This document shows, piece after piece, positions 1 to 64,000 of a DNA stretch of 64,000 nt. The notes under the pieces were generated by a model. It made no database searches. It had not been told where the DNA came from and was given only the letters and a program-made list of their open reading frames with translations. Numbering within the stretch: position 1 is the stretch's first letter; each line of letters opens with the position of its first letter. The translations under genes were made by a program, and so were the position numbers. Source of the stretch: Candidatus Peribacter sp. (lineage in GTDB: Bacteria; Patescibacteriota; Gracilibacteria; Peribacterales; Peribacteraceae); assembly GCA_018652955.1 (NCBI GenBank), contig JABIBA010000011.1, positions 62,001 through 126,000 on the forward strand, read 5' to 3'.

Positions 1-2
1 GG

Positions 3-1664
3 GAAAGCCTGCAAAACGATATATTAGGAGAATCCATTGTGATTCACGGTACAGATGACCGTCACGTACTACTTCCAAAAGGTTCCTCAGCTCTTGATGG
101 AGCTTTTTACTGTTACGGAAATAAGGCGCTGTTTATTCAGTCTATTCAGATCGATGGTATAGAGGTTCCATTTCATACCCCTCTGCATAATGCGGTATCG
201 CTTAGTGTGACTACTGGTAAGCAGAAAACGGTATCACTAGAATGGCTGCATTGGATTAGCTCGGGGCTAGCAACAGCAATGATTCGCAGCTCTCTCGCAC
301 AACTCTCTGGGACAAAAAGACGAGTAATTGGAAAAGAGCTTCTACAAAACTTCCTCACCGCCCACAAAAAAGGATACATCGAAGAATTTAACAAGCAGTC
401 ACTGCTCGATGCCCTACAAAAAGTTGGATATACTTCTTTGAACCAAGCTTATGAAGGAATAGCCGATGGGCACTTACAACCATCTGATGTATACGAATCG
501 CTCTTTGCTATTTCTAAGAAAGGATCAAAAGATATTGTAACGCGCATCAAAACCAAAATATGCTTTACGATGAATTTTGATGACTACGACTCTGTAACAA
601 AGACGCTAGACGTATATAAATGTTACGGAATTTCTCTACGCAGTGTGCGGTTCCGTCCATTTGCTATGAGCCGCGGAAACATCTGCGTTGTGCATCCATT
701 TACACCAAAAGAGCAGCAATCTATCTCAAGAGACTTGGAAGCTGCTGGAGTAGAAAATGTGCACGTCGTCGCTGCGAACTCTCGAATGAAATTCTTATTT
801 GGTGCTGGGTTCCTTCTACTAGTATGGGGATTTGACCCCGCTATCGCTTATCATATTATTCATGAGTTCGATGTATCGCCTGTTGACCTTACTCTGCTGC
901 GCTGTTGGGCTCTCACTGTGCTCTCTGGACTGACACTCCTATGGCAGAGAATGACAAAAAAAGACCAGTACATTTCTATCCCTATTCGCAATCTATCGCT
1001 GTGGATATCTGTACTACTCATGATTTGTATCTCCCTTACGTCCTACATTGCCCTACAAGGAACCCAACCTGCACACTATTCTATTCCAATGACTGCTGCA
1101 GGTATTTTGCTAACGACTATTGTAAATAGAAAGCACTGGATAGTACTGATTTTCACATGGTTACTCCTGTTTATTGGTGTAGCTCTTGTTGCTCTATTCA
1201 CTCCGGTTTGGGATCTAAGTAGTATGATATTTATGCTTCTTGCAGTAATAGCCTTCTCTCTATTCTCCGTCGTTTCTGAAGCGTACAAAAAAGAGGTTAA
1301 CATTGGCGCTCGCGCTATTCAGTACTTCTTTGCACTCAGTCTACTGTGTACCATTCTTACAGCGCCTCTTTTGCTTATTTCAACAATTGACTCATTGCCA
1401 AGAGAGGCAATAGTAGAAATAGTTCTCTTTAGCGTCTTCATCGCAGGACTTCCTTACTACATGTACTACTCTCTGCTCTCGTATAAGCAAATCGACTTTG
1501 TACTGCGGTATTCATTCCTCATTATCTTTACGACAATATTAGGGCAGATGCTCTTTGCACCAAGTGCCCCACAGGTAAGTGGTCTCACACTCGTAAGCGG
1601 GCTTATCGTAACGGTCGGAGCTTTGCTTCCGATTGTCTTTAAAAAACGTACAGTAGAAGCTTAA
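3..1664 (+). CDS. RelA/SpoT-type C-terminal half fused to a 10-TM DMT/EamA-like membrane domain (5' end outside window)
   Basis: The reading frame is open from base 3, so the GTG at 39 is internal and the N-terminus lies upstream of the window. Nt 36-233 encode a TGS domain of the RelA/SpoT type (VLLPKGSSALDGAF, then a WLHWISSGLATAMIR stretch like the post-TGS helix). Nt 300-545 resemble the RelA helical domain (GKELLQNFL, LQKVGYTSLNQAYEGIADG). Nt 546-776 have an ACT-like beta-alpha pattern. From nt 792 to 1643 there are about ten hydrophobic helices; the first (LLVWGFDPAIAYHII then VDLTLLRCWAL) resembles EamA/DMT transporters. RelA/SpoT enzymes make or degrade (p)ppGpp and are normally soluble. 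The inference is a membrane-tethered alarmone enzyme or one coupled to a transporter-like sensor; whether the hydrolase and synthetase domains exist upstream cannot be seen. It overlaps its convergent neighbour by four bases. Confidence 0.85.
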   Translation, partial: ESLQNDILGESIVIHGTDDRHVLLPKGSSALDGAFYCYGNKALFIQSIQIDGIEVPFHTPLHNAVSLSVTTGKQKTVSLEWLHWISSGLATAMIRSSLAQLSGTKRRVIGKELLQNFLTAHKKGYIEEFNKQSLLDALQKVGYTSLNQAYEGIADGHLQPSDVYESLFAISKKGSKDIVTRIKTKICFTMNFDDYDSVTKTLDVYKCYGISLRSVRFRPFAMSRGNICVVHPFTPKEQQSISRDLEAAGVENVHVVAANSRMKFLFGAGFLLLVWGFDPAIAYHIIHEFDVSPVDLTLLRCWALTVLSGLTLLWQRMTKKDQYISIPIRNLSLWISVLLMICISLTSYIALQGTQPAHYSIPMTAAGILLTTIVNRKHWIVLIFTWLLLFIGVALVALFTPVWDLSSMIFMLLAVIAFSLFSVVSEAYKKEVNIGARAIQYFFALSLLCTILTAPLLLISTIDSLPREAIVEIVLFSVFIAGLPYYMYYSLLSYKQIDFVLRYSFLIIFTTILGQMLFAPSAPQVSGLTLVSGLIVTVGALLPIVFKKRTVEA

Positions 1665-2875
1665 GACACACTGCCATCGATTGTAGTACCACGGATTCTT
1701 TCAGCTTCAATTGCCTTTTCGTCTAAATCTTCCATAAGCTCAATTGCTGCTTCCTTATTTTCTTGAGCATCTGCATGGGCAACACTCCAAATAACGTTGA
1801 GAGCAACCACCCTTGAACCTTGAGTTTCTCGTGCAGCTAAATTATTCGGGTTCGTAGATTGTCCAACGCGACTGTATCCCAGTTTCTTAAAGAATGCTCT
1901 ACTAGCTTCGTTTTCATCTTCTCGTGATACGCGCTTGTCCTCTCTATCTGTTGGCCATACCTGAATAAATCCCCCGAAGCGGCTTAAATGCCAGTCTGTA
2001 ATCTCTTCACTGTCTAGTCGCTGTGAAACCTCTGACTGCTTAAGCATAGTGTTATACACACCTACTGCAGCACCTTTGTATTCTGGGAGTGAACCAATCA
2101 TGTAAAATTCTGCGGTAGTATCTGCACGATCAATAATGTGACAAGTCTGTGCCCCATGATCTTCATTGAATTTTGCAGGGCTTGATTCTGGAGGACTAAA
2201 GAATTCTTGTACTTGTCTTTTGTGGCCTTCCATCTTAGCTTCATCTTTTGGTGGCAGAAACACTGCGGTCATTGCTGCCATTTTTCCTGTGCTCGGATCT
2301 ATATGAGTCCATGCAATAAAATCTGAATGCTTACATCGTGGATGCTCACCAGAAAGAAACATTTTCATCTCCTCTCCAGAAGACACATGCCTGTCTTCTT
2401 CTTCGCCTGTAAGGTTGTCCATCACATCCTGCTCAGTATCTGTTGGAGTGTGCCTGCCAACATAACATCCTTTTTTTACATTACCATTCAAGTCACTATA
2501 TCTTCTGTCATCAATTGCATGAAATGCACTTTCTGATAACTCCAACTGTTTATAAAACTCTTCAAAAAGAGCAAGGTCTTCCGGGGAATCTGTAAGTCTT
2601 CGTACGTTTTCTGGTGCACAGATTTCTTGATTTTTACGGTAACGATCTAAGTCAAATCCTACAGTGCTATTCACTTTATCATTCACGCTTGATGCCCCTT
2701 CTTCAACGACCTTTTCTACGGTCTCTCTAATCCTGTCTGGAGCTCGATTCGAATCATTGGCTATTCGATCAAAATCAAGAGATGCTAACTCTTCGTCAGA
2801 TGGAGCAGGCCCTTCTGGAGTTACCTCCTCATCATCTACTGACCTGCTGCCGGAGTCTGAATCGCGAATACCCAT
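1661..2875 (-). CDS. GNAT-like N-acetyltransferase domain protein, uncharacterised
   Basis: Start chosen at the ATG at 2875 (MGIRDSDSGSRS); the frame stays open upstream but the extra 37 residues look like untranslated AT-rich sequence. About 404 aa. The N-terminal 90 residues are acidic and of low complexity. The C-terminal half contains an acetyltransferase-like segment (EFYMIGSLPEYKGAAVGVYN, later ASRAFFKKLGYSRVG), which matches the late strand/helix and the typical FYxKxGF-like end of the GNAT fold, but no clear acetyl-CoA loop (Q/RxxGxG/A) is visible. The substrate is unknown. The next gene upstream on this strand (3033-3626) is also acidic at its ends and unknown; the two may form one unit. 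Confidence 0.5.
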   Translation of the reverse strand: MGIRDSDSGSRSVDDEEVTPEGPAPSDEELASLDFDRIANDSNRAPDRIRETVEKVVEEGASSVNDKVNSTVGFDLDRYRKNQEICAPENVRRLTDSPEDLALFEEFYKQLELSESAFHAIDDRRYSDLNGNVKKGCYVGRHTPTDTEQDVMDNLTGEEEDRHVSSGEEMKMFLSGEHPRCKHSDFIAWTHIDPSTGKMAAMTAVFLPPKDEAKMEGHKRQVQEFFSPPESSPAKFNEDHGAQTCHIIDRADTTAEFYMIGSLPEYKGAAVGVYNTMLKQSEVSQRLDSEEITDWHLSRFGGFIQVWPTDREDKRVSREDENEASRAFFKKLGYSRVGQSTNPNNLAARETQGSRVVALNVIWSVAHADAQENKEAAIELMEDLDEKAIEAERIRGTTIDGSVS

Positions 2876-3032
2876 AAGAGAGAATTTTGATAAATTCCAC
2901 GGAAATGTAGGGAATCCATTATAATCCACAAGCAAATTTTTGTCCAAATTTATGTGGTAATACATGAATACACATGAATTTGACAAAATACTATTTTGAT
3001 TATTAATCGATTATTACCACATTTTTGGCCAC

Positions 3033-3626
3033 TTAAGAAATTACCCTTTCATTTGCAGGCTCTTGTGTTAATACTTCAGCAAAAATAGGGCTAAATGCCG
3101 TTTCTACTGCATTATCTATATCTTCTTCACTTGGAGGAGTTTTCACAATACTGGCAGCTGCAACATTTTGAGGTATATGTAGTGCATCCATACGGATTTT
3201 AACAAGCGCTAGCGTCGCAATACGTTTCACATCTGTGATCATTCTACCCACACTCTCTTGTACTCGGGCGATATCATCCTCATGCATTTCAACATCTCCT
3301 AGAGCTGAAACAGCTGTATCTACAGTATCCTCTGCAACAGAATGTACATTCTCTCGCACCCATCGCGTAAGCTCAATCTGTATCAATTTAGCATCAGGAC
3401 TTGCGCTTCCAAGTAGTGCATCTCTGGAAGTTCGCCTTGATGAAAATCGTGCCCGTACTGTATCCATAACTGTACCAATGGCGCCAAAAACACCGGATAA
3501 TGTATTTGGAGAGGATCCAGCACTATTGCTTACATTAGGGGTTGCGGCAGGTTCTGATGAATCAGGATTAGCTCCAGTATCAAATACGTGTGTTACTCTC
3601 TCTGATGATGGATGGGCAGTACTCAT
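3033..3626 (-). CDS. Hypothetical protein, alpha-helical
   Basis: 197 aa starting MSTAHPSSERV. I do not recognise a family. The first 60 residues are rich in Ser, Pro, Asn and Gly (probably disordered), followed by a short basic stretch (RARFSSRRTSRD) and then a helical region of about 120 residues rich in Val, Asp and Glu. There is no signal peptide or membrane segment. It lies on the same strand as and upstream of the GNAT-like gene, separated by about 150 bp, and is divergent from the M20 peptidase gene. Confidence 0.55.
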   Translation of the reverse strand: MSTAHPSSERVTHVFDTGANPDSSEPAATPNVSNSAGSSPNTLSGVFGAIGTVMDTVRARFSSRRTSRDALLGSASPDAKLIQIELTRWVRENVHSVAEDTVDTAVSALGDVEMHEDDIARVQESVGRMITDVKRIATLALVKIRMDALHIPQNVAAASIVKTPPSEEDIDNAVETAFSPIFAEVLTQEPANERVIS

Positions 3627-3718
3627 GCATAGTACATTTTGCGAATTTGAGCAGTAAAGTCAATAAATTGGTCCTTATTTAGTCTGGGTTTTGGGGTTTA
3701 TGATATAATTTGGTGCTT

Positions 3719-4981
3719 ATGTCAGAAGACTTCCCCGGCGGCACCAAACTTCTTGGAGAATTCCTGCGGCTAAAACCGCATACGTACGATGGGCAGCACC
3801 GTGCTGCTCAAGAAGTTGCAAATCTTGTACAGAAGTACAATTTAGGATCTGCAAAGATTTTGCAATACCCCGTTACCGAGGAGGTAGATGGGGTGGAGAT
3901 AACGAGAGACTACCCACTCGTTCAGATTCTTTCTGAATTTGGACCGATGAAATCCAATGAAGACCGTGGAACAATGAACTGGCTTGGTCACCTTGATACG
4001 GTTCCTCTCAAAGGAAAACAGAAAAAATCTGATGCTCTTATTATCGAAGGCAATAAAGGTAAAGGTCGCGGAACACTGGATATGTGGGCTGGGAATATTT
4101 CCTACCTCCGTGCACTTCGTGAGTTGTCACTATTGGGAAACGCACGATATAAAATCCAGACAATACTCAGCTCACGTGAAGAGTCTGGCTCAGAAGTTTT
4201 GTATCAGGCTTTGCAAAATAAAGATCTAGAAGAAGCTGACTGCATGGCTGTTACCGAAATCTCCACCGATGAAAATGGTTTAATTGCACCTGTGTATCAT
4301 GCACGTACAGGTCGATTTGGTTTTGATGTACGCATGAGTGGAAACGATGACCATGCTGGAAACGCTGATAGAAATCCAGAAATCCTTGATGGAAGTTGCT
4401 TGCGGTATCTAGGAAGAGCACTGGATGAACTCTTGGATGATGCGCGATACTTTTCTATAGATAACCAATACCCTGGAGATACCACAGGAGTACTTCCTTC
4501 AAAATCTAGAGCATTGCCAAATAGTATTACTGCAGATCCAGACGGACTGAGTTTGCCGTATGCTGCAAAGCTGCACTTTAATATGTTTCATTCAGACCCA
4601 AACCTGACAGCAGAAGAGGCACTTTCTCAGCTACGCACCTATCTCTTGAGTGACAAGATAAAAATTCCTAGTGAAAGCCTGCAAGTAAATCTAGAAGATC
4701 GCAAAGGTCAACCATTTACAGATCCATGGATGACTGAAGCAGATCATCCGCTTGTCGTAGCTGCGCATACCTATGCAAAAGAAATCTCAGAAAATGAAAA
4801 TTTACCTCTTGGCGGAGCTAGTGGAGTTGCTGAAGATGGGATGTTTAATATTCCCACAGTAGGGTGGAGCCCCGTTGGGCAACACGCCCATAAAGCAGAA
4901 GAATGGGTAGATCTTAGTAGTATTAGAGAACGAACTTTATGGCTAAACAATCTCGCTAGCCATGAATCATCTTTAACCTAA
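3719..4981 (+). CDS. M20-family metallopeptidase (ArgE/DapE/LysK-like)
   Basis: 420 aa from the ATG at 3719; TTG and GTG codons at 3710 and 3713 fall between the -10 box and the ATG and were not chosen. M20 hallmarks are visible in order: WLGHLDTVPL (first metal His and Asp), GRGTLDMWAGN (bridging Asp), SSREESGSE (catalytic Glu-Glu pair), a lid/dimerisation region around NDDHAGN, and a C-terminal VGQHAHKAEEWV carrying the last metal His. M20 enzymes hydrolyse amide bonds of N-acyl amino acids or small peptides with two zinc or cobalt ions. The exact substrate cannot be deduced. A TATAAT with upstream TG (TGA-TATAAT, 3704-3709) sits nine bases before the ATG, and no Shine-Dalgarno is seen. Confidence 0.88.
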   Translation: MSEDFPGGTKLLGEFLRLKPHTYDGQHRAAQEVANLVQKYNLGSAKILQYPVTEEVDGVEITRDYPLVQILSEFGPMKSNEDRGTMNWLGHLDTVPLKGKQKKSDALIIEGNKGKGRGTLDMWAGNISYLRALRELSLLGNARYKIQTILSSREESGSEVLYQALQNKDLEEADCMAVTEISTDENGLIAPVYHARTGRFGFDVRMSGNDDHAGNADRNPEILDGSCLRYLGRALDELLDDARYFSIDNQYPGDTTGVLPSKSRALPNSITADPDGLSLPYAAKLHFNMFHSDPNLTAEEALSQLRTYLLSDKIKIPSESLQVNLEDRKGQPFTDPWMTEADHPLVVAAHTYAKEISENENLPLGGASGVAEDGMFNIPTVGWSPVGQHAHKAEEWVDLSSIRERTLWLNNLASHESSLT

Positions 4982-5034
4982 ATAGAGAAGGTATTGGATA
5001 CAAGGTTGTATGAATATGGTAGTCTTTCTGCCAC

Positions 5035-8000
5035 ATGTTTGATCCAGTAGATCCATTACAGAGCCTCCCCGACCTCGAAGACGGTATTCTTCAGTATTGG
5101 AAGGAGGAAGATACGTTTAAGCGGTCTATTCGCAAGCACAGTACAGAGACTGGTGATGTTCTTGATAACCCCGAAGGAAAAGCTGGTAAAAAAGATAGTG
5201 CTGAGTTTTCATTTTACGATGGTCCTCCGTTTGCTACAGGTCTCCCCCACTACGGTCACCTTTTGGCTGGAACTATTAAAGATGTAATCCCTCGGTATCA
5301 AACCATGAGAGGAAAAAAGGTTGAGCGACGATTTGGATGGGACTGCCATGGGCTGCCTATCGAAAACTTGATTGAGAAAGAACACGACATCAAAGACAAG
5401 CAGCAAATTGAAGAAATGGGTATTGGTGCATTTAACGACTTATGTCGATCTGCTGTGCAACGTCACGCAGGCGACTGGCGAACGGTTGTCGAGCGCATGG
5501 GACGTTGGGTAGATATGGACTGGGATTATAAGACGATGGACCCCGACTACATGGAAAGTATCTGGTGGGTGTTTGCTCAGTTGCAAAAGAAGCAATTGAT
5601 CTATGAAGGATTTAAATCGATGCATATCTGTCCTCGGTGTGTCACACCTCTCAGTAACTTTGAAGTTACGCAGGGGTATCAGGATGTCGACGACACGTAT
5701 GCAACATGGAAGTTTAAACTTAATGGAGAACAAAACACGTACGTCATCGCATGGACAACAACACCATGGAGCACGCTTTCTACAATGGGTCTTTCAATCA
5801 ATCCGAAGTCTACGTATGTCAAAGTTCGCGTTGGAGAAGAATATATCATCTGTGCAAAAGACCGAGCAGAAGACATTATGAAGAACGTAGAAGAACATGA
5901 GATTGTCGATGAATTTGCAGGAAGTACACTCGTTGGAAAATCGTACGAACACATTGTCGATTGGTACGGAGATATTCCAGAAATAAAAGCAAACCCTCGT
6001 AGATATCACATCTACGGAGAAGACTATGTTGATTCCAAAGAAGGAACAGGAATAGTAACGATCAACGGAGCATACGGAGAAATAGATATGGAAGCTGCTA
6101 ATAAAAATAAGCTGCCTATTCTCATGGATGTCGAGATGACAGGAGTCTTTAACGATCACGCAGGTCCGTATTCAGGACTCTTTATTAAAGATGCTCAAAA
6201 GAAGATTATCGAAGACTGTAAAAAAAATAATCGTGTATGGGATACAGGATCGTACAGACACAGCTATCCGCACTGTTGGCGTTGCGATAGTCCACTGATG
6301 AACTACTCCACTGCGTCGTGGTTTGTCGCTGTAGATACCATTAAAGAAAAAATGCTCAAAGCAAATAGTAGAACCGAGTGGGTACCGTCACACTTGCGTG
6401 ATGGTCGTTTTGGAAGATGGCTGGAAAGCGCTCGTGACTGGGCTATTAGTCGTAACAGATATTGGGGAGCACCTCTCCCAATTTGGAGAGCAGGAGAAGA
6501 CGGCGATATCGAAGTACTCGGTAGCCGTGATGATTTGATGAAGAAGAAGCTAATTCGCTTTACGAAAGTCACAACACTTCGCCATGCAGAAAGCGAAGGA
6601 AACTTGATTCCTATTTACCAAGGAGAACTGCCAGGGACAGACCTTACAAAGAGAGGAAAAGGGCAAGCAAAAGAAGCAGGAGACTGGCTAAAGACACAGA
6701 ACGTCGACATTATTTACTGCAGCCCTCTAGCACGCACACAGCAAACTGCTGAAGCTATTGCGAAAAAGACCGGAGCAACCGTAGTAGTAGATGAGAGGCT
6801 ACGCGAAGTAAGCTTTGGGGAATGGGAAGGCAAAGCTGTCGACTTTTCTGACCTAACTTTTATCAAAGAGCGTAGAGCGCACAAACTTGAAAAAGGAAAA
6901 CCTGAAAGCATTTATCACTTTGATGGAATGGAAACATGGGAGAGCGTTGGCGAGCGTATCAATAACTTTATGGAAGACATACTGCCGAAGCACCGCAGTG
7001 AACATATTGTGATTGTCACGCATGCAGACCCGATGGTGAACCTAGAGCAGTTCTTTACCAAAGAAGATCCGGTAAAGCTGAGTCACCGGCCGTACCCAGA
7101 AAAAGCTACTCCTAAAACGTACTACTGGGATCACGATAAGAATCAGCAGTTAGATCTACACAAAGATACTGTCGATGATGTCTCATGGATGGGAGGGAAG
7201 AGTGACAAGAGTGTAGAGTTGATTTTAGTGCGTCACGGACAAACTGACTGGAACGCACAAAGTCTTTCACAAGGACAAACGGATAATGACTTGAATGAGA
7301 CAGGTATTGCTCAAGCACATGAAACTGCGAAAGCCCTCAAGAAAGAAAAGATTGATTTCATTATTTCTTCGGATCTCAAGCGTGCAAAACAGACTGCAGA
7401 AATTATCGGTGAAGAAATTGGTATCGAAGTTACAGAATTGTGGGAAGAGCTACGTGAACGCAGTGAAGGAATTTGGGACGGTAAACATATTGATGAAGTC
7501 CTTAAGGACTACCCAGCTGCATCTGAAGATGCGAAATCTGTTTCCTTCCATCACAGCACACCACCTAAGGGAGAATCCTTTACAGCATTTATAGAAAGAA
7601 CAGAAAAAGCATGTGAGATGCTCTTAGAAAAGTACGCAGGAAAGAAAGTCGTAGTTGTTTCCCATGGTGGAACAACGCGGGCTCTACACACAGTAATCCA
7701 AAACCTTGGATATAAAGCAGCTCTTAGCATGCGTCCAAAGAATGCAGGAATTATTCCTATGACACTCAACCCATTTTGTAAGCGCATTCCAGAAGTGTTG
7801 GACTGTTGGTTTGAAAGTGGATCTATGCCGTACGCACAAGAGCACTTCCCATTTGAGATGAAACATAAGAAGATGAAAGCTCCACAGAGTTTCCCTGCAA
7901 ACTTTATTGCAGAAGGAATGGATCAAACTCGAGGATGGTTTTACACACTCACTGTATTAGGAGCTGCATTATTTGAGAAGTCTCCATTTGAACACTGTGT

Positions 8001-9375
8001 AGTAAACGGAACCGTGCTTGCAGAAGATGGTAAAAAGATGAGCAAGCGACTGCAAAACTATCCAGACCCAATGATTGTCGTTAAAAAACATGGAGCAGAT
8101 GCTATTCGCTTTGCACTCATGAGCTCCCCTGCTGTTCGTGGAGAAGACCTGAGGTTTTCTGAACGCGTCGTTGAAGAAAATGTACGCAGCGTGCTACTTC
8201 CACTGTGGAACACATACAGTTTCTTTGTAACATACGCGAATGCTGCGAAGTTTGAGGCTAAAGACACAAGGCGCAAGAGTGAACACCCTCTTGATGTGTG
8301 GATCCGTGCAGAAGTACAAGACCTAGCAAACAGAATGACCAATGAATTAGAAGAGTTTGACCTCTCTGCAACGTGTGCAGAGCTCCACGAAACAATCGAT
8401 GCTCTTACCAACTGGTACATCAGACTTTCTCGTAGGCGCTTTGCCGGTAAAGGAGTGCTGGATGCATACCCTGATGGATCTGGTGATGCACAGTCACAAG
8501 ATCAGCATGATGCCCTTACAACTCTCTACGATGTGCTTCTCACTATCTCCCAGTGTCTTGCACCATTTTGTCCGTACATTACAGAGGCGATCTACTTAAA
8601 CCTCGTCGATGAAGATCATGGGTCTGTGCACCTTACTGATTGGCCAGAAACGAAAGAGCTTTCTAGTAAAGAGCAGCAGCTCCTAGAAAAAAACCGCATA
8701 CTCAGACGTATCGTCAGTCTTGGAAACTCTGTAAGAGCTTCTGCGAAAGTAAAAATTCGTCAGCCACTACAAAAAGCTTCTATTGCCCTCCCTCCAAACA
8801 CAACATTCGAACTGACTGCTGAGGATATGGATCTTTTGCGCCAAGAACTTAACGTTAAAGAGGTAGACTTTACCGATAACCCAGACGAACTCGCCGAAAG
8901 CTTTATGCAAGTAGATGCTCGCAAAGTAGGACCTCGTCTTGGTAAACGTGTTCAAGAAATTATCAACGCAGGAAAAGAAGGGAACTTTACGGTGCAACCA
9001 AGTGGTGAAATATTGATTTTAGATGAGACGCTCTCTCCAGAAGAAGCGCAACTGACCTACCGTGGAAAAGAAGGACAAAATGCAGCTGCAGATAAGGGTG
9101 TCGTGATCAGTATTAATACCGAACTTAGTGAGCAACTGCTCCTCGAAGGAGATGCGCGTGACATTATTCGCGGAGTACAACGCATCAGAAAAGAAACTGG
9201 TTTGGCATTCACCGACGAGATCACACTTGCCATAGAAGGAGGTGATGAGGTGATTGCAGAGCATAAAACACTAATAGAATCCGAGACACGTTCGACCATT
9301 GGCGAAAGTGCGGGAGATGATCACACCATCGAAGTGGGAGATCGAAAAGTGACGATTCGCTTCGAGAAGCGCTAA
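5035..9375 (+). CDS. ileS: Isoleucyl-tRNA synthetase with two histidine-phosphatase domains inserted in the catalytic core
   Basis: 1446 aa, about 400 residues longer than usual IleRS. It charges tRNA-Ile with isoleucine and edits valine. HIGH motif as PHYGH (71-75), tryptophan-rich editing entry (AWTTTPWSTLS, about 239-249) and KMSKR (1001-1005) are all present, so the synthetase looks functional. Between WGAPLPIWR (477-485) and VLDCWFESGSMP (921-932), where IleRS normally has a short connection, lie two phosphoglycerate-mutase-like domains: domain 1 about 508-700 with LRHAESEGN (His517), GEWEG and VTHAD (His663); domain 2 about 726-905 with LVRHGQTDWN (His734), IWDGK and VSHGGT (His877). 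A native IleRS remnant, LDLHKDTVDDVSW (about 705-717), separates them, so these are two separate insertions. There are no frameshifts. A TGG-TAGTCT box ends nine bases before the ATG. Confidence 0.97.
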   Translation: MFDPVDPLQSLPDLEDGILQYWKEEDTFKRSIRKHSTETGDVLDNPEGKAGKKDSAEFSFYDGPPFATGLPHYGHLLAGTIKDVIPRYQTMRGKKVERRFGWDCHGLPIENLIEKEHDIKDKQQIEEMGIGAFNDLCRSAVQRHAGDWRTVVERMGRWVDMDWDYKTMDPDYMESIWWVFAQLQKKQLIYEGFKSMHICPRCVTPLSNFEVTQGYQDVDDTYATWKFKLNGEQNTYVIAWTTTPWSTLSTMGLSINPKSTYVKVRVGEEYIICAKDRAEDIMKNVEEHEIVDEFAGSTLVGKSYEHIVDWYGDIPEIKANPRRYHIYGEDYVDSKEGTGIVTINGAYGEIDMEAANKNKLPILMDVEMTGVFNDHAGPYSGLFIKDAQKKIIEDCKKNNRVWDTGSYRHSYPHCWRCDSPLMNYSTASWFVAVDTIKEKMLKANSRTEWVPSHLRDGRFGRWLESARDWAISRNRYWGAPLPIWRAGEDGDIEVLGSRDDLMKKKLIRFTKVTTLRHAESEGNLIPIYQGELPGTDLTKRGKGQAKEAGDWLKTQNVDIIYCSPLARTQQTAEAIAKKTGATVVVDERLREVSFGEWEGKAVDFSDLTFIKERRAHKLEKGKPESIYHFDGMETWESVGERINNFMEDILPKHRSEHIVIVTHADPMVNLEQFFTKEDPVKLSHRPYPEKATPKTYYWDHDKNQQLDLHKDTVDDVSWMGGKSDKSVELILVRHGQTDWNAQSLSQGQTDNDLNETGIAQAHETAKALKKEKIDFIISSDLKRAKQTAEIIGEEIGIEVTELWEELRERSEGIWDGKHIDEVLKDYPAASEDAKSVSFHHSTPPKGESFTAFIERTEKACEMLLEKYAGKKVVVVSHGGTTRALHTVIQNLGYKAALSMRPKNAGIIPMTLNPFCKRIPEVLDCWFESGSMPYAQEHFPFEMKHKKMKAPQSFPANFIAEGMDQTRGWFYTLTVLGAALFEKSPFEHCVVNGTVLAEDGKKMSKRLQNYPDPMIVVKKHGADAIRFALMSSPAVRGEDLRFSERVVEENVRSVLLPLWNTYSFFVTYANAAKFEAKDTRRKSEHPLDVWIRAEVQDLANRMTNELEEFDLSATCAELHETIDALTNWYIRLSRRRFAGKGVLDAYPDGSGDAQSQDQHDALTTLYDVLLTISQCLAPFCPYITEAIYLNLVDEDHGSVHLTDWPETKELSSKEQQLLEKNRILRRIVSLGNSVRASAKVKIRQPLQKASIALPPNTTFELTAEDMDLLRQELNVKEVDFTDNPDELAESFMQVDARKVGPRLGKRVQEIINAGKEGNFTVQPSGEILILDETLSPEEAQLTYRGKEGQNAAADKGVVISINTELSEQLLLEGDARDIIRGVQRIRKETGLAFTDEITLAIEGGDEVIAEHKTLIESETRSTIGESAGDDHTIEVGDRKVTIRFEKR

Positions 9376-9385
9376 GATAGTGCAT

Positions 9386-9781
9386 ATGTCTTCCGAAGGA
9401 TCTTCTCACCTGCCGCTAAAGCTCACATTAAAATTTGTTTTTAATGTCATTGTTGTTTGGGCATTAGCCAATTACCTCGGCCAATACTTTGGACTTGATG
9501 GTGGTATTCCTGCATTCGTTATTGTTGGAGCCTTGATGAGTCTTTTGAATATTTTCTTTCGACCGATTCTCAATATCATCACACTTCCCCTACGCTTCTT
9601 TGCAACTATTGTGGCAGTAATCGTCGTTAATGGAGCATTTGTGTACGTGATTCACTTGTTTACACTGCGAATGGACCCTGGTCTCATTAAATTAGAGATT
9701 TTTGGAGGCCCTTGGGGATGGATAGTCGTGGCGGTATGCTTTGGATTTGCCAACTGGCTGCTTAAGGAGATATTTAAGTAG
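9386..9781 (+). CDS. Phage-holin-4-like / YvlD-family small membrane protein
   Basis: 131 aa from the ATG at 9386 (an in-frame GTG at 9380 is possible). Four hydrophobic helices make up nearly the whole protein, with the loop FRPILNIITLPLRF between the second and third, which is the signature of the mycobacterial-4-TM phage-holin superfamily (YvlD and relatives). These are chromosomal inner-membrane proteins of unclear function, not necessarily phage-derived. It starts ten bases after ileS and is probably co-transcribed. Confidence 0.8.
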   Translation: MSSEGSSHLPLKLTLKFVFNVIVVWALANYLGQYFGLDGGIPAFVIVGALMSLLNIFFRPILNIITLPLRFFATIVAVIVVNGAFVYVIHLFTLRMDPGLIKLEIFGGPWGWIVVAVCFGFANWLLKEIFK

Positions 9782-9833
9782 GTCATATATATAAATACTT
9801 GATTTATGGCTTATTTGAGCGTAAAACGTGTCT

Positions 9834-10202
9834 ATGAATGACCAGAGATTGCATCCAGAGACCTGTTTGGGTGGTAGAGATATCAACCGTGCCCTTAGTA
9901 AATCCCTTTCTCATGAAGAAGCTACAGCACTGACTATGGCTGCTGGCGGAGCAGATGGATTTCGATACGATTTTGCTCAAGTTGGTATGGCCCTCAGTGC
10001 TTATCAGATGATAACCGAGCAACATCTTACCATAGAAGATGTATTACAGGCCTCCAGAGAAGGCACTCTCCCCGTAGGGTGCGGTGAAGTTATAAGGACT
10101 CTTAAAGGTGCTATTTCGAAACTACGTGATGAAGGAGTGATTCATGCATATGAATTGATGAAGCAAAACGCAGCAACAATGCGATTAAAACATGAGTCCT
10201 AG
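9834..10202 (+). CDS. Hypothetical protein
   Basis: 122 aa from the ATG at 9834 (a GTG two codons upstream, at 9828, is an alternative). I do not recognise a family. It is soluble, alpha-helical, with a Gly/Ala-rich centre (MAAGGADGFRYD) and no signal peptide. It overlaps the convergent neighbour at its 3' end by four bases. Confidence 0.55.
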   Translation: MNDQRLHPETCLGGRDINRALSKSLSHEEATALTMAAGGADGFRYDFAQVGMALSAYQMITEQHLTIEDVLQASREGTLPVGCGEVIRTLKGAISKLRDEGVIHAYELMKQNAATMRLKHES

Positions 10203-10393
10203 AGTGACTTATTAATAAAGTCGTTTAATGCCCAGCTCATACCTTTGATAGCTGCATTTGGTGGAATTTCGTGATGCGAAGACACGACACCAAATTCTGA
10301 TTCTGTCTTCTTCCATCCAAATACAACGAAGCTTGGAACATTAAGCTCTTGTAGGAATGCCTCTACTTTCTTTTGTACTTCTTCTTGATCCAT
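10199..10393 (-). CDS. Small hypothetical protein
   Basis: 64 aa starting MDQEEVQKKVEAFLQEL. One N-terminal amphipathic helix is followed by a short beta-rich segment (PSFVVFGWKK) and SSHHEIP. No family is recognised. Its ATG lies two bases after the aquaporin stop codon on the same strand, so the two are almost certainly one transcript. Confidence 0.6.
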   Translation of the reverse strand: MDQEEVQKKVEAFLQELNVPSFVVFGWKKTESEFGVVSSHHEIPPNAAIKGMSWALNDFINKSL

Positions 10394-10395
10394 AA

Positions 10396-10992
10396 TTAGT
10401 TGCTCATCCAGCGGAAAGTAACTGCACCAAGTGCACCGCCAATGAGCGGGCCGAGTATATACGAAAGTGAAGTAGCGCCAAGGCCAAATGCGACAGCTGG
10501 GTTTAAGATACCGCTACTCATAGTAGAAGCGATCATAATACCTGCAAGCAAAGATCCTCCTACAACAAGTCCTGCTGCATCTGCTTTAGACTTACCTAAT
10601 GCAACCGATGCCACACCAAACGTTAAGATGAATGCTCCTAACGCTTCTCCTAAGATAATCTGTGCAGACTCTTCGCCTACCAATGGAATCGTTGCCGTCA
10701 TCGAAAGAACTAAGAGCATAGCGAGTCCTGCCCCAAGACATTGTGACGCAATGTAAAACATCGCCTCTCTTGCATTTATTTGCTTAATAGACCACATACC
10801 AAATGTTACTGCAGGGTTGATGTGTGCACCCGAGATTCCTCCAATCGTATACACAAATATTCCAACAACAAGTGCTGCAAGAACTGGTGTAGAGAGAGGG
10901 AAACTAAAGAGCAGAGAAAGTGACACAGCAAGTGTCAGTGTAAATGTAGACAAGCCTTCTGCTGCATATTTTTGTGAGTGACTAAGATCCAT
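10396..10992 (-). CDS. Aquaporin / MIP-family channel
   Basis: 198 aa, slightly short for the family. Six hydrophobic helices and the two half-helix NPA motifs are visible: SGAHINPAVTFG after helix 2 and SGILNPAVAFG after helix 5. MIP channels conduct water or small neutral solutes such as glycerol. Residues lining the selectivity filter cannot be assigned with certainty, so aquaporin versus glyceroporin stays open. No TANNNT box is found within ten bases of this start, unlike many neighbours. Confidence 0.92.
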   Translation of the reverse strand: MDLSHSQKYAAEGLSTFTLTLAVSLSLLFSFPLSTPVLAALVVGIFVYTIGGISGAHINPAVTFGMWSIKQINAREAMFYIASQCLGAGLAMLLVLSMTATIPLVGEESAQIILGEALGAFILTFGVASVALGKSKADAAGLVVGGSLLAGIMIASTMSSGILNPAVAFGLGATSLSYILGPLIGGALGAVTFRWMSN

Positions 10993-11027
10993 AAGGTTGG
11001 GGGGAATTGAGTGTTAGTATACCACTC

Positions 11028-12227
11028 ATGTACCATAGAAGTATCCCTTCTCTAAAATCCCTTGTTTCGGTTGCTGGAATAAGTCTCATGCTTGTGAGTA
11101 CGACTGCCCATGCACGGTTTTTTGATGTTAGCCCAGAGCATCCGTATTTTGATGCGATTGAATTTTTAACACGAGAAGGCATCGTGGAAGGATATCAAAA
11201 CAGATCATTTCAGGCAGAACGCAACATCAATCGTGCTGAGTTTACGAAAATACTTGTAAACGTCTTATATCCACAAAGCTACATTGATGATTGCATCGAG
11301 AATCTTCCTGAACCCGAGGAAGGAGAAGAGGAGGATATGGTTATTCCTGCTTTTGACTTCCCTGATGTGCCGCACGACAGCTGGTTTGCACCCTATATCT
11401 GCACAGCATGGACGAATGCAATAGTTAGTGGATATCCTGATGGACTCTTTCGACCAGAAGAAGGTGTAAAGTTTGTCGAGTCTGCAAAAATGACTTCGAT
11501 AGGATTTGGACTCACAGGACTTGAACTTCCAAACTTTGGAACAGCGAATGTGCTCTGGTATCAGCCATATGTAGAGTTTCTCGCTGCGCAAAACGCAATC
11601 CCCTATTCTATTATCGATCTTCCACAGAACTTAAACCGAGGAGAAATGGCAGAACTTATCTATCGCCTTAAAGATTATCCCATTCGCCTAGGACCTGCTC
11701 CACAGAAATCAAAGACCGCAGAAGATGTTATCTACCCTGTGAATCTTAAAGAGTATGAAAACTTCGAGAAGCTCTTTGCCTTTGCCTACCCAAACATCTG
11801 GCCAGATCCTCAAATGCTTGCCCGGGGATCATACGATGGAAGAAGCCCGTATATCGCTTCTGAATGGACAATGTATTTTGGTCCAGAGAGTGATATATGT
11901 ATTGCAGGCCATGAATGTGTCCACAGAGACATGTGGATCGATGGATACCGCGTTGAAGACTCCGAAGTTATTGTCGATTCGATTATTGAAGATCAGTACT
12001 TTATCGAAGTGGAATCAGAAACCATTATTAATGGCATGCCGACACTTGTCGTCATAGAAGAAGTAGATAAATGCATTGATAAACGAGCGTTCTACTTTGG
12101 AGAAGAATGGATTTATGCGCTGAACATTCGTTGTGCAGGACAAGATGACAAGCTCTTCAACTTCTTCGATCAAATTGCACAGAGTGTTCGTCAAATAGAA
12201 GCCCGACCTCCTGAGCACCGCAAATAA
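11028..12227 (+). CDS. Secreted protein with two S-layer-homology (SLH) domains
   Basis: 399 aa from the ATG at 11028. Signal peptide of about 29 residues ending AHA before RFFDVS. Two SLH repeats follow: FFDVSPEHPYFDAIEFL with GIVEGYQNRSFQAER and NRAEF, then DFPDVPHDSWFAPYICTAW with GYPDGLFRPEEGV. The C-terminal 200 residues are acidic, contain several cysteines and match no family I know. SLH domains bind secondary cell-wall polymers or anchor surface layers. It ends three bases before the convergent msrA gene. A TGT-TAGTAT box ends seven bases before the start. Confidence 0.88.
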   Translation: MYHRSIPSLKSLVSVAGISLMLVSTTAHARFFDVSPEHPYFDAIEFLTREGIVEGYQNRSFQAERNINRAEFTKILVNVLYPQSYIDDCIENLPEPEEGEEEDMVIPAFDFPDVPHDSWFAPYICTAWTNAIVSGYPDGLFRPEEGVKFVESAKMTSIGFGLTGLELPNFGTANVLWYQPYVEFLAAQNAIPYSIIDLPQNLNRGEMAELIYRLKDYPIRLGPAPQKSKTAEDVIYPVNLKEYENFEKLFAFAYPNIWPDPQMLARGSYDGRSPYIASEWTMYFGPESDICIAGHECVHRDMWIDGYRVEDSEVIVDSIIEDQYFIEVESETIINGMPTLVVIEEVDKCIDKRAFYFGEEWIYALNIRCAGQDDKLFNFFDQIAQSVRQIEARPPEHRK

Positions 12228-12230
12228 TTC

Positions 12231-12884
12231 TTATAGTCCGTGTGAAGTGTCTTCTTTCCACACTTCTTTTAGGTATTGATCTCTCCCAGAGCCATGCCGG
12301 TAGTACTGATAGCGAATAGGGTTATTTTTGTAGTAATCCTGATGATAGTCCTCTGCAGGATAAAATACCGTTGCCTCTCTAATATCTGTCACTATCGGTT
12401 CAGGATATTTTTCTGATTCATCCAATGCTTTTTTAGAGTCCTCGGCAATCTGCTTTTGGCTCTCGTTAAAGTAAAAGATTGCTGATGTGTACTGGTGGCC
12501 TCTGTCGGCAAAAGAACCCGTTGCATCTGTCGGGTCTATTTGTTTCCAGAAATATTCTACAAGCTCTGAGTACGAAACTTTCGAAGGATCGTACACAACA
12601 AGAACTGATTCTATTTGCTTAGTTTTCCCAGAGGATACCTCTTTGTAACTTGGGTTTTTCTCATCTCCTCCTGCAAAACCAGACACTGCGGTAATTACTC
12701 CTTCAACATGTTCGTACGCAGACTCAATGCACCAAAAGCATCCACCTGCAAAGAGCGCCTCCTCTGTCTCCCCAGTAAACTCCTCGATCTTCTGCATCTT
12801 GTCTGCAATATCTTGATTGTCCGGCGGCAAGAGTGAACAAGAGGCCATAAGAAAAGAGGAAGACAATAAGAAGAGAAGTTTCAT
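12231..12884 (-). CDS. msrA: Peptide-methionine (S)-S-oxide reductase MsrA, predicted lipoprotein
   Basis: 217 aa from the ATG at 12884. The N-terminus is a lipoprotein signal (LLSSSFLMASC, lipobox Cys16), so the enzyme should sit on the outer face of the membrane. The catalytic core begins FAGGCFWC (Cys49 is the nucleophile) and continues with YEHVEGVITAVSGFAGG and the EDYHQDYYKNNP motif typical of MsrA. It reduces methionine-S-sulfoxide in proteins. The MsrQ-like gene at 13455, 0.6 kb away and divergent, suggests an envelope methionine-repair theme. A TATAAT box ends six bases before the ATG. Confidence 0.95.
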   Translation of the reverse strand: MKLLFLLSSSFLMASCSLLPPDNQDIADKMQKIEEFTGETEEALFAGGCFWCIESAYEHVEGVITAVSGFAGGDEKNPSYKEVSSGKTKQIESVLVVYDPSKVSYSELVEYFWKQIDPTDATGSFADRGHQYTSAIFYFNESQKQIAEDSKKALDESEKYPEPIVTDIREATVFYPAEDYHQDYYKNNPIRYQYYRHGSGRDQYLKEVWKEDTSHGL

Positions 12885-12949
12885 GCCACAATTATACGCT
12901 ACATAAGCCTTATGTGACAATATATAGCTTTTCTGCTATAATATTAAGA
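12885..12949. promoter_or_regulatory. Divergent leaderless promoters of msrA and the 12950 gene
   Basis: Reverse-strand TATAAT (12891-12896) ends six bases before the msrA ATG; forward TGC-TATAAT (12937-12942) ends seven bases before the ATG at 12950. Confidence 0.65.
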
Positions 12950-13429
12950 ATGAATCACGCTATAAATAAAACACTAAAAACTGTTCTTCACACAAACGAA
13001 GGGCAACTACGACGTGTTCCAAACCATGTTCTCGCACTAGCGTTATTCTTGAGTATCAACGTTCTTTTGCAAGGAATTGCAGATATAGCCCTAAAGCTTG
13101 TTAGCTATTCTACGATACTCCCACCGCTTCCTTGGCGTACGGACTTCTTGTTCCTCACAGCTGTTTCTGTGTTGATGGGATACCGTTCGTTTACAGGAAT
13201 GCTGCATCAGAAATTTGATGTCACACGAAACTCCATAGAGCTTGGTATTCTCGTAGAAATTGGCTTGGTAGCTGGAGACACACTCTTCATCAAAGAACAT
13301 CTCATTGATATGCCTCACGTACTTCCGATGCGTCTGCCGTTTATTATTCTCACAAGTATTAATATTCTTATTCTGCTCTACAACTACGGTGCATTGCATA
13401 ATCGAAAATGGTGGTTACAGAAGGTATAG
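12950..13429 (+). CDS. Hypothetical membrane protein, four helices
   Basis: 159 aa from the ATG at 12950. There is a short basic N-terminus, then about four hydrophobic helices (roughly 30-50, 65-85, 95-115 and 125-145) and a basic C-terminus ending KWWLQKV. Overall shape resembles PsiE-like small membrane proteins, but I see no diagnostic motif. It stands in front of the MsrQ-like gene with a 25-bp gap and is probably co-transcribed with it. Confidence 0.65.
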   Translation: MNHAINKTLKTVLHTNEGQLRRVPNHVLALALFLSINVLLQGIADIALKLVSYSTILPPLPWRTDFLFLTAVSVLMGYRSFTGMLHQKFDVTRNSIELGILVEIGLVAGDTLFIKEHLIDMPHVLPMRLPFIILTSINILILLYNYGALHNRKWWLQKV

Positions 13430-13454
13430 ACTTCTGTGATAGGATAGCCCTCGT

Positions 13455-14096
13455 ATGTTGAGCAAATGGATACAGTACTACAACGAACGGTATCTTAAAT
13501 GGGTCCTTTGGCTTTGTGTAACCATTGCTTGGGTGGGCATTCTTTTAGAAAGTACTTCCCAAGGCAAATTGGAATGGGGAGAAATGGTAGGAGAAACTGG
13601 TGAACTTACATGGTATCTCCTGATGTTTACCGTTTTCATCAGCCTTCTTCATAAACTATTCCCGACGCTTTGGATTTTTAACAATGTAGTACCGCTTCGC
13701 AAACACACGGGGATCCTCGCTTGGGTGATTGCCCTTACACATGGTGGTTCGGAGATGATCAATCGTGGTATCGCTGCTGACGCAAATGCTATTTATAACA
13801 CTGCCCTCTCTTTGGAAGATGGCATGGTGTTTGGTGCTATTTCTTTTCTCATCATGCTGCCACTGTTTCTGACCTCTACAGATTTTGCAGTACAAAAAAT
13901 GGGGTACAAGTGGTGGAAGCGATTGCATAAGCTCACACATGCAGCATTCATCTTCGCAGCTGTTCATATTCTTGTACTGAAGTATCAACAAGAGGGTGAG
14001 TTATTTCTAAAAACCACAGGAGCACTTACATTTTACTTTGTAGGGTATGCAGTTGTGTTTTGGAGAGGTATGAAGAAAAAGAGTGGTGATGTGTAA
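13455..14096 (+). CDS. Ferric-reductase-like / MsrQ-type haem b membrane protein
   Basis: 213 aa with about six hydrophobic helices. Histidines at helix ends (RKHTGILAWVIALTHGG, KRLHKLTHAAFIFAAVHIL) match the haem-ligating pattern of the ferric-reductase-like transmembrane domain, and the RKHTG/LHKLTHAAF spacing is that of MsrQ (YedZ). MsrQ normally passes electrons to the periplasmic MsrP; no MsrP is visible here, but a lipoprotein MsrA is encoded nearby. A partnership with MsrA is inference only. A TGA-TAGGAT box ends nine bases before the ATG. Confidence 0.78.
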   Translation: MLSKWIQYYNERYLKWVLWLCVTIAWVGILLESTSQGKLEWGEMVGETGELTWYLLMFTVFISLLHKLFPTLWIFNNVVPLRKHTGILAWVIALTHGGSEMINRGIAADANAIYNTALSLEDGMVFGAISFLIMLPLFLTSTDFAVQKMGYKWWKRLHKLTHAAFIFAAVHILVLKYQQEGELFLKTTGALTFYFVGYAVVFWRGMKKKSGDV

Positions 14097-14101
14097 CACT
14101 G

Positions 14102-14365
14102 CTACGCAGCTTCTTCTGATTGCTTTTGTTTGTATATCTCATACATCTTTCTATATACCTCTAAGCGATGTTTTTGAGCTTCTCCTCTTTTGCGATACAC
14201 ATCGGACTCTTTAAATTTACTTGGTACAAATTCTGGAGCATCTTCTAGCAATGCCTTTATTTGCTTCATGTATTCTCTACCAAGAAGTAATCTTGTTTGT
14301 GTTAGCACCCCTCCATCTGTAGAGGTGACTTCATCTATATCGAAATCTGATTCGCTCAATGACAT
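14102..14365 (-). CDS. Small hypothetical protein, charged and helical
   Basis: 87 aa from the ATG at 14365 (MSLSESDFD). An in-frame ATG at 14374 overlaps the TAGTAT -10 box and was not chosen. The sequence is highly charged with a long Lys/Arg/Glu helix at the C-terminus (KRGEAQKHRLEVYRKMYEIY), probably a coiled coil. No family is recognised. It ends six bases from the convergent MsrQ-like gene. Confidence 0.55.
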   Translation of the reverse strand: MSLSESDFDIDEVTSTDGGVLTQTRLLLGREYMKQIKALLEDAPEFVPSKFKESDVYRKRGEAQKHRLEVYRKMYEIYKQKQSEEAA

Positions 14366-14427
14366 GTAAAGCATACTACACTTTTTTTCCCATAATGAAA
14401 GGCACGCCGTGAGTTTGTGTCATTGAG

Positions 14428-14843
14428 TGGTGGAGATGCCGGGAATTGAACCCGGGTCCAACATGTAGAGCAAGTGTTCATACTGTTATGTCCATTCCAG
14501 ATCGCTCTACTCATAAAGATAGGACTAAAAATAAGTAGAGAGGGTCAGCGCTAATACAACAGTATCATCACGCCAAGTGATAAGTCGTTCCACTAAGTGA
14601 CGCCACATTTCCGTAGTGGAAGTCGGGAAGGTGACGCGTTCGCGCGAGGGCGAACTTATGCAGCCATAGCGAACTGCGGAGCTAGAGATCTTACGAACTC
14701 TTCACCCTTAGCAGCTGCGTTACGGAATGCAGTGTTTGCAGTGTTTGCAAATAAGTGTGCATCAAGTGGGTATAGGGAACCGATGCCATCCCTAACAGAA
14801 ACAAGCGAACCCTAGAATCACGCTGTCGAAGCCTGTCATCCCC
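14428..14843 (-). ncRNA. ssrA: Transfer-messenger RNA (tmRNA)
   Basis: The reverse strand begins GGGGATGACAGGCTTCGACA and ends TTCAATTCCCGGCATCTCCACCA-type sequence: the 5' GGGGATG pairs with the 3' CATCTCC (one G-U) to form the acceptor stem, and CCA is encoded. A tRNA-like T-arm (GGGTTCAATTCCC) is present. tmRNA with SmpB rescues stalled ribosomes and tags the nascent protein for degradation. The likely tag reading frame is at 14656-14748. Length is 416 nt, somewhat longer than most. Confidence 0.95.
14656..14748 (-). other. tmRNA tag-peptide reading frame (about 30 residues)
   Basis: Read on the reverse strand, a GCA resume codon at 14748-14746 starts a frame that runs 30 codons to a TAA at 14658-14656. 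The peptide begins ANTANTAFRN, passes through AAAKGEEF and ends QFAMAA. The Ala-Ala end is expected for a protease degron. At 30 residues it is much longer than the typical 8-15. The exact resume codon is uncertain; a second GCA three codons later would give 27 residues. Confidence 0.7.
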
Positions 14844-14910
14844 AGTGGTTTAAACGATCAAGATGTCTATTGTACCCTTAATACCTATTATGTGGTAGAG
14901 TAACAGTCTT

Positions 14911-15165
14911 ATGAAACTCGGAAGTTCCAAAGCATGGGCTAAAACACTAGGTTCAGGCCTAGCACAGGTACAACACGCTACAGATAAACTCGTAGTTTTT
15001 GGCTTCAAATCCCTCAAAAAAGCAGGAAAAACTCCTAATAAAGACAAGACGAAGAATAAATACATCAAGTCAGCAAAAACTGCAGGGCGTACCACTCTGT
15101 CGTTCCTTGGAACTCTCGGAGATAGTTTTTACAACGAATACGAAGAACTAAAGAAGCAGGAATAA
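14911..15165 (+). CDS. Small basic hypothetical protein
   Basis: 84 aa starting MKLGSSKAWAKTLG, strongly basic (many Lys) with a central Lys-rich stretch (KTPNKDKTKNKYIKS) and an acidic end. No family or signal peptide is recognised. It begins 67 bases beyond the 5' end of the tmRNA on the opposite strand. A TGG-TAGAGT box ends nine bases before the ATG, which supports the start. Confidence 0.55.
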   Translation: MKLGSSKAWAKTLGSGLAQVQHATDKLVVFGFKSLKKAGKTPNKDKTKNKYIKSAKTAGRTTLSFLGTLGDSFYNEYEELKKQE

Positions 15166-15184
15166 CGCGGGGGTGTTTTCAGCT

Positions 15185-15889
15185 TTACGAATTCTCATGC
15201 AATTCCGCTATTTTGCTTAATGCTACAAGCCTTCCTCCATCTGAGTATTCTACCCTGTCCATAAATGCTCTCATGAGCAATAATCCTCTGCCGTGGTTTC
15301 TTTCTATATAATCTGGATCTGTTGGATCTACTACTTTATCTTCTTCAAATCCTTTTCCTTCATCTTGTAGTGTGACAATAACTTCTTGTATTGCAGAGTG
15401 GTCTAAAGTGCCTTCTTGAGTAATTTGTATTGGAAATGAATCAATCTCTTCGCCTATATTAGGATCTTCGTCATCTTCAATAACAGTTTTAATATGTGAA
15501 GGTCGTAACTCTGGCTGATCAACCATGCCATCACAGACAAACTGTAACTGTACTCGTACACTACGAGTGTGCATTTCGGGGTTATGCGATGTTTTTAGGT
15601 CTTCAATCATCGCGCTACGCGTTTGCTCGTCATCCCGTATAGCCGAAGACCGCTCTAAGTTTCCATGATAAACACAGTTTATTGCCCCCTCCTCTATGGG
15701 AAGACCTATCTTCATTACCAACATATCGTGACTTCCGAACCGCTCAGTTTTCGCTATGGCCGAAACAAGATAATGTCGTATTTGCACAAGTCGCTCACCT
15801 ATCTCTCTGTAATACATATTATCATTTTCAATAGCCCCTGGGTCATCAACTACTATCTCTGCCTCTAATACAGTTACTAGATTTGTCAT
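15185..15889 (-). CDS. HATPase_c (RsbW/anti-sigma kinase-like) protein
   Basis: 234 aa. The C-terminal third carries the GHKL ATPase signature: VTLQDEGKGFEED (N/G1 box form) and HGRGLLLMRAFMDRVEYSDGGR (G2 box), as in RsbW-type serine kinases. The N-terminal 110 residues, with HDMLVMKIGLPIEE, are divergent. Its ATG overlaps the stop of the STAS gene by four bases (ATGA), so translation is coupled and the pair probably works as a partner-switching module that controls a sigma factor or another target. No sigma factor is visible nearby. The kinase's Asn-box is not certain. Confidence 0.72.
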   Translation of the reverse strand: MTNLVTVLEAEIVVDDPGAIENDNMYYREIGERLVQIRHYLVSAIAKTERFGSHDMLVMKIGLPIEEGAINCVYHGNLERSSAIRDDEQTRSAMIEDLKTSHNPEMHTRSVRVQLQFVCDGMVDQPELRPSHIKTVIEDDEDPNIGEEIDSFPIQITQEGTLDHSAIQEVIVTLQDEGKGFEEDKVVDPTDPDYIERNHGRGLLLMRAFMDRVEYSDGGRLVALSKIAELHENS

Positions 15890-16308
15890 GAGTTCGTATC
15901 GGCAAATTGTTCAAATTCCAATCCTGGTACAGTATGAAATCTTTTTAACTTCACTTGTTCGAGACTTTGTTCTGGTAATCCATGAATTTGGATCTTTGCT
16001 TCAATCGCTTTTTCTAAAAGCATAAGAGTCCCAAATCCACTTGACCCACCAAACATCATATTTCTACCATCAATTCGTATAATATCTATAGTCTCACCAT
16101 TAGATTGTAGAGCTGTTACTTCTTCTGTAATTCGAGTCAGTACTGATGACTTGATGTGATCTGCAATACATTTTATCTCTTCAAGCTTAGAGGCTCCAAT
16201 TCTCTTCGCTACGGCATCTACTGCATCATCTTTAGCATGCTCTGATGCTTCAAGCTCCCCCTTTGCAGGTATTACAGTCAGCACATTTCCGTCGTGGGTT
16301 ATTTCCAT
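15886..16308 (-). CDS. STAS-domain-like anti-sigma-factor antagonist
   Basis: 140 aa starting MEITHDGNVLTVIPAKGELE. The alternating beta/alpha pattern and the central segment NMMFGGSSGFGTLMLLEKAIEAKIQIHG match the region of STAS proteins (SpoIIAA/RsbV) that holds the phosphorylated Ser and the following helix; here SSGFG. It is longer than SpoIIAA (about 117 aa). It is translated first and coupled to the HATPase gene at 15185-15889. A TAGCTT box ends eight bases before the ATG. Confidence 0.68.
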   Translation of the reverse strand: MEITHDGNVLTVIPAKGELEASEHAKDDAVDAVAKRIGASKLEEIKCIADHIKSSVLTRITEEVTALQSNGETIDIIRIDGRNMMFGGSSGFGTLMLLEKAIEAKIQIHGLPEQSLEQVKLKRFHTVPGLEFEQFADTNS

Positions 16309-16423
16309 AGTCTATTAAGCTACCCCTTTTTTTTGAATAGTCAAGAATTTTGAACCTCGGTGAACTAGGACTTTCCTTCGCATTTGTATGGAAATATTGC
16401 TATATTTTGGCCTACGCAGATTT

Positions 16424-18220
16424 ATGGCACCAATTTCTACAGATGACATTCGGCAAGCGTTCCTCGATTTCTTCCAAAGTCGAGACCATGCAGTAGTTCC
16501 AGGGGCAAGTTTGGTCCCAGAAAACGACCCTACGGTACTATTTACAACAGCTGGAATGCACCCTCTTGTGCCATATTTGATAGGAGAGGCTCATCCTGCT
16601 GGAAAAAGACTAGTAGATGCTCAAAGATGTATACGTACCGGAGACATTGATGAAGTAGGAGACGCCTCGCATCTCACCATGTTTGAAATGATGGGAAACT
16701 GGAGTTTGGGTGATTATTTCAAAGAAGAAGCTATTTCTATGAGCTTTGAGTTCTTAACGCAAGTTCTGGGGATAGATCCTACTATGCTCTCTGTTACCTG
16801 CTTTGAAGGAGATAACGACGCTCCAAAAGACGAAGAGGCAGCACAGTTTTGGATGAACGTAGGAATCCCTGAAGATCGTATTGGATTCTTACCAAAAAAA
16901 GAAAACTGGTGGGGTCCTGCAGGACTCACAGGTCCATGTGGTCCAGATACAGAAATGTTTTACTGGGTAGGAGATGGTGAGCCGCACGGTAACCCAGAGA
17001 AGAATGACAGTGATTGGATGGAGATCTGGAACGATGTATTTATGCAATACAACAAGACAGAGAGCGGACAGTTTGAACCACTCGCACAGCAAAATGTCGA
17101 TACAGGTATGGGACTCGAGCGTGTAGCTGCCATGATGCAAGGAGTAAGCAACGTGTACGAGACAGATAGGATGCTACCAATTATCGAACGTGTTCGATCT
17201 CTTGCGTCGTCATCCGATCTTAAACACGAACGTATTGTGACAGACCACATTAAAGCTGCGACGTTTATGATTGCCGACGGCATCAAGCCAGGGAATGTGG
17301 ATCAAGCATACGTCCTTCGAAAAGTTATCCGTCGTGCTATCCGTAGCGCAAAGCAACTCGGCATCGAATCGACGGGAACGCTCTGCGCACAAATTTCTGA
17401 CGAAGTCGTATCGCAGTATGGTCACATCTACGGACATGTTAAGTCTCAGGAGAAAATGATTGCCGATACCTTAGCTTCAGAAGAGCAACAGTTTAATAAG
17501 ACACTACAAGCAGGACTGAAACAGCTAGAGAAAGTAATCGCAGAGACCTCTGGCAATGTTATTGCTGGTAAAGATGCTTTTCACTTGTATGACACCTACG
17601 GTTTTCCACTAGAGCTCACAAAAGAAATTTTAGAAGAGAAGGGATATTCTATTACTGAGAAAGAATATGAAATAGCGTTTAAGGCACACCAAGAACTTAG
17701 CCGTAAGGGTGCAGAGCAAAAGTTTGCAGGAGGTCTTGCAGACCACAGCGCAGAGACCACAAAGCTCCACACCGCTACACACTTACTCAATGCAGCTTTG
17801 CGCATAGTACTTGGAGATCATATTTACCAAAAAGGTTCTAACATTACCCAAGAACGCCTGCGATTTGATTTCTCTCACGACGAGAAAATGACAGCTGAAC
17901 AAAAGCAGGAAGTAGAGCGACTGGTTAACGAGGCAATCGATGCAGACCATCCAATTAGTTTTCATGTAACTGACGTGGAGGGTGCAAAAGATGAAGGAGC
18001 AATCGGTGTATTTGATGCGAAGTACGATTCTGAAGTAAAGGTCTATACTATGGGGGACTTTAGTAAGGAAATCTGTGGAGGGCCACACGTTGCTCGCACA
18101 GGAATGCTCGGTCACTTCACACTCAAGAAAGAAGAAAGCTCTTCCTCTGGGGTTCGCCGCATAAAAGCGACTGTAGAAGGAGGACCAGAAGAAATAGAAG
18201 TTGCCTCCCAAACATCGTAA
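16424..18220 (+). CDS. alaS: Alanyl-tRNA synthetase, short form without C-Ala domain
   Basis: 598 aa from the ATG at 16424 (MAPISTDDIRQAFLDFFQ); full-length bacterial AlaRS is usually near 870. The aminoacylation core is complete: GMHPLVPYL, RTGDIDEVGDASHLTMFEMMGNWS and GPAGLTGPCGPDTEMFY, with VDTGMGLERVAAM as motif 3. The editing domain shows HTATHLLNAAL (metal His pair) and EICGGPHVARTG. The sequence ends right after the editing domain (about 590), so the DHHA1/C-Ala domain is absent. Similar short forms are reported in reduced genomes. The next gene starts at the very next base after the stop codon. Confidence 0.95.
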   Translation: MAPISTDDIRQAFLDFFQSRDHAVVPGASLVPENDPTVLFTTAGMHPLVPYLIGEAHPAGKRLVDAQRCIRTGDIDEVGDASHLTMFEMMGNWSLGDYFKEEAISMSFEFLTQVLGIDPTMLSVTCFEGDNDAPKDEEAAQFWMNVGIPEDRIGFLPKKENWWGPAGLTGPCGPDTEMFYWVGDGEPHGNPEKNDSDWMEIWNDVFMQYNKTESGQFEPLAQQNVDTGMGLERVAAMMQGVSNVYETDRMLPIIERVRSLASSSDLKHERIVTDHIKAATFMIADGIKPGNVDQAYVLRKVIRRAIRSAKQLGIESTGTLCAQISDEVVSQYGHIYGHVKSQEKMIADTLASEEQQFNKTLQAGLKQLEKVIAETSGNVIAGKDAFHLYDTYGFPLELTKEILEEKGYSITEKEYEIAFKAHQELSRKGAEQKFAGGLADHSAETTKLHTATHLLNAALRIVLGDHIYQKGSNITQERLRFDFSHDEKMTAEQKQEVERLVNEAIDADHPISFHVTDVEGAKDEGAIGVFDAKYDSEVKVYTMGDFSKEICGGPHVARTGMLGHFTLKKEESSSSGVRRIKATVEGGPEEIEVASQTS

Positions 18221-19369
18221 ATGCTTAGAAGTCTGTTACTCACCGCGCTTACTGCAGGAAGCCTCTTGGCTCCAAATGTCTGTGATGCAGCAAAGACCAC
18301 AACATGGAATTTGATGAACCTACAAAAGCTTGAAGGATGGAATACCGCGAATCTCACTACGGTAAACCTTATTCCTCAGGGCCTTGCTGTCTCTACACAG
18401 ACACAAGGGCAACTTGTGAAGATCAGTGACCTGAAACACTCTGTAGATAAAATCGGTATTACCTATATCTCCCCTACTGGAGGTGGAGGCTTATTTTTTT
18501 GGCGCGCACCAGGAATGAAAGAAGAGCAGGTCTTCCAGATTCCTATCAGCTTTTCTCCAAGTACTACTCAGCAAAAAGTAATACTCGATATGGGCGACGT
18601 AACAGAATGGGATGCCCGCAGTGATCGTATCGGTTTTGTTCTTAATGAAGGATCTCAACTTATCTTGCAGGAGATGTCATTTACAGGCCCAGGGCTTATA
18701 GACAATATTATCTTTCCGATAAAAACGTTCTTCAAGTTTGATAATAACCACGCGTACAGCATCAACTTTTTGTGGGGTCCTCTTATGGCCTATAGCCAAG
18801 AGCAACTCGATGCTCTCTATAATAAAGTTCCACCAAATGGCGACTCATGGAATACATTCTTCTATACCATTCTGGCAGCATGCGCAGTCTTTGTCTTTTT
18901 AATGAAAAAGTTCAAGAGAAAAAACCTTACGCTTGTATTTATTACACTGCTTGCAGCATGTTGGCTTTTGTATGACGTACGAATGGGATCAGAATTTATA
19001 AGCTTTGCTAGAACTGATGTAAAAACTTGGTGGAGCAAACCTATCGAGCTCAAAGACTTCCGAGACCGAGGCAGTTTTACGGCATTTGCAAAAACTGCTG
19101 CTGAGTTTACTACCGGGAAAGAAAACTACGTCTTCATTGCATCTCACGGGTGGCCGTTTTGGGGAAGCATGAAATACGAAGCATACCCAGCACTTCCCAT
19201 AGCCCATGACAGCGATACCGAAGGAGTCGACACATGGATCATCTTCAATCGCAATGACATCAAGCCAGATGAAGAAGGAAGGCTGACCATGAATGGAGTA
19301 GCTATTTCTCCTCCTGGAGATATCATGTTGCCATTTGAACCTGGATCATTTGTTTTCGTTACACGATAA
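18221..19369 (+). CDS. Exported membrane protein of unknown function
   Basis: 382 aa starting immediately after the alaS stop. It has a signal peptide of about 23 residues (LLLTALTAGSLLAPNVCDA), a beta-rich extracytoplasmic part of about 180 residues, two hydrophobic helices near 210-250 (TFFYTILAACAVFVFLMKKF and LTLVFITLLAACWLLYD) and a further 130-residue outside domain with an FIASHGWPFWGSMKYEAYPA stretch. I do not recognise a family. The stop TAA and the ATG of the following GT-C gene share one base (TAATG), so the two are coupled. Confidence 0.7.
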   Translation: MLRSLLLTALTAGSLLAPNVCDAAKTTTWNLMNLQKLEGWNTANLTTVNLIPQGLAVSTQTQGQLVKISDLKHSVDKIGITYISPTGGGGLFFWRAPGMKEEQVFQIPISFSPSTTQQKVILDMGDVTEWDARSDRIGFVLNEGSQLILQEMSFTGPGLIDNIIFPIKTFFKFDNNHAYSINFLWGPLMAYSQEQLDALYNKVPPNGDSWNTFFYTILAACAVFVFLMKKFKRKNLTLVFITLLAACWLLYDVRMGSEFISFARTDVKTWWSKPIELKDFRDRGSFTAFAKTAAEFTTGKENYVFIASHGWPFWGSMKYEAYPALPIAHDSDTEGVDTWIIFNRNDIKPDEEGRLTMNGVAISPPGDIMLPFEPGSFVFVTR

Positions 19370-20751
19370 TGTCTCTACTTTGGTTACCCATCGGCCTTCT
19401 CCCATCCATAGCTTGCGGATGGTTGCTACTGCGACTTGCAGAAGGCAGCTCTCCTGTCCTCTACAAATACGAACGTGCCGTAGCGGGATTTGTCCTAGGA
19501 GGAATATTTACGACCTTCACGATCTTCTTAACAGAGATCACTGGTATAGGAAGCTTTTCGTTCCTATCGATGCTTGTTACTCAATTAGTACTAATGATGA
19601 TCTTGGGAGGGTTGTACTGGAAGAATAAAGAGAAGCTCACTGCCAACTGCCAACTGATAACTGATAACTCCAGCTGGAAGCCATGGCAAAAAATCGCGAC
19701 CGGTATCTTAAGTGTCTGGATACTCGCTAAACTCGTCTCTGGAATTATTCTCCTCTCTGGTCCTGCATACTTTGATGACACGCTCTCCAACTGGAACATA
19801 CGAGCGAAGGCATTCTACCACCATCAAGAATTAATTCTGGAACTAGAACCTGGTAAGGGCACAGGAATAGGATCGTATCCACAGTCTGTTCCACTACTAA
19901 AGACCTGGCTCGCTCACCTTAATGGGGAGTGGCATGAAGCACTGGCAAATAGCTTGCACATACTCTGGTATCTATCCGCACTCGTACTGGTGTACTTTGC
20001 CATTCGAAGATTACTGAATACAAAGTGGGCATTGCTTGGTACCTATATTCTTGCCAGTGTTCCGCTGTACACAATGCATGGTGCTTCTGCCTATGGAGAC
20101 TGCTTCTTGTCTGTTGTGATTTTCCTCGCACTGTCTTGGGTGTTCTTTGCTGCAAAGTCTGAAGGGCAAGAGCGTATGTCGTTTATCAAACTTGGAAGTA
20201 TTGCCGCAGCTTTACTGGTCTACACCAAAAGTGAAGCAATACTGTTACACCTGCCGCCTATTATCGTCTTAGTAGCAGGACTAATGCTCCTTGGAGGAAT
20301 GAGTACTTCCCAAAAGCGTTCTACACTACTGTGGTATGGCGCTTGTGTGAGTGCAGTCTTACTCCCTTGGGTAGGATTTAAGTGGATGAATAACCTTGGG
20401 TTTGGAAACGCAAAAGACGTCTCTGGTATGACTTTGGAATGGCACGAAGGAGTCTTGCAAGCGATAGGGCTTAATACCTTCTGGGAAGGAAACTGGAATC
20501 TACTCCCAGTGCTCTTCTTAGGGCTAATAATCTATAAATGGCGCAGTGCATTTCGGTCTCATCTCGCTTACCTAACTGGATTTGTCCTTGTGGTAATAAT
20601 AGGGCAACTTCCGATCTATATGTTTACAGCATTGCACGTTGAGGCACTCAACCAAACAGGGTACGCGCGAGGAATTATCCATCTTATTCCTGTAATTGTT
20701 GTTATCACTACCGTTCTGTTGCATCAGGTATTGGATCGTGATGCACGATAA
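19369..20751 (+). CDS. GT-C-type membrane glycosyltransferase-like protein
   Basis: 460 aa with about ten hydrophobic helices. The extracytoplasmic loop after the third group contains FDDTLSNWNIRAKAFYHH, with the Asp-Asp pair and W..RA that resemble the catalytic loop of PMT/ArnT-like GT-C enzymes, which transfer a sugar from a polyprenyl-phosphate donor. Acceptor unknown. It is coupled to the exported protein upstream, suggesting that the two act on surface glycans together. Assignment rests on topology and the acidic loop, not on a full family match. Confidence 0.65.
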   Translation: MSLLWLPIGLLPSIACGWLLLRLAEGSSPVLYKYERAVAGFVLGGIFTTFTIFLTEITGIGSFSFLSMLVTQLVLMMILGGLYWKNKEKLTANCQLITDNSSWKPWQKIATGILSVWILAKLVSGIILLSGPAYFDDTLSNWNIRAKAFYHHQELILELEPGKGTGIGSYPQSVPLLKTWLAHLNGEWHEALANSLHILWYLSALVLVYFAIRRLLNTKWALLGTYILASVPLYTMHGASAYGDCFLSVVIFLALSWVFFAAKSEGQERMSFIKLGSIAAALLVYTKSEAILLHLPPIIVLVAGLMLLGGMSTSQKRSTLLWYGACVSAVLLPWVGFKWMNNLGFGNAKDVSGMTLEWHEGVLQAIGLNTFWEGNWNLLPVLFLGLIIYKWRSAFRSHLAYLTGFVLVVIIGQLPIYMFTALHVEALNQTGYARGIIHLIPVIVVITTVLLHQVLDRDAR

Positions 20752-20763
20752 GTTTTTCACTGC

Positions 20764-20769
20764 TATACT
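20764..20769 (+). promoter_or_regulatory. Extended -10 box, leaderless start of Trm11-like gene
   Basis: TGC-TATACT ending six bases before the ATG at 20776. Confidence 0.6.
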
Positions 20770-20775
20770 TCGCGC

Positions 20776-22032
20776 ATGTATCAATACGCAGCCGTCCTAG
20801 GACACCAACCACATATCAGTCTCGCAGAACTTTCCGCTGCAATCCCGGGTTTCTCTCTTGAGTCTCTTGAAACAAAGACCGTGGCTCTTTTTAGTACGCC
20901 AGAAGAGATAGATGCAGACCTTATTAATCTTCTAGGAGGAACTATCATGCTCGCACAGCGTATTACAGAAGCAGATGTTTCTATGAGTGATATTCCAAAG
21001 CTTTTGAGTGGAGAGGTAACAAAAGTAAAGAAGAAGGTCACATTTGGATTGCGTTGCTACAACATACCAAGAGGAGATATAAAAACCGCCTACCGAAAAG
21101 GAAAAGAAGAGATGAAGAGGCAAGGGCGTCCTTGTCGATATATTGGAAATGACAAAAAACCAGCAGCTACTGCACTCCTCAAAGATTCGGGAGTGGTGTC
21201 TGGAAAAAAAGGAGTCGAGCTCTTTGTTATTAGAAGGCCTAATGAGCTCTGGGTAGGAAAAACGATCGGTATTCAAGATATCGATGCCTATACACACCGC
21301 GACATGGAAAAACCTGTTAGGGACACGACTGTAGGATTGCTTCCACCAAAACTTGCACAGATTCTTCTAAACTTCGGAGGATGGATGGCACGAGAAGCAC
21401 TACCAGAAGAGGAAAAGAAGAAAAACGCTGCCCGTAAAAGAAAGAAGAAAGAGATCTATACTGTACTCGACCCCTTCTGTGGAACTGGAGTTATCTTAAT
21501 GGAATGTCTGTTGCGCAGTTGGCCTGTAGAAGGAAGTGACGTTACCACTAAAGCCGTAAATGGAAGCAAGAAGAACATTGAATGGATACGCAAAGAACTC
21601 AAGATCCTTAAAAAAGACGTGAGCGACTCTGTTACTAAGCACGACGCCACCAAAGCATTTTCGCATAAAACACTCCCCGATATTGTCGTAACAGAAACCA
21701 GTCTTGGGCCAAACCTCAGCAAGAAACCAAACAAGACAGAACTAAAGTCACTGGTAAAAGAAAGTGAAAAACTCCAAGAAGCATTTTTACAAAATGCAGC
21801 TGCCACTCTTCCGGGTGTTCCACTTGTATGCACATGGCCTTTTTGGAGGCTAGGAGCTGAAAATGTCCGACTCGAAAAGATTTGGGATGCACTTACAAAA
21901 GCTGGCTACGAAGCGGTGTTACCAGATGAGATAGTTGCAGATAACCCCGAACGCCCTTCTCTTTTGTATCAAAGAAAAGATCAATTTGTCGGAAGAGAGA
22001 TAGTAATACTTAGGCCCATAGAAAAGTCGTGA
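20776..22032 (+). CDS. Trm11/TrmG10-like tRNA or RNA methyltransferase with altered motif IV
   Basis: 418 aa. The N-terminal region (YAAVLGHQPHISLAELSAA) is like the start of Trm11/TrmG10 enzymes that methylate G10 of tRNA. The Rossmann fold begins VLDPFCGTGVILMECLL (motif I). Motif IV, normally DPPYG in this group, reads DIVVTETSLGPNLSKKP, so the (D/N)PPY catalytic loop is missing or highly altered. Catalysis by the usual route is therefore uncertain. A TGC-TATACT box ends six bases before the ATG (20764-20769), a clear leaderless arrangement. Confidence 0.75.
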   Translation: MYQYAAVLGHQPHISLAELSAAIPGFSLESLETKTVALFSTPEEIDADLINLLGGTIMLAQRITEADVSMSDIPKLLSGEVTKVKKKVTFGLRCYNIPRGDIKTAYRKGKEEMKRQGRPCRYIGNDKKPAATALLKDSGVVSGKKGVELFVIRRPNELWVGKTIGIQDIDAYTHRDMEKPVRDTTVGLLPPKLAQILLNFGGWMAREALPEEEKKKNAARKRKKKEIYTVLDPFCGTGVILMECLLRSWPVEGSDVTTKAVNGSKKNIEWIRKELKILKKDVSDSVTKHDATKAFSHKTLPDIVVTETSLGPNLSKKPNKTELKSLVKESEKLQEAFLQNAAATLPGVPLVCTWPFWRLGAENVRLEKIWDALTKAGYEAVLPDEIVADNPERPSLLYQRKDQFVGREIVILRPIEKS

Positions 22033-22048
22033 TATAATAACGGCCGAA

Positions 22049-22591
22049 ATGACCTTTCTCCGTAGACTTATAAAGGTGGCGATTGCACTATTCGTTGTTT
22101 TTCATATCTCCTCAACCTTTATGTACAGCCTTTATCACGTTGAAGGAGTTCCTGTACTTGAGTGGCTATATAACAAGAGGACGCACATTCGACCTTACAT
22201 TTTGGCGACGTCTCAATGGCAACGATGGAACTTATTTTCTCCAGATCCACTGCGTCGCGTTATTGAAATGGACTTTGATCAGAAGATAGATGGAAGGTGG
22301 GTAAGCGTGTTTACGCTTAATCAGCATAATGTCACGTGGTGGCAAAGAGCACCAGAACTTAAAATCATGCGACGTATGGAAGATGAAAAGATGCTCCCTC
22401 TTCAAGAGCGCTATATGTTTGATTTCTGCCGAAGGCATCGCATTCCTGAAGGTACGCAAATGCGTATACGCAAGAGATGGCATGTTATTCCGCGACATCT
22501 AACAACACAGAGCATCGAATGGTGGAGAAACTGGGAACCACAATGGAAAGACATCGAACTTATGCAAACTACCTGCCCTCCACTTAAATGA
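22049..22591 (+). CDS. HTTM-companion membrane protein (copy A)
   Basis: 180 aa with one N-terminal hydrophobic helix (AIALFVVFHISSTFMYSLYH), then a soluble beta-rich domain with QWQRWNLFSPDPLRR. That WNLFSPDP motif resembles DUF5819-like proteins found beside HTTM genes. Function unknown. Its last four bases overlap the start of the HTTM gene (ATGA). The same small-plus-HTTM order occurs at 32461/32931 and, on the reverse strand, at 47878/47388. A TGA-TATAAT box (22033-22038) lies ten bases upstream. Confidence 0.7.
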   Translation: MTFLRRLIKVAIALFVVFHISSTFMYSLYHVEGVPVLEWLYNKRTHIRPYILATSQWQRWNLFSPDPLRRVIEMDFDQKIDGRWVSVFTLNQHNVTWWQRAPELKIMRRMEDEKMLPLQERYMFDFCRRHRIPEGTQMRIRKRWHVIPRHLTTQSIEWWRNWEPQWKDIELMQTTCPPLK

Positions 22592-23901
22592 AGCGTGTAA
22601 TCTCTTACCTCAACCGGTTTTTCTTCGAAGAGGTTTCGGCCACGGGTTTTGGCCTGATGCGCGCTGCATGGGCATTTACGGTGTTGTTTTACATGTTAGG
22701 GAGTGCAACGGATGTAGTACGCTATTACTCCGAAGGAGGAATTTTGCCACAGGACTTGGGGTACTTAGTCTTCCGTTCAGAATATCGCTTTACTCTGTTG
22801 CAATACATCACAGATCCTACTGCGGTCGTCGCACTGTGGAGTGTATTTATGGTATGCCTTGTCTGCATGATGATAGGTATGTGGCCTCGGCTCATGACTA
22901 TTATCTGCGTACTACTACTCTTTAGTTTCCACGAACGAAACCTTCAGCCACTAGGGGGCGGAGATACTGTACTTCGCATTATCGGATTTATATTGATGAT
23001 TGCCCCAGAGGTCAGTGCATTTTCTCTCGCTCGACTAGAGCATCAATGGAACCACTGGAAGAAGACTGGTAAATATTTAGCACCACTGAAAACACACATC
23101 TGGCCCTACCGTATTTTGTTGTGGCAGATTCTGATCATTTATGTCACTTCTGCATGGGATAAACTACAAGGAGTCATGTGGATGGGGGGCACAGTAGTCG
23201 AAGCAGGTTTTCATCACACACACTTCGTGCGGTGGTCCAAAGATATTATGGATGGATGGGTGTGGTTTTCTCCCTACGCGTGTTTCTACACATTGATGTT
23301 TGAATTTGGTTGGCTGCTTATGTTGGTCCCAAGAGAAACATGGCATGTACTTCCTCTGTGGATTCGCCGTCACTCGATAAAGCGATGGCTGATTGCTGGA
23401 AGTCTTGGTTTCCACTGGGGTATTTTTGCCTTTATGGATGTTGGCTCCTTCCCACTTGCCATGAGCACTGCGTTCCTCGGTCTTCTACTCGACCAAGACT
23501 GGGCTGCCTATAAAAAGACCTTGAACAAGAGGTGGAAAGGAAGAATTATCATTTTGTATGACGGCGCCTGTGGCCTCTGTAGAAGAAGTATCTTTATGCT
23601 GCAACTGATGGACGTACTGAACCGAATAAAGCCTGTAGATTTCCGCGATGGCATATTGCGATCTAAGCATGCACCGGATCTCAGTGAGTCAGACCTTGAT
23701 AGAGCTATGCACATCAAGACTCCTCAGGGGAAATTCTACAAAGGATTTGATGCCTTTAGAAAGCTTTCATGGCATATGCCGACTCTTAAACTGCTTACTC
23801 CCCTGCTCTACCTGCCCGGAGTAGCCCCCGTAGGACGCATGATCTACGCCAAAATAGCTGTGAGTCGCAATAAGTGTGCCCATGGTGCGTGTAAAATATA
23901 A
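22588..23901 (+). CDS. HTTM-domain membrane protein fused to a DCC thiol-oxidoreductase-like domain
   Basis: 437 aa. Residues 1-310 contain about eight hydrophobic helices with HTTM features (FGLMRAAWAFTVLFYMLG, FSFHERNLQPLGGGDTVLRI). HTTM (horizontally transferred transmembrane) domains occur in vitamin-K-dependent carboxylase relatives and many bacterial proteins of unknown role. The C-terminal 115 residues begin IIILYDGACGLCRRSIFMLQ, the YDGxCxxC signature of the DCC family, a thioredoxin-like cytoplasmic domain. The other two HTTM proteins in the window lack this domain. A redox role for the DCC part is inferred only from its CxxC. Confidence 0.85.
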   Translation: MKRVISYLNRFFFEEVSATGFGLMRAAWAFTVLFYMLGSATDVVRYYSEGGILPQDLGYLVFRSEYRFTLLQYITDPTAVVALWSVFMVCLVCMMIGMWPRLMTIICVLLLFSFHERNLQPLGGGDTVLRIIGFILMIAPEVSAFSLARLEHQWNHWKKTGKYLAPLKTHIWPYRILLWQILIIYVTSAWDKLQGVMWMGGTVVEAGFHHTHFVRWSKDIMDGWVWFSPYACFYTLMFEFGWLLMLVPRETWHVLPLWIRRHSIKRWLIAGSLGFHWGIFAFMDVGSFPLAMSTAFLGLLLDQDWAAYKKTLNKRWKGRIIILYDGACGLCRRSIFMLQLMDVLNRIKPVDFRDGILRSKHAPDLSESDLDRAMHIKTPQGKFYKGFDAFRKLSWHMPTLKLLTPLLYLPGVAPVGRMIYAKIAVSRNKCAHGACKI

Positions 23902-23959
23902 CCACCCAAATTCCCTATTCATAGCAACAAAACTTCGTATAATGTTGCGGTACGCGTGA

Positions 23960-24034
23960 TCCCGGGTAGCTCAGCGGTAGAGCAATTCGCTGTTAACGAA
24001 TGGGTCGTCGGTTCGAATCCGACCCCGGGAGCCA
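23960..24034 (+). tRNA. tRNA-Asn (anticodon GTT)
   Basis: Acceptor TCCCGGG pairs with CCCGGGA; D arm GCTC/GAGC; anticodon stem ATTCG/CGAAT with loop CTGTTAA; T arm GTCGG-TTCGAAT-CCGAC; discriminator G and encoded CCA. The 3' half is overlapped antisense by the end of a serine-recombinase remnant, so this tRNA gene is probably an integration site. Confidence 0.97.
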
Positions 24035-24415
24035 ATCATTAGTTTCATTGCAAAGCACTATACCTGCAAAGGGGTTTTTCAGCTTGTAGACTAGCTTTTC
24101 CCCTTCTACAGATGCGTTCGCAAGTACGAATCGTAGTAGTTCGTTCTTTTGCCTATCTTGCGATTTTTCAAATAGCTCATCTGCCTTGTTTGCAAGTTCC
24201 AGTATGTAAGAACTGGATATGAGGAAGGCTTCGTCTGCCTTGGAATGACCTTGTAGTTGCTCTATCAAATCAGACTCTTTTCGCTTTAAATCAACAACCA
24301 TAGTGTCGTACACATCATGCGTAATTCTCTTTATTTCTAGTTTCCCTATCTGTTTCAATTTCTGCAAGAATAATGCCTGTATCTGGGTCATGAGCCTCGA
24401 CCTTGCTAATACCAC
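23993..24415 (-). pseudogene. Serine-recombinase C-terminal remnant ending inside tRNA-Asn
   Basis: Up to 140 codons, of which about the last 110 look real: a Lys/Glu-rich helix (VDLKRKESDLIEQLQ), then FLISSSYILELANKADELFE, KNELLRFVLANASVEGEKL and KNPFAGIVLCN, which is how the large serine recombinases end. The final residues WLPGSDSNRRPIR are read antisense through the tRNA-Asn gene, a typical trace of integration into a tRNA. The catalytic serine domain and the DNA-binding domain are absent, so this is a decayed integrase. Its first 100 bases overlap the end of the next ORF in another frame. Confidence 0.75.
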
Positions 24416-25118
24416 CTTTCAAATACCCAAAGTAGTAATCGTCATAACAAATTTGGTCTGCAATGAAATCTTGCATTTCCAGTGCTTTTCCCCTGTCACC
24501 GCCATACCGAAGCGGATGGCAAAATTCTTCAAGAATAGTAAGTAGTAGTTGGTGGTGTTCTTCTTCTGTGGATGAAGCCAATACCCTAAATAAATCATCC
24601 AACATACGCCATTTAGTATTAGGGTAGTTAATAAGATAGACAGGAACATCGCAGTCTTTTAAGAATTTTACTAACCCTAAACCGCTATCAAAGTCACCCA
24701 TGTGTCGTGCGATATTTTCAAGAGCGACTGGTTTGATAATAGATTTCTGATTCTTTCCTTGCAGCTCTAATTTTACTTCAAAAATTCGCAAGGTATCAAA
24801 TTCTTCTTGTTTGAGCATAACACCATTGGGCAATGCACCTTCTGCCAAACATAATTCTTCTGTGTCATCTACCGCAGCTAATCGTTGAAGATTAAATAAA
24901 CGCTTTGCATTAGTAGCCCTGAAACATCCCTTACTATATAGATAGCGTAAGTTATCACGACCTGTATCAATATTTATCTTCTTTTCTTTATGCAAATCCA
25001 AGAGGCTAATCGCAACAATGTTGCCAGCTTGTATTGATTCCTCTTTGCGATTAAAAGTGTTCATCCACTGTTCTAGTAGATAATCTATCAGTGTTGTAAT
25101 TGGACTTTCGTTAGACAT
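24315..25118 (-). CDS. Hypothetical protein on island, mobile-element-associated type
   Basis: 267 aa starting MSNESPITTLIDYLL. It is soluble, helical and mixed in charge. The segment LLTILEEFCHPLRYGGDRGKALEMQDFI reminds me of hypothetical proteins common in Patescibacteria genomes, but I know no function for them. Codon choice is AT-richer than in the flanking housekeeping genes. No TANNNT box lies just before its start, unlike core genes. It lies between the recombinase remnant and the ABC transporter and is divergent from the latter. Confidence 0.6.
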   Translation of the reverse strand: MSNESPITTLIDYLLEQWMNTFNRKEESIQAGNIVAISLLDLHKEKKINIDTGRDNLRYLYSKGCFRATNAKRLFNLQRLAAVDDTEELCLAEGALPNGVMLKQEEFDTLRIFEVKLELQGKNQKSIIKPVALENIARHMGDFDSGLGLVKFLKDCDVPVYLINYPNTKWRMLDDLFRVLASSTEEEHHQLLLTILEEFCHPLRYGGDRGKALEMQDFIADQICYDDYYFGYLKGGISKVEAHDPDTGIILAEIETDRETRNKENYA

Positions 25119-25181
25119 TACAGTTTTGAGTGCATTTACAAAACAAGTAAACTATACTCGCACTATATTCCCACTTCCATT

Positions 25182-26228
25182 ATGAAAGCTGTAAATAAAT
25201 TTGTTCCTGCTATCGTTATATTCACCATTGTAGCCATTGGTGTCATTGCTTTTAGCTCAAAACAAATGTCACCATCGGATACTACTATGAAAGGAAATGA
25301 TGGTCTGTATCCTGGAAAGATAAAGGTGGGTCACTTGGTGGCATTGGATATGGCACCTCTTTTTGTTGCAAAGGAGGCAGGATTTTTTGAAGATGAGGGA
25401 TTGGATGTAGATTTGGCTTTCTTTTCAAATCCAGGCGACAATAATGCTGCATTGGCAGGTGGAAGTGTACAGTTTAATATCAACCCATTTACACTGCCCT
25501 ATTTTGGTGAAAATAGCGGAGTGCCAATGCGTATTATCTCTACGGCAGGAGGTTTGGAAATTATACAAGTAGTAATGCAAGGGCAGTACGAGGTAGAAAC
25601 CATCAAACAACTTGCAGAATGGGTAAAGAATAATCCTAACCAAACATTAAAGGTTGGAACATTGCGAGGTGACACGCTTGATATGATTCTATATAGATCA
25701 TTTGCAGAGGCAGGTTTAACTTACGATGATTTTGAAATGATTTGGTTCAACGACTTACTTGCTATGGTTGAATCATTCCGAACGGGTGACATTGCTATTT
25801 TAAGTCACATTAAGCCTTACACCACTGACCTTATAGTTAATTATGATGCAAAAGTTCTAACAAATAACGATGAGGTATGGGGGAAAGGCACACCAAACAC
25901 AACAATTGTTGTTTTGGAAGATTTCTTGGCACAATACCCAGAAACTGTTCGACGTTATTTGAGAGCAACCTATAAGGGATTTGAGCTAATTGTAAATAAC
26001 CCTGAACAAGCTGTTGAACTACTTACAGGTGGTAACTATTACAAGATTGATAATGATGTCCTCTTATATGCCTTGAAGAATCAGCCGAAGGAAGTTTTGT
26101 TACATCCAAATGTAGATGGCATGATGATGGCAATTCAGGATATGGTTCAACAAAACTATATTGAGCAACCGCAGCAGAACATTGTAAAAACTGACATACT
26201 AGATGCTGTTGTCCGAGAACTTCAATAA
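25182..26228 (+). CDS. ABC transporter substrate-binding protein, taurine/nitrate/thiamine-precursor type
   Basis: 348 aa with a single N-terminal hydrophobic helix (FVPAIVIFTIVAIGVIAFS) used as signal or anchor, without a lipobox. The body starts KIKVGHLVALDMAPLFVAKEAGFFEDEGLDV, the classic opening of the SsuA/TauA/NMT1 periplasmic-binding family, and contains the NPETV-like segment YPETVRRYLRATYKGFE. It binds a small organic anion or pyrimidine precursor outside the cell; the ligand cannot be deduced. First gene of a three-gene operon with permease and ATPase. The codon usage is AT-rich compared with the core genes. Confidence 0.88.
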   Translation: MKAVNKFVPAIVIFTIVAIGVIAFSSKQMSPSDTTMKGNDGLYPGKIKVGHLVALDMAPLFVAKEAGFFEDEGLDVDLAFFSNPGDNNAALAGGSVQFNINPFTLPYFGENSGVPMRIISTAGGLEIIQVVMQGQYEVETIKQLAEWVKNNPNQTLKVGTLRGDTLDMILYRSFAEAGLTYDDFEMIWFNDLLAMVESFRTGDIAILSHIKPYTTDLIVNYDAKVLTNNDEVWGKGTPNTTIVVLEDFLAQYPETVRRYLRATYKGFELIVNNPEQAVELLTGGNYYKIDNDVLLYALKNQPKEVLLHPNVDGMMMAIQDMVQQNYIEQPQQNIVKTDILDAVVRELQ

Positions 26229-26236
26229 TCTTTCCT

Positions 26237-27046
26237 ATGAAAGCTAACAAAGACACTATTATTTCATTTGTGTGCGGTCTTACATCTATAATAGTCCTTT
26301 GGGCTATATGGGAACTGACAACGGCACTTGGATGGCAGTATGCTAGGGTATTACCGCCGCCATCACAGTTCCTAGCTGACTTTGCTGATAGTGGCTTTAA
26401 AATTGGTCTTGGCTCGCAGGCTGCATCAGTCCCAGAATCTGTTGCTTCTAGTTTTTTCCGTGTTTTTATGGGGCTATCAATTGGCTTTGTTGCAGCTATT
26501 ACTTTTGGTGTTTTGGTAAGTATGAATATATGGGTCAAACGCTTTGTATTACCAATTGTGGAGCTATTAGCACCGATTGCACCTATTGCCTGGATACCAA
26601 TAGCATTAGTACTTTTTGGCATTGGAAATCAAACTGCAATTTTTATTGTATTTATGGGAGTGTTTTTTATTTTGACCATTGTGACGGTTAAGCTCATTAG
26701 CACTGTTCCACAACACCTCATCAATGTTGCAAGGACATTAGGGTATAAGAATTATCAAATCTGGTTATACGTTATCATTCCTTACATTTTACCTGGGGTA
26801 TTTACTATGTTACGTATCAATTTCATTGCAGCATGGATGGCAGTACTAGCAGCCGAGATGACAGGATTACGAGATGGTTTAGGTGCAATAGTAATGACAG
26901 GTCGCAATCTTTTTAATAGTGACCTTATACTCCTTGGCATGTGTCTCATTGGAATATCAGGATTTATTATTGATGTGATACTACGCTTTATTCAAAACAA
27001 GTTCTTTTGGTGGGATACCAATCAAGGTACATCAGCTCATAAATGA
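26237..27046 (+). CDS. ABC transporter permease (SsuC/TauC-like)
   Basis: 269 aa with six hydrophobic helices. The binding-protein-dependent permease signature is present near 190-215 (YVIIPYILPGVFTMLRINFIAAWMAVLAAEMTG), including the coupling-helix region for the ATPase. It starts eight bases after the substrate-binding protein gene, and its last bases overlap the ATPase gene (ATGA). Together with 25182 and 27043 it forms a complete importer for a sulfonate, nitrate or thiamine-precursor-like solute. Confidence 0.9.
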   Translation: MKANKDTIISFVCGLTSIIVLWAIWELTTALGWQYARVLPPPSQFLADFADSGFKIGLGSQAASVPESVASSFFRVFMGLSIGFVAAITFGVLVSMNIWVKRFVLPIVELLAPIAPIAWIPIALVLFGIGNQTAIFIVFMGVFFILTIVTVKLISTVPQHLINVARTLGYKNYQIWLYVIIPYILPGVFTMLRINFIAAWMAVLAAEMTGLRDGLGAIVMTGRNLFNSDLILLGMCLIGISGFIIDVILRFIQNKFFWWDTNQGTSAHK

Positions 27047-27900
27047 ATACTAAACACACTACAACGGCATCTTCAAAAATAGAGCCAGTAAAAGGTTTCT
27101 CATGTCAGAATGTACATTTTACCTGGAAGGATTCCGAACAACCCGTTGATGTATTAAAGGATGTATCGTTACAGATTCATAGTGGCGAGTTCGTTTCAAT
27201 TATAGGACCATCTGGCTGTGGAAAAACAACCTTACTGAATATTCTAGGCGGTGTTTCTAAACCTGATAGCGGTACGGTCTATTTAGACGGTCAGATTTTA
27301 GGTTCTTCAAAACAAGGAGTCACTGCACCAACAACAAGCGATGTAGGGGTGATTTTTCAGGACTACGGCTTGCTCCCCTGGCTAACTGTTAGAGGTAATG
27401 TTGCTTTCGGTATGAAAATGAGTGGAATACCAAAAAATGAACAAAAAAATGCAATTATTGAACTTTTGTCGAAGGTGGGCTTACTAGACTTTGCAAATCA
27501 TTATCCCCACCAATTATCTGGTGGAATGAAACAGCGAACATCAATTGCTCGCGCTCTTGCTAACCAGTCACAATATCTTCTAATGGATGAGCCATTTTCT
27601 GCACTGGACTTCCAAACACGATTGATGATGCAAGAGTTTCTTACAGACATCTGGCAGCAATTTAAGAAAACCATTGTCTTCATTACACATCACGTTGAAG
27701 AGGCTATTTTACTATCCGACAAAATTTATTTGCTATCGGCTCGACCAGGCACTGTATTGGAAGAAGTAACCATTGACCTACCTCGACCTCGCAATGTGGC
27801 TGATGCCAAATTCAACGAGTACCGCAATCATATCACTTCGTACTTGCAAAAAGAGGTCTTAAAGTCGTTTGAAGAGCAAAATGCAATTCCGTTGGGTTAG
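27043..27900 (+). CDS. ABC transporter ATPase (SsuB/TauB-like)
   Basis: 285 aa. Walker A GPSGCGKTT, Q-loop VIFQDYGLLPW, signature LSGGMKQRTSIARAL, Walker B YLLMDEPFSALD and switch His (FITHHVEEA) are all intact. It hydrolyses ATP to drive the importer made with the two preceding genes, with which it is co-translated. After its stop the sequence returns to genes with core-like composition, so this is probably the distal end of the island. Confidence 0.93.
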   Translation: MNTKHTTTASSKIEPVKGFSCQNVHFTWKDSEQPVDVLKDVSLQIHSGEFVSIIGPSGCGKTTLLNILGGVSKPDSGTVYLDGQILGSSKQGVTAPTTSDVGVIFQDYGLLPWLTVRGNVAFGMKMSGIPKNEQKNAIIELLSKVGLLDFANHYPHQLSGGMKQRTSIARALANQSQYLLMDEPFSALDFQTRLMMQEFLTDIWQQFKKTIVFITHHVEEAILLSDKIYLLSARPGTVLEEVTIDLPRPRNVADAKFNEYRNHITSYLQKEVLKSFEEQNAIPLG

Positions 27901-27975
27901 TATTACTTACTGCAATCATATAAGTTATACAGTACAATAATTAGGCATCAATAGTAATTTTAGGCTTTTAAGTTC

Positions 27976-28926
27976 ATGACCAAGCTCTTGAATTTCCTCT
28001 ATCCACTCTGTTCGCAAACCATCCAAGAGGGGGAGCCAATTATAAAACTTCATCCTATGGACCAAAGCGCAAATACATACACGCTTTTAGACTCTGGAAA
28101 TGAATTAAAACTAGAGCAGGTTGGTGCATACCGTCTTATTCGGTCTGCCCCACAAGCTTTGTGGAGCCCATCGTTAAACGAGCAAGAATGGGAAAACGTA
28201 GACGCGAGTTTAACATCGATTGAAGAAGGTAAAGTGGAATGGGATATACGAAATAAGGATATGCCTGACGAGTGGCAGATAGATGTGCCACCTGGAGTAA
28301 TGAACATGAAGCGTTCCGACTTTGGGCATCTGGGTATTTTTCCAGAACAGATGCGATATTGGGAACTCTTAGAACAATCAACTAAGAAGTGTATAGACCT
28401 ACATGGTGAGTGCAATGTGCTAAATCTGTTTGCATACACTGGAGGCTCTACCCTAGCGTGCGCGAAGGGCGGAGGGTCTGTCACTCACATCGATGCATCA
28501 AAGCCTTCGGTAACGTGGGCACGTAAAAATGCTAAAAGCTCTGGGCTAGAGAGTGCACCAATACGATGGATAGTTGATGATGTGCAAAAATTTGTCAGTC
28601 GTGAAATACAGCGTGGTAAAACTTACCATGGAATTATTCTCGATCCGCCTACATACGGAAAAGGAACAAAAGGAGAAACATGGAAAATTGACGATGACCT
28701 AGAGCCACTACTAGAGAACCTTCAACAGCTGATGAGTGAAGACTTCTCGTTTATGCATTTATGCGCACACTCAAACAATTATTCACCAGAAATACTCGAA
28801 GTATTTTTACGAGACATTATACCATCGCCAACTGGCACATTCCTTACAGAAGACATAATACTCAAAGCCTCTCATGGTAATGACTTACCAAGTGGAGCTT
28901 CTTGCCTCTATAGTCAGCAGGCTTAA
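27976..28926 (+). CDS. RlmI-like class I SAM methyltransferase
   Basis: 316 aa. An N-terminal beta-rich region of about 110 residues is followed by a Rossmann methyltransferase: motif I LNLFAYTGGSTLACAKGG, motif II HIDASKPSVTWARKNAK, and motif IV ILDPPTYGKGTKGETW. This combination is typical of the RlmI/RlmK group (23S rRNA m5C or m7G) and relatives. The catalytic cysteine of RlmI cannot be placed with certainty. Its stop overlaps the convergent rlmN gene by four bases. Confidence 0.8.
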   Translation: MTKLLNFLYPLCSQTIQEGEPIIKLHPMDQSANTYTLLDSGNELKLEQVGAYRLIRSAPQALWSPSLNEQEWENVDASLTSIEEGKVEWDIRNKDMPDEWQIDVPPGVMNMKRSDFGHLGIFPEQMRYWELLEQSTKKCIDLHGECNVLNLFAYTGGSTLACAKGGGSVTHIDASKPSVTWARKNAKSSGLESAPIRWIVDDVQKFVSREIQRGKTYHGIILDPPTYGKGTKGETWKIDDDLEPLLENLQQLMSEDFSFMHLCAHSNNYSPEILEVFLRDIIPSPTGTFLTEDIILKASHGNDLPSGASCLYSQQA

Positions 28927-29993
28927 CCAACCACCTTTCCATCAGACTTGATAGTGAGGGCCAACTGCCCGCATGCAGCAGCAATATCACTACCCATGGT
29001 TTTTCGCTCTGTGACATCTACTCCAGAATCGAGGAGTACTTTTTTAAACTTTTCGATCCCCTCTCTAGGACTTGCCACAAACTCTTTTCCAGCAACTAGA
29101 TTGAGTGGAATAACATTCACTTTGACGGCACTGGTAGTTTTGACAAATTTAACGAGGCGCTTCGCTTCCTCTTCGTTATCATTCACACCAGAGATAAGCG
29201 TGTACTCAAACGTAATGTGGTGATTGCGGTTTCCATGTTCGAGCTCATAGTCTTTGGTCCACTGTGCTAGCCTCGTATGAAAATTTGGTGCAGTTGTAGG
29301 GACAATCTTGCGTCGACTCTCTTCTTCTGGACTGTGCAAAGAAATCGCGATGCGCACAGGTGGCCAGTCGGGATCTGTAAGGATTCCTTCCAGTACTGGA
29401 AGTACGCCAACAGTCGACACGGTAACTTTAGTCGGCCCAAGATCTGTGTAGTCGAGCCATGTGTGAATTGCCTTTTTTACGTTATCGACATTCACGAGTG
29501 GTTCGCCCATTCCCATAAATACTACATTGGAAATTCTCTGAGGAAGCTCTGGGCGCTGCGATAAAAACTGTTTCCAAAATCTATATTGATCGGCAATCTC
29601 ATCAGAACTTAAACTTCTTTTAAGGCCCATCGTTCCTGTTGCACAAAACGTGCAGCCCATTGCACAGCCAATTTGTGACGACACACATATCGTCCATTGG
29701 TCTCGATTGTTTCTCATAAGCACACTCTCGAAGTACTGCTCGTCATTTCCTGAGAGCACAACTTTGTGTGTATCCCCTGCCTTGCTTGAAAGAGTCGTGA
29801 CTGGAGTACAGCTCATCCATGGAATTTCTTTTATAAGGACTTCTCGCATTTCTTTACCAAGAGTCGTCACGTCTTCCCATCCTTTCATCGATTCTGTGAA
29901 ATACGCCTTCTCAATTTGCTTTAGACGAAATGCAGGCTCTTTAGGAAAAAGCTTTACGAAGTGATCGTGCCTATTGAGAGGGGCTTCGGTCAT
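28923..29993 (-). CDS. rlmN: Dual-specificity 23S rRNA/tRNA adenine-C2 methyltransferase RlmN
   Basis: 356 aa, standard length. The radical-SAM cluster motif CAMGCTFC (Cys110, Cys114, Cys117; CxxxCxxC) sits in IGCAMGCTFCATGTMGL, followed by NVVFMGMGEPLVNVDNV. A late Cys in DIAAACGQLA corresponds to the substrate-linked cysteine of RlmN/Cfr enzymes. RlmN methylates A2503 in 23S rRNA and A37 in some tRNAs. A TATAGA box ends eight bases before the ATG. Confidence 0.96.
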   Translation of the reverse strand: MTEAPLNRHDHFVKLFPKEPAFRLKQIEKAYFTESMKGWEDVTTLGKEMREVLIKEIPWMSCTPVTTLSSKAGDTHKVVLSGNDEQYFESVLMRNNRDQWTICVSSQIGCAMGCTFCATGTMGLKRSLSSDEIADQYRFWKQFLSQRPELPQRISNVVFMGMGEPLVNVDNVKKAIHTWLDYTDLGPTKVTVSTVGVLPVLEGILTDPDWPPVRIAISLHSPEEESRRKIVPTTAPNFHTRLAQWTKDYELEHGNRNHHITFEYTLISGVNDNEEEAKRLVKFVKTTSAVKVNVIPLNLVAGKEFVASPREGIEKFKKVLLDSGVDVTERKTMGSDIAAACGQLALTIKSDGKVVG

Positions 29994-30009
29994 AAGTGTA
30001 GTCTATAAG

Positions 30010-30044
30010 AAAAGATGAACGGCCCAAGGGTCATTCATCTTTTT
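30010..30044 (-). terminator. Intrinsic terminator of the 30065 gene
   Basis: AAAAGATGAA-CGGCCC pairs with GGGTCA-TTCATCTTTT with one mismatch and a short AA loop. It lies just downstream of the reverse-strand gene ending at 30065 and is T-rich on both strands. Confidence 0.8.
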
Positions 30045-30064
30045 CTCTTATAATAGGAACGAAA

Positions 30065-30457
30065 TTAGGTTCCTGAGTATTCACCAGTCTCCAACATGGA
30101 GATGATGCACTCTGATAGACGATTTCGTGTGTAACCAAGACGAGTACATCTTCGGTACATACGGTAATGATCACGGTAATCGTAGTACTGTGCTTCATCT
30201 ACTGCTTCAGGGGCAGCAGCGTGAACACGTTCAGCTTCTTGCTCTGCACGAAGCTCAGTAAGGAGACGCTCTTGCAAGCGAAGCTCGGTAGCAATATCAC
30301 GGTGGATATTGTTATCTTGCTGCTCAGCGCGTGAACTAGGGGGCTGCACGTCAGAATTAACGACGTAAGCGCTGCTTGTAGCAGCACCGATATAACCTCC
30401 TACCACTGCAACGAGAGCAATGAGTGCCAACGACTGTTGGGAATTACATTTCTTCAT
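30065..30457 (-). CDS. Small exported protein with C-x12-C-I motif
   Basis: 130 aa with an N-terminal hydrophobic helix (ALIALVAVVGGYIGAATSSA) serving as signal or anchor. A Gln/Glu/Arg-rich helical middle precedes a C-terminal module with RRCTRLGYTRNRLSECIISML: two cysteines 12 residues apart, the second followed by Ile. The protein at 58430-58900 ends with the same spacing. No family is recognised. Transcription ends at the strong hairpin at 30010-30044. Unlike many neighbours, the nearest TATAAT is about 30 bases upstream. Confidence 0.65.
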   Translation of the reverse strand: MKKCNSQQSLALIALVAVVGGYIGAATSSAYVVNSDVQPPSSRAEQQDNNIHRDIATELRLQERLLTELRAEQEAERVHAAAPEAVDEAQYYDYRDHYRMYRRCTRLGYTRNRLSECIISMLETGEYSGT

Positions 30458-30567
30458 AACGGAAAGGGGAATTTGTATTACTCTATAATTATAACATATT
30501 TGTATATAAATGTAAATATCCTATAAATTGGTATCTACCGTGACGCTTTTGCGTATAATCCTCCGGA

Positions 30568-30999
30568 ATGAACAAATCAGTAACTATTTTCGGCCTCTCA
30601 GCACTTCTTCTTACAGCATGTGGAACCTCAGAATCTGGAGCTCCTACTGAAGATCTGATCGAATCTGGAGCAGTTTTAGAACTACAACAAGAGGCTTTAG
30701 AGGCTCTAGAAGATACTACTATTACTGAAGCTGAGGCACTTCTCCTCTCCTATGAAGAAGCTGAAGCTGTACATCAGTTGGTTGTAGAATTTTCCGAAGG
30801 ACTAGATACACAGGCACAAGAAGCCTTGTCTGATGCTATAGCAGTATTTTCTAACGATATCGAAGCCTTTAAATACTACGTTGAACTTGCAGATAGAGAG
30901 CCACTGCTCGAAGACGACCACCGTGCAGTACTCGAATTAACAGCAAAACTCGAAGACGGTATCGCGTTGTTTTCTCAGGTAATGGATATTCTGCAGTAA
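30568..30999 (+). CDS. Small lipoprotein, acidic and helical
   Basis: 143 aa. Lipoprotein signal with lipobox LLTAC (Cys18), mature part extremely rich in Glu, Ala and Leu and helical, so probably coiled-coil. No family is recognised. A TATAAT box (30554-30559) ends eight bases before the ATG. It ends one base before the convergent lipoprotein gene. Confidence 0.65.
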   Translation: MNKSVTIFGLSALLLTACGTSESGAPTEDLIESGAVLELQQEALEALEDTTITEAEALLLSYEEAEAVHQLVVEFSEGLDTQAQEALSDAIAVFSNDIEAFKYYVELADREPLLEDDHRAVLELTAKLEDGIALFSQVMDILQ

Positions 31000-31000
31000 T

Positions 31001-31579
31001 CTATTCGATAACTGCTTCAAATTTTATACCTTCCTCTTCCTCAAGTAGTGAGGATGGATCTGCTAATGTTTTTGAATTACTGAGTAATCCACCTACCTGT
31101 AATGTTCCCAAAATAAACTCATCGGAAGCATTTCCTCGAAGTGTAAAGGTCTCGTCACCCAATTCTTCTCCTGGTCCATCAGAAATATAGGCTCCTTGGA
31201 ACTCAAATGACCCATCACGCTGTAACTTTCCAGCACAAAGTGAAGAATACGCTTCGAGAAATCCATTTGAACCTTCATACACTGTTGGGTCTGTCACTCT
31301 CCCCTCTGCCCACCACCTGCACTCGACTGTTTTGTTTTGGTGCAATGTAATACGCACCTCTCCATGAAAGTCTGATACAAAAGCTCGCGTACTATTTAAA
31401 GCGCTATTGCTCGCAAATCTTCCAAGATACGTACTGCCACTTTGTGAAAGATTAAGTGCAACTTCCGGAGTATTCATAAACACAAGCTCACGTACTATTT
31501 CACCTGGCTCTACTTTTTGTGGCACATTGGCAGTACATGCAGAGAGCGCGGTAACAATGAAGAGAAGTAGGAGCGGCAT
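31001..31579 (-). CDS. Small lipoprotein, beta-rich
   Basis: 192 aa. Lipobox LSAC at Cys15 of MPLLLLFIVTALSAC. The mature part alternates short strands (STYLGRFASN, FEFQGAYISDGPGEELGDETFTLRGNA), consistent with a beta-sandwich or lipocalin-like fold, but no family is recognised. A TATAAA box lies ten bases before the start. Confidence 0.62.
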   Translation of the reverse strand: MPLLLLFIVTALSACTANVPQKVEPGEIVRELVFMNTPEVALNLSQSGSTYLGRFASNSALNSTRAFVSDFHGEVRITLHQNKTVECRWWAEGRVTDPTVYEGSNGFLEAYSSLCAGKLQRDGSFEFQGAYISDGPGEELGDETFTLRGNASDEFILGTLQVGGLLSNSKTLADPSSLLEEEEGIKFEAVIE

Positions 31580-31667
31580 AGGGGGTGTCTTTATACTCTA
31601 TTTAGAAGGCTTAATAAAGCCATGTTTAGATTTGTATACCTCCTTTTAGAGAGTAAGATTGCAGTTG

Positions 31668-32426
31668 ATGTACACATTGTTAACCCTCGCCCTATTGGCT
31701 CTGACTCCCAGCACTGCACACGCAGGTGTAGACCTTGTGAGCATGAGCTCTTTTGAGACAGATTGTAGGGCAGAAATGAACTTACTAGGAGTAGCAATAA
31801 AGCCTGGAAAAACCAAAGGTGATCTGCGGCGCTGTATTCGACTAAAGACTTCTGCATCAAGAACACGTACGGAATCAAAGCGTAAAAAAGCATCATCACA
31901 AATACAAGAAGAAGAAATCCTACAAAAAGTAATCGATAGGCAGCAGAATACTGAAAAATCACGCTACTCCACCGACCCGCGCACACAGTACAACCTCGCC
32001 TGCAGAGAAAAGCTAGGGATCGGTGCTAAAGACGTCGTCCGTGCAGGACCAAAGCTCGGTACACTCAAACGCTGCGTTGAGCGCATGACTTCTGAGGCAA
32101 GCCGTACAGCTAACCTTAAACGAAGGCGCGATACTGTTAGGCAGCGCAGTAGCCAAGTAGGTGCTTCCTTAAAAGAAAAGAAAGAAGCAGAGCTCGATGC
32201 AGAAATTAAACGTATGGACAATGCGCAGCGCACAAGACTCCAGACACAAATCAGGGCTAATCCTCGAGAGCTAAAAATGATCCGTGAGTCCTATCGTGTT
32301 CGGTCATTCTTTACGAACGACCCTATAGAAACACGTGCGATACAAAAGATGAATGCTCAAGATTGTCGCAAAGTACCTGCAAAAGAGTGGGGCGCATGTA
32401 TCCGTGAAGCATTGAGCGGAAAATAG
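31668..32426 (+). CDS. Exported basic protein with repeated paired-cysteine modules
   Basis: 252 aa from the ATG at 31668. Signal peptide of about 20 residues ending STAHA. Mature protein is very basic and built from three similar modules, each with a pair of cysteines, the second followed by Ile or Val and a basic or acidic residue: CRAEMNLLGV...LRRCIR, CREKLGIGA...LKRCVE and a final short DCRKVPAKEWGACIRE. Long Arg/Lys helices separate them. No family is recognised. It is possibly related to the C-x12-C-I proteins at 30065 and 58430. Confidence 0.62.
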   Translation: MYTLLTLALLALTPSTAHAGVDLVSMSSFETDCRAEMNLLGVAIKPGKTKGDLRRCIRLKTSASRTRTESKRKKASSQIQEEEILQKVIDRQQNTEKSRYSTDPRTQYNLACREKLGIGAKDVVRAGPKLGTLKRCVERMTSEASRTANLKRRRDTVRQRSSQVGASLKEKKEAELDAEIKRMDNAQRTRLQTQIRANPRELKMIRESYRVRSFFTNDPIETRAIQKMNAQDCRKVPAKEWGACIREALSGK

Positions 32427-32448
32427 TTAACAGAAATTTGTAACTTGC

Positions 32449-32454
32449 TATACT
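32449..32454 (+). promoter_or_regulatory. Extended -10 box deciding the GTG start at 32461
   Basis: TGC-TATACT with exactly six bases to the GTG; this supports GTG at 32461 over later starts. Confidence 0.6.
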
Positions 32455-32460
32455 AGATGC

Positions 32461-32934
32461 GTGTTGATTCGATTGTTACGACAGGCGTTTATTCTTGTGT
32501 ACATCTTCTTAACGATATGTGCATTGGTCTACACGCTCAGTAAAAAACAAGTTCCTCATGTGAAGTGGCCATTCGTGACGCACTTCTACGCGATGATGGC
32601 ACCGTTTCAAAACTATACAACAGACAATGCAGAGATGATGATTTACGGACAAGATGCATCTGGACATTGGACAAAGATCGACTATCAAACCTACTTCCCA
32701 TTTGGCAGAGGTGAATATGCTATTCGTATTCGCATGACAAGCTTTGGAGATAAGAAGTCAAAATACACAGAAATTGCTCGTAGAATCTTGGAAGCAGAAA
32801 ACGCAAACGGGGCACAGTTTACTTCTGTACGTATGCAGTGGGAGAAATGGCCGAAGTCGCAATATGATTTTTATGGAAACTACACAGCAGAGCAAGTAAC
32901 AAAAAATGTTATGGCTGAATACTTTACACAATGA
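32461..32934 (+). CDS. HTTM-companion membrane protein (copy B), GTG start
   Basis: 157 aa. The start is the GTG at 32461, which lies exactly six bases after an extended -10 (TGC-TATACT, 32449-32454). One N-terminal helix (FILVYIFLTICALVYTLS) is followed by a soluble domain with FYAMMAPFQNYTTDN, the same position as the WNLFSPDP motif of copy A. It overlaps the HTTM gene by four bases (ATGA) and so is co-translated with it. Function unknown. Confidence 0.65.
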   Translation: MLIRLLRQAFILVYIFLTICALVYTLSKKQVPHVKWPFVTHFYAMMAPFQNYTTDNAEMMIYGQDASGHWTKIDYQTYFPFGRGEYAIRIRMTSFGDKKSKYTEIARRILEAENANGAQFTSVRMQWEKWPKSQYDFYGNYTAEQVTKNVMAEYFTQ

Positions 32935-33872
32935 ACATACGACCTATCGCCCCTCGGCTCAAAGCATTCGCAGTTGCGTGGAATAACTGGTGGACGCGCG
33001 AAAGCTACCCTCATGTCATGGGAATTGTGCGCATCGTTGCTGGTGGTTGGCTCCTGTTTTACTGGGCTATTCGCCTTCCGAATGTAACGAACATGTACTC
33101 GACAGCTGGAATTGTGTTTCCAAAGATCCCGACATTCATGCCAGAGCAGTTTACGTGGATTCTCAATGTCCAGGAGCCACACATTGCCTTATTGATTTTT
33201 GGTATTCATGTCCTCGCGCTCTTTGCGGTAACGGTCGGAATATTCACACGTTCTTCAGCACTTATCGCGTGCCTCATCTCATGGTACTTCTACTATCTCA
33301 GCCACCACCACTTCCATACGAGTTACGACCGACTCTACATGTTTAGCTTATTGTTTTTGGCTCTATCTAATGCAGGAGAAGTATATAGCCTGCAATCTTG
33401 GGCAAAATATGGCAGCCCATTTCGATGGGGAAAAATGGTATCTATATTCCCACAGCGCCTGTTTGGATTTCAACTGACGATGACGTACCTCGGTGTCGGG
33501 TTTCAGAAACTTTGGTTGCCTGGTTGGCAAGGAGGAGAAATGCTCTACTACTCGATGATCGGTGTATGGGGAACTCCTATTGCCTTTAAGATCACAAGTT
33601 ACGGTTGGTCTCCGCTCTATCACGTGGCAGTAAATATGATCAAAATGTTCGAAGTACTGATCCCCTTCTCGTTTTGGATCAAAAAAGACAAGATCCGATG
33701 GTTCGGAATGGGCTCAGGTCTTATTTTCCATGTATTAGTAGATATGCTGCTGTATATCTGGTGGTTTGCTGTGCTTATCCCTGCCTATATCGTCTTCTTT
33801 GACCCTGAGGAAGTATACGGGTTTATTAAGCGGCATAAGCCCGAATTAGCGCTAGAACAAGGGAAAAATTGA
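32931..33872 (+). CDS. HTTM-domain membrane protein (copy B)
   Basis: 313 aa with about eight hydrophobic helices and HTTM features (MGIVRIVAGGWLLFYWAIRLP, SHHHFHTSYDRLYMFSLLFLALSNAG, FQLTMTYLGVGFQKLWLPGWQGGEMLYYS). There is no DCC domain. It resembles the reverse-strand copy at 46474-47388 closely in these motifs (KWWLPHWKGGEVLSYS there). Membrane protein of unknown role; carboxylase chemistry should not be assumed. Confidence 0.82.
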   Translation: MNIRPIAPRLKAFAVAWNNWWTRESYPHVMGIVRIVAGGWLLFYWAIRLPNVTNMYSTAGIVFPKIPTFMPEQFTWILNVQEPHIALLIFGIHVLALFAVTVGIFTRSSALIACLISWYFYYLSHHHFHTSYDRLYMFSLLFLALSNAGEVYSLQSWAKYGSPFRWGKMVSIFPQRLFGFQLTMTYLGVGFQKLWLPGWQGGEMLYYSMIGVWGTPIAFKITSYGWSPLYHVAVNMIKMFEVLIPFSFWIKKDKIRWFGMGSGLIFHVLVDMLLYIWWFAVLIPAYIVFFDPEEVYGFIKRHKPELALEQGKN

Positions 33873-33896
33873 CATACGGAACAATAGTAGTACATT
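33869..33896 (+). promoter_or_regulatory. Sigma-70-type promoter for the leader and gene at 34022
   Basis: TTGACA (33869-33874) is a perfect -35 box, 16 bases before TACATT (33891-33896). It overlaps the stop region of the HTTM gene. Transcription would start near 33903, giving a leader of about 118 nt. This is one of few promoters here with a consensus -35 and a long leader. Confidence 0.6.
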
Positions 33897-33902
33897 GCTG
33901 TA

Positions 33903-34021
33903 ACGATCTTTTACAGCACGTCACTCGTGTTCTGCAGCCTCACTGCAGAGTCTGATTTTTTGGACTCTGCGAGGGAGCAGAAGTCCGGGTGACCCGAGAA
34001 CTCTAACAGTCAGGAAATGTC
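33903..34021 (+). promoter_or_regulatory. Structured mRNA leader with mutually exclusive hairpins
   Basis: Hairpin 1: TCTGCAG (33931-33937) with CTGCAGA (33943-33949). Hairpin 2: GCAGAGTC (33945-33952) with GACTCTGC (33963-33970), a perfect eight-base stem. They share GCAGA, so only one can form. A third stem, CGGG/CCCG, follows at 33986-33996. An AGGA close to the start codon (34011-34016 region) is a plausible ribosome-binding site, rare in this window. I match no known riboswitch class. Confidence 0.55.
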
Positions 34022-34498
34022 ATGGCTAGCCGCACAGCGAAAAAGAGAAAGGCAGCTGCAGCCCATGCAGAAAGAGCTGAAAGGCAAGGTCCCGCAAAAG
34101 TGGGAGCCGATGGTCTTACAAGAGGCCAGCGCAAAAAAAAGGCGCGACAGGAGAGGACCTTTGATGACTTCTTCTTCGTTATCGGAAAAGGACGAATGGA
34201 AGGAATGATTTCGCAGAAAGAGGCCGACCTCATCGGTGCCTCATCTCGAGATCTTGAAGTAATTCGAGAGCAAATGAAATTGCTGCCCACAGACGGTCTG
34301 CGACATATGTCACTGCGCATCGAGCAGTCGCGACAAGCTAAAGCGCAATTGCAACGCGCCAACCACATTTGGGTCCAAGGCGCGCAAGGTCGCATGCATG
34401 CTCACTACATTAGTCTTGGCTGGGCCACTGAAGAGAATGTCGCCGACGTTGTCGGCGATGCAATTCGCACCGGCCATGACCACCTCGACAACTACTAA
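34022..34498 (+). CDS. Hypothetical basic protein downstream of a structured leader
   Basis: 158 aa. The first 45 residues are strongly basic (MASRTAKKRKAAAAHAERAE, RGQRKKKARQERT), suggesting nucleic-acid contact; the rest is helical with an acidic end. G+C looks higher than in neighbouring genes. No family is recognised. It is the only gene in the window with both a consensus promoter and a long folded leader, so its level is probably controlled at the RNA stage. It ends at a strong hairpin terminator (34521-34551). Confidence 0.65.
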   Translation: MASRTAKKRKAAAAHAERAERQGPAKVGADGLTRGQRKKKARQERTFDDFFFVIGKGRMEGMISQKEADLIGASSRDLEVIREQMKLLPTDGLRHMSLRIEQSRQAKAQLQRANHIWVQGAQGRMHAHYISLGWATEENVADVVGDAIRTGHDHLDNY

Positions 34499-34520
34499 GA
34501 GTACTCTCGCTACGGACAAT

Positions 34521-34551
34521 ACCTGCCTGCATCCTTTGGGTGCAGGTAGGT
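34521..34551. terminator. Strong bidirectional hairpin terminator
   Basis: ACCTGCCTGCATCC pairs with GGGTGCAGGTAGGT over 14 positions (two G-T pairs) around a TTT loop, followed by TATTGTTAT. It lies between the 34022 gene and the end of the convergent TraB-like gene and can serve both. Confidence 0.8.
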
Positions 34552-34556
34552 TATTG

Positions 34557-35480
34557 TTATACCGCGAAAACCAACAGTAATACACCTACAGCTATTCCTG
34601 CCCACAGTATTCTTCGTACTGTCGCCTTCCACCACCAAAGGCTCGGAGGTGTTAGCCATGCAAAGACATAGCCTTTGGGAAGATTCTTTTTAGTAAGAGA
34701 GAGAAATCCAGATCGATGACCTGTTCCTAAGATAAACACGGTGACATCACCTTTGGCATGTTTAATTACCTCACGAAGTATCGCTCTGTCTCGCTGCGGG
34801 TGCGCGATGGTCTTATTAAACTGTTTTATCAGCTTGTTGCGCATTACTGCAGATTCATACTCTTCTTTGGAAAGTCCTTTTCCTCCTTTGCGCTGAACAG
34901 ATTTATAGAGAGAACTTCGCTCTAGCTGGCGTATCTCATGCTGCAGCTTTGCAATATTTTTCCCAATAGCCGTGTGAACATCCGCCTGCTCTATCGGGAA
35001 CATGCTCACTCCTCTATCAAGTGCCTGAAGGAGTGCAATACCACTAAGGGCAGCGGCAGAGGATGTCGCTTTTTTTGTATCCCCTCTGTGCAACGCCTTT
35101 CTCCAAATAGATGCAGTATTTCGTAAGACTCTTTTTACTCCCGCTCTATGTCCTGCAGCAGCCTTGAGCTGGCTGAGCATTTGCTTTGGATGCCTTGCAA
35201 GACCAGAGCCTGCGTACCCCTCTTGACCAAAGCTCATTACGTGATTGCTTCGAGAGAGAAACCGACAGATCTCATAAATTTCACTTTGCACATTGGCTAT
35301 GCGTCTGGCTTGGTACCGCTCAAACTTTCCACTAAGTACTGGGTGTACTTGTCCAATACCAATAATAAGTTTTGTGCATTCTCCTCTTCCTCGTGTATGT
35401 ATTTTAAATTTGCTACATGCAGGAGATCTGCGAATTTGATTGAGCGTTTCTACCGCCGGACCTGATACACCAAAAAGCAT
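34557..35480 (-). CDS. TraB/PrgY-like membrane protein
   Basis: 307 aa from the ATG at 35480, five bases after the ogt stop codon; an upstream in-frame ATG would overlap ogt. The start of the domain (KLIIGIGQVHP) and the late segment (RDRAILREVIKHAKGDVTVFILGTGHRSGF) match the conserved G.xH and RD...GxGH motifs of the TraB/PrgY/Tiki family, whose members are proposed metalloproteases or pheromone-shutdown factors. The C-terminus has one or two hydrophobic helices (RRILWAGIAVGVLLLVFAV). The middle is unusual and basic. The family call is moderate. Confidence 0.6.
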   Translation of the reverse strand: MLFGVSGPAVETLNQIRRSPACSKFKIHTRGRGECTKLIIGIGQVHPVLSGKFERYQARRIANVQSEIYEICRFLSRSNHVMSFGQEGYAGSGLARHPKQMLSQLKAAAGHRAGVKRVLRNTASIWRKALHRGDTKKATSSAAALSGIALLQALDRGVSMFPIEQADVHTAIGKNIAKLQHEIRQLERSSLYKSVQRKGGKGLSKEEYESAVMRNKLIKQFNKTIAHPQRDRAILREVIKHAKGDVTVFILGTGHRSGFLSLTKKNLPKGYVFAWLTPPSLWWWKATVRRILWAGIAVGVLLLVFAV

Positions 35481-35485
35481 ACTCG

Positions 35486-35953
35486 TTATTGTAGCGTTTC
35501 GTGCTCCAGTAGCCACTGTTTCCTGCTTGTTCCAAAGGCATACTCCCCTGTCGATTTATCTGATGGAAGTACACGGTGACACGGAATAATAATTGGAAGT
35601 GGGTTTACGTTCATAGCGGTTCCTACCGCACGCGCTGCTCCTTCGTGTCCTGAGATCTTTGCAAGTTCTCCGTACGTTACTACTTCTCCAAATGGGACAC
35701 TCATCAAACTATCCCAAACCGACTTCTGAAAGTCTGTAGCGCCAAAATGTAAAGCTATAGAATCAAATGCTTGGCGTTTGCCATCAAAATATTGCTTAAG
35801 CTGATCGGTACAAGAAGTAAGCAGGTCTGCCTCTTCGATTTTTGTTGGAGATTCTTCTACAAAAGAAATGGTAGCTATCCCTTTGTCGTTTCCCTGAATT
35901 TCTAAAAATCCAATAGGAGTTTCGATGTGGGAAGTTACGTAGGTGGTAAGCAT
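35486..35953 (-). CDS. ogt: Methylated-DNA-protein cysteine methyltransferase
   Basis: 155 aa from the ATG at 35953. The active-site motif IIPCHRV (Cys125) and the helix-turn-helix with FGEVVTYGELAKISG and RAVGTAMNVNP are intact. It repairs O6-alkylguanine by transferring the alkyl group to its own cysteine. The start lies six bases from the palindromic divergent promoter shared with the gene at 35976. Confidence 0.96.
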   Translation of the reverse strand: MLTTYVTSHIETPIGFLEIQGNDKGIATISFVEESPTKIEEADLLTSCTDQLKQYFDGKRQAFDSIALHFGATDFQKSVWDSLMSVPFGEVVTYGELAKISGHEGAARAVGTAMNVNPLPIIIPCHRVLPSDKSTGEYAFGTSRKQWLLEHETLQ

Positions 35954-35959
35954 GAAAGT

Positions 35960-35969
35960 ATTGTACAAT
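35960..35969. promoter_or_regulatory. Palindromic divergent -10 element between ogt and the 35976 gene
   Basis: ATTGTACAAT is a perfect ten-base palindrome. Read on either strand it gives a TACAAT -10 box, and exactly six bases separate it from the ATG of ogt (reverse, 35953) and from the ATG at 35976 (forward). Both transcripts would be leaderless and the polymerase sites overlap, so only one direction can be served at a time. Confidence 0.65.
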
Positions 35970-35975
35970 AGAACT

Positions 35976-36173
35976 ATGTTTCACCTCTTTCAATTCGGCG
36001 GACATAATAGGCCGCCAACATTTGGCAACGGACTCCTTTTTAATGGCTTGCTCTGCGTATTCTTTGCACTAGCAATCCTGGCAGCTCCAGAACTTCTTGC
36101 GTACTTCGTCGCTGTTATACTTCTTGTTATCGGAACATCAATGCTTACTGCTTGGTGGAAAATCAGAAAATAA
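35976..36173 (+). CDS. Small membrane protein
   Basis: 65 aa from the ATG at 35976. A polar N-terminus with FQFGGHNRPPTFGNG is followed by two hydrophobic helices (LLFNGLLCVFFALAILAAP and YFVAVILLVIGTSMLTAW). No family is recognised. It shares the palindromic promoter with ogt. Confidence 0.6.
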   Translation: MFHLFQFGGHNRPPTFGNGLLFNGLLCVFFALAILAAPELLAYFVAVILLVIGTSMLTAWWKIRK

Positions 36174-36214
36174 GACCCTAGACTTTGTATTTTACAGTGT
36201 ATAGAGTGTGCTAA

Positions 36215-37249
36215 ATGATTGCTTGGGTTACGTCACGTCAAGCGGCATACAAAAAAGAGCTGCCGTTTATTTTCCTGATTAGTGGACTGAGTCTTCTGGC
36301 CTATTTTTTGTACCCACATCCGCATCTTGCTATGTGGTTTGGATTTGGAGTGGCAGGGTATAGCGCAATCGCAAACGATAGTATCCAGACACTCGGAACC
36401 TTTCTTTCCAGTAATAAGAAATTGCCCTGGTGGGCACTGTGGTTGTTTATCGGTGGAATCTTAGTTCTTACCTTTGCCTTTGGTTGGAGTATTAACAACG
36501 GAGACCCGGCCTTTGGTCGTCTCACACGTATTCCTCAGCCAGATGCATTTACATTTGTCACACTGGCAGCGCCTATTATCCTGCTGATCCTGACAAAGCT
36601 AAAGATGCCAGTAAGCACAACGTTTCTTTTGCTTGCTGCATTTAGCAGCAGTGTCGTCATCAAAAAAATGCTTACCAAAACACTCCTTGGGTATGGAGTA
36701 GCTTTTGGGGTAGCGATTGTTGTGTGGTCTATTATCGCTGTGCTTGCAAAGCGCAATGTCATCTCTAAAGATTACAACAAAAAATTATGGCGACCGCTGC
36801 AAGTCTGCTCTACGAGTGTTCTGTGGTGGGCGTGGTTGATGCAAGATACCGCGAACGTCTCTGTGTTCCTTCCTCGTGCTCTTAGCTTTAATCAGCTGAT
36901 TATTGCAGTGACGTATCTCTTTGCTGTTACGGGATTTATTATGTATCGACGCGGCGGAGGTATTCAGGAAATTGTCACCGAAAAAACTGATGTTGTAGAT
37001 TTGCGTGCTGCAACCACTATCGACTTTATTTATGCCATTGTTCTCGTGATCTTTAAATACATTAATAATATTCCGATGAGTACGACATGGGTATTTCTTG
37101 GGCTGCTCGCTGGTAGAGAAATCGCCCTTACGATGCTCTCTCGAAAAAATGAACCGTATAAAACTACCGGTAAGTTAGTGCTTCGCGATATTCTGCGTGC
37201 AGGAATGGGTCTCGCAATCTCTCTAATGATTGTTGTCTATCTGATGTAA
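36215..37249 (+). CDS. PiT-like permease (inorganic-phosphate-transporter family relative)
   Basis: 344 aa with about ten hydrophobic helices. It has the two-fold PiT pattern: an Asn-Asp in the first half (YSAIANDSIQTLG) followed by KMPVSTTFLLLAAF, and in the second half NNIPMSTTWVFLGLLAGRE. PiT proteins are Na+ or H+ coupled phosphate carriers, but the canonical GANDVANA signature is altered, so the substrate is not certain. It overlaps the convergent O-antigen-ligase-like gene by 27 bases. Confidence 0.75.
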   Translation: MIAWVTSRQAAYKKELPFIFLISGLSLLAYFLYPHPHLAMWFGFGVAGYSAIANDSIQTLGTFLSSNKKLPWWALWLFIGGILVLTFAFGWSINNGDPAFGRLTRIPQPDAFTFVTLAAPIILLILTKLKMPVSTTFLLLAAFSSSVVIKKMLTKTLLGYGVAFGVAIVVWSIIAVLAKRNVISKDYNKKLWRPLQVCSTSVLWWAWLMQDTANVSVFLPRALSFNQLIIAVTYLFAVTGFIMYRRGGGIQEIVTEKTDVVDLRAATTIDFIYAIVLVIFKYINNIPMSTTWVFLGLLAGREIALTMLSRKNEPYKTTGKLVLRDILRAGMGLAISLMIVVYLM

Positions 37250-39106
37250 CCACGAGTGCTGCTTCTGCAAGATCCTACGCATCTCTGACCCTTCTTCGAA
37301 ATACCCATCAGGAAGAAGTCCTCGTATTCCCATACGATGCTCCTCTTCCATGACACCATCATCTAAAACGGTCGCAATATGTAGCGCAGTTCTGTGGAAG
37401 GTGATGCTTGTAGGGAAAAAAGTATTTGCTGATGCCAGTGCTGCATCTGCCGCTCCCCTGTCTCCGTTTACAGCACTAAGCCATGCAGTGAGGAGGTCTG
37501 CCATTCCATCGCGATGGTTTGTGGTTTTTCGCAAAAGATCGATAAGTATCTGCACACTCTGTACTAGGTCCTCCCTACCTTCTAAATCTGCTTTCTCTAG
37601 AGCCAATAAATGAATCTCTGCCGCTTCGATAATACTTTGGCGGTCGTACGAGAACATCAGTACTCCCTGCTGATGGAGTGCAATAGCCATAGAAGGATCT
37701 TTGACTACAGAGCTTTGCGCAAATGCATGGATCCACCGAGCCTGAGACCACCGCACCGCAACGACAAAAGTAACTGTTGCGAGGGCCAACATACAAATAT
37801 TGATCCAACGAGTGCCCCTAAGTAGAAACGGCTTCAATGTTTGCGGCAAGAGACCGATCAGCATTCCTATAATAATCCAATAAATAGCCCCCGTCGCAAT
37901 AGAAGGAAATCCAAAGAAGACACACGTTTGATACCCCAAAATACAGAGCGACGTCGTACGAATCAGTCCCGAAGCATCACGTTTTACATTGCTGCGTGAC
38001 GCAAGCATCAAAAAAATAATAAGAGAGAAATACACAAAGAACCCTATCGGTCCTAATGCATGTAACATATGGAGTGGTTCGTTATGTGCTCTATCTACAG
38101 TGGTCGTGAGAGACACATACTTATATAAGTCTTTTCCGGTAAACGCAGGTGACGTAAATGCCATTGTTTCCAGCCCCCATCCGATGGGCCTCTCGGCAAT
38201 CATCTCTACCGTGCTTTCCCAAATTACTGCACGAGAAGATGCAGACCTCCCCGATTCCATTGTGAGTGCAAAGCGTTGTGCAAAAAATAGGAGACCGATA
38301 GAGGTTGCCAATACAATTATGAGTGACAGAGCAAACGCCTGCTCGGTGTTCACCTTACGTACAGCCCCTTTCATCCAATTACTCAGTACAGGAAGTGAAA
38401 ACAAAAGCATGACAAATACTCCGAGCATTGCAGAGCGACTTACCGTTCCAAGGAGCAACACTACGTTAAACATGATGAGCGCTCCAAGCGCCAGTCTCTG
38501 TGTGCGATCTTTTACCTTGAACCAAGTCAGTACAGCAAACGGCGCTGTCAGAACAATAAACTGCCCGAGGGTGTTTGGTTGCCCGAGGGTAGAAAATACC
38601 CGACCCAAAAATGCCTCAAGTTTCCACACCTCAGAGAGTGGATCCATATGCATCATCTGGAGTATCCCGTAATAGACGACGACAACGTTGGCACTTACGA
38701 GTGCGGTAATTATGAGCTTTCTCCCGCTCGCAGAGCTCATGCGATCTGCCGCAAAGAACCCAAGAAAGAGAAATAGTAGATGAACCAACACTCCTTGAAA
38801 TCGTGGAGCACTCCCCAGCAGACTAGCAATAGGAGCAACTGACCAGAAAAGTGACAGCACCAATACTGCGGCAAATGTAATATATAGCCTTCCATGAATC
38901 GAGGCTGTGAAGGGCGAGATGATATCAGCCTTTCTTAATAGTACGACAAGGGCACATCCCATGCTAAACGCTGCAAGTACGACGAATTTTGGTAACTCGA
39001 ACCCTAGTGTTTGGATAGGGATAACGATGCTTACGAGCGCAATAAGCCCTCCGCAGAAGCCTATATATTGTAGATATTGCCTTATTTGACTATATTTAGT
39101 AATCAT
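37223..39106 (-). CDS. O-antigen ligase/polymerase-like (Wzy-C) membrane protein with helical C-terminal domain
   Basis: 627 aa. About eleven hydrophobic helices make up the first 450 residues; the large loop contains RAHNEPLHMLHALGPIGFFVYF, the conserved Wzy-C/WaaL region. The last 170 residues are soluble with TPR-like helices. Such proteins join or extend surface polysaccharide or glycosylate pilins. This fits the other surface-glycan genes around. It is divergent from the secreted protein at 39152. Confidence 0.8.
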   Translation of the reverse strand: MITKYSQIRQYLQYIGFCGGLIALVSIVIPIQTLGFELPKFVVLAAFSMGCALVVLLRKADIISPFTASIHGRLYITFAAVLVLSLFWSVAPIASLLGSAPRFQGVLVHLLFLFLGFFAADRMSSASGRKLIITALVSANVVVVYYGILQMMHMDPLSEVWKLEAFLGRVFSTLGQPNTLGQFIVLTAPFAVLTWFKVKDRTQRLALGALIMFNVVLLLGTVSRSAMLGVFVMLLFSLPVLSNWMKGAVRKVNTEQAFALSLIIVLATSIGLLFFAQRFALTMESGRSASSRAVIWESTVEMIAERPIGWGLETMAFTSPAFTGKDLYKYVSLTTTVDRAHNEPLHMLHALGPIGFFVYFSLIIFLMLASRSNVKRDASGLIRTTSLCILGYQTCVFFGFPSIATGAIYWIIIGMLIGLLPQTLKPFLLRGTRWINICMLALATVTFVVAVRWSQARWIHAFAQSSVVKDPSMAIALHQQGVLMFSYDRQSIIEAAEIHLLALEKADLEGREDLVQSVQILIDLLRKTTNHRDGMADLLTAWLSAVNGDRGAADAALASANTFFPTSITFHRTALHIATVLDDGVMEEEHRMGIRGLLPDGYFEEGSEMRRILQKQHSWLHQIDNNH

Positions 39107-39151
39107 TGTATAATATTATTAATATCAATACGAACATTCCTAGAATACCAG

Positions 39152-39781
39152 ATGATCAAATTTCCCATTCACCTCGGTGCTGTAGCCGCCTCTATCGCGA
39201 CTCTCACAGCTGTCGTTCTTATCCACAATCCTGCGCCTGCTCCTGCGGATCCTTTTGAAGGTCTGCACCTTAGTGCTCCAGCTGTTATAGAAGATGAAAT
39301 CTTGAACGCTCCTGTCGTTTCGTATCAGAGTGACACATTTGGTTATAAGCTTAAATTCCCTGGTAACTGGGAACTTGATGATACACGTGAAGAGTTTGAT
39401 GGAGATATTCTCAATGACCCTAGCGAGCGAATGATTATTACTATCAGTGAAACACAAAATGAAGATCTGATGACAAAAGAAGGTATGGACCGTATGTCTC
39501 AAAGCATCGAAGAGTCTCTCACCGTCGACCCAGCATTTAAGCTGCTTCGATTTGATCGCCTCATTTGGAAGAAGCGCCCTACCCTCTTTACCGATGGTGT
39601 ACGAAACATCGGTGGAAAGAGATACCACACTCGTGAGTATAATATCTTCCGTGAAAGTCACGGTGGAGTGCTGAATGTAAGTATCACTACACAAGAAGAT
39701 GCAGAGGTTTTGTATGACGAAGCACTACAAAATATCCTTCGGTCACTAGACGTTTGTCCACCGGGTAGAGAAAAGCACTAA
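39152..39781 (+). CDS. Exported PsbP/MOG1-like protein
   Basis: 209 aa from the ATG at 39152. N-terminal hydrophobic helix (IHLGAVAASIATLTAVVLIHN) then a Pro/Ala-rich spacer. The mature part begins FGYKLKFPGNWELDD, followed by SERMIITISE, the typical opening of PsbP/DUF1795-like beta-sandwich proteins that sit in the envelope. Function unknown. It stands 19 bases before the second SLH protein, likely the same unit or a close partner. Confidence 0.62.
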   Translation: MIKFPIHLGAVAASIATLTAVVLIHNPAPAPADPFEGLHLSAPAVIEDEILNAPVVSYQSDTFGYKLKFPGNWELDDTREEFDGDILNDPSERMIITISETQNEDLMTKEGMDRMSQSIEESLTVDPAFKLLRFDRLIWKKRPTLFTDGVRNIGGKRYHTREYNIFRESHGGVLNVSITTQEDAEVLYDEALQNILRSLDVCPPGREKH

Positions 39782-39788
39782 GAGTTGG

Positions 39789-39794
39789 TACACT
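39789..39794 (+). promoter_or_regulatory. Extended -10 box of the SLH gene at 39801
   Basis: TGG-TACACT with six bases to the ATG. Confidence 0.55.
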
Positions 39795-39800
39795 AGTCCC

Positions 39801-40802
39801 ATGCATTCCTTTTGGAGAAAGGCCACTGGGCTTTCACTTGGGTTGGTTGGATTAAGTACGCTTGCTGCAATTTCCACATTTACCCTCACGGCAAATAACC
39901 TCGCGGGACTACGTGGAGTAGAAATTCGTCCCTTCGGAGATTTTTCTATAGACCCCGGCGAAAGACTTCTACTGACTGCAGAAGGAGACTATGTCACCTA
40001 CACCATGCCTCTTCGTGGTAACTGGAAAATTGAAAGAGGAGAAGACCTTGGATACTTCGTAGAGAAGCAATGTGACAGCGCGAAGACGTGTACGTTTCAA
40101 GCAGATGACCAAGGTGGGGACGTCACAATCTCTGTAGAAGCAAATGGAAGAACAAACGAAGCAGTAATCCATATCAGCAAGCCCAAACCTGCAGAAGTAA
40201 AAGTAATAGAGAACCCATTTAAAGATACCCTCCCAACGTGGGCCGGAGAACCTATAGTCGATTTGCGTGAGCGCGGTATTATCTATGGATACGAAGACGG
40301 ACGCTATGGCGCTGGAGATCTGTTGACTCGTGGTCAGCTGATTACCATCTTCCACCGCACCCTCATTAAGATGAACCTCATCGCTCCACGTAATGACTGC
40401 GCGATGGTCTATAACGATGTACCCGGTGGACACTACGCCTACGATGCCGCCTGTGTCTTCCGTAGAAACTATTGGACAGACTCTCTTTCCAGCCTAGGAC
40501 CAGATGATAATGTTACTCGAGGAGAAGCCGCATCACTCATCAACCGTGTGATTGGCTCTGCCATGCTCGATACCAAAAACCTTCGCCTCGGTAAAGTCAT
40601 CGCCGATGGTCCGTACTTTACTGATGTCCCTATCTCTCATATGTACTACGGGGATACTGCAGTTACCAAAGCAACTGGAATAATGAAGGGTCGACCAGAT
40701 GGAACCTTTGATACTGAAAGCACTCTTAACAGAGCAGAAGCCGCGACGATCTTCTGGAGAATAATTAAAGAAGTACAGGATGGTGGAATAAGGGGGTTGT
40801 AG
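39801..40802 (+). CDS. Secreted protein with SLH domains
   Basis: 333 aa. Signal-like helix at 9-30 (TGLSLGLVGLSTLAAISTFTL), then an Ig-like beta domain of about 100 residues with a Cys pair (EKQCDSAKTCTF), and three SLH repeats: DLRERGIIYGYEDGRYGAGDLLTRGQL, then DDNVTRGEAASL, then FTDVPISHMYYGDTAVTKATGIMKGRPDGTF. It probably anchors in the S-layer or cell-wall polymer. A TGG-TACACT box (39789-39794) ends six bases before the ATG. Confidence 0.88.
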   Translation: MHSFWRKATGLSLGLVGLSTLAAISTFTLTANNLAGLRGVEIRPFGDFSIDPGERLLLTAEGDYVTYTMPLRGNWKIERGEDLGYFVEKQCDSAKTCTFQADDQGGDVTISVEANGRTNEAVIHISKPKPAEVKVIENPFKDTLPTWAGEPIVDLRERGIIYGYEDGRYGAGDLLTRGQLITIFHRTLIKMNLIAPRNDCAMVYNDVPGGHYAYDAACVFRRNYWTDSLSSLGPDDNVTRGEAASLINRVIGSAMLDTKNLRLGKVIADGPYFTDVPISHMYYGDTAVTKATGIMKGRPDGTFDTESTLNRAEAATIFWRIIKEVQDGGIRGL

Positions 40803-40894
40803 ATTTTGAATAAAAACTAATATTCTAAATTAGAAGACGAGTTTAAATCGCTAGAAGAAATGCAATAAGTCGTACTAATTTTTTGTACAAAAAA

Positions 40895-40922
40895 GCCCCG
40901 CTCGTACAACGCACGAGGGGGC
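40895..40922 (-). terminator. Intrinsic terminator of the 40927 gene
   Basis: On the reverse strand GCCCC-CTCGT... pairs with ACGAG-CGGGGC and is followed by TTTTTT. It lies just after the stop of the membrane-protein gene at 40927-41424. Confidence 0.8.
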
Positions 40923-40926
40923 CGAA

Positions 40927-41424
40927 TCAACTATCCTGTTCTTTATTCTTTTTCTCAAAGAGGTAGATACGCAGCAGGTAACCGATGCCAGCAAGCCCGT
41001 AAAAGAGAGCATCGGCCACGAGCTTACCTACTAAAATTCCGACTGCTCCACCCCCCAGTAATGCCTGGAAGAGAGTCATCATTGCTGGTCGTACGACAAG
41101 TGTATCGCCTAACTCAGCAAGTCCAAACTCTGTCAGCAGGTTACGAAGGGACTTGAAGAAAATACGTACATGGGCGAAGAATCCTTCTCCTTGATGACTC
41201 TTCTCTTTGTAGTATTTTCGCAATTCGATCCACGCAGCGACGCCATAGAAGCCAACATTTTCGGCCCAAGTAGCAGCTACAGCAGCAAGAACAATGTTGC
41301 CACTTGCTTGGTACGCAAGCATACCTCCTGCAAGAGCAGTGATTGTTCCACAAATTTCCATAGCAGCGTATCTCTTGACCAAGGTCCAGAGAAAGCCACC
41401 GCTTCTTTTCAGTGCATTTCTCAT
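40927..41424 (-). CDS. Hypothetical membrane protein
   Basis: 165 aa with about four hydrophobic helices (AAMEICGTITALAGGMLAYQ, IVLAAVAATWAENVGFYGVAA, TLFQALLGGGAVGILVGKLVAD, ALFYGLAGIGYLLRIYLFE) and a basic loop between the second and third. No family is recognised. It is followed by an intrinsic terminator. Confidence 0.68.
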   Translation of the reverse strand: MRNALKRSGGFLWTLVKRYAAMEICGTITALAGGMLAYQASGNIVLAAVAATWAENVGFYGVAAWIELRKYYKEKSHQGEGFFAHVRIFFKSLRNLLTEFGLAELGDTLVVRPAMMTLFQALLGGGAVGILVGKLVADALFYGLAGIGYLLRIYLFEKKNKEQDS

Positions 41425-41672
41425 TGCAGTTACCCCAAAAAGTGAAAGAACTAGTTATGTCAGTTGACAAAATTATCATATCATTTTTTGATAAAACATC
41501 AAGAGAACGTCAGGGCACAATAATTCATCTTCTATATGGGCTTATATGGAATATTCAGCACTTAAATTAGCTACTTAACCTAAATTTCATACTTGCTTTT
41601 TTCCTATAAATATACTATAAAGATACATATCTAATGCCTATTTGGCACTAAACACCTTCTATAGCCTAAATT

Positions 41673-43400
41673 ATGCCTAAGAGACAACTCGATAAGAAGT
41701 ATGGTTCATCCGCAAATACTAATCCGGGTGTATCACTGGCTAACTCATCTGCAGATATTCGTGTCCCTACTCAGGAGACACTTGATGGATATCCTATTAT
41801 CCAAGAGGAACTCCTAGTAGATGGAATTAATGGGAGAGGTAAACCAGATAGGTTACCTCCTATGTATGTAGAGAAAGGCCAAGTACACCTTAGGGGAGTG
41901 TCTCAAATTCCAGATGAAATACGAATGCAAATTGATACTGTTCTACATACATATGGAGTTACGACTACTCCTGTTGAAGATTTAGATGATGTGATCTGTA
42001 TGCCATTACAAGTAGAAACTGATGATGGTCGTGTAAATCTAGCAAAAGTAATTGGACACATAACTCGTTTTAAAACACCAAAGACTCCAAAGCAAAATGA
42101 AGAGTTACTCGCTAGAACTGCGCCTATCGACTTATCAGTTGAACTAGACTTCGAAGCTATCGATGCTCGTGCTAAACAATTCGTAGAATTCCTAGAATCA
42201 AATCGACCAGAAATTATTGCGGTACTTACTCAATACGAAACCCACGAGGTTGCAGAAGATGAATTCGACCGAACTATCGACTTGCTTAGTAGCCTAGAAG
42301 AGAACAAACAGTTCTTTAATAGAGAAGTAGGTAGAGTTGCAGTCTTTTCTCCACGAAACCAACCACTATATGCCTTTGCATGTTTTGGGATAGTTCCTTC
42401 TCTTATGGCAAGAGAAGTGGATTATCGACCTCCTGTAGCTATGCAAAAAGAAAATTTCTTTGGTGAACTTACAGCTGCAACCAAATCAGCTGAACACTTC
42501 CCAAATGTTTCCATTTCTACTGCGAATCGTCGCACATTCATAGAAAAGCATGCAGCAGTAAACGCTGATGCACACTCTACACCGAAGACTGATGTAGTTA
42601 TTGTTACTGGTACTCCAGAGACATCAGATAAAATCCGTCAGCAATTCCCAGACCAAGTGTTGTTTATTACAAATGGTGCTGGGCATAACCCTATCGTAAT
42701 AGCAGAAGACGCAGATATAGAAGAAGCAATTAAAGGTGCCTTGACTGTAGGTCTATATAACCAAGGTGAAGACTGTGCCAGCCCAGATAGCATGCTGGTT
42801 CATGAGAGTGTTGCGGAAGAATTCACTCGTCGTCTTAAAGAAGAGTTAGGAGAAGTTAAAACAGGACCATACAGTGACCCTGAAGTTCGCGTTGGCCCAC
42901 TACAAGGTTCAGGTGATCTACTCGAACTGCACAACCTTGTACGAGAACATGTCCAATGGCTAGATAGCCAATTCCCTGGAGAGATTAATATTAAGGACTG
43001 CATCATGCGTCCTACACTCATTGTGAAGCCGCTTGAAAAAGGTGCTAATCACACAGAATTATTTGGACCTGTGTTTGTTGTGCAAACCTACAAAGAAGAT
43101 GCAGACCTAAAGGATTACTTCACCGGACCTGAGTACGCAAGAAATGCGATGTACGTAACTATGTATGGAAACAGTAATTACACCAGAAATTTTATTGCAA
43201 ACAGCAAACTACATGATGAAACAACTCTCGTAGAGAACACTCACCTGCATGCAGAAGGCGTGGAGCGTGGAGTAAATGCATACGGAGGATTTGGTATTGG
43301 TGCATCTCACCTTAGTATCGGTGGACGCCAGAACCCTCAGCCTACACTTCCACAGAGAGATATCGATCGTGTGATCGTGCAGCCAAATTTGAAGAAGTAG
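41673..43400 (+). CDS. Aldehyde-dehydrogenase-superfamily protein with long N-terminal extension
   Basis: 575 aa. The first 190 residues are polar and match nothing I know. The rest follows the ALDH fold: VGRVAVFSPRNQPLYAFACFG, then VVIVTGTPETSDKI, ITNGAGHNPIVIAEDADIEEAIKGAL, and NQGEDCASPDSMLVHESV with the catalytic Cys at 368 in the expected GQxC place. The usual catalytic Glu is in a less conserved stretch (TNGAGHN instead of ELGGKN), so activity is uncertain. A TATAGC box ends seven bases before the ATG. The sensor kinase follows after 64 bases. Confidence 0.78.
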   Translation: MPKRQLDKKYGSSANTNPGVSLANSSADIRVPTQETLDGYPIIQEELLVDGINGRGKPDRLPPMYVEKGQVHLRGVSQIPDEIRMQIDTVLHTYGVTTTPVEDLDDVICMPLQVETDDGRVNLAKVIGHITRFKTPKTPKQNEELLARTAPIDLSVELDFEAIDARAKQFVEFLESNRPEIIAVLTQYETHEVAEDEFDRTIDLLSSLEENKQFFNREVGRVAVFSPRNQPLYAFACFGIVPSLMAREVDYRPPVAMQKENFFGELTAATKSAEHFPNVSISTANRRTFIEKHAAVNADAHSTPKTDVVIVTGTPETSDKIRQQFPDQVLFITNGAGHNPIVIAEDADIEEAIKGALTVGLYNQGEDCASPDSMLVHESVAEEFTRRLKEELGEVKTGPYSDPEVRVGPLQGSGDLLELHNLVREHVQWLDSQFPGEINIKDCIMRPTLIVKPLEKGANHTELFGPVFVVQTYKEDADLKDYFTGPEYARNAMYVTMYGNSNYTRNFIANSKLHDETTLVENTHLHAEGVERGVNAYGGFGIGASHLSIGGRQNPQPTLPQRDIDRVIVQPNLKK

Positions 43401-43464
43401 TAATAAATACTCTCGACTAATCTTTATTTGCTAATTTTTTAATGATGCATGATAATCATTGTAT

Positions 43465-44919
43465 ATGAAGCAAAGAAAACCTATTAAATTTCTAGGACCA
43501 ATGATTGTAGTAGTTGCAATCTTAATCACAACATCAACTTCGTGGCTCTTGTATAATCACACTGTAAACTTGCTTACAGATAACTTAAGAAAACGCCTTC
43601 TTGCTATTGTTACAACTGCTGTAGTAGAAATAAGGGCAGAAGACGTTAATGAGCTTATGGTAGAAGAAGACTGGCTCAAGCCAGAATGGGAAAGGGTTAT
43701 TAATAAGTTATATAGAGTGAAGGAAAACAATCAAGACATTGTGTTTATGTATATATTTAGAAAAGATCCATCAAATCCAAATGAAATGGATTTTGTTGCT
43801 GATGCTAATTCTATTAACCCATATGCCAATCTCGATGATGACCCTACAAATGATGTGGATGTAGATAATAATGGAATTATTGATGATATTGATTATCTAC
43901 AATGGCCTGGGCAAGAATATCCAGAGCCCCCTATTGAAACCTTTGAATCATATGACGGTCCTACAACTAGCAGAGAGCTATACGAAGATGCATGGGGAAA
44001 AGTTATTACAGGATATGCACCAATAATAGATGCTGACGGTAATACCGTTGCAGTATTGGCAGCTGATATCCAAGCTGGTGATTTCTTTATTATTACGCGT
44101 CAGACACTACTGCCTTTCCTAACATTTATTGGTGCCTTGATATTCATCATATTAATATTATTTAGCACCACTATACATATCTGGAATCGAAGAATAAGCC
44201 TCATGGCTGAACTAGATAAACAAAAGGATGAACTTCTTAGTATTGTGAGCCATCAACTCGCAACTCCAGTCTCTTCTACAAAATGGTATTTAGAAATGAT
44301 GTTAGATGGTGACTTTGGAAAACTATCAGGTGAACAAGAGAAGCATGTAAAATCAATGCAGGGTGTAATCGGAAACCTCGCAGACTTGGTAAGTATGATT
44401 TTGGATGTTTCTAGAATTCAACTTGGAAGAATGAAAGTAGATCTAGCAGATCTTGATTTATCAGAAGCTATTAATGAGATATTGGTTGTCATTAAACCAA
44501 AGGCCTTAGAGAGAAAGGCAAAACTCAATGTTTCTTTACCCAAAAATTTACCTGTAGCTAAACTCGATAAGAGACTTGTTAGAATGACACTAGAAAATCT
44601 ATTGAGCAATGCAGTTAAGTACTCCGATAAAGATGCTGGAGAAGTAGAATTTAATGTTGAAATAGTTAATGGGAAACTTAAGTACTTTGTTAAAGACAAT
44701 GGTTGTGGAATCCCAGAATCTGAGCAGGGTAAGATATTTGGAAAATTATTTAGAGCTAGCAATGTGCAGAGCATAGATGGTAACGGATTTGGATTGTATG
44801 CGGCCAAAGGTGCTACCGAAGCACTAGGAGGAACAATTAGATTTGAAAGTAAGGAGAATAATGGAACAACTTTCTTTGTAGAAATTCCACTAATAAAAGA
44901 GACCCCAAGCAAAGCTTGA
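43465..44919 (+). CDS. Membrane sensor histidine kinase with a calcium-loop-like insert
   Basis: 484 aa from the ATG at 43465. TM helix near 12-31, an outside sensor domain to about 212, TM near 215-240, then HisKA with DELLSIVSHQLATPVSST (His263 phosphorylated) and HATPase with NLLSNAVKYSDKD, VKDNGCGIPESE and GFGLYAAKGA. The sensor domain ends with a cache-like strand (GYAPIIDADGNTVAVLAADI). At 130-145 it carries DPTNDVDVDNNGIIDDID, which looks like a dockerin/EF-hand calcium loop. The stop codon lies inside the terminator hairpin. No cognate regulator is adjacent; the free response regulator at 50053 is a candidate. Confidence 0.92.
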   Translation: MKQRKPIKFLGPMIVVVAILITTSTSWLLYNHTVNLLTDNLRKRLLAIVTTAVVEIRAEDVNELMVEEDWLKPEWERVINKLYRVKENNQDIVFMYIFRKDPSNPNEMDFVADANSINPYANLDDDPTNDVDVDNNGIIDDIDYLQWPGQEYPEPPIETFESYDGPTTSRELYEDAWGKVITGYAPIIDADGNTVAVLAADIQAGDFFIITRQTLLPFLTFIGALIFIILILFSTTIHIWNRRISLMAELDKQKDELLSIVSHQLATPVSSTKWYLEMMLDGDFGKLSGEQEKHVKSMQGVIGNLADLVSMILDVSRIQLGRMKVDLADLDLSEAINEILVVIKPKALERKAKLNVSLPKNLPVAKLDKRLVRMTLENLLSNAVKYSDKDAGEVEFNVEIVNGKLKYFVKDNGCGIPESEQGKIFGKLFRASNVQSIDGNGFGLYAAKGATEALGGTIRFESKENNGTTFFVEIPLIKETPSKA

Positions 44920-44927
44920 GGTCTTTT
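44901..44927 (+). terminator. Intrinsic terminator overlapping the kinase stop codon
   Basis: GACC-CAAGC pairs with GCTTG-GGTC across an AAA loop (one C-A mismatch), followed by TTTTGT. The stop codon TGA (44917-44919) lies in the 3' arm. Confidence 0.72.
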
Positions 44928-44933
44928 GTGAAG

Positions 44934-45006
44934 TGTGCCCGGTAGGAGTCGAACCTACAACCTGCCGATTAAGAGTCGGATGCTCTGCCAATTGAGCTAC
45001 GGGCAA
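44934..45006 (-). tRNA. tRNA-Lys (anticodon CTT)
   Basis: Reverse strand: D arm GCTC/GAGC, anticodon loop CTCTTAA (anticodon CTT), T arm GTAGG-TTCGACT-CCTAC, acceptor 3' side CGGGCAC with discriminator A; CCA is not encoded. The acceptor 5' side is TTGCCCG, leaving a T1-C72 mismatch unless the G just upstream is counted with a one-base bulge. The top anticodon-stem pair (T27-C43) is also mismatched. Confidence 0.9.
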
Positions 45007-45117
45007 CATCAAGTACCATCTGAAATAGACAGTTACCCTATATTAATGTTTTATATACTATATGCAACTAAAATACACAGTTATTCATCTTCATGATCAG
45101 TGCTTATCGCTTTTCTA

Positions 45118-46146
45118 TTACCCCTCATTCTTCATCCATTCATAGGTCTCCTTATCGATTTCTCCATTTTTAAGGAGCTCTTTGGCATGCTTTCCAAACG
45201 TACACATTCCGGTGTCTCTACCAGTCTGGAGTACAGACTTAAGCTCTGGTGTGCGGTTATCACGAATGATGTTTGCAACGGCAGGAGTGTTAATGAGTAC
45301 TTCACGCTGGGCAGTACGACCTCCGTGAGCGCACGGTACGAGCCTCTGCGCGACGATGGCACGTAGAGAGAGGGAAAGCTGTGTTCTAATCTGCTGCTGC
45401 TGGTGTGGCGGGAAAACGTCCACAATTCGATCGATAGTTTGCATCGCGTTTGGTGTGTGCAATGTAGCGAATACAAGATGCCCTGTTTCTGCAAGAGTTA
45501 GGGCTGCAGCAATAGTCTCTAAGTCTCGCATTTCTCCAACCATGATAATGTTTGGATCTTGGCGAAGTACTCCACGCAAAGCTGCAGGGAATTCTAGGAA
45601 GTCTCTGCCGAGCTGACGCTGGCGGATAAGTCCCTTCTCACTCTTAAAGACGAACTCTACAGGGTCTTCGAGGGTAACGATGTGCCCACCCTTATGGGTA
45701 GCAATATGCTGGATCATTGCAGCGAGTGATGTAGATTTACCAGCACCTGTAGGACCGGTGAAAAGGATCAGTCCTTCTTTTTCGTCACACAAATATTCTA
45801 AATCTTCGATACCGATATCTTCGAGTGACGGTACTTTGTCTGGAATGATGCGCGCAGCAAGACTTGAGTTACCACGTTCGTAATGACAGTTAATACGCAA
45901 ACGGATTCCTGTTGGCGTGCTATAACTTGTATCCATTTCTTTTTCTTCTTTGAACTGCTTGTACTTAGCAGCACTAAGAATGCTTTTGATAAACGCATCA
46001 ACTTTGGCCACAGTATTCTTTTGCTTTCCTTGATGTTGCAGCTCTCCGTCTTTACGAAAGATGATTGGACTTCCCACGGCGATATGCACATCGGAAGCTC
46101 CCGCTTTGGCAGCCTTATTAAATATGGTATTTGCTACTGAACTCAT
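45118..46146 (-). CDS. pilT: Type IV pilus retraction ATPase PilT
   Basis: 342 aa from the ATG at 46146. Walker A GPTGAGKST, Asp box TLEDPVEF, Walker B-like IIMVGEMRD, His box ETGHLVFATLHT and the PilT-type RIVDVFPPHQQQQIRTQLS. The N-terminal PAS-like domain begins ASDVHIAVGSP. It retracts type IV pili for DNA uptake or surface attachment; no other pilus genes are in the window. TATAAT ends six bases before the ATG; AAGGAG fills this spacer and touches the ATG, too close to act as a Shine-Dalgarno. Confidence 0.95.
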   Translation of the reverse strand: MSSVANTIFNKAAKAGASDVHIAVGSPIIFRKDGELQHQGKQKNTVAKVDAFIKSILSAAKYKQFKEEKEMDTSYSTPTGIRLRINCHYERGNSSLAARIIPDKVPSLEDIGIEDLEYLCDEKEGLILFTGPTGAGKSTSLAAMIQHIATHKGGHIVTLEDPVEFVFKSEKGLIRQRQLGRDFLEFPAALRGVLRQDPNIIMVGEMRDLETIAAALTLAETGHLVFATLHTPNAMQTIDRIVDVFPPHQQQQIRTQLSLSLRAIVAQRLVPCAHGGRTAQREVLINTPAVANIIRDNRTPELKSVLQTGRDTGMCTFGKHAKELLKNGEIDKETYEWMKNEG

Positions 46147-46152
46147 CTCCTT

Positions 46153-46158
46153 ATTATA
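46153..46158 (-). promoter_or_regulatory. -10 box deciding the pilT start
   Basis: Reverse-strand TATAAT with six bases (AAGGAG) to the ATG at 46146. Confidence 0.6.
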
Positions 46159-46178
46159 GCGCAAAACGCTATTTTCTC

Positions 46179-46409
46179 CTATTCAGAGGTCCTACGGCAC
46201 ATAGCAATCACGAATTTGGCGATCTTCTCCATCTTGACGTCATCTAAGCCCTTTTCTGCAGCTTCTTCTAGCCAAAGAGAAAGCATTTCAATCTCTTCGT
46301 CTGCATCAAGGTTCTGACCTGCACAAATATGCATTCTCTCCTCAAGCAAATCAATGATCTGCTGATCGACTTTTTCTAACTGCTCTTTGATATCTACAAG
46401 TGTCATCAT
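46179..46409 (-). CDS. Chorismate-mutase-like small protein
   Basis: 76 aa. LVDIKEQLEKVDQQIIDLLEERM is the first helix of AroQ-type chorismate mutase (IRxxIDxIDxxIxxLLxxR), and the rest gives the further helices, but the catalytic Lys after the first helix is not present in the expected place (AGQNLD). A true AroQ is about 90 aa. It may be a non-catalytic relative or a helical hairpin protein. It stands upstream of pilT. Confidence 0.5.
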   Translation of the reverse strand: MMTLVDIKEQLEKVDQQIIDLLEERMHICAGQNLDADEEIEMLSLWLEEAAEKGLDDVKMEKIAKFVIAMCRRTSE

Positions 46410-46473
46410 GGCCGTGATATTGATTGATTTTCAGCAGAATGCAACTGTCAAATCGCAAAAATGTACTATTGCC

Positions 46474-47388
46474 TTACTTTGTATGTTTTACTGATTTTTC
46501 GGGTATCAAATCTCCAAAATAAGACCGACACCTCAAAAGCACTTCCTCGGGCTTATAAAACAAGATAAACGCCGGAATTATAAAGATAAACCACCAAATT
46601 GAGAGCATTACACCGACCAAAATTAAAAACGCAGAAAGGAAAATAATTGAAGGAATTCTGACGCGCGGGATCCAAATTCCAATTGCGCAGAGTGGTTGTA
46701 TTATTTTTACCGTCCACACCACAATTCCATAATGCAAAAGTGTTAGTGGTAACCGTGCATACCACTGAGCAAGTGGCGTCCCCCAACGACTGATATAGGA
46801 ATAGGAAAGTACCTCTCCCCCCTTCCAGTGTGGCAGCCACCATTTTTGTAACGACACTCCTAAGAACGTAGCGGTAATCTGCAATGCAATAAGTCGCTGC
46901 GGCAAAATACTGATAGGTTCCCAGTCGGTCCAAGACCCAGAGCGTCTCTTTTGATCAAATGAAAACGTGCGGTGTGCACCACTAAACAAAAGGATCAGAA
47001 GGCAAAACAGAAGAATGCGATTATATGACGTGGCAAACCCATGCAGTTGCAACTGCCAAATATACAGGCCTCCTAGTAGTGTTCCGAATGTAGAGAGGCG
47101 AAAGAATGCGCCGAGAGTAATACCAACCATGCACAGCATAAACAGTGCATAGATAATGTGGGCTGCAAGTGGAGAAGGGGCAGAGAGAATTAAACTCAGT
47201 GCCGGGTAGCGGTCTATGTAAAGCGGCATGACTAATCCCTCACGCGAAAAGATCATTGAGAGATGCGGAATATAGAGCGCCGAGTACACCAACAAAAATA
47301 ATCCTAAGGCAATGCGGGTGAGCGCCAAGGCATGAGGAGGCACAGGCCGCACCCAGAAGTTATCCCAGAAATTTAATTGTTGTGACAT
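46474..47388 (-). CDS. HTTM-domain membrane protein (copy C)
   Basis: 304 aa from the ATG at 47388 (MSQQLNFWDNFWV); an in-frame start further upstream would overlap the companion. About eight hydrophobic helices with the HTTM features LTRIALGLFLLVYSALYIP, FATSYNRILLFCLLILLF and KWWLPHWKGGEVLSYS. It lies four bases after the companion gene at 47393, so it is co-transcribed. It is close in motif content to copy B at 32931. Confidence 0.8.
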   Translation of the reverse strand: MSQQLNFWDNFWVRPVPPHALALTRIALGLFLLVYSALYIPHLSMIFSREGLVMPLYIDRYPALSLILSAPSPLAAHIIYALFMLCMVGITLGAFFRLSTFGTLLGGLYIWQLQLHGFATSYNRILLFCLLILLFSGAHRTFSFDQKRRSGSWTDWEPISILPQRLIALQITATFLGVSLQKWWLPHWKGGEVLSYSYISRWGTPLAQWYARLPLTLLHYGIVVWTVKIIQPLCAIGIWIPRVRIPSIIFLSAFLILVGVMLSIWWFIFIIPAFILFYKPEEVLLRCRSYFGDLIPEKSVKHTK

Positions 47389-47392
47389 AGCT

Positions 47393-50051
<2,659 letters not shown>

Positions 50052-50052
50052 C

Positions 50053-50424
50053 TTACGCAATTTCTTTATCAATCGTCTCGACGACATCTCTTAATGTCAC
50101 AACAGATTTAACGAAGCACTTCTTCGCTCCAAGGTCTATCGCCTTATCGCAATACGTATCGCTACCTAAGTTCGTAATAACATAGAGAGGAGTATCTGCA
50201 TTTTTTGTATCAGCTTTCTGCTCTAGAATTCCAAATCCATCTAGGTTTGGCATATGCAAATCCGTCATGATTACACTAAAGAGCGTAGTCTTTAACTTCT
50301 CTAGCCCCTCAGCACCATCGCTACATGCGATTACTTCGTACCCCTTGCTGCTAAATTTTGCTTCAAGTGCAGCTCGGAGAGCCTCGTCGTCATCAATAAT
50401 TAATATTGTTTTTGTGTTTGTCAT
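50053..50424 (-). CDS. CheY-like response regulator
   Basis: 123 aa, receiver domain alone. Acidic pair at 11-13 (IIDDDEA), phospho-acceptor Asp55 (IMTDLHMP) and the later Thr/Lys switch region (YVITNL, KCFVKS). No output domain, so it may act on other proteins or serve as a phosphate relay. It ends one base from the convergent ligA. TGC-TATAAT (50433-50438) ends eight bases before the ATG. Confidence 0.92.
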   Translation of the reverse strand: MTNTKTILIIDDDEALRAALEAKFSSKGYEVIACSDGAEGLEKLKTTLFSVIMTDLHMPNLDGFGILEQKADTKNADTPLYVITNLGSDTYCDKAIDLGAKKCFVKSVVTLRDVVETIDKEIA

Positions 50425-50432
50425 TTCACTTT

Positions 50433-50438
50433 ATTATA
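50433..50438 (-). promoter_or_regulatory. Extended -10 box of the response-regulator gene
   Basis: Reverse-strand TGC-TATAAT, eight bases before the ATG at 50424. Confidence 0.58.
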
Positions 50439-50500
50439 GCATTTTCCGGTATTTTCATCAATATTGGCCATTTTAGGCGAAAATATCGTACAATCAGCAC

Positions 50501-52249
50501 ATGCGAAAGTTTATGCTTTCATTGGCTGCAGTAACTGCACTTGCCTACGCACCTTCTCTTGGTAACGACTTTCAGGCGCATGATGACACGCTTCTTATCA
50601 CGCAAAACCCTACTGCCCAGGGTCTGACATTCGATAATATCGGAGCTGCATTCACTACATTTGATCCCGAGCTCTACATTCCAATTACACTACTAACCTA
50701 TCAAGTTGAGTACTCTCTATTTGGTCTAAACTCTTTTGTCTTTCATCTTACGAATCTTCTTCTACATATTGGTTCAAGTATTTTACTTATCCTGATTGTG
50801 TATAGCATTGTAAAAGACCGGTTAGGATATCCAGAAATTATTGCATTAGGTACCGGTGCATTGTTTGCATTGCACCCTCTGAATACCGAAGCAGTTGCAT
50901 GGGCTGCTGCACGAAAAGATATACTCTCTGGCTTCTTCTTTTTCGCTTCCCTCTGGGCTTATCTCCAAATAGACTCTCGAAAAAAATGGTATAGCATTTC
51001 TCTTGTACTCTTTGCACTTGGTCTAATGTCTAAGGTGTCTATTATTATTCTGCCACTCATACTTCTTCTTGTAGAAGAGTTTTGCGGAAGAAGAAAAGGA
51101 AGCCTCAAACGTACTGCGCCGTTTTTTGGCCTATCATTAATTTTTGGAATCGTAGCTATACTTGGTAAGCAACAACAAATCTCTGAACTCACGTTAGTGG
51201 ATCAAGGGTTGCTGCTTTGTAAGAGCATCGCTTTCTTTGTATGGAAATTTATTTGGCCAAGTGGACTTACACTTAACTACGACCAATACACGCCAATTAC
51301 TTTGTTACGTGCGGAGTTTTATCTTGCTGCTATATTTGTAATTTTATTGGTAGCAATTGGCTTTTTAATGCGAAAAAAGAACAAGGTTATCACGATGGGT
51401 ATCGCTTGGTTTTTAGTATGTCTTGCACCGTCATTTGCAACGTTCTGGAAGAACGGAATGATTTTCTATGCTTCAGATCGTTATAACTACATAGCTATTG
51501 TTGGGCTGTGCTTACTAGTCATGTCACTTGTTGCCCCCTATCTCCACCGCTACAAAGCGTTGGGCGCAATAGTGTGTGCACTATTAATAGCACTCACAAT
51601 GAAGCAATCACTGACGTGGAAAGATACTGTCACAACCTACGAGCGCTCTGTAAAGCTTAATCCTCGACCAGTGTTGCAGCTAAATAATCTTGGTACACAT
51701 TATTTTCAAACAGACGATATTCCAATGGCTTTAGAGATGTATCTCAAGGCTCTATCTTATGATCAACTCATGCCGCAGATACTTATAAATATTGGCTTAG
51801 TACAGCGCAAAGAACAAAATGATAAAGAGGCACTTCTTTGGTTTGAACGTAGTACTAAAATGACTCCTTCCAATCGATCTGTCCTCGAAAGCGATACAAA
51901 TGGATACTACTTCTTAGGCACCTACCAAGAGCAATATGGCGATATAGAAAAGTCATTTGAGACGTTTGAAGCTGCTGTAAAATACGCACCGCAATTTGCA
52001 AGTACACATCTTAATCTTGGGATTATGTATCAGAAATATAAGAGAGTTGCGGAAGCAAAATCTTCATTTCTTGCTGCGGTAAATATTGATAAAAATAGTC
52101 TAGATGCTAGGTATAGACTTGCTGCACTTCAGGCGGAAACTGGTGAATTTGTAGAGGCTATTGAGAACCTAGAATACGTCGTAAAGAACGACGCTAACTA
52201 CGAACAGGCCGCTAAGCATCTGGAGCAGCTGAGGAAGATGGTGCGGTAG
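50501..52249 (+). CDS. GT-C/TMTC-like membrane protein with C-terminal TPRs
   Basis: 582 aa. The first 370 residues have about nine helices and the conserved openings LGNDFQAHDDTLLITQNP and ALHPLNTEAVAWAAARKDILSG, as in the TMTC/DUF1736 O-mannosyltransferase-like family. The last 210 residues are TPR repeats (NLGTHYFQTDDIPMALEMYL, NIGLVQRKEQNDKEALLWFE, NLGIMYQKYKRVAEAKSSFL). Probably modifies or organises envelope proteins. TACAAT ends six bases before the ATG. It overlaps the convergent gene by 38 bases. Confidence 0.82.
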   Translation: MRKFMLSLAAVTALAYAPSLGNDFQAHDDTLLITQNPTAQGLTFDNIGAAFTTFDPELYIPITLLTYQVEYSLFGLNSFVFHLTNLLLHIGSSILLILIVYSIVKDRLGYPEIIALGTGALFALHPLNTEAVAWAAARKDILSGFFFFASLWAYLQIDSRKKWYSISLVLFALGLMSKVSIIILPLILLLVEEFCGRRKGSLKRTAPFFGLSLIFGIVAILGKQQQISELTLVDQGLLLCKSIAFFVWKFIWPSGLTLNYDQYTPITLLRAEFYLAAIFVILLVAIGFLMRKKNKVITMGIAWFLVCLAPSFATFWKNGMIFYASDRYNYIAIVGLCLLVMSLVAPYLHRYKALGAIVCALLIALTMKQSLTWKDTVTTYERSVKLNPRPVLQLNNLGTHYFQTDDIPMALEMYLKALSYDQLMPQILINIGLVQRKEQNDKEALLWFERSTKMTPSNRSVLESDTNGYYFLGTYQEQYGDIEKSFETFEAAVKYAPQFASTHLNLGIMYQKYKRVAEAKSSFLAAVNIDKNSLDARYRLAALQAETGEFVEAIENLEYVVKNDANYEQAAKHLEQLRKMVR

Positions 52250-53276
52250 GGTTAGGCCCAAGCCAATCTATTACACCAGGAATATTCTCTGCCCTGCATT
52301 TAATAGTAAGACCAGCAACACCACCTGATGGTCTAGAGTTAGGTGCTATTTCTTGTGCCTGTGTAATTTCATTCCACATCTGAAGTATTATTTGGATTTC
52401 ATCTAGGTCACCATTTTCTGCCGCAATGACAAACATCTGTTCTAATAAAGAGAGTGACTTTATCGCAGTCTCTCGGTTGAGTGTTTGAGGGCGAACATAT
52501 TTTTCAATTGCATCAGAGGCGTTCATCGATAGTGCCTCTGTTGCTCCATCCTGACCAATAATGTCCTCGACATGTTGGTCCTGCCTCTTCTCTGTAAGTG
52601 CAATCAAATGATCTATGCATGCACCTACGCACTCATCTCTCCATGATGCGTCAAAATTATTATCTGACTCATCGCCTATAATTTTCCACAGCTTCTTTCG
52701 TAAATCTATTGCATAGAATACACATCTTGTAGCGGGGTCTTTTGCTGTATATCGACGCAATTCACTATCAGAAAACACCTCTTCAATTGTACTTGGATCT
52801 TTAAGCCAACTAGCCAATTTTCTCTCTGGACCTGTAAGGTCTTGAAGATAAATAGACTGTCCTGAACTCCGATCTTGGCTTGGGGATCCGTATTTACCAT
52901 ACAGTGGATCTCCTTTTGGAAAACCAATTCGCTTTGCCTTGTGCATCATTCCTGCACCATGTTGCATATGCTCCATGAATGTTTCTACTCCATATCCAGA
53001 TTTTACAAGATTGGCTGAGTTTCTAGCGGCTTTATAAGAAAACGCTTGTGCAAATACACGTCTGCTCTTAAAAATCTGCCCCATACCTTTATCCGCTCTC
53101 CCTATAGATCTCTCCAGTCGTCCTCGGACATCATTTACAAAATCTGGCACTGTTAAATCTGTCTCATTTTGCATAGGACGAACCCACCACGGCATATCAT
53201 TGCTAAAGGCAACCATATGACTACCATCCATCTCTTGGTGGTCTTTAGGGATCTTTTGATAGGAAGGAGGTGGCAT
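52212..53276 (-). CDS. Hypothetical protein
   Basis: 354 aa, soluble, mixed helix, no signal peptide and no recognised family. Short motifs include SIGRADKGMGQIFKSRR, MEHMQHGAGMMHKAKRIG and WNEITQAQEIAPNSR. Its last 38 bases overlap the end of the TPR gene on the other strand, encoding GPNPTAPSSSAAPDA. A TATTAT box ends eight bases before the ATG. Confidence 0.6.
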   Translation of the reverse strand: MPPPSYQKIPKDHQEMDGSHMVAFSNDMPWWVRPMQNETDLTVPDFVNDVRGRLERSIGRADKGMGQIFKSRRVFAQAFSYKAARNSANLVKSGYGVETFMEHMQHGAGMMHKAKRIGFPKGDPLYGKYGSPSQDRSSGQSIYLQDLTGPERKLASWLKDPSTIEEVFSDSELRRYTAKDPATRCVFYAIDLRKKLWKIIGDESDNNFDASWRDECVGACIDHLIALTEKRQDQHVEDIIGQDGATEALSMNASDAIEKYVRPQTLNRETAIKSLSLLEQMFVIAAENGDLDEIQIILQMWNEITQAQEIAPNSRPSGGVAGLTIKCRAENIPGVIDWLGPNPTAPSSSAAPDA

Positions 53277-53376
53277 AGCGATCCATAATAGTGTCCTATA
53301 GCTAAATACAGCAAGGAATTATACGGTTTTTGCTTTGCCCCCCTGTAGTAGCAGAGGTAGACTCCCTCTCGTGCTC

Positions 53377-53463
53377 GCCCAGGTGGCGGAATTGGTAGAC
53401 GCGCACGCTTGAGGGGCGTGTAGGAGCAATCCTGTGGAAGTTCGAGTCTTCTCCTGGGCACCA
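53377..53463 (+). tRNA. tRNA-Leu (anticodon GAG)
   Basis: Acceptor GCCCAGG pairs with CCTGGGC, anticodon stem CACGC/GCGTG with loop TTGAGGG (anticodon GAG), long variable arm (TAGGAGCAATCCTGT) as in all tRNA-Leu, T arm with TTCGAGT, discriminator A and encoded CCA. Confidence 0.96.
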
Positions 53464-53471
53464 TTAAATTG

Positions 53472-53495
53472 ATGGCTTTAGAAAGCCATTTCTTT
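53472..53495 (+). terminator. Intrinsic terminator after tRNA-Leu
   Basis: ATGGCTTT pairs perfectly with AAAGCCAT around an AG loop, followed by TTCTTTG. Confidence 0.75.
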
Positions 53496-53556
53496 GTACC
53501 ACTGGAATGACGGATCGAACTTTATCTATATTTAGACACAAACTCCTAGCAGGACA

Positions 53557-53593
53557 CCATCTCAGTTCTAAGTTGTTCCACTAGGGAGCTCCA
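53557..53593 (+). repeat. Direct repeat R1, copy 1
   Basis: 37 bases beginning CCATCTCAGTTCTAAG and ending GAGCTCCA. The second copy at 54628-54664 differs at one base. The sequence before both copies is also weakly alike (TCCTA-CA). The pair encloses the RimK-like gene. Confidence 0.85.
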
Positions 53594-53619
53594 TCGATTT
53601 TATGGCTTATATAAGGAAT

Positions 53620-54528
53620 TTACTCAGTATTTACCGACTGCATAGTGCCCTCTAATCGAACGCTGGCAAAATCATAAATAGCTTTCGGGATATCTATACC
53701 TGTGGCTTCTTCGAAACCTTCGAAGTACGGTGCTGAATTTACTTCACAAACTTGAAAACCGTCATTATCAAATAGCAAGTCTACACCCGCTATATCGAGT
53801 CCAATAATACGCGCTGATTCAACAGCAAGCCATTCCATTTCGGGTGTGAGCTTGATTGTTTTCACTGTACCACCAGCTGAGTAGTTTGCCTTGAATGAGC
53901 CCTTTTTTGCAGTACGTTCCATAGCCCCAATTGCTCTACCGCCAACCACGAATACGCGAACATCTCTGCCAAGGCTATTGGAAATGCATTCCTGTAAAAT
54001 CACGTTGAGATTCTCATCTAGTAATTCGGCAGTATCTTGTAATTGTTCACTATCTCTACAGAGGACAATTCCTTTTCCTTCGGAGCCAGACACTTTTTTG
54101 AGAATGAGCGGATATGAGAATTCATTTTCAATGAACTCAATGTCTAGTGGATGTTTAGCAAGGATAGTTTTTGGAACGGGAATATTCTCTGCTGCTAGCA
54201 TCTGAATCGTTTCCATCTTATCCATAGCATGAGCAATAGCTACACTGGTATTGAGTACAAATGTATCGAGGCGCTCTAGGTGACGAATAACCGCACTGGC
54301 AAAATATGTTGTACCTGACCCCGTCCGAGTAATGAGGCAATCAGGCAGTTGATCTACCTCTAGCCTTTCAATATGGATACTCTTTCTACCACCTCTGGTG
54401 GCAATTATTTCACAATCCTCTGGCGCAACCATGCGGAAAACAATACCAAGTGACTTCGCAACTTCTTGGAAGCGCGTATTCTCGTAGATGTCGAATTTTT
54501 CACGTTTAGCAAGAATCCAAATATGCAT
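53620..54528 (-). CDS. RimK-family ATP-grasp ligase
   Basis: 302 aa from the ATG at 54528 (MHIWILAKREKFDIYENTRF). ATP-grasp features: LILKKVSGSEGKGIVLC, VILQECI, RDVRVFVVGGRAIGAMER and VDLLFDNDGFQVCEVNSAPYFEG, the metal-binding end. RimK-like enzymes add glutamate or similar amino acids to proteins, lysine-carrier protein or cofactors; target unknown. The start is preceded by GAAAG and a TATAAT about 24 bases upstream, so it has a 5' leader unlike most genes here. Flanked by the R1 repeats. Confidence 0.85.
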   Translation of the reverse strand: MHIWILAKREKFDIYENTRFQEVAKSLGIVFRMVAPEDCEIIATRGGRKSIHIERLEVDQLPDCLITRTGSGTTYFASAVIRHLERLDTFVLNTSVAIAHAMDKMETIQMLAAENIPVPKTILAKHPLDIEFIENEFSYPLILKKVSGSEGKGIVLCRDSEQLQDTAELLDENLNVILQECISNSLGRDVRVFVVGGRAIGAMERTAKKGSFKANYSAGGTVKTIKLTPEMEWLAVESARIIGLDIAGVDLLFDNDGFQVCEVNSAPYFEGFEEATGIDIPKAIYDFASVRLEGTMQSVNTE

Positions 54529-54627
54529 TTTTTCTTTCAGAAATAATTCTTGAAAATTATAAAACTTTTTTACAAAAAGACAAGTTTGATAGCTTGATAA
54601 ATTAACACAAAAAGTCCTAACAACCAC

Positions 54628-54664
54628 CCATCTCAGTTCTAAGTTGTTCCACTAGAGAGCTCCA
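54628..54664 (+). repeat. Direct repeat R1, copy 2
   Basis: Same 37-base unit as copy 1 (53557-53593), with A instead of G after CTAG. The two copies bracket the RimK-like gene. Confidence 0.85.
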
Positions 54665-54775
54665 AAAGTTCTAACTTCCCACCTTCGCCTCTGGGCTATG
54701 GTGGACAGGCAGTTAGCTTAGTACATCAAAGTTCTCTATCAGAGGTCTTGAGGGCTCCATCTCAACCCCAATTAA

Positions 54776-54803
54776 GTAGTAACCTGTAAACCCCTCGTCA
54801 CCA
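54776..54803 (+). repeat. Direct repeat R2, copy 1
   Basis: 28 bases starting GTAGTAACCTGTAAACC and ending CGTCACCA, identical to 55639-55666. The pair brackets the Cys-repeat membrane-protein gene. Confidence 0.85.
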
Positions 54804-54866
54804 TTCGATTCGGCCCTTTGGGACTCGCTTAAGAAAGGTTATACGCTTTACTACAAAGTAGTAATA

Positions 54867-55559
54867 TCAATATCCCCATTCCTTCAACACTCGTAGGCAC
54901 CCCTGACGTATGCCTGAATCCACCTTATGCTCATTTAACACTACTTCCGGTATGAGCAAGCAAATGGATGGATCCAGTTTTTTTCTTGCAACTTCTTCGT
55001 AGCAATGCCACTTTTGATGATCTGCTCCTTTGTATGGAATCATATTGTCACAGATGCTCACATCTTCACTGCGTAATGCAATATTGTTGTAACACGCATT
55101 AACACTGAAGTTTTCGATGCCCTGAAGCTCAGGGGATTCACATTCGCTTGGATCAGTGGCAGTTCTATATACTTCTTCTTTAGTCATTCTACGACCGGAC
55201 TCCTTAACACCAATCGACGCGGCAAAAAAAACTATTGCTCCGACAACTGATAAAGAAAGAAAAATGAGTATCATCCTTACTGCTTTGTTTTTGGTATGTT
55301 GGATCCAATACCCAATAAGACCTCCGGCAATTGTATACGGGAGCAATATAGGCAACAAATATAGTATTCCAACAAGAGAAAAAAGCCCCTCCCCAATTGA
55401 AGCTAAGCCAAACATAAGTGAAAACAGGGGCATCGAAAGCCCGGACTGCATGACTTGTTCGCTATCGAGAATCATTCCTATAAAAAATACGACAATCGGA
55501 AGGGCAAGGCCGATGATACATCCTAGCATTGCTCCCTGTGGCAGAAGTTTCCTATTCAT
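54867..55559 (-). CDS. Membrane protein with C-terminal Cys-containing helical repeats
   Basis: 230 aa. About four hydrophobic helices in the first 125 residues, then a soluble part with two or three repeats of the form C-Y-x-x-I-A/V-A-x3-D-x-S-I-C: ACYNNIALRSEDVSICDNM and HCYEEVARKKLDPSICLLIP, plus CESPELQGI before and GCLRVL after. Such repeats recur in proteins of reduced-genome bacteria and archaea; function unknown. Bracketed by the R2 repeats. Confidence 0.65.
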   Translation of the reverse strand: MNRKLLPQGAMLGCIIGLALPIVVFFIGMILDSEQVMQSGLSMPLFSLMFGLASIGEGLFSLVGILYLLPILLPYTIAGGLIGYWIQHTKNKAVRMILIFLSLSVVGAIVFFAASIGVKESGRRMTKEEVYRTATDPSECESPELQGIENFSVNACYNNIALRSEDVSICDNMIPYKGADHQKWHCYEEVARKKLDPSICLLIPEVVLNEHKVDSGIRQGCLRVLKEWGY

Positions 55560-55638
55560 TTATAAATGAATATACCTACATTTATGTTTTCACGATAGTA
55601 TTTGTAGTGGCTTACAAGCAAACTGAATGCAAAAACAC

Positions 55639-55666
55639 GTAGTAACCTGTAAACCCCTCGTCACCA
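55639..55666 (+). repeat. Direct repeat R2, copy 2
   Basis: Identical 28-base copy of 54776-54803, ending 12 bases before the TATACT box of the rhodanese gene. Confidence 0.85.
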
Positions 55667-55677
55667 CTTACATCTGA

Positions 55678-55683
55678 TATACT
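55678..55683 (+). promoter_or_regulatory. Extended -10 box of the rhodanese gene
   Basis: TGA-TATACT, six bases before the ATG at 55690. Confidence 0.6.
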
Positions 55684-55689
55684 GTTGCT

Positions 55690-56301
55690 ATGAAAAAACT
55701 CTGCACCACTACATTACTATCTATCCTCGTCGGTTCAATTGCCGGTATCGCTTCATCGTATGTGTATTTAAACATGCGTACCCCTAGCCAAGATGAGCTA
55801 ATTCGGGATTTCTATAGAATAGAAGTTGCAGCTAATGTAAGCCCTCATCATCTACGCAAAGCAATGACAAAAGGGAACACTAATGATTTCGTACTTGTAG
55901 ATCTAAGAAGCCCTGAGGAATACGAGAGAGAACACATCGCAGGTGCTATTAGCATCTGGGCATATAAAGACCCAGAGCACTCAGCATATAACGAGGTTGA
56001 TAGAATCGTTTCTGCGTTTAAAGCTCTACCGCAGGATAAAGATATAATTGTGTACTGCTACTCTATCCCCTGTATGACAGGAAGAAAGATGGGGAATGTC
56101 CTCGCAGAGAATGATGTGTACGTAAAACTTCTAGGTGTTGGATGGAACGAGTGGCGTCACTTTTGGACTTTGTGGAATCACGAACATGAATGGGATACAT
56201 TCCTAGTCGAAGATTATGTCGTCTCAGGGTCTGAGCCTGGCACAGCAAAATTGGATCCCGATTACATCCCTCCGTGCATCGAAGGAGTGTTTGATTGTTA
56301 G
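55690..56301 (+). CDS. Exported rhodanese-domain protein
   Basis: 203 aa. N-terminal signal or anchor (TTLLSILVGSIAGIASSYVYL), then a rhodanese domain with VLVDLRSPEEYEREHIAGAISI and active-site loop VYCYSIPCMTGRKMG. Rhodaneses transfer sulfane sulfur or act as phosphatase-like/regulatory modules; outside location suggests an envelope redox role. Two cysteines in the loop leave the catalytic one open. TGA-TATACT (55678-55683) ends six bases before the ATG. Confidence 0.85.
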   Translation: MKKLCTTTLLSILVGSIAGIASSYVYLNMRTPSQDELIRDFYRIEVAANVSPHHLRKAMTKGNTNDFVLVDLRSPEEYEREHIAGAISIWAYKDPEHSAYNEVDRIVSAFKALPQDKDIIVYCYSIPCMTGRKMGNVLAENDVYVKLLGVGWNEWRHFWTLWNHEHEWDTFLVEDYVVSGSEPGTAKLDPDYIPPCIEGVFDC

Positions 56302-56440
56302 TGGTTTTTAGCAATTTTTGATGGTTTCTTAGAAACAGATCGTTTTCACTGTTTTCTCAAACTGTTTATTGAACAATTTATTAGTTCAGACTTTTTGGCT
56401 AACTGTAGGACTAAACTTGATATGTATACAATAAAGTGTA

Positions 56441-56469
56441 TTGAGTAAATATGTAAATTTTGCTATACT
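56441..56469 (+). promoter_or_regulatory. Sigma-70-type promoter without a downstream ORF
   Basis: TTGAGT (56441-56446) and TATACT (56464-56469) are 17 bases apart, with TGC before the -10. Predicted start near 56475. No protein frame of useful length follows before the hairpin at 56517-56560. Confidence 0.6.
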
Positions 56470-56474
56470 TATGT

Positions 56475-56560
56475 TGTCAGTTGGTTCGGGAGCTTGCTCT
56501 TAAATCATTCTGGCCAAAAATAAAATCGTCCGCGACTTATATCAACGGCGGTTTTATTTT
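56475..56560 (+). ncRNA. Small-RNA candidate
   Basis: About 86 nt between a good promoter and a long terminator-like hairpin. The body contains GAGCTTGCTC, a small hairpin, and no ORF. I match no known RNA family. It might alternatively be a leader for nothing coded in this window, because the hairpin stops transcription before the convergent gene at 56563. Confidence 0.5.
56517..56560. terminator. Bidirectional hairpin terminator
   Basis: AAAATAAAATCGTCCG (56517-56532) pairs with CGGCGGTTTTATTTT (56546-56560), giving A-rich and U-rich flanks on both strands. It serves the small-RNA candidate and the reverse-strand GT-C gene ending at 56563. Confidence 0.75.
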
Positions 56561-56562
56561 AT

Positions 56563-58383
56563 CTATTCGCCTTTTGCTTTCGCTCGTATTTGCTCCACAA
56601 GATCTTCATTTATAGAAAGACCCGAGTAGCCTGCTTTGCTCTTCGCGGTTTTCAAATACTTCCACGCTTCGTCCCATCTCCCCTGCTCCATACGCAGCTT
56701 CATAAGACCGAGATAGATAGAGAAGTTCTGCGGCTGCACTGCCATAGCTTCTCCAAGTAAGACTTCTGCTTCATCGTACGCCTGTACAGCTGTGTAGAGC
56801 TTTGCCAAGTAGAGTCGCGGCTTTACGCCGTCTGGTCGTATGCGAATCATGCTATTGAGCTCTTCCTGCATCTGCTGAAAGTATTGCTGACCCATCTCTT
56901 CGGGGAGCTGCTGAGTTTCTAATGTCTTTGGAGTAATAGTAGAGATCTGATCTCCTGAAGAGATTTTTCTATACACGGCAGCCCAATCATCCAGATATAC
57001 CAATGCCCAATCAGGATGCTCATCAAGAAGATCGGTATACGGCAGCGGATCCATCTGTGCTTGTGGAGCGTAATAGATGACTGCGCTCATAAAGTTATAC
57101 TCTTGGTCTAATGCATCCCAGAGTGGTCTGTCCATTCCTGCATTTACTGCACGGAGAATGTAGTCGTATCCGTAATCGATATTGCGACCATCCAAGAAGA
57201 CTTGATGATCTCTAAAGAGTAATTCCCCTCCTGCATTGTAGTTATTGAACATGTTTCCTCCGAAGTGTTCGCTGTGTAGATAGTTTGACGCTCCACGCAT
57301 TGGCTCGAAGACACCAAAGCCATAGAGGTTATCGTTTCTGTTGATGTCGTACGCACGAACATGGGTGTAGCTCCCTAGGCAGAAGATAGCGACGAGCAAC
57401 GTAGCAGGAAATAGTATGCGTTTTGACTGTAGACTCTCGAGTGTACTGTTCCATCTCGATATATATCGCAGCTGATAAATCGTAAGCGTAAGCGCTGCGA
57501 TAATAAACAATACCTCATGACGCTGCGCAGTACGCGAGAGGTACCCAATGCCGAGGAGAACAAGCAATGAGAAGATGATATTACGACGTCCAAACCAAAT
57601 AGAAACCGCTCCTGAAAGCCAGAAGATTCCTGTGTGCTTGATATACCACCCCCATGGACCTGGCTTCCACTCTTCTATCAGTCCTGCGGACTTCTCTGTA
57701 AACAGATCTATAAGATAGGAGATATTTGCAAAGCCTCCCGGCGCAAAGAACGGTGCTATAAGCACCATGATAAGACAAAGAGTTAGTGGGCGCACATTCG
57801 ACTTATTGAAGATCTCTTGCGCAAACAATGCTCCGAAGATTGCAATTCCTATAAGGGATGCCGCTCCATGTAGATTGCTCCATACAATCAGTAACGCAGG
57901 AATTGCTATCAAAATGCCTCTCCGTCTTTTTTTATTCTCCTCTAAGTATCCAATACAAAAGAAGAGCACGAGGCTAAAAAGCGCAAACGTAAACAGCTGT
58001 GGACGGTCTGTGAGTGCAGGTCGTGCATTGGCTAAGGCAAGAACTACAAGAGCGCTATTGATCCAGTAATTTTTGCGATGCAACTGCAGAGAAACACCAA
58101 ATGCAATCGCGATCAATATGAAGCGCAGCAGTGTGACTCCTGCCCATCCGCCCGTATCGTAAAATATCGACATAATGACTTGGGCAAGCCATTCGTGTGT
58201 TGCGAGATAGGCTTCTCCAATGCGCGTATAGGAAAATGGATCAGTAGAGATCCAGCCAGATTCCCTAAGCAACTGTCCTGCTTTTATGTGCCACCAAAAA
58301 TCTGAGTTTCCCACCTTAAAGGCACACACATAGAACGCAAGCCCGAGGCAAAGTATTGGGAACGCAAATCGTATTGCTTTCAT
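56563..58383 (-). CDS. GT-C-like membrane protein with C-terminal TPR
   Basis: 606 aa from the ATG at 58383 (MKAIRFAFPILCLG). About ten helices; the first loop has SDFWWHIKAGQLLRESGWISTDPFSYT, conserved in a bacterial GT-C-like family that begins with WWHIKAG. A large outside domain follows and the last 100 residues form TPR helices (LAKLYTAVQAYDEAEVLLGEA). Substrate unknown; it fits the surface-glycan theme. TGC-TATTCT ends six bases before the ATG. Confidence 0.75.
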   Translation of the reverse strand: MKAIRFAFPILCLGLAFYVCAFKVGNSDFWWHIKAGQLLRESGWISTDPFSYTRIGEAYLATHEWLAQVIMSIFYDTGGWAGVTLLRFILIAIAFGVSLQLHRKNYWINSALVVLALANARPALTDRPQLFTFALFSLVLFFCIGYLEENKKRRRGILIAIPALLIVWSNLHGAASLIGIAIFGALFAQEIFNKSNVRPLTLCLIMVLIAPFFAPGGFANISYLIDLFTEKSAGLIEEWKPGPWGWYIKHTGIFWLSGAVSIWFGRRNIIFSLLVLLGIGYLSRTAQRHEVLFIIAALTLTIYQLRYISRWNSTLESLQSKRILFPATLLVAIFCLGSYTHVRAYDINRNDNLYGFGVFEPMRGASNYLHSEHFGGNMFNNYNAGGELLFRDHQVFLDGRNIDYGYDYILRAVNAGMDRPLWDALDQEYNFMSAVIYYAPQAQMDPLPYTDLLDEHPDWALVYLDDWAAVYRKISSGDQISTITPKTLETQQLPEEMGQQYFQQMQEELNSMIRIRPDGVKPRLYLAKLYTAVQAYDEAEVLLGEAMAVQPQNFSIYLGLMKLRMEQGRWDEAWKYLKTAKSKAGYSGLSINEDLVEQIRAKAKGE

Positions 58384-58389
58384 ACTGTC

Positions 58390-58395
58390 AGAATA
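58390..58395 (-). promoter_or_regulatory. Extended -10 box deciding the GT-C/TPR start at 58383
   Basis: Reverse-strand TGC-TATTCT, six bases before the ATG; the open frame upstream is therefore untranslated. Confidence 0.58.
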
Positions 58396-58429
58396 GCATA
58401 TACACTGTACGCAACCTTCCCATCTTCGT

Positions 58430-58900
58430 ATGAATCGTCTGAAATCTTTTAGTGGTGCCGTGCTTGCACTTTCTCTCTTTGCCTCCAGTAGTGCAGTAGT
58501 ATTTGCTGATGAGCAAGAACAAGATATTCCAAATAGTAGGCTCGAAAGGCTTAATGCACGTAATGCAAAGATTCGCGGACGTGTGGTGCGCAATAGTAAA
58601 TCCCAAAGAGCAGATTTTGGATTTGGAGCGAGGCGAGCAGGTCTCAATGATATTCGAGAGACACAAAGCCAGCGTCGCAAGACACAAAGCGAATACCGAC
58701 GAGTAGTTAGGAGGCCTTCTCTAAGAGCTCTTCACTCAAACCCTGTAAGCAGAAGCCGAGCAGGTCGTTACGAATCTGGAGATCGGTATGAAAACAGGCT
58801 AAAAAAAGGTCTCTCTGTTTGTTCCGAGCGACATGTCGGCCGCTACGAGCGCAATAACTGCATCCGTAAATTTACGAGAGGTACACGTACGTTTGAATAA
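58430..58900 (+). CDS. Small exported basic protein with C-x12-C-I motif
   Basis: 156 aa. Signal peptide of about 26 residues ending VVFA, mature part very rich in Arg and Ser. The C-terminus has SVCSERHVGRYERNNCIRKF: cysteines 12 residues apart, the second followed by Ile, as in the protein at 30065. No family is recognised. Ends three bases before the convergent purB stop. Confidence 0.62.
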   Translation: MNRLKSFSGAVLALSLFASSSAVVFADEQEQDIPNSRLERLNARNAKIRGRVVRNSKSQRADFGFGARRAGLNDIRETQSQRRKTQSEYRRVVRRPSLRALHSNPVSRSRAGRYESGDRYENRLKKGLSVCSERHVGRYERNNCIRKFTRGTRTFE

Positions 58901-58903
58901 GCA

Positions 58904-60211
58904 TTAGCAAAGCTTTCTCAGTGTCTTCTTGTCCTCCTCTGGGATCTTAAGCTTCTCGATGAAGTTCTTCATGTCTTCTATAGAAACAGACTCTCCACGT
59001 GTCACTGCTTTGAGTTTTTCATACGCGTTACTCACTCCGTTTTTACGAAGCACTGTTTGAATCGCTTCTGCTAAAAGTTCTGGGTGAGCATCTAACTCTT
59101 GTTGTATAACTTTTTTATTCACTGATAGCTTACTCAGTCCTTTGCGAAGGGAAGCTAAAGCCAAAAGATTGTAACCGAATGCCGTTCCAATAGAACGCTG
59201 CACTGTGGAATCTGATAGATCTCGTTGTAGTCTGCTGATCGGTAACTTTTCTGCGAAGTGACTAAATAATGCACTGGAGAGACCAAAGTTTCCTTCAGCG
59301 TTTTCGAAGTCGATTGGGTTTACCTTGTGTGGCATCGTTGAGGAACCTACTTCTCCTTTGATGAGCTTTTGACCAAACACACCACGAGAGATGTAGTGCC
59401 AAATGTCTCGGGACAAATCTATACCGATCGTATTGATACGGAACTCTATGTGACTCAGCTGCGCAAGGTCATCATGCGGGTTAATTTGTGTAGTGTTAGC
59501 CAAAGGATCTAATCCTAAACTTTTCATAAACTTCGCGCCAAAGGCCTCCCATTTGATTTTAGGATAGGCCGCTTTTTGTGCGCTGTAGTTTCCTACTGCA
59601 GATCCGAACTTACCAGACATCGTAAATTTCTTGAGCTGGTCTAACTGTCTGTTGAGCCTATCAACAAATACCATCATCTCTTTACCGAGTGTTGTTGGTG
59701 TAGCCGGTTGTCCGTGTGTAAGGCTAAGAAGTTTTATGGACTTGTTGGTTGCGGCAATTTTTTTGAGATCAGCGATAGTACTTGTAGTTGCTGGAATCAT
59801 CACATCTTTGAGTGCTCTGCTTATCATTAAGCCATAACTTAGGTTGTTTACATCTTCTGATGTTAGCCCGAAGTGAATGAACTCCGTGTATTTTTTAAGA
59901 CCTTTGATCTTCGCGACTTTCTTTTTAAGGAAGTATTCGACTGCTTTTACATCGTGGTTTGTCGTCTTCTCTATTGTCTTGATTGCTGCTGCGTCTTTAT
60001 CATCAAAGTTATGGATGAGATTACACAGAATTTTTTTCTGTGGCATCGATAACTTTGGAAAATCGCTATTCGGCAAAAGATCACTCAACTGCATAAAATA
60101 TCGAATCTCTACTTCGAGTCGAGATTTATTAAGTGCTTCTTCAGAAAAGTACGTCGCCAACGCTTCGACTTTTGCTCTGTATCTGCCATCAAGTGGTGAG
60201 AGAGCCTGCAT
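58904..60211 (-). CDS. purB: Adenylosuccinate lyase
   Basis: 435 aa from the ATG at 60211 (MQALSPLDGRYRAKVEALA). The lyase signature GSSTMPHKVNPIDFEN is intact, and the opening matches the E. coli-type PurB. It acts twice in purine synthesis, releasing fumarate from SAICAR and from adenylosuccinate. No other purine genes are in the window. TATACT (60220-60225) ends eight bases before the ATG. Confidence 0.96.
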   Translation of the reverse strand: MQALSPLDGRYRAKVEALATYFSEEALNKSRLEVEIRYFMQLSDLLPNSDFPKLSMPQKKILCNLIHNFDDKDAAAIKTIEKTTNHDVKAVEYFLKKKVAKIKGLKKYTEFIHFGLTSEDVNNLSYGLMISRALKDVMIPATTSTIADLKKIAATNKSIKLLSLTHGQPATPTTLGKEMMVFVDRLNRQLDQLKKFTMSGKFGSAVGNYSAQKAAYPKIKWEAFGAKFMKSLGLDPLANTTQINPHDDLAQLSHIEFRINTIGIDLSRDIWHYISRGVFGQKLIKGEVGSSTMPHKVNPIDFENAEGNFGLSSALFSHFAEKLPISRLQRDLSDSTVQRSIGTAFGYNLLALASLRKGLSKLSVNKKVIQQELDAHPELLAEAIQTVLRKNGVSNAYEKLKAVTRGESVSIEDMKNFIEKLKIPEEDKKTLRKLC

Positions 60212-60275
60212 TGGCAATGAGTATATCGGAAAATTACCGAAAATACCATAGGAGTAGAATCCTGATATTTGGCTT

Positions 60276-62138
60276 CTATTTGCGCTTCTTCGCCTTCTTG
60301 CCTGTAAATATTTCCACGAACTCATCTTTGTCCATGGTCTCGGTCTTTAGAAGAGTTTTAGTGATGGATTCAAGTTTAGTCTTGTGCTTCTTCAGCATTC
60401 CGAGCGCTCGTGTGTACTGCTTATTGATGGTATCGCGGACGAAGTCATCGATGTTGCGTGCCTGCTCTTCACTGTAGTTTCTAGCGGTTGATGGATCCAC
60501 TCCCTGGAACATGCTCCCCTGCTTTTCTCCGTACGTTACAAGGCCGAGATCATCATCTCCCATTCCATAACGCATTGCCATGTTTCTCGCGATTGCAGAT
60601 GCACGTTCGAGGTCGTTACTTGCTCCTGTTGTGATCTCTTTAAAGATAAGCTCTTCTGCAGCGCGTCCTCCGAGGAGTCCACAGATTTCATCGAGGAACT
60701 TCTGCTTACTGGTAGTAAACTGATCTTCCTGTGGCAAGAACCATGTCACTCCAAGTGCGTTACCACGAGAGACAATAGAGATCTTGTGCAACGCATCGCT
60801 TTCTGGACATAGATGCCCGACGATTGCGTGGCCCACCTCGTGATACGCCGTGATGCGTACTTCTTTCTCAGAAAGTTTGCGACTACGCTTCTCTGGTCCC
60901 AGTGCTACTTTTTCTACCGCGTTATCAATATCTTTCTGGCTGACCGTCTTATTTTTACCCTTAGCAGCAAAGATTGCCGCTTCGTTCATAATGTTTTCGA
61001 GATCTGCACCTGCAAGACCTACCGTTTTTTGTGCGATCACATTGAGGTTAATATTTTTACCCATCTTCTTATTCTTCGTGTGTACTTCAAGGATCTTCTC
61101 GCGAGCTTCGAGGTCTGGCTTGTCGATAAAGATACGGCGATCGAAACGACCTGGGCGCAGCAAGGCTTGGTCTAGTACATCTGGGCGGTTTGTCGCAGCG
61201 ATGACAATAACATTTGTCTCCTGCTCAAATCCATCCATCTCCGTAAGAATCTGGTTGAGTGTTTGTTCGCGTTCGTCGTGTCCTCCTCCAAATCCAGCTC
61301 CTCCACGTTGGCGACCTACGGCATCAATCTCATCAATAAAGATGATACATGGTGAGTTGCGCTTTGCTTTTGCAAACAAATCTCGTACACGGCTAGCACC
61401 TACTCCTACAAACATCTCTACAAACTCCGAACCAGCTATAGAGAAGAATGGCACACCTGCCTCTCCGGCAACGGCACGAGCAAGCAATGTTTTACCAGTT
61501 CCAGGCTGTCCAACAAGTAACACTCCTTTAGGAATCTTCGCCCCAATAACCGTATACTTCTTCGGATTCTTTAAGAAGTCCACAACCTCAACCAGCTCCT
61601 CTTTAGACTCTTCCATACCAGCAACATCTTTAAAGCGTGTCTTTACTTGGGTAGCATCCGCTACTTTTGCGCGAGATTTTCCAAAGGACATCGCCGTAGA
61701 CTGACTACGTGCAATACCGCGGAATAGCCAGATGAGACCGAATATTACAAGAAGCAAGAAAAGGAGATCTGGCAAAATTGCGACAAGCATGTTCTGCGCC
61801 TCTCGGTTTTCTACTTCTACTACTGTTGCATTACTTGGGTCATTCCATCCAAGTTGAGAGACCGTGTCACGACTCTCCTTATAAGACTGCAATACAGCAC
61901 CCGTAACTGTCTCAACAAATACCTTGTTATCGCGCACAGAAATCTTGCTGAATTTTCCTTCACTGTAGCCACGCGTAATCTGACTAATACTCACCTCTGG
62001 CGCATCGGCAAACTTCTTATCAGAAGAACGCTGAGGGTTAGTAAGCGATACTAAAGACATCGCAATAAGTGTCCCAAAAAGAAGGATACTTATGAGCCAA
62101 CTTTTATTCTTCGGTTGTCGAGATTTTGTAGCAGCCAT
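60276..62138 (-). CDS. ftsH: ATP-dependent zinc metalloprotease FtsH
   Basis: 620 aa, standard size. TM helices at about 14-31 and 120-140, AAA module with Walker A GQPGTGKT (210-217), Walker [13 protein letters not shown], second region of homology [20 protein letters not shown], and zinc motif HEVGH (433-437). Degrades membrane and regulatory proteins. TATTCT ends eight bases before the ATG. Confidence 0.97.
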
Positions 62139-62214
62139 GGATCAGTAGAATAGCGACATCAATAGCGCTCGTCATGTTTTTCTTTAGAGAAAGTTTCCGC
62201 TACACTCCCTACCA

Positions 62215-63762
62215 ATGTCGAACTTTTCTGGTGTCCCTAATTGGCTCAAATCTCAGCCCGTATTCCTAGGAATACTATTGACGGTTTTTGCCTTCTTTAC
62301 GTTCTTTTGGAGCTACACCAACCCACCGTACCTCTACTGGGACGAAAACTACCATATCGCATCTGCACAGAAGTATCTGAATGGCACATTCTTTATGGAG
62401 CCGCACCCACCACTAGCAAAAATGCTTATTGCTGCAGGTGAAGCGATCTTTGATGCAAATGAAGGAATGGATGATGAGTTTATTGGTACAGACTACGCAA
62501 AAGAGCTTCCTGGAGGGTTTTCATTTCAGGGATATCGGTTCTTCCCTGTTCTTCTTGGATGGTTGATTGCACCACTTCTGTATTTGATCTTCTTAATGAT
62601 CACCAGAAAATCGCTCTGGGCTTTTATACTGAGCTTCTTATATGTGTTTGATAATGCACTGGTAACCCATAGTAGAGCTGCGATGCTTGATAGTATCATG
62701 ATATTTTTCTGCGTAGCACTCATCGCACTGTACTTTTTGATACTGCACTATAAAGACCGTAAAAATGGCTTCCCGCTGTGTAGTTTGTTATTTGGTATTA
62801 TCTTTGGATGTGCCATGGCTACAAAGGCATTGGCACTTATTATGGTGCTTCTCTGGCCACTGCTCATCCTGCACCTTCGCACAGATTCTCCAAAGCTCTT
62901 TGCACTGCAAATTCCAAAGTTCAACGCACAGAAGATCAGCCAATTTTTTGTGCTCACTGTCGCTGGATTCCTTATTACCTACGTAGGTATTTGGCATCTG
63001 CACTTTAGTATGGGTAAAACGATAGTCGATTCTCTGCCAGATAATGGATACTACCAAGCGTCAGATGAATACAAAGCCCTTCTGGATGTAGGCCAAGTAA
63101 ACACTCCTCTCATGCTACGAGAGAACTTAAGCTTCTTACGGCACTACAGCAAAGGAGTGCCTGCACTGAATTTGTGTAAGTCTGATGAAAATGGTTCACC
63201 ATTTTACTTCTGGCCACTTGGAGGACGATCTATCAATTACCGATGGGAGACACCAGACGGCTCGTATTATCAGTATATTACCCTTCAGGCGAACCCTGCC
63301 GTATGGGGAGCTGCGTTGCTCGGCCTCTTCCTCGCCTTTGGGTTACTGGTAGGATCTGCAGTTATCTCTGGTGCTAAACCACTCAAATACAAAAACGAAT
63401 TGCTCATTTGGTGCGGGATGTGGGTCTCGTTTATGATCGCTGTCTCGATGATTGGCCGTGTGATGTACTTGTACCACTACTTTATTCCGCTCATCTTTAG
63501 CTTTATTATTTTGAGTTACGTTCTTCTGGAACTGAAGCAACTTGGCGCACTTAAGCTTACTGAAAGCAAAAAGAGTTGGATTGTACTGCTTCTTGGTGTT
63601 CTTATATTTGCAGGATTCCAGTTCTATCGACCACTGACATATTACGAACCTATCGATGATGCATCGTTTAAGAAACGCATGATTCTTCCGGTTTGGGACT
63701 TGCGATGTGTAAACTGCGAACGCGAAAGTAAGTTCGCTCTGCCAATCAGTGGTGGCAAATAA
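62215..63762 (+). CDS. Protein O-mannosyltransferase-like (PMT, GT39) membrane protein
   Basis: 515 aa with about ten helices. The first outside loop has YWDENYHIASAQKYLNGTFFMEPHPPLAKMLIAAGE, with acidic pair and HPPLAK as in PMT-family enzymes that move mannose from polyprenyl-phosphate-mannose to Ser/Thr of exported proteins. Later NYRWETPDGSYYQYITLQANPAVWG also fits. TACACT ends eight bases before the ATG. It is followed by another GT-C-like gene. Confidence 0.85.
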   Translation: MSNFSGVPNWLKSQPVFLGILLTVFAFFTFFWSYTNPPYLYWDENYHIASAQKYLNGTFFMEPHPPLAKMLIAAGEAIFDANEGMDDEFIGTDYAKELPGGFSFQGYRFFPVLLGWLIAPLLYLIFLMITRKSLWAFILSFLYVFDNALVTHSRAAMLDSIMIFFCVALIALYFLILHYKDRKNGFPLCSLLFGIIFGCAMATKALALIMVLLWPLLILHLRTDSPKLFALQIPKFNAQKISQFFVLTVAGFLITYVGIWHLHFSMGKTIVDSLPDNGYYQASDEYKALLDVGQVNTPLMLRENLSFLRHYSKGVPALNLCKSDENGSPFYFWPLGGRSINYRWETPDGSYYQYITLQANPAVWGAALLGLFLAFGLLVGSAVISGAKPLKYKNELLIWCGMWVSFMIAVSMIGRVMYLYHYFIPLIFSFIILSYVLLELKQLGALKLTESKKSWIVLLLGVLIFAGFQFYRPLTYYEPIDDASFKKRMILPVWDLRCVNCERESKFALPISGGK

Positions 63763-63836
63763 GAGTAACTCCCGTTACTATAGGGGCAACCCCTTCCTCT
63801 TTAGTCATAGAACGTTTCTTCCGTCTTCCGGGATTT

Positions 63837-64000
63837 TTGCGCAGAGTTGATGCGCTGTTTATTGTTCTCGTCGTCGCATTTGTTGTGCGATTTAGTGTGA
63901 GCTGGCACCCAGGATATGGCTTTGACATCGGTGTATATCAAGGTTGGGCACGAAGCGCTGTAGAGCTAGGGCTAGCGCAATCGTATGAAGAGCAGATCGG
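63837..64000 (+). CDS. GT-C glycosyltransferase-like protein, truncated by window end
   Basis: A reading frame open from about 63730 has no ATG; the TTG at 63837 (then RRVDALFIVLVVAFVVRFS) is the first usual start codon that gives a sensible N-terminus. It encodes one hydrophobic helix and then SWHPGYGFDIGVYQGWARSAVELG, resembling the FDIxVYxxWA loop of GT87/GT39-like mannosyltransferases. The true start is uncertain. It stands 74 bases after the PMT-like gene and runs past the window end. Confidence 0.55.
   Translation, partial: MRRVDALFIVLVVAFVVRFSVSWHPGYGFDIGVYQGWARSAVELGLAQSYEEQI

Follow-up and report, generated by a model that had tools for sequence, protein, structure and literature searches.

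Type 2 (eukaryote-like) isoleucyl-tRNA synthetases (IleRS), such as those of yeast (8wnd), Priestia megaterium (IleRS2, 8c8v) and Thermus (1ile), share the core, the CP1 domain, the anticodon domain and the C-terminal extension with the protein described here, but these solved structures carry no histidine-phosphatase (HP) inserts and their CP2 leads directly from PIPLW...DLHR to EVFDCWFESG. The NCBI exception family NF040702 (ileS_w_GNAT) likewise combines IleRS with an extra catalytic domain, which is however an N-acetyltransferase and hence a different type of enzyme; our protein scores 221.9 bits with this model, far below the cut-off of 1999. Among phosphatases, the best solved homologue of both inserts is the PspA-type phosphoserine phosphatase of Hydrogenobacter thermophilus (4ij5/4ij6; E 2.3e-22 and 1.2e-19, TM-score 0.82 by target length), which has the same catalytic set but is a stand-alone enzyme. 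In the bifunctional RNase HI/acid phosphatase (PRK07238, Rv2228c type) an HP is fused to an RNA-handling enzyme, and both inserts match its HP part, though far below the cut-off; that fusion is end-to-end and not nested, and the partner is another one. The Aquifex HFP riboflavin phosphatase (9mmh), an HP acting on a small phosphomonoester (PMC12051542), also matches both inserts and is a stand-alone biosynthetic enzyme. Synthetases with extra domains are therefore familiar, whereas HP modules in IleRS or valyl-tRNA synthetase (ValRS) are new to our literature search, which found no report of them and, as the initial annotation had supposed, no described enzyme of this layout.

Architecture of the IleRS

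The stretch of DNA analysed (the window, 64,000 nucleotides) holds one uninterrupted open reading frame of 1446 residues that encodes an IleRS with two inserted HP domains, HP1 and HP2. The ileS model TIGR00392 recognised the protein with 778.8 bits (cut-off 621.4), and Pfam split tRNA-synt_1 into two parts and likewise detected two stretches of His_Phos_1 (299.5 bits, E 1.2e-89), besides Anticodon_1 and DUF5915. The IleRS hallmarks PHYGH, KMSKR, WTTTPW and PF08264 are present. The genes flanking ileS are ordinary. Since it is the sole IleRS match in a 1.2 Mb genome that is 99% complete, the protein is presumed to be active in charging. In the same genome PF00300 detects, beyond IleRS, one further HP gene only. 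The features of the locus, in window positions, are as follows.

5035-9375, + strand: ileS open reading frame, 1446 residues, two inserted HP domains (open reading frame, Pfam, TIGR00392)
5245-5259, + strand: HIGH-type motif PHYGH, residues 71-75 (sequence; conserved in the alignment of relatives)
5602-6234, + strand: CP1 editing domain, approximately residues 190-400, with WTTTPW and the altered motif GTGIVTINGAYGEID (sequence and structure comparison)
6451-6486, + strand: IleRS core RNRYWGAPLPIW, residues 473-484, upstream of the inserts (sequence, alignment)
6556-7137, + strand: HP1, site A, approximately residues 508-701, with R516 H517, R567, E591 and H663 (profiles, homologues, model)
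7150-7188, + strand: native IleRS segment LDLHKDTVDDVSW, residues 706-718, separating HP1 and HP2 (homologue comparison, alignment)
7213-7770, + strand: HP2, site B, approximately residues 727-912, with R733 H734, R783, E808 and H877 (profiles, homologues, model)
7783-7821, + strand: restart of the IleRS core RIPEVLDCWFESG, residues 917-929 (homologue comparison, alignment)
8035-8049, + strand: KMSKS-type motif KMSKR, residues 1001-1005 (sequence, alignment)
8293-8775, + strand: anticodon-binding domain, residues 1087-1247 (Pfam PF08264)
8830-9369, + strand: C-terminal DUF5915 domain, residues 1266-1445 (Pfam PF19302)

Where the window protein holds its inserts, solved IleRS structures pass unbroken from PIPLW through the DLHR segment to EVFDCWFESGSMPYAQ; because they run uninterrupted there, HP1 was placed after the GSRDDLMKK helix. 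HP2 follows VDDVSW, and the IleRS sequence is rejoined at KRIPEVLD. The piece of native synthetase that had been noticed between the two domains is conserved in relatives, with D707, L708, H709 and D714 invariant or nearly so across 46 of them. An AlphaFold2 model of residues 1-1090 (mean pLDDT 84.8, pTM 0.83) gave pLDDT values of about 90-97 for most blocks of HP1 and HP2, the loop 600-630 being weaker, and Foldseek aligned the core with yeast IleRS (8wnd), while for the inserts its matches were HP phosphatases, e.g. 4ij6. The initial annotation had proposed a structure prediction to see whether both insertions project from the same connecting loop; both fold as HP, and they occupy two different CP2 loops (sites A and B), not one.

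Catalytic residues and conservation of the inserts

The catalytic residues of HP enzymes are an Arg-His pair, a second Arg, an acid and a second His (PMC3866925, PMC12051542). This quartet (Arg-His / Arg / Glu / His) is complete in HP1 and in HP2. The two complete phosphatase domains first read from the sequence are thus borne out by the Pfam stretches, the model and the catalytic set, and the numbering given then, His517/His663 and His734/His877, was exact in both. Among 145 HP domains inserted in IleRS, the second Arg and the second His are retained throughout (145 each), the acid is Glu in 143 and Asp in the remaining two, and the first His is present in 144, the one domain that lacks it being a frame-broken fragment. 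In HP1 and HP2, dN/dS between the window protein and its near relatives is about 0.05-0.17, a level similar to that of the core, which indicates that both inserts are under purifying selection. HP2 evolves faster than HP1 (52% vs 84% identity to UBA6535; 24 vs 44 residues conserved at at least 95%). HP1 and most HP2 domains of the window's family keep N...QG, the signature of HP phosphatases that act on small molecules. Judged by these residues, the inserted HPs look catalytically live. Purely structural modules that lend the enzyme stability or extend its contact with tRNA, with catalysis irrelevant, could account for insert sites that flank the catalytic core and the anticodon-domain junction, where contact with tRNA may be supposed; this is nevertheless very unlikely, as the catalytic residues are near-invariant whatever the site or lineage and a scaffold would not need them.

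The profiles place the inserts in branch 1 of the HP superfamily and outside the families compared here. Against PF00300 (gathering cut-off 21.7) HP1 and HP2 score 179.5 and 129 bits in the search of their own genome. Both remain below the cut-offs of PspA (NF045917, 111.1 and 101.5 bits vs 350), of the alpha-ribazole phosphatase CobC (TIGR03162, 84.7 and 136.2 vs 162.9 per domain, the whole-protein score of 210.7 being a sum over the two domains) and of the two dPGM models (NF038349, 102.6 and 80.9 vs 225; TIGR01258, 33.0 and 68.1 vs 81.7).

The layout is a family trait. We sampled 74 genomes from 40 genera of the window's family, 7 of which were left unjudged because their ileS is too fragmented; all 67 resolved IleRS carry HP1, with both inserts in 58, HP1 only in nine and none clearly without. 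Relatives with the same inserts, for which the initial annotation had recommended a search, thus exist, and an assembly error or chimera, named there as the finding that could undo the architecture, is excluded, since dozens of assemblies made independently, including the single-contig genomes G018 and G051, agree in this layout. The named relatives in the contig scan were Candidatus Peribacter sp. UBA6535 and other Peribacteria/Peregrinibacteria types only. When plasmid-borne ileS was looked for, no record covered at least 80% of the query of HP plus flank. In G052 site B holds two HPs in tandem, which brings the IleRS to three HPs and 1672 residues. The closest relation of this third domain is the one at site B in G051, a genome of the same genus, which suggests from the sequence relationship that it may have been gained by recombination between strains.

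Insertion sites and origin across Patescibacteria

The survey covered Patescibacteria genomes within and outside the class; the wider genomes probably belong to the class Gracilibacteria and the phylum Patescibacteria, an assignment aided by families in which TGA encodes a residue. Across class and phylum the number of HPs per IleRS ranges from 0 to 3, distributed over four sites, which on the window protein map to residues ~509 (A), ~726 (B), ~950 (D, following DxWFESGSMPYAQxHYPF) and ~1076 (C, between the IleRS catalytic core and the anticodon domain). Inserts occur as A, B, C, D, AB, ABB, AC, DC, ADC and BDC, site B alone occurring in four members of family f9. Outside the class, 18/19 IleRS frames of 1124-1220 residues have one site-A HP, and the IleRS frames of ~1030-1070 residues examined within the class have none.

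The theme extends beyond the initial annotation not only to these other IleRS sites but also to ValRS. The PF00300 search first revealed an HP inside a ValRS frame of 1147 residues, and ValRS with 1-3 HPs was found in 16 genomes of families f6 and f15 (valS at L190, L193, L235-L245 and L249-L251), nearly all at the equivalent of site A. The ValRS of L238 has an additional HP in its CP1 region, upstream of the catalytic WG motif. In eleven genomes IleRS and ValRS both contain HPs. No HP was seen in other synthetases among the 50 genomes scanned with PF00300, in which those of the long HP-bearing frames that were individually examined were IleRS or ValRS. A glycolytic fusion was encountered at L186 (G395:C2, 486 residues), where an N-terminal HP is joined to pyruvate-kinase-like sequence; this HP clusters with the stand-alone HP that is conserved in the family of the window.

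The initial annotation had left open whether two independent insertions had occurred or a tandem had been split. In a careful tree (62 rows, mixture model) the family's HP1 domains form one clade (100/98) and its HP2 domains another (100/93), which lies inside a larger clade (97/84) together with domains from sites B and C of other families. One clade of HP1 plus HP2 was rejected (AU p = 0.0014), and so was one common origin for the IleRS inserts as a whole (p 0.006). Each domain also occurs without the other, A only in nine family members and B only in f9. The former alternative is thus supported, and the split tandem is rejected by the 62-row tree. In a quick tree of 146 rows the HP1 plus HP2 clade was not rejected (p 0.86); the constrained tree scored higher, hence the search behind this tree was poor. 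Because of this disagreement we regard separate capture of HP1 and HP2 as well supported by the phylogenies but not certain.

Possible functions of the phosphatase modules

Our preferred reading, to which we give a probability of about 0.45, is that the sole IleRS of this bacterium has been made multifunctional by two independently captured, predicted active HP modules, set beside the core at CP2 loops. Each module would be an active phosphomonoesterase. By the established mechanism of the HP family, the first His (517, 734) would take the phosphoryl group, Glu591/808 would serve as proton donor, the Arg pair and the second His (663, 877) would hold the phosphate, and water would then release it. 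We further infer that the modules, recruited in cis to the synthetases for the two beta-branched aliphatic amino acids, may provide quality control or clean-up at the synthetase, their substrate being a small phosphorylated compound encountered when Ile or Val is charged. The closest characterised relatives of the inserts act on small phosphomonoesters such as phosphoserine, which is a candidate substrate at most, since the inserts score far below the PspA cut-off. Among the targets suggested in the initial annotation (adenylate by-products, tRNA ends, a nucleotide alarmone), aminoacyl-adenylate, a mixed anhydride of the phosphodiester type, would be an unusual one for an HP.

The presence of HPs in both synthetases of the same genome favours action in cis, since a diffusible housekeeping phosphatase would not need it. 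The gene order in family f6, where ileS often precedes a trans-editing deacylase gene, favours it as well: a PF04073 aminoacyl-tRNA editing gene with weak YbaK similarity lies directly or nearly directly downstream in 6/10 ileS loci (L252, 4365-6669; L253; L255, 5886-6377; L261; L262; L265). In genus g102 (L252, L253) a stand-alone HP comes next in the ileS operon, followed in L252 by threonine ammonia-lyase, which is visible only where the contig extends. This operon may hint at the HP substrate. However, the PF04073 neighbourhood was seen in one family only; the window lacks it, and so do all 13 further ileS loci compared. Moreover, many Patescibacteria, including close members of the class, encode no HP whatever, either in IleRS or as a separate gene, therefore the HP function is dispensable; HP2 is much less conserved than HP1 and missing from some family members, and the retained catalytic residues would also fit a passenger enzyme.

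Such a passenger is the strongest rival. The HPs would perform unrelated housekeeping dephosphorylation, with CP2 and nearby loops serving as tolerant landing sites in a compact genome. Insertion at many surface loops, the substrate diversity of HP domains and small genomes with no HP beyond that in IleRS all agree with this. We nevertheless hold it to be rather unlikely, above all on account of the restriction to IleRS and ValRS among the scanned genomes, where several copies per protein or genome are common. Nor is a need for phosphoglycerate mutase a likely cause. A glycolytic mutase role for the inserts is unsupported, given dPGM scores below the cut-offs and the PF01676 proteins of other genomes. 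In four small genomes IleRS contains the only HP, and each of these genomes encodes a PF01676 protein of mutase size (three of ~530-545 residues, one of 406), a metalloenzyme-type mutase candidate, so IleRS is not needed as mutase there. The tested members of the window's family have no PF01676 and do have a stand-alone HP, which is likely their dPGM.

Alternatively, the modules, which surround the catalytic core, might dephosphorylate the synthetase itself, e.g. near the KMSKS loop, and so guard it against inactivating kinases. Kinase toxins do hit class I synthetases (HipA on GluRS, HipT on TrpRS), and PGAM5 is an HP-type protein phosphatase, so both parts of this scheme have precedents. It is improbable all the same, as the N...QG signature of HP1 and most HP2 points to small molecules and no HipA_C domain above cut-off was found in 40 genomes with and without inserts. 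Resident HipA kinases were accordingly dismissed as the reason for the HPs.

The evolutionary signal is strong: HPs were inserted into just two synthetases, which are related, repeatedly, independently and in varying copy number, and this points to a phosphorylated compound that matters for Ile/Val charging in these bacteria. A bolder form of our preferred reading is that in Patescibacteria repeated, independent captures of HPs working in cis gave IleRS and ValRS a second step of quality control or protection, based on a phosphatase and specific to these two enzymes, with a substrate that is not known from any other translation system; we consider it doubtful at present. The question is testable, since isolated HP domains can be directly expressed and screened.

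Finally, compensation for a damaged CP1 editing site could be read from the altered motif GTGIVTINGAYGEID of the window protein. It is hardly tenable, for most HP-bearing IleRS keep GTGIVHxAP...GEDD, and we know of no hydrolysis of carboxylic esters by HP chemistry. The altered VTING form occurs both with and without HP, the HP-free L116-L118 sharing it, and loss of CP1 editing and presence of HPs showed no correlation.

The same motif (window 6043-6087, residues 337-351) reads GTGIVTINGAYGEID in the window protein vs GTGIVHIAPGFGTDD in L005 of the same genus. The identity between these two proteins is 66% over residues 1-505, 81% in HP1 and 89% in the second part of the core. From this pattern it looks as if the N-terminal half of IleRS, including the editing domain, has been exchanged between lineages independently of the HPs.

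Follow-up and report, generated by a model that had tools for sequence, protein, structure and literature searches.

An ABC importer cassette in a tRNA-Asn gene of a Peribacteraceae-type genome is joined to a recurrent serine-integrase tail

Described systems and the tRNA-Asn locus

Tycheposons bring nutrient cargo to tRNA genes, and the gene II protein of M13 is a rolling-circle initiator. The tRNA islands collected in Islander have an intact tDNA at one end, a displaced fragment at the other and an integrase by the tDNA, and they occur in tandem arrays; serine integrases aiming at tRNA genes are stated there as unknown (PMC4383910). In streptococcal ICEs inserted in rumA, the att site lies at the 3' end of a serine-integrase gene, and integration exchanges the C-terminal end of the integrase with the target gene (PMC4701971). 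Tycheposons and other hitcher elements are small and helper-dependent, and CALIN and integron cassettes are stackable and share a common recombination module, with the integrase acting in trans (PMC11389934). In the open-licence literature, we found little on integrative elements of Patescibacteria and no paper on cassettes of the present kind in these bacteria.

Here we describe a 4004-bp cassette in the tRNA-Asn gene of a Ca. Peribacteraceae-type genome, at 24027–28030 of the window (the whole 64,000-nt stretch of DNA that was analyzed). It shares the layout of the Islander islands, but its integrase is of the serine and not the tyrosine type, only the 3' tail of it is present, and the displaced piece is an 8-nt tRNA fragment with a P' arm. 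The exchanged integrase end recalls the streptococcal ICEs, whereas the target here is an antisense tRNA gene, the element is non-autonomous, and no conjugation genes were seen in the island. The likeness to tycheposons and other hitchers is one of concept; the cassette has a serine-integrase tail with a Rep-linked site and no tyrosine recombinase, which is a criterion for tycheposons. CALIN and integron cassettes are comparable in working principle only, since the module here is a serine-integrase tail with attP at tRNA-Asn and the junctions are serine-integrase att cores. The cassette behaves like a hitcher element that uses the integrase of another, and is neither a classical tRNA island nor a tycheposon. 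The serine integrases of this class overlap 48 distinct tRNA genes, all antisense (types Asn, Gln, Arg, Glu, His, Tyr, Val, Lys, Ile, Asp and Ala), and use tRNA genes as a rule.

Borders, empty site and cargo of the island

At the left end, an intact tRNA-Asn(GTT) gene (23960–24034, plus strand, ARAGORN), the 3' end of which is the attachment site, is joined to the final ~100 codons of a serine-integrase gene. A repeat search located the attL core GGGAGCCA, which is the tRNA 3' end (24027–24034, plus strand), and the attR core, a second copy of GGGAGCCA (28031–28038, plus strand), 4004 bp apart. The second core is accompanied by a conserved attP' arm, TGGCTCCC and then CCTCTTGGATGGTTTGCGAACAGAGTGG on the minus strand (28003–28030). 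A first-pass annotation of this DNA had seen no second tRNA 3' end and had let the island run to 27900; both statements are overturned by the attR core and P' arm, which place the end at ~28030 and thus leave the methyltransferase start at 28057 in the chromosome.

The unoccupied attP, read from internal tail copies in relatives, consists of TGGCTCCC followed by an arm like CTTGTTGGACGCAATGCGAACCGATTGG. We built a P' arm consensus from two such internal copies, leaving the window out, and it matched the window minus strand at 28038 (TGGCTCCCCCTCTTGGATGGTTTGCGAACAGAGTGG) in 27 of 30 positions, compared with 21 for the best of 20 shuffled windows. The same P' arm was found at the far end (attR) of an intact 14.0-kb element in G022 and at tandem junctions in G085 and G027. 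(The window genome is G000; all genomes compared are drafts.) We also noted that the P' arms of the window, L035, L080 and L150 stay in the frame of the tail (WLP.L..RTDW..DI..LG); judged from these frames, the integrase C-terminus would be longer when encoded by a circular form than after integration.

In G002, which belongs to the same genus, tRNA-Asn is followed directly by rlmN, within a few bases, indicating that the insertion site is empty there. In the window, the corresponding gene (28923–29993, minus strand), which we take to be an RlmN homologue from knowledge of the sequence and without a profile, is the chromosomal flank. A right border drawn from similarity to G002 alone (28922) was misleading, because G002 also lacks the methyltransferase gene, and it was the P' arm that gave the true border. 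These results make the island and its delimitation near certain. They include an intact tRNA at one border, a displaced tRNA end at the other and an uninterrupted site in a relative; the complete integrase expected of a tRNA-targeted island is not on board, only residues 386–493 being kept.

The methyltransferase gene between the island and rlmN (28057–28926, plus strand, with its true start at 28057; the start at 27976 given by the ORF caller lies inside the island) has no counterpart in the four genomes of the same genus, and was gained or lost independently at this same junction. A different small island was seen at the same tRNA-Asn in G003 of this genus (L159:4716–7358); it carries a Fur-type regulator, a ZIP zinc transporter and a YibE/F protein, has a second P' arm type, and contains neither integrase nor tail.

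The cargo is a complete importer operon of the SsuABC/TauABC type (25182–27900), as the first-pass annotation had proposed. Profile searches identified a substrate-binding protein (SBP) of the NMT1/SsuA class (348 aa; 25182–26228), a permease of the TauC/SsuC/NtrB type (26237–27046) and an ATPase of the SaoA/TauB/NtrCD type (27043–27900), all on the plus strand. The profiles NMT1_2, BPD_transp_1 and ABC_tran were all above their gathering scores, and all NCBIfam equivalog scores were under the cut-off, so that no specific equivalog was assigned. The SBP has an N-terminal hydrophobic anchor with no lipobox Cys seen, and the solved structures nearest to it are binders of nitrate, bicarbonate and pyrimidine. 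The claim that -10 boxes are missing held for 25118, with none within 16 nt, but not for the SBP gene, where TATATT (25164–25169, plus strand) lies 12 nt 5' of the ATG at 25182; only 35 of the 55 window genes have such a box.

The remaining open reading frame of 267 aa (24315–25118, minus strand) reads through the junction at which the integrase tail begins. It had been listed as an unknown protein, and it indeed has no relatives in 74 family genomes; its frame is open for 276 codons upstream of the junction and stops 2 codons past it, and the ORF is probably a gene truncated by this internal junction rather than a whole one.

The SBP occurs in 3 of 353 class genomes, G000, G055 (67%) and G128 (59%), each of another family, and none of the searched genomes from the same genus or family has the importer. 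In G055 the SBP gene is followed by both a permease and an ATPase gene; in G128 a permease gene follows and reaches the contig end. Neither locus showed an att site. The SBP gene of G128 contains 12 in-frame TGA codons, and this genome apparently uses another genetic code. In-frame TGA at positions where relatives have Gly was also noted in L154, L133 and L134 (G128, G108 and G158), the families of which appear to read TGA as sense (table 25).

Base composition is lower in G+C over 24–28 kb (38–39%, against ~43–46% around), and GC3 is lower as well. The AT-richness noted earlier is therefore real, but it does not extend to codon choice, which fits core usage (the four cargo genes rank 11–45 of 55). 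This fit is what a native, vertically inherited operon without any island would show. Such an origin is, however, already refuted by the empty site in G002 together with the att repeats and by the distribution of the importer in three families, and we give it practically no weight; the gene order shared with relatives that had been named as evidence for it was not seen, the order being different. Because the G002 site is empty, both att junctions were found and the importer is present in so few genomes of separate families, its horizontal acquisition at tRNA-Asn, suggested in the first-pass annotation, is supported.

A recurrent, base-exact integrase tail

The frame that runs antisense into the 3' half of tRNA-Asn is open over 23993–24415. 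Its last 108 residues align with residues 386–493 of the intact 493-aa integrase that G022 carries at tRNA-Asn (57% identity, E ~1e-32), a protein with the Pfam domains Resolvase (PF00239) and Recombinase (PF07508), which bears out the earlier reading of a serine-recombinase C-terminus. The tail proper (23993–24325, minus strand), equivalent to residues 388–493, ends inside tRNA-Asn. In G004, of the same genus, this tRNA likewise adjoins a tail, 94% identical in amino acids, and the DNA beyond it is quite different; the fragment is thus not a chance reading frame. The window frame is intact, with a dN/dS of 0.11 against the G004 tail, and homology between the two stops at the same base.

This base proved to be shared widely. 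The window tail starts at a junction of GAGA with ATTAC (24321–24329, minus strand), where intact integrases have GTATTAC. Fourteen integrase tails from ~10 genomes of several families (G000, G004, two in G027, G085, G067, two in G075, G077, G108, G320, two in G268, and G064) all start at the same base, with ATTAC, at codon I388. The DNA 5' of them is unrelated save for a preferred GNGA, with G at position -2 in 13 of the 14 (T in G064). In G006, too, GGGAATTAC is present, and an apparent deletion of 36 nt comes after it; the remnant in G026 breaks elsewhere, at codon ~354. The tails are 36–65% identical to the G022 integrase and come from clearly different integrase lineages, and thus do not go back to one inherited deletion. 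A chimeric assembly at 5–7 bases of identity in fourteen places is unlikely, though individual junctions may be of this kind.

Cassettes occur in tandem in relatives: tails and P' arms alternate in G085, G027, G075 and G268, as successive integrations at the same tRNA would leave them. Searches for a cognate integrase in the rest of G000, for relatives of the tail in viral contigs and for the junction partner as an intact copy in G077 all gave nothing. We rejected the idea that the junction arose when another element inserted into the integrase gene, since the searches turned up no remnant of the integrase N-terminus that stops at codon 387; a junction hairpin was also rejected, there being no consistent structure and a hairpin only in G077 and G108.

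Most tails have open frames, with dN/dS of 0.08–0.3. The open frames and the low dN/dS between sister tails might suggest that a short functional protein is being maintained, a coiled-coil or DNA-binding integrase end that regulates recombination. We consider this very improbable, since the upstream frames differ and neither a consistent start codon nor a fused upstream frame is present, some tails have frameshifts or stops (G027b, G064), and a recent origin from intact integrases explains the low dN/dS equally well.

An autonomous serine-integrase island in tRNA-Asn that lost most of its integrase by random deletion, leaving the importer as surviving cargo, would account for a remnant with attL and attR, for AT-rich cargo and for a G000 genome without an intact cognate integrase. 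It would not explain why 14 tails, which derive from diverged integrases and have unrelated DNA upstream, share one and the same deletion end, nor why most tails retain open frames under such dN/dS values, and we regard it as unlikely. These data identify the recombinase remnant as a 3' tail that recurs with a base-exact start, and not as debris or the product of random decay.

A conserved site, a putative Rep and a proposed origin of the cassette

To examine the break site at the DNA level, we aligned 15 divergent intact integrases. Codon 388 is ATT in all 15, so that 105 of 105 pairs are identical where 36.9 are expected; residue 387 varies (R, S or C), with a codon NGT in 14 of 15. GTATTAC is present in 14 of the 15, and the three-codon window 386–388 ranks first of 379 for synonymous conservation. 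The motif was found in none of 18 other serine integrases of these genomes, even where residues I-T are kept. The synonymous conservation and the absence from these controls indicate that GTATTAC is a DNA signal confined to this integrase clade. The position of the break, at the point where synonymous conservation of the gene is highest, further speaks against random deletion. Synonymous conservation is also raised at other stretches of the tail, namely codons 440–470 and codon 486, and codons 440–470 possibly hold further binding sites. A sequence carrying this candidate nick site is GCGTATTAC.

In these elements, a protein of ~390 aa, a putative Rep, adjoins the integrase gene and is usually encoded directly upstream of it. 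Our searches of 353 class genomes detected it in 16, and in 14 of these a cognate integrase that is intact or nearly so is also present; no other gene tracks the GTATTAC site. The putative Rep is absent from G000, and intact cognate integrases with no Rep detected were seen in G231 and G335, on short contigs. In the intact G022 parent element (L150:12812 to the tRNA-Asn in L034), the stretch between attR and rep/int additionally encodes a complete type I restriction-modification system. Against phrog_702, 4 of 12 members of the putative Rep matched, weakly (best E 1.6e-4; the M13 gene II control gave 3.5e-84), and NCBIfam rep_II_X (TIGR01629) gave only 0.031. A direct hhalign comparison of the putative Rep with an M13 gene II fragment was not significant, and no relatives were found in the PDB or in the phage and plasmid collections. 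Pf1 orf 430 was discarded as a gene II control, as it lies outside that family.

Since the putative Rep adjoins the integrase gene and weakly matches phrog_702, we propose GTATTAC as its nick site. The nick sites of M13 and pC194 are places of base-exact illegitimate recombination. The promotion of illegitimate recombination by rolling-circle replication lends this general support (PMC5703833). In these respects the parent elements and their products resemble rolling-circle elements of the M13 gene II type (phrog_702/TIGR01629), with a putative Rep in the parents that weakly matches the family and junctions that are base-exact at the presumed nick site; in contrast to such elements, the presumed origin is inside an integrase gene and the deletion products would still be able to integrate.

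We infer that the cassette is probably a non-autonomous product of premature rolling-circle termination at a nick site in the integrase gene, integrated in trans. A parent element, as found in relatives, would encode an M13 gene II-like Rep and an adjacent large serine integrase, the gene of which would hold two DNA sites, the nick site GTATTAC (codons 387–389) and attP at its 3' end. Replication started at ATTAC would copy the tail, attP and then the cargo behind it. Early termination at a GNGA-like sequence in the cargo would close the displaced strand into a circle that keeps ATTAC, the tail, attP and the cargo beyond attP', and loses rep and the N-terminal part of the integrase. An intact integrase could then insert this circle in trans into the 3' end of tRNA-Asn, exchanging the end of the integrase frame for antisense tRNA sequence; in the window, the importer would have been delivered so. 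Reading frames cut at the junction, as in G000, G077, G085 and G004, are what such circle closure would be expected to produce. Against this origin speak the weakness of the Rep profile matches, the lack of a hairpin common to the junctions, the raised synonymous conservation of other tail stretches, the different break point in G026, and the intact integrases of G231 and G335 for which no Rep was detected.

The insertion sequence IS608 targets TTAC. Another site-specific enzyme acting at GTATTAC, such as a TTAC-targeting transposase or homing-type nuclease, could likewise join foreign DNA to the tail with a base-exact junction and a short preferred partner sequence such as GNGA. However, such joining would leave an N-terminal remnant ending at codon 387, which was not seen; the cassettes that contain the tails are unrelated in their upstream DNA and, GNGA apart, have no element end in common, and Rep is the sole gene that tracks the site. 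We therefore hold this alternative to be improbable, if somewhat less so than random decay, and prefer premature termination of rolling-circle replication.

How small-genome Patescibacteria acquire genes is poorly known. If the proposed origin is true, mobile cargo cassettes that have both of the cis sites they need arise through a replication error, at an origin lying within an integrase gene, and this route is testable. It would also provide a one-step origin for non-autonomous islands with exact ends, which are usually put down to "reductive evolution." On a broader reading, for and against which we see the balance as even, a rolling-circle origin nested in a serine-integrase gene would continually make satellite cassettes in Peribacteria-type and related ultra-small bacteria. 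These cassettes, each a segment from nick site to attP with adjacent cargo, would accumulate side by side in tRNA-Asn, as integron cassettes do, and would carry transporters and other genes from one family to another, some of these families using a different genetic code.
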